Assembly (NCBI GenBank): GCA_003646585.1
Contig: QMLA01000062.1
Span: 1-6,560 of the forward strand
Origin: Deltaproteobacteria bacterium
GTDB taxonomy: Bacteria > Desulfobacterota > B13-G15
DNA length: 6,560 nucleotides
Direction: 5' to 3'
The notes under the pieces are model-generated. The model made no database searches. It saw nothing but the letters and a program-made list of their open reading frames with translations, and was not told the DNA's origin. The translations under genes were made by a program, and so were the position numbers. Each line of letters starts with the position of its first letter. The first letter of the stretch is position 1. Shown one piece after another: positions 1-6,560 of the stretch.

Positions 1-474
1 GCGGCGGCCCAGGACCTGAAAACCGGCACGATAAGGCGGGATCCCTTCGCGATGATCCCCTTCTGTGGCTACAATATGGCTGATTATTTTGGCCACTGGT
101 TAAGGATAGGGAAACAGCTCAAAAATCCCCCCAAGATCTTCGCCGTCAACTGGTTCCGCAAGGATGAAGAGGGCAGATATCTCTGGCCCGGGTTTGGCGA
201 AAACATAAGGATCCTCAGATGGATCATCGACAGGGTCAAGGGAAGGGTGAAGGCAAAGGAGACCCCCATAGGGCTCGTACCCTATCCCGAGGACATAAAC
301 ACCGAAGGGCTCCAAATGGGTCGAAGGGAGCTGGAGAAGGCTCTTGAAGTAAAGCCGGAGGAGTGGCGGAGGGAAGCCAGCGAGATAAGGGAATTCTTCT
401 CCAGATTCGGCCAGAGGATGCCTGAGGAACTGCTGCAGGAACTGGAGAAGCTCGAGAAGGCCCTGGGAGGTTAA
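1..474 (+). CDS. pckG: Phosphoenolpyruvate carboxykinase (GTP), C-terminal part
   Basis: This is the last 157 residues of a GTP-dependent PEP carboxykinase, the cytosolic enzyme interconverting oxaloacetate plus GTP with PEP plus CO2 plus GDP. The frame is open from base 1, so the gene starts outside the window; the ATG at 52 is internal. The fragment carries the family's conserved RRDPFAM-PFCGYN stretch (about residues 12-25), NWFRKD (50-55) and LWPGFGEN (61-68), followed by ETPIGLVP (87-94). In vertebrate enzymes the guanine pocket uses three Phe and one Asn; here F52, F65 and N68 match, and Y60 replaces one Phe, a conservative change. The C-terminal tail after residue 105 is rich in Glu, Arg and Lys and predicted helical. 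The gene converges on the minus-strand operon and its TAA stop overlaps the opposing stop. Catalytic P-loop and metal-ligand regions lie upstream of the window and cannot be checked. Identification is secure. Confidence 0.96.
   Translation, partial: AAAQDLKTGTIRRDPFAMIPFCGYNMADYFGHWLRIGKQLKNPPKIFAVNWFRKDEEGRYLWPGFGENIRILRWIIDRVKGRVKAKETPIGLVPYPEDINTEGLQMGRRELEKALEVKPEEWRREASEIREFFSRFGQRMPEELLQELEKLEKALGG
471..474. other. Shared TTAA: overlapping stop codons of convergent genes
   Basis: The palindrome TTAA provides the TAA of PEP carboxykinase on the + strand (472-474) and the TAA of the NIL-ferredoxin on the - strand (471-473). There is therefore no intergenic space between the two convergent transcripts. 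No hairpin plus T-run terminator is visible on either side, so each transcript must end inside the other gene or by a factor-dependent route. Confidence 0.9.
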
Positions 475-881
475 AAACTGGCCCTCATCGCACGAGTCGG
501 GCAGGTCTTGAGGCAGAGCTCACAGGCCACACACCTTTCCGGATCAAACAGCACTTCCATGCTTTCCCGGTCGACATGAAGGGCCCCTGTGGGGCATACG
601 GCTGTGCAGGCACCGCAGTGAACGCACTGTTCCTCATCTCGCATTATGTCCGATTCAATGGGTTCGACACTCACTCCCTTGCTCAGCAGGTACTCCACCC
701 CGCGATGGTAATCCTCTTCGGTTCCGGCCAGTTCCATCACCATGAGCCCTTCCTGGCGGGGCAAAATTATGGCCTTCAGGATGTTGAACTGGAGGTTGAA
801 CTCTCGAGCAAGCCTGTAAACTAAGGGTTTGTCCCAGGTGCGACTCGAGAACCTCAGCACGATCTTTTTGCGGTATTCCAT
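471..881 (-). CDS. NIL-domain ferredoxin with two [4Fe-4S] clusters (homocysteine biosynthesis-associated)
   Basis: This 136-residue protein has an N-terminal NIL-type domain (about residues 3-76) and a C-terminal bacterial-type ferredoxin with two CxxCxxCxxxCP motifs: C86/C89/C92/C96 and C117/C120/C123/C127. All eight cluster ligands are intact. NIL-ferredoxins of this architecture are the electron-transfer partner (MA1822 type) of COG1900 and COG2122 in the homocysteine pathway known from Methanosarcina and other anaerobes, where sulfide is inserted into aspartate semialdehyde. The COG2122 gene lies directly upstream, which supports that role. I chose the ATG at 881 over the GTG at 884: GGAGG at 886-890 is 4 bases from the ATG but only 1 from the GTG, and the ATG forms a TGATG stop-start junction with the upstream gene. 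It is the last gene of the operon and ends inside the opposing PEP carboxykinase stop. A generic ferredoxin role is the alternative. Confidence 0.92.
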   Translation of the reverse strand: MEYRKKIVLRFSSRTWDKPLVYRLAREFNLQFNILKAIILPRQEGLMVMELAGTEEDYHRGVEYLLSKGVSVEPIESDIMRDEEQCVHCGACTAVCPTGALHVDRESMEVLFDPERCVACELCLKTCPTRAMRASF

Positions 882-1633
882 CACACCTCCTTCAGCTCAT
901 ACTTTCCCCACACCCCGAGTCTTCCACCGAGCACGATCAACGCACCTTCGACCCCATCGATCTCCCGGGCCTTCCTCAGGGCCTTGGGTATATCCCTCGG
1001 GGTCCTGACCATGTTCCCCAGCATTGTGGCCACCGCATCGGCAAGGGCAGAAGAAGGGGAGATCACACAGACGGCATCCGCCTTCCCAAAGCTCAGGGAA
1101 TGACCGACCGTTGCCGAAGAGGTGCAGACACCCACAGCTTCTCCAGGGGGTATCTCTATGGCCAGCTTCATGCTCAAGGGGGAATCACCCGCATAGAGGA
1201 GGACCCGTCGGGGATGGGAGCTCCTGATGAACAGATCTCCCCCGTTTTCCACCACCACTTCATTGGAAAACTCAAGCAGTCGCCTGCCAACAAACTCGCT
1301 TAAGGCACCCGCTACCGCCGCCATGGGCCCAACACCGGCCTTCTGGGCCACTTCAAGCATCAACCTCACCACAGGAGGAGCTAGGGAATCGAGGGGGAGC
1401 GGATGGAGGGACTCCAGAAAATCGGGGTTTTCCAGGATGTAGGCCTCAAGCTGTCCCCTCAACCTCAATACCTCCTCGAGGGCCTCCCTGCTGAGATCCC
1501 GTTCGGCGGCTATCCACAGATCGGTCTCCTTGACCCGCACCTGGAAGGTCCGAAGGCCCTTGGGATTGAGGAGGCGCCTGTACCCCCTATCCCCTCCGCA
1601 GCCTTTTGGCGATATGCTCGATAAGACCTCCAT
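881..1633 (-). CDS. UPF0280 (COG2122) ApbE-like protein, probable homocysteine biosynthesis component
   Basis: This 250-residue protein matches the UPF0280/COG2122 family, distantly related to the flavin transferase ApbE. Visible marks are the family's early YRR...FQVRVKETDL stretch (18-39), an ENGGDLFI motif like the ApbE NGGDI loop (129-136), the conserved VCTSSATVGHSLSFGKADAV segment (169-188) and ADAVATMLGN (198-207). No signal peptide or membrane segment is seen, so it is probably cytosolic. In Methanosarcina the homologue sits with COG1900 and a NIL-ferredoxin in the genes for homocysteine synthesis from aspartate semialdehyde and sulfide; its exact biochemical step is not known to me. 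Here the NIL-ferredoxin follows immediately (TGATG), while COG1900 is absent. The start is odd: the only usable in-frame codon is ATG 1633, which overlaps leuD by 47 bases, has a poor ribosome site (AAAGG directly abutting) and adds about 17 residues before the conserved region. The family call is firm; the first 17 residues are doubtful. Confidence 0.88.
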   Translation of the reverse strand: MEVLSSISPKGCGGDRGYRRLLNPKGLRTFQVRVKETDLWIAAERDLSREALEEVLRLRGQLEAYILENPDFLESLHPLPLDSLAPPVVRLMLEVAQKAGVGPMAAVAGALSEFVGRRLLEFSNEVVVENGGDLFIRSSHPRRVLLYAGDSPLSMKLAIEIPPGEAVGVCTSSATVGHSLSFGKADAVCVISPSSALADAVATMLGNMVRTPRDIPKALRKAREIDGVEGALIVLGGRLGVWGKYELKEV

Positions 1634-2084
1634 CCTTTATCAACTCGAGCATGAACGGGGGCAAGGGCCTGATGGCATACACCCTCCCCTTGCTGAGATT
1701 CACGATCCTCCCTTGAACCACATCCACCTCCATCTCATCCCCTGTTTCGGCTTCCTGGACGGCCTCGGGACATTCGAGGACAGGAAGTCCTATGTTGAAG
1801 GCATTGCGGTAGAAGATCCTGGCAAAACTTTTGGCGACCACACAGGAAACCCCCGCCGCCTTAAGGGCCAAGGGGGCATGTTCCCTCGAGGATCCACAGC
1901 CGAAGTTCCTCCCGCCGACTACGATATCTCCGGGATTCACCTTCCTAGGGAAGTCCGGATCGACCCCCTCCATGCAATGGGAACCGAGGACATGGGGATC
2001 GGTGGTGTTGAGATAACGGGCGGGAATGATGACATCGGTGTCTATGTCATCGCCGAATTTGAAGACCTTTCCTTTAAATCCCAT
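1587..2084 (-). CDS. leuD: 3-isopropylmalate dehydratase (isopropylmalate isomerase), small subunit
   Basis: LeuD is the swivelling small subunit of isopropylmalate isomerase, which with the Fe-S large subunit LeuC isomerises 2- and 3-isopropylmalate in leucine biosynthesis. The 165 residues match the short stand-alone form of thermophiles, anaerobes and archaea. The N-terminus has DDIDTDVIIPARYLN (12-26), followed by GGRNFGCGSSREHAP (57-71), the conserved substrate-phosphate/carboxylate loop. The YLNTTDP loop (24-30) sits at the position that separates isopropylmalate from homoaconitate specificity. YLNT is, as I recall, the usual form in bacterial LeuD, so isopropylmalate is preferred, but homoaconitase or a related dehydratase remains possible. 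No leuC is in the window; it must lie elsewhere. The ATG at 2084 is supported by GGAGG at 2093-2097, 8 bases upstream. The gene overlaps the upstream phosphoesterase by 43 bases and the downstream UPF0280 gene by 47. Confidence 0.93.
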   Translation of the reverse strand: MGFKGKVFKFGDDIDTDVIIPARYLNTTDPHVLGSHCMEGVDPDFPRKVNPGDIVVGGRNFGCGSSREHAPLALKAAGVSCVVAKSFARIFYRNAFNIGLPVLECPEAVQEAETGDEMEVDVVQGRIVNLSKGRVYAIRPLPPFMLELIKDGGLIEHIAKRLRRG

Positions 2085-2617
2085 CTCCTCAACCTCCCTT
2101 CCATGAGCAATCCACCGGCATAAAGCTCAAAAACCCTTCCCCAAACCTCACCGGGAAAGAACTCAAGCAGTCCATAAGTAGGTGGATAACCCTTCTTGTC
2201 CTCGTCCTTCAGATGCCCCGGATTGAAAAGCAGAACCCTCCCCTCCACCCTGACCTCCGGGACATGGGTGTGCCCATAAAGCACGACATCCACCTCCTGA
2301 TCCTTCACCAACTGCATCGGATCGGGATCCCCGGGCAGATCATTCTCATGTCGCCCCAAGGTATGACTCACCACAACCCTCCATCGCCCAAACTCCCGCA
2401 ACACCCTGTTTTTGATCGAAGGATCCTTGTAATAAGGGGAAAAGACCCCCGGCACCCTGACTACCTCCAGACCCTCAGGAATCTCAACGGCCCCGAGATC
2501 ATCGTAATCATCGCCCAAATGACACAACACCTCAACCCCAAAACCCAACAGTGACCTCAAAGCACGCCCCAAATTCTCCAGATGACCATGACTGTCACTG
2601 ACCACACCCACCCGCAT
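2042..2617 (-). CDS. YfcE/MJ0936-like metallophosphoesterase with degenerate active site
   Basis: This is a 191-residue calcineurin-like phosphoesterase of the small YfcE/MJ0936 group, which hydrolyse phosphodiesters or phosphomonoesters with two metal ions. Seen motifs are SDSHGH (D8, H10), LGDD (D36), SH (H85) and YGHTHVP (H116, H118). The usual GNCD/GNH block, whose Asn bridges to the second metal and whose His or Asp assists catalysis, reads PGVFSPYY at 56-63, with Val in the Asn position. The next block is SHTLGRH rather than SHGH. These changes suggest altered metal occupancy or activity. The C-terminal tail (about residues 178-191) is encoded over the leuD start and looks unconserved. 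ATG 2617 is supported by GGAGG at 2625-2629, 7 bases upstream, and lies 2 bases after the HAD gene's stop. The substrate cannot be read from sequence. Adjacent placement with a HAD phosphatase suggests both act on phosphorylated small molecules, but that is inference. Confidence 0.87.
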   Translation of the reverse strand: MRVGVVSDSHGHLENLGRALRSLLGFGVEVLCHLGDDYDDLGAVEIPEGLEVVRVPGVFSPYYKDPSIKNRVLREFGRWRVVVSHTLGRHENDLPGDPDPMQLVKDQEVDVVLYGHTHVPEVRVEGRVLLFNPGHLKDEDKKGYPPTYGLLEFFPGEVWGRVFELYAGGLLMEGRLRRWDLKERSSNSAMT

Positions 2618-2619
2618 CC

Positions 2620-3252
2620 CTATCCCTCCAAAACTTCAAGTAATTTCTTAAGATCTTTGATCCCTTCGGGTCGTTTCCCGTCGCGGTTTATGAGGATGCT
2701 GTTGATGCCCACTGTGCTTGGGTTGGAAAAATCGAATTTCTTGTGATCGCCTATGTGTAGGATCTCCCTGGGGGGGATCTTGAGGAGGCCCGAAAGTTTC
2801 AGGTATGCTTGAGGGTCCTTTACCCTTTTGAAATCGCTTACCGATGATATGGTCCGTTCGAAGTACTGGTCCAAACCGGTCTCTTCCAGTTCCACCTGCA
2901 TGAAGTCGCGGCAAGCATTGGAGAACAGGACGAGTCTGTATCGTCCGCGGAGCCTTTCCAGCACATCCCGGACGTCCCCGAACATCCTGACGCGGTCCCT
3001 GTAGCGTTGAAGGAGCTCATGGGGGGAGCCCGGCAACTGGAAGCGCAGAAACCAGTAACCCAAGTCATACCACTGCAGGGCTTCGTCTCCCATTTCGCTG
3101 TAACTCCTTATGATCCTTTCCCTGGCCTCATGCAGTGGTATTGCCTGCTTTTGCGCGTAGAGTTCAGCCATACCTTCGTGCCAGACTGCATCTGCGAAGG
3201 AATGATCGACAAGGGTTCCGTCAAGATCGAAGCTTATGACCTTAATCTCCAT
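2620..3252 (-). CDS. HAD superfamily hydrolase (phosphatase-like)
   Basis: This 210-residue cytosolic HAD-family hydrolase has all four motifs: FDLDGT (nucleophile D9, acid/base D11), FSNA (S111), a motif III lysine in VKDPQAY (K145), and HIGDHKKFD (D169, with D174). A helical cap lies between residues 15 and about 90, as in subfamily IA phosphatases such as phosphoglycolate phosphatase. The cap has an aromatic-rich stretch (QWYDLGYWFLRF, 60-71) that may shape the substrate pocket. The frame stays open to 3324, but I start at ATG 3252: it places the nucleophile motif at the normal distance from the N-terminus, has AGAGGG just upstream, and overlaps the permease stop by 11 bases. Motif IV is followed by FSNPSTVGIN rather than the commoner ENDIEGAKAAG form. 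The gene ends 2 bases before the phosphoesterase start. The physiological substrate is unknown. Confidence 0.9.
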   Translation of the reverse strand: MEIKVISFDLDGTLVDHSFADAVWHEGMAELYAQKQAIPLHEARERIIRSYSEMGDEALQWYDLGYWFLRFQLPGSPHELLQRYRDRVRMFGDVRDVLERLRGRYRLVLFSNACRDFMQVELEETGLDQYFERTISSVSDFKRVKDPQAYLKLSGLLKIPPREILHIGDHKKFDFSNPSTVGINSILINRDGKRPEGIKDLKKLLEVLEG

Positions 3253-4459
3253 TGCCCTCTGGGGGGTAACCCATTTCCCGCAGGGATTCCTCAAGGGTTT
3301 TTCTGTCGGCCTCCCCATCGACACCGACGGTTTTCCTTGAGATATCGACCACCACCCTTTCCACTCCCTGGAGTTTGCTCAAGGACCGTTCGATGTTGTA
3401 TTTACAGTGTTCGCAATTTATGGCCGGAACATAAAAGGTATATTTCATCTCCCGAACCTTCTCGCTTCTGGTTTTGAGACAGAGGGCATAAAGGACCGCA
3501 GCCAACAGAAAGACGCCGCATATCCCCTTGAACCAGAAGGGCAAGAATTCGCCCCCGGGTGTCAGCAGTTCGGGAGAAGTGCCAAGATACACCCACAGCC
3601 TGTTGAAGGCCCATCCGAGAAACAGAGCTGAAAGGATAATGGAGATGAGATAGATTGCGGTGGCCTTCCTGCCAAGTTGCGAGCAAACGAAGCCGACTGT
3701 CACGGTATTGGTTGCGGGGCCGGCCACCAGGAAGACGAGGGCTGCCCCCGGGGATATCCCTTTGGCGATGAGGGCTGCTGCAATGGGTATTGAGCCGGTT
3801 GCGCAGACATAAAGGGGGATGGAGAATCCGAGGATTATTATCGACTCCAGGAGAGGGTGGGCCTTGAGGGGATCAAAGGCCCTTTCTGGAACCAAAGCGC
3901 TCAGGGCGCCACCGATCAGGATGCCCAGAATGAGCCAGCCACCTATCTCATTGGGCAGTTCCACAAAGGCATACCTGAGGGACTCGCGGAGCTTACCGTC
4001 AATGGGACTGGAACTCGCCGAGACGCATCTCCTGACTCCGGTGGGTTCCTTATCGAAGATGAAACCAAGGCTTCCCACCATGAGGCCTGAAAGCAAGGAG
4101 GCAAAGGGCCTGAAGACGGCAAACAGCGGCCCCAGCAAGGAGTAGGTCGCAAGGATCGAATCCGCCCCCGTCGTGGGGGTTGAGGTCAGGAAGGCCAGAG
4201 TGGCGCTGCGCGAGGCCCCGTCCCTCCTCAGGGTTGCTGCAACAGGTATGACCCCGCATGAACATAAAGGCAGGGGGATGCCGAAAAGGGTCGCCTTGAA
4301 GACAGCCGAAAGGGATGGGGATCCGAGGTGCCTCAGGATGAAGTCCTCCTTGAGGAAGACGTGAAGCATCCCCCCTATTGCCATCCCCAGCAGGAGGTAG
4401 GGGGCCATGTTGATCCAGAGGGAAAGGGAAGCCTCGAAGAAATCCCTCGGGAAATTCAC
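3242..4459 (-). CDS. COG0701/ArsP-type permease with C-terminal HMA metal-binding domain
   Basis: This 405-residue inner-membrane permease belongs to the COG0701 (DUF318/UPF0718) family, which includes organoarsenical exporter ArsP. Eight or so hydrophobic segments are visible, in two repeated halves. Each half has a signature: IPLPLCSCGVIPVAATLRR (61-79, C66/C68) with TSTPTTGADS (92-101), and IPLYVCATGSIPIAAALI (214-231, C219) with FLVAGPATN (243-251). A last helix (about 311-328) leads to an HMA-like ferredoxin fold (338-405) with INCEHC, giving a CxxC metal pair C349/C352. The family transports arsenicals or unidentified metals; the soft-metal thiol pair fits that, but the substrate cannot be named. 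An open frame reaches 4579, but the Gly/Arg-rich extra 40 residues come from the overlapping MOSC gene. GTG 4459 makes a GTGA overlap with that gene's stop and has GGAGAGGAAG at 4461-4470. The next gene starts inside its 3' end. Its place after larE and MOSC genes suggests a sulfur- or metal-linked role (inference). Confidence 0.92.
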   Translation of the reverse strand: MNFPRDFFEASLSLWINMAPYLLLGMAIGGMLHVFLKEDFILRHLGSPSLSAVFKATLFGIPLPLCSCGVIPVAATLRRDGASRSATLAFLTSTPTTGADSILATYSLLGPLFAVFRPFASLLSGLMVGSLGFIFDKEPTGVRRCVSASSSPIDGKLRESLRYAFVELPNEIGGWLILGILIGGALSALVPERAFDPLKAHPLLESIIILGFSIPLYVCATGSIPIAAALIAKGISPGAALVFLVAGPATNTVTVGFVCSQLGRKATAIYLISIILSALFLGWAFNRLWVYLGTSPELLTPGGEFLPFWFKGICGVFLLAAVLYALCLKTRSEKVREMKYTFYVPAINCEHCKYNIERSLSKLQGVERVVVDISRKTVGVDGEADRKTLEESLREMGYPPEGNGD

Positions 4460-4902
4460 CCTTCCTCTCCCGCGATTTCCACCCTGTCCCCCACCCTCAC
4501 CTCGCCCCCCTTCAGGACCCTGGCGAAGACCCCCTGTTCGGGCATTATGCACTTTCCCACCTGCCGATAAATGGCACACCGGCTATGGCACTGCTTGCCG
4601 ACCTGGGTTATCTCCAGGAGCACCTGGCCGATCCTGAGCCTTGTGCCCGGCTGCAACTGGTGGACGCGGAAGTTCCTCACAGTGATGTTCTCGGCAAAGT
4701 CCCCGGGTCCCACATCGAGGCCCAAACTCCTCATCAACTGGATGCTCTCCTCTGAGAGGAGGCTTACCTGGCGTTTACTCCTTTTTTCGGCATGGGCATC
4801 GCCGACCAGTCCGTAATCCTCTTCGAAATATCCGGACTCCCTCGGCATCTTCTTCGTTCCCTTCCGGGAACTCGCACAGATCGCTATCACCTCGCCCTTC
4901 AT
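4456..4902 (-). CDS. Stand-alone MOSC domain protein
   Basis: This 148-residue protein is almost entirely one MOSC domain, the beta-barrel fold found at the C-terminus of molybdenum cofactor sulfurase and in YiiM/MOSC proteins that carry sulfur or bind metal cofactors. Marks are GLVGDAHA (31-38), VSLLS (46-50), GDFAENITV (67-75, the family's FGENITT-like motif), the G-T-LRIG segment (86-92), and GKQC (102-105) with the expected conserved cysteine C105. Two further cysteines follow (C109, C118), which could add ligands or persulfide relay sites. Short MOSC proteins of this kind are common in anaerobes, often near MoaB or cofactor genes, and their reaction is mostly unproven. ATG 4902 overlaps the larE stop as ATGA, with GGAGG at 4909-4913, 6 bases upstream. 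The stop overlaps the permease GTG. Coupling to larE suggests it handles sulfur or receives a sulfur- or metal-containing pterin; this is inference. Confidence 0.92.
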   Translation of the reverse strand: MKGEVIAICASSRKGTKKMPRESGYFEEDYGLVGDAHAEKRSKRQVSLLSEESIQLMRSLGLDVGPGDFAENITVRNFRVHQLQPGTRLRIGQVLLEITQVGKQCHSRCAIYRQVGKCIMPEQGVFARVLKGGEVRVGDRVEIAGEEG

Positions 4903-5711
4903 TTTCCTCCTCCAAAGGATATTCCACTGGGTCTGTATCCTTCAAGGTCAAGGGTCACGAACCTGAAACCGGAAGCCTTCACCTTCTCTGCGATTTCCTG
5001 GCGCAATTTCACGGCTTTTGAAAGTTCTGCTTCGGGTATCTCAATCCTTGCCACCTCACCGTGGTATCTCACCCTCGATCCCCTGAACCCCAAAGAGAGG
5101 AGGCCCTCTTCGGCCCTCCTGATGCGTTCCAGCACCTCCCTGGAGAGGGGAATCCCGAAGGGGATCCTGGTGGCCAAGCATGAAGAAGGGGGGGCATCCC
5201 AGTTGGGAAGGCCTAATTCCTTTGCCATATGGCGGATCTCCGCTTTGCCCATTCCGACCTCCACAAACGGACTCAAAACCGCCAGTTCTTCCTTGGCCCT
5301 CATTCCGGGCCTGAAATCGCGGAGGTCGTCAAGGTTGGACCCTTCAAGGACCGCCCTGATGACCAGTCTTTCGGAGAGTTCCTTGATCTTTGAAAAACGC
5401 AGTCTTTTGCAAAAATAGCACCTTTCTGGTGGGTTTTTGGCGAATTCCGGGATGGAAAGCTCATCGAGCTGAAGCTCATACAGCTCCACCCCAAGTCGGG
5501 ATGCAATGACTCTGGCTTCTCGAAGCTCTTGCTCCAGGTGCAGGGGTGAGGTTATAAGGACTGCAAGGGCATCCTTCCCCAGGACTTCCTTGGCCACCCT
5601 AAGAAGGAGGGTGCTGTCCACTCCTCCCGAGAAGGAAACAAGGACCCGCTGCCTCTGGGCCAGGTAATCTTTCAACCGCTCCAGTTTCTTCCTTATGGCT
5701 TCAAGATCCAC
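4899..5711 (-). CDS. larE: LarE-type ATP-dependent sulfur transferase, three-cysteine (Fe-S) type
   Basis: LarE is a PP-loop ATPase that adenylates a carboxylate and inserts sulfur in making the nickel-pincer nucleotide cofactor of lactate racemase. The 270 residues show the pyrophosphatase loop SGGVDS (28-33), the EGSNLDDLRDFRPG block (123-136), and PPSSCLATRIP (174-184). Cysteines C98 and C101 (RCYFCKR) and C178 form the three-cysteine pattern of LarE proteins that hold a [4Fe-4S] cluster and can act catalytically, unlike the single-cysteine sacrificial Lactobacillus enzyme. The open frame extends to 5768, but the Ser/Arg-rich extra residues lie over the preceding gene. GTG 5711 gives the normal family N-terminus and an 11-base overlap, although no good ribosome site precedes it. 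A TTG about 30 codons in is a weaker option. No larB, larC or larA is in the window, so a cofactor other than the nickel pincer is possible. Confidence 0.92.
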   Translation of the reverse strand: MDLEAIRKKLERLKDYLAQRQRVLVSFSGGVDSTLLLRVAKEVLGKDALAVLITSPLHLEQELREARVIASRLGVELYELQLDELSIPEFAKNPPERCYFCKRLRFSKIKELSERLVIRAVLEGSNLDDLRDFRPGMRAKEELAVLSPFVEVGMGKAEIRHMAKELGLPNWDAPPSSCLATRIPFGIPLSREVLERIRRAEEGLLSLGFRGSRVRYHGEVARIEIPEAELSKAVKLRQEIAEKVKASGFRFVTLDLEGYRPSGISFGGGK

Positions 5712-6444
5712 AGACTGGGCAATCCGGCTTGCGCTCGATCTGGATGGTGAAGACCTCCATGGTCTCACCGTTTATCCTCAAGAGCTTCCCCACCAGGGGC
5801 TCGCCGAACCCCGCGAGGACCTTAATGGCCTCGGTGACCTCGAGGCTTGCCACGAGGGCAGGGGCCGTCCCGAAGACCGGAAAGGGCCTGGGACCCTCCA
5901 CATCCTGGGGGAAGAGACATCGCAGACAAGGACCCCTTTTGGGGATGATCGTCATGACCTGTCCCATGAGTCCGTAAATCCCCCCGTGAACGAAGGGAAT
6001 GCCCCTGCGGATGCAGGCTTCGTTGAGCAAAAAGCGCGTGGCCATGTTATCCATGGCATCCACCACCAAATCGGCACCATCCACAAGATCCATGACGTTA
6101 TCCCGTGTGATCTTCTGCTGCACGGGGACGATCTGGATGGTGGGGTTGAGCTTTGAAAGCTTCTCCAAGGCCGATTGAACCTTGGGCACGCCTATGTCCT
6201 TGTCCCAGTGCAAGAGTTGACGGTTCAGATTGGAGAGTTCGACCCTGTCGCAGTCTATTATGGTCAACTTCCCCACACCGGCTGCAGCCAAAAGCATGCA
6301 GGCGGTGGACCCCAACCCCCCTACCCCTGCCACGACCACATGGGAAGTTTTAAGCTTCCTCTGCCCCTCTTCGCCGAAAGAGGGCCACATGATCTGCCTA
6401 TCGTAGCGTTGCAGGTCATAAGGGGTGAGTTCCACAGGTTGCAT
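5701..6444 (-). CDS. ThiF/MoeB/HesA-family E1-like adenylyltransferase
   Basis: This 247-residue E1-like enzyme belongs to the group that adenylates the C-terminal Gly-Gly of sulfur carriers (MoaD, ThiS) or related peptides. Seen are RYDRQI (13-18), the nucleotide loop GVGGLGS (40-46), IDCDRVELSNLNRQ (63-76), DAMDN (129-133), and four zinc-type cysteines in two pairs, C173/C176 and C242/C245. The region where MoeB and ThiF carry a persulfide/crossover cysteine reads PVFGTAPALVASLE (189-202) without cysteine, so carrier thiolation by this enzyme is doubtful and another sulfur donor may be used. No MoaD/ThiS-like gene is in the window. ATG 6444 is chosen because GAGGAGGG at 6449-6456 lies 4 bases upstream and the protein then begins as relatives do. 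A TTG at 6501 after AAAGGAGGG (6511-6519) would add 19 residues. The stop overlaps the larE GTG. It is probably the first gene of the operon. Confidence 0.93.
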   Translation of the reverse strand: MQPVELTPYDLQRYDRQIMWPSFGEEGQRKLKTSHVVVAGVGGLGSTACMLLAAAGVGKLTIIDCDRVELSNLNRQLLHWDKDIGVPKVQSALEKLSKLNPTIQIVPVQQKITRDNVMDLVDGADLVVDAMDNMATRFLLNEACIRRGIPFVHGGIYGLMGQVMTIIPKRGPCLRCLFPQDVEGPRPFPVFGTAPALVASLEVTEAIKVLAGFGEPLVGKLLRINGETMEVFTIQIERKPDCPVCGS

Positions 6445-6472
6445 CTGTCCCTCCTCGTTTGTCCTCGGGAAA

Positions 6473-6501
6473 ATGGTAACGGTCCGAATTGCAGCGATCA
6501 A
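6473..6501 (-). promoter_or_regulatory. Candidate sigma70-like promoter for the thiF-to-ferredoxin operon
   Basis: On the minus strand, TTGATC (6496-6501) and TACCAT (6473-6478) are separated by exactly 17 bases. Each hexamer matches the bacterial consensus at four of six positions. Transcription would start near 6466, giving a leader of roughly 20 bases that holds the GAGGAGGG ribosome site of the E1-like gene. This is the only plausible promoter found upstream of the gene train. It is a weak match and would be meaningless if the host is an archaeon; no clear TATA box plus BRE was seen instead. Confidence 0.3.
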
Positions 6502-6511
6502 GGATCGATGC
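6491..6511. repeat. Imperfect 9-bp inverted repeat overlapping the candidate -35 element
   Basis: GCAGCGATC (6491-6499) and GATCGATGC (6503-6511) are inverted copies matching at eight of nine positions and separated by AAG. The dyad covers the candidate -35 hexamer of the operon promoter and abuts an AAAGGAGGG on the minus strand (6511-6519). It could be a repressor operator or, if transcribed, a small hairpin. With a single copy and no known regulator nearby, function is a guess. Confidence 0.35.
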
Positions 6512-6560
6512 CCTCCTTTCGTCCAGGACCCTGCTGTGCCTTTCACACAGGAGATAGGGA

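Follow-up and report, generated by a model that had tools for sequence, protein, structure and literature searches.

Overlapping thiF-like, larE and MOSC genes head a predicted nine-gene run that is likely a shared sulfur-supply hub

Known cases akin to the ThiS/E1/JAB/cysteine-synthase operons include CysO of mycobacteria and HcyS of Wolinella, and TtuC belongs to the TtuC-TtuB-TtuA system for tRNA 2-thiouridine. Carrier-fed sulfur transfer, from TtuB to TtuA, is described in PMC7138817. PMC9283937 presents the LarE of Thermotoga maritima (LarETm) as a CxxC-C, [4Fe-4S] type whose sulfur is supplied by a cysteine desulfurase, IscS working in vitro. The window analysed here, a stretch of 6560 bases that is an entire contig from a MAG with a completeness rating of 68%, encodes a LarE of this kind between an E1-like and a MOSC gene.

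The original prediction had described the order thiF-larE-MOSC with successive overlaps of 11 and 4 bases, and this was confirmed from coordinates and start sites, all three genes lying on the minus strand. The 11-base overlap (5701-5711) holds provided that larE starts at GTG 5711, the frame being open upstream of it to GTG 5768. The unit had been thought to end at the MOSC gene; the run in fact continues through six more minus-strand genes to position 471, with a possible GTG start of the permease at 4459, overlapping the MOSC gene by 4 bases, and a largest intergenic gap downstream of at most 3 bases. As judged from the sequence, thiF-larE-MOSC is the head of a nine-gene run closing with COG2122 and NIL-ferredoxin genes:

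5701..6444, minus strand: E1-like (ThiF/MoeB-type) adenylyltransferase, 247 aa (PF00899, 265 bits; ATG, AGGAGG 5 nt upstream)
4899..5711, minus strand: LarE sulfur insertase, three-cysteine type (TIGR00268, 305.1 bits, cut-off 150)
4456..4902, minus strand: stand-alone MOSC protein, 148 aa (PF03473, 52.6 bits, cut-off 22.7; ATG, AGGAGG 3 nt upstream)
3242..4459, minus strand: ArsP_1 permease with C-terminal HMA domain, SO_0444 Cu/Zn efflux family (NF033936, 336 bits, cut-off 300)
2620..3252, minus strand: HAD-family hydrolase (PF00702/PF13419)
2042..2617, minus strand: YfcE-type phosphoesterase (TIGR00040, 57.1 bits, cut-off 56.25)
1587..2084, minus strand: LeuD/HacB-like small subunit (TIGR02087, 227 bits, cut-off 109)
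881..1633, minus strand: UPF0280/COG2122-type protein (PRK04334, which we take to be COG2122; NF003323, 293.6 bits, cut-off 271)
471..881, minus strand: NIL-domain ferredoxin, end of the run (PF09383 NIL and 4Fe-4S)

Promoter and terminator scans of the window gave 1 and 3 minus-strand sites, respectively, below the counts in shuffled sequences. A role in homocysteine synthesis from sulfide is likely for the COG2122-type gene, following PMC5764234, and for the NIL-ferredoxin, following the same source and PMC12068725.

The SGGxDS loop of the window LarE (S28, G29, G30, D32, S33) and its cysteines C98, C101 and C178 (CxxC-C) are invariant across 33 aligned sequences, and the cysteine pattern is found in 117 of the 120 homologues listed; the set is predicted to be of the [4Fe-4S] type, as in LarETm. 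The PDB match is L. plantarum LarE (178 bits), whose P2CMN phosphate ligands Arg212 and Arg214 correspond to R213 and R215, conserved in all 33 sequences; at the third such ligand, Ser180, the window LarE has Thr. The own genome encodes LarA on contig C147 (183.8 bits), LarB on C164 (261.6 bits) and LarC on C11 (388.6 bits), and the window LarE is the sole LarE found above cut-off. A LarE free of partners for the nickel-pincer cofactor (NPN) is ruled out by these genes, and the idea that it works without larB and larC is not supported. Since the window is a single contig of a 68%-complete MAG, the absence of larB, larC or a carrier gene from it says little alone. The original prediction had named nearby larA, larB or larC, with thiF and MOSC unlinked in relatives, as evidence against itself; the three lar genes are indeed present, but on other contigs, and linkage of thiF and MOSC to larE recurs in relatives.

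Among 395 genomes of the phylum, LarC was found in 254 of 272 LarE-bearing genomes and not seen in the other 18, including G091, among the matches listed; larE and larC lie within 6 kb in just 6 of the 87 genomes with both, again among the matches listed. These counts derive from the best 150 matches per search and from a strict LarE threshold (E 1e-45), which misses G003 and G005, both with LarE in a search at its own cut-off. A larE gene distant from larC is the usual arrangement in this phylum. On a LarE tree, sulfur-gene and larB/larC contexts interleave, with 12-13 label changes where shuffled labels average about 20, in a quick reconstruction with SH-aLRT only, 46 of 122 rows unlabelled and the labels of L033-L036 set by hand. 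Contexts therefore cluster somewhat without forming a single clade, and one separate clade of cassette LarE is ruled out. The different LarE substrate once suggested for the cassette is not supported, given the NPN genes of the own genome, the usual separation of larE from larC and the interleaved contexts.

Conserved thiF-larE-MOSC neighbourhoods had been proposed as worth searching for, and close linkage of all three does recur beyond the source genome. With a MoeB-type E1, they cluster in G007, a genome of the same taxonomic order (its LarE at that locus is split over two frames), and in 5 stretches of family f28. With other ThiF-family proteins, not counted as carrier E1s, they cluster in G091, G019 and one Oscillospiraceae contig; in G091 the ThiF-family gene, MOSC, CutA and LarE are consecutive. 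The label 'TcdA-like' was rejected for the G091/G019 gene (TcdA model 55/304 bits; best PRK08223, 124/266), and the Oscillospiraceae protein is nearest TcdA (158.6/304 bits). In relatives of the same taxonomic order, thiF, MOSC and larE adjoin CysK-like, COG1900 and NIL-ferredoxin genes, the latter two preceding thiF. More widely, genes of the three kinds stand beside these genes, NifS, IscU and ThiS-type carriers, and L040, L224 and L225 present a sulfide-assimilation gene order. In family f28, E1, ThiI-like and LarE genes are consecutive in 16 of 19 larE stretches, which places a MoeB-type E1 one gene from larE; as these E1s directly adjoin the ThiI-like gene, they may serve it rather than LarE. 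Genome G035 has ThiS-E1-JAB-larE in order, the sole such case found. Gene names at these loci come from phmmer against reference genes named by reading; Pfam upheld COG1900 (HcyBio), IscU, Rrf2, NadA, MnmA, MoaA, Mog, CutA, FdhD, ThiS and JAB, while CysK (PALP), NifS (Aminotran_5) and CysE (hexapeptide) were confirmed only at the level of the broader family.

The window E1 keeps two Zn-binding CxxC pairs (C173/C176 and C242/C245), invariant in an alignment with 29 relatives. No cysteine stands at the position aligned with the crossover-loop catalytic cysteine of E. coli MoeB, ThiF or one f28 E1, and none of the 30 aligned rows has a Cys just before FPVFG. The f28 E1s mostly retain this cysteine, and the one compared is 40% identical to the window E1, which indicates another subgroup. 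As the window protein does not reach the named MoeB/ThiF models (PRK08762, 262/449 bits; PRK05690, 229/266), it is classed by its matches as E1-like, assignable neither to named MoeB nor to ThiF. The search of the own genome, 68% complete, revealed no ThiS/MoaD carrier. Of 29 E1 loci in the phylum, 13 have a small ThiS-type gene with a GG end adjacent to the E1 or one gene from it, and four of five scanned small genes near E1 passed the Pfam ThiS cut-off. Within the order, carriers were found in 3/5 genomes with the E1 versus 0/5 without it, a count in which two of the three carrier genomes, G001 and G002, had themselves contributed sequences to the alignment used as query, while the match in G007 is weak and on another contig. 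A set resembling TtuA/TtuB is divided, with PP-loop enzyme and E1 in the window and the carrier only in relatives, and is complete with LarE in G035. Among the matches listed in the open-access literature on LarE with carrier, thiocarboxylate, MOSC, ThiF, cysteine synthase or sulfide, there was no carrier-fed LarE and no test of a carrier protein as its donor.

The three cysteines of the MOSC protein (CHxxC...C) are invariant in 32 rows, and the pattern occurs in 120/120 homologues listed. A sequence search of the PDB gave no match up to E 0.1; the structure model (pLDDT 89.8) suggests YuaD and YiiM as nearest solved folds, with predicted fold matches to 1oru, 1o65 and 5yhh at E 2.4e-7 or better.

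With larA, larB and larC located on other contigs of its genome, the nine-gene run probably acts as a common hub of sulfur supply and not as a new cofactor pathway. The window LarE is likely the genome's NPN sulfur insertase, with a predicted sulfide supply shared with the run and possibly a ThiF-adenylated carrier; this account as a whole is about as likely as not. The E1 would convert the GG terminus of a ThiS-like carrier to an acyl-AMP, which sulfide could attack directly, making an E1 cysteine unnecessary. Both CysK-type enzymes and the LarE cluster, at its open iron, would receive sulfur from the thiocarboxylate or from sulfide itself; LarE would adenylate P2CMN and transfer sulfide twice to form P2TMN, and LarC would then insert nickel. 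The MOSC protein would most likely serve the molybdenum-cofactor branch of the same supply. In favour of this account are the LarA, LarB and LarC genes and the one LarE found in the own genome, LarC in most LarE-bearing genomes of the phylum, the LarETm-like CxxC-C set, the E1 family lacking the catalytic cysteine, the small ThiS-type genes near phylum E1 loci, the gene orders of L040, L224 and L225, of f28 and of G035, and the TtuB-to-TtuA precedent. Against it stand the carrier not found in the 68%-complete own genome, the dependence of the carrier count within the order on G001, G002 and a weak G007 match, the f28 E1s as another subgroup beside a ThiI-like gene, the feeding of LarETm by a cysteine desulfurase, NifS near LarE at 7 of 109 loci compared with 6 of 109 for any ThiF-family gene, and the 18 LarE genomes without a LarC among the matches listed. 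We also advance, as a tentative and rather doubtful proposal, that [4Fe-4S] LarE naturally receives its sulfur from a ubiquitin-like carrier thiocarboxylated by an E1-like enzyme, one carrier relay being common to nickel-pincer cofactor, cysteine, tRNA thiolation and molybdenum-cofactor synthesis in these anaerobes. It became slightly less likely once the ThiF-family genes of G091, G019 and the Oscillospiraceae contig no longer counted as carrier E1s. Its clearest forms would be ThiS-E1-JAB-larE of G035 and E1-ThiI-like-larE of f28, the window version having a cysteine-less E1.

The three proteins might also be neighbours without shared chemistry, grouped only as sulfur genes: LarE would make NPN with a desulfurase or free sulfide, the E1 would serve a carrier in cysteine or homocysteine synthesis, and MOSC the molybdenum cofactor. 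This is somewhat unlikely. The mixed company of LarE is consistent with it: within 4 kb at 109 loci we counted LarB 23, LarC 19, CysK-like 19, Rrf2 14, ThiI-like 13, MnmA 12, NifS 7, any ThiF-family 6 and MOSC 3 times, in a pool that mixes flanks of 10 kb, flanks of 1.5 kb and short contigs and in which no fewer than two LarE pairs are identical, the 29 phylum loci being best matches and not a random draw. So are the MoaA or Mog genes beside MOSC in 15 of 29 loci (again the best matches) and the E1 of G001, which adjoins a carrier and a CysK-like gene in a genome whose search gave no LarE over the cut-off. It is harder to reconcile with the E1-ThiI-like-LarE order kept in f28 and with the pairs found within 6 kb, window excluded, in 4 (E1-LarE), 5 (LarE-MOSC) and 5 (MOSC-E1) genomes among the matches listed; these lie 16 to 21 times above rough chance, and LarE-LarC 18 times, assuming 3.2 Mb genomes and ignoring kinship.

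That E1, LarE and MOSC form a new pathway and sulfurate some molecule different from the nickel-pincer precursor is quite improbable, although the grouping recurs in relatives, the 18 genomes without a LarC seen among the matches listed include G091 with its ThiF-family-MOSC-CutA-LarE row, and the window LarE shares with four of its nearest kin an odd ending, RPSG or RASG then I/L-SF. The full set of NPN genes in the own genome, where just one LarE was found, the conservation of both P2CMN-binding arginines and the interleaved tree contexts speak against it. Equally improbable is a molybdenum-cofactor unit with the E1 as MoeB for a MoaD, MOSC in cofactor handling and LarE as passenger. The best-scoring NCBIfam models for the E1 belong to MoeB types, though below cut-offs, the window MOSC aligns with the MOSC part of PRK14499 MoaC/MOSC, and the MoaA or Mog neighbours mentioned above would fit; yet contig C103 of the own genome carries another MOSC, which is fused to MoaC and neighbours MoaA, and the closest E1 relatives in the order adjoin NIL-ferredoxin, COG1900, NifS and CysK-like genes.

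Returning to the likely sulfur-supply hub, what is new here is the recurrence of MoeB-type E1 genes one gene from larE, which opens to experiment the question of a thiocarboxylated carrier supplying LarE in the way that TtuB supplies TtuA. With a carrier and a JAB peptidase present once, this linkage names a concrete candidate sulfur donor for [4Fe-4S] LarE. It also calls for caution: as dispersed lar genes are normal in the phylum, a larE without nearby larB or larC should not be read as a new pathway.

Compared with known systems, the window MOSC shares fold and family with YuaD, YiiM, mARC and PRK14499 MoaC/MOSC, but is short and has the invariant CHxxC...C set. The run closes with COG2122 and NIL-ferredoxin as in the DUF39/NIL-ferredoxin/COG2122 homocysteine pathway (PMC5764234), whereas COG1900 is in relatives and not on the window contig. 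Relatives combine the E1 with a ThiS-like carrier, JAB peptidase or CysK-like neighbours, as in the ThiS/E1/JAB/cysteine-synthase operons (Iyer et al., 2006; PMC1779556), with LarE added here; 'PP-loop' is absent from the main text of that paper. As in TtuC-TtuB-TtuA (PMC7138817 for TtuA and TtuB), an E1-like protein is encoded with a tri-cysteine [4Fe-4S] PP-loop enzyme and relatives have a GG-ending carrier; unlike that system, the LarE substrate is a nucleotide cofactor and not tRNA, the own genome yielded no carrier and the window E1 lacks the catalytic cysteine. Unlike larE of the nickel-pincer pathway, the window larE is not beside larB/larC and overlaps E1-like and MOSC genes. With T. 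maritima LarE (PMC9283937), it has in common TIGR00268, the SGGxDS loop, CxxC-C, both phosphate-binding arginines and a genome encoding LarA, LarB and LarC.

The three genes of the original prediction indeed overlap in the sequence, with 11 bases shared by the E1-like gene and larE and 4 by larE and the MOSC gene, all on the minus strand. The window is one complete contig (G000:C62) of a 1.39-Mb metagenome-assembled genome rated 68% complete, and carries the following features:

6444-5701, minus strand: E1-like adenylyltransferase gene (ThiF; PF00899, 265 bits)
ending at 4899, minus strand: larE (TIGR00268, 305 bits, cut-off 150)
4902-4456, minus strand: MOSC gene (PF03473, 52.6 bits)
from a GTG at 4459: ArsP/HMA permease gene, with a 4-base overlap with the MOSC gene
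thereafter to 471, minus strand: HAD, YfcE, LeuD-like, COG2122 and NIL-ferredoxin genes
1-474, plus strand: 3' portion of a gene for a GTP-type PEP carboxykinase, converging on the nine-gene run, whose end it overlaps by 4 bases

The genes from the permease to the NIL-ferredoxin continue the thiF-larE-MOSC run, with gaps that never exceed 3 bases. In Methanosarcina, the aspartate-semialdehyde sulfurtransferase consists of NIL-ferredoxin and COG1900 (PMC12068725, available part).

The window LarE is most simply explained as an ordinary enzyme of the [4Fe-4S] type that works on the nickel-pincer cofactor and is located in a sulfide-assimilation neighbourhood. Its C98, C101 and C178 do not vary across 33 aligned sequences, and its cysteine pattern is the CxxC-C of T. 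maritima LarE, present in 117/120 homologues among the matches listed. The T. maritima enzyme binds a [4Fe-4S] cluster, retains its own sulfurs and obtains sulfane sulfur from IscS (PMC9283937, available part). Of the residues named for P2CMN binding, the arginines are kept and Ser180 is replaced by threonine; in sequence comparison, L. plantarum LarE scores higher (178 bits) than 8cnz (84 bits). Sulfur insertion into another target molecule, as originally proposed from the joining of the three genes, has little support. The lack of larB and larC nearby had also been taken as special, which did not hold, the partners being encoded on other contigs of the same genome:

C11:1289-2389: LarC (388.6 bits)
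C147:2181-2747: LarA (183.8 bits)
C164:2-556, truncated by the contig start: LarB (261.6 bits, cut-off 175)

The window LarE is the sole one found above cut-off in this genome, two further matches reaching 49.9 and 35.4 bits. LarE passes the cut-off in 8/10 genomes of the order and LarC in 9/10; among 395 genomes of the phylum, 272 have LarE (E 1e-45), 343 LarC and 254 both. Since LarE and LarC lie within 6 kb in only 6 of 87 genomes having both (15/87 within 12 kb; among 150 matches listed each), larE apart from larB and larC is the rule in the phylum. The neighbours within 4 kb of 109 LarE loci were LarB (23), LarC (19), CysK-like (19), Rrf2 (14), ThiI-like (13), MnmA (12), NifS (7), ThiF-family (6) and MOSC (3).

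Close pairs (up to 6 kb, window included, among the matches listed) occur in 5/66 genomes for E1-LarE, 6/70 for LarE-MOSC and 6/64 for MOSC-E1, for a rough chance figure of about 0.25 genome each; counted by family, they are few independent cases. The gene orders of relatives and other genomes were as follows:

Neighbourhoods of E1, LarE and MOSC genes
G001 (L224), same family: CysK-like-NifS-IscU-GG carrier-COG1900-NIL-ferredoxin-ThiF-NifS-FdhD
G007 (L040), same order: COG1900-NIL-ferredoxin-ThiF-CysK-like-CysE-like-MOSC-145-aa protein-LarE
G008 (L225), same order: NifS-COG1900-NIL-ferredoxin-ThiF-CysK-like-MOSC
G006 (L036), same order, without ThiF: COG1900-NIL-ferredoxin-CysK-like-CysE-like-MOSC-LarE
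G002 (L194), same order, first contig: NifS-NIL-ferredoxin-ThiF-carrier-IscU-CysK-like
G002 (L008, L037), second contig: CysE-like-MOSC-LarE
G091, G019 (L233, L234), other families: Rrf2-CysK-like-CysE-like-divergent ThiF-family gene-MOSC-CutA-LarE-MnmA-NifS
G035:C14, family f28: ThiS (41.1 bits, ending GGGR)-E1 (with the cysteine; MoeB subfamily, 277 bits, cut-off 266)-Prok-JAB-LarE
Oscillospiraceae contig (L121), single case: LarE-TcdA-like gene-MOSC

The two contigs of G002 may be continuous. At the thresholds used, G001 (82% complete) gave no LarE, LarC or MOSC match. The Oscillospiraceae case is weak because TcdA is a tRNA enzyme. In G007:C25, the ThiF-CysK-CysE-MOSC cluster closes with a LarE gene (L040:527-1332) that is broken into two frames, by decay or assembly error; a second LarE lies on C69.

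A ThiS-type GG protein adjoins E1 or stands one gene off in 13/29 E1 loci, and 4 of five such proteins scanned passed the Pfam ThiS cut-off, the fifth, L195, falling short at 19.2 vs 22.5 bits. Within the order, three genomes with this E1 yielded carriers, G001, G002 and G007; the search alignment included the carriers of G001 and G002, and the G007 match, on another contig, is weak at 29.4 bits. No carrier was found in any of the five genomes lacking E1, nor in G000 and G008, where E1 is present.

Family f28 has 24 genomes, 21 with a strong LarE match (22 rows); the 20 stretches examined cover 19 of these rows and one picked for a MOSC-E1 pair. E1, a ThiI-like PP-loop protein and LarE are consecutive in 16/19 LarE stretches, with MOSC and Mog within about 6 kb in 5 of the 16. 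Because the ThiI-like protein carries an RNA-binding NFACT domain (NFACT-R_2), tRNA thiolation may be what the f28 E1 serves; the arrangement (L268-L284) resembles a carrier-dependent tRNA thiolation unit. The three rows outside the stretches examined are the ThiS case, G205:C8 with a CysK-like neighbour, and G395. As the G035:C14 LarE groups in the tree with larB/larC-linked genes (L075, L170), it is likely a nickel-pincer enzyme.

The MOSC cysteines (CHxxC...C) are invariant in 32 rows, the pattern recurring in 120/120 homologues among the matches listed, and the predicted structure (pLDDT 89.8) is similar to YuaD and YiiM and, to a lesser degree, to mARC. MoaA or Mog lies near MOSC in 15 of the phylum's best 29 loci. 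The second MOSC of the host genome, on C103 (L041, L002), is fused to MoaC next to MoaA and truncated by the contig end. In G007, MOSC is just above cut-off (25.2 vs 22.7 bits) and shares one frame (L040:1948-2772) with a CoA-binding domain (PF13380, 133 bits). Directly after another MOSC gene, an open frame (L133:1946-2827) joins FdhD (225.7 bits) to a terminal CutA1 piece (47.4 bits); CutA also separates MOSC and LarE in G091 and G019. Quinolinate synthase NadA, which acts on the route to the nicotinate precursor from which the nickel-pincer cofactor is made, lies near or adjoins LarE or MOSC in several genomes (L149/L238, L091, L093, L135).

The window E1 aligns with E. coli MoeB (177 bits) and ThiF (175 bits) and lacks the crossover-loop catalytic cysteine, having a proline where one f28 E1 (40% identity) has the cysteine. 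None of 30 aligned E1 rows has a cysteine directly before FPVFG, P0330 and L093 having one a few residues on. The stretch between the zinc CxxC and the EAxK helix was readable in 107/120 homologues among the matches listed, 94 without cysteine and 13 with one (9 of the 10 listed at FGC). Five E1-like genes of five looked at (L288, L289, L290, L291, L292; G016, G117, G145, G088, G323) contain one in-frame TGA at the expected cysteine site, directly before NEAGVLG, DEAGVLG or SEAGVLG, and 14/150 E1 matches listed have a TGA. At the cysteine site the TGA possibly encodes an active-site selenocysteine. A HesA-like selenoprotein is known.

In the neighbourhood, E1 would serve a sulfur carrier, which a cysteine-less enzyme could still adenylate, sulfide then having to attack the acyl-AMP itself. 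More boldly, the thiocarboxylated carrier would feed the LarE cluster. We found no report of a carrier-fed LarE in the available parts of the literature searched, including PMC11796402, PMC8584467, PMC7583248 and PMC11770544. The model for this step is the feeding of TtuA by TtuB (PMC7138817, available part), and the available part of PMC9283937 already draws the parallel between TtuA and T. maritima LarE. ThiS/E1/JAB operons with cysteine synthase are likewise already known (PMC1779556, available part).
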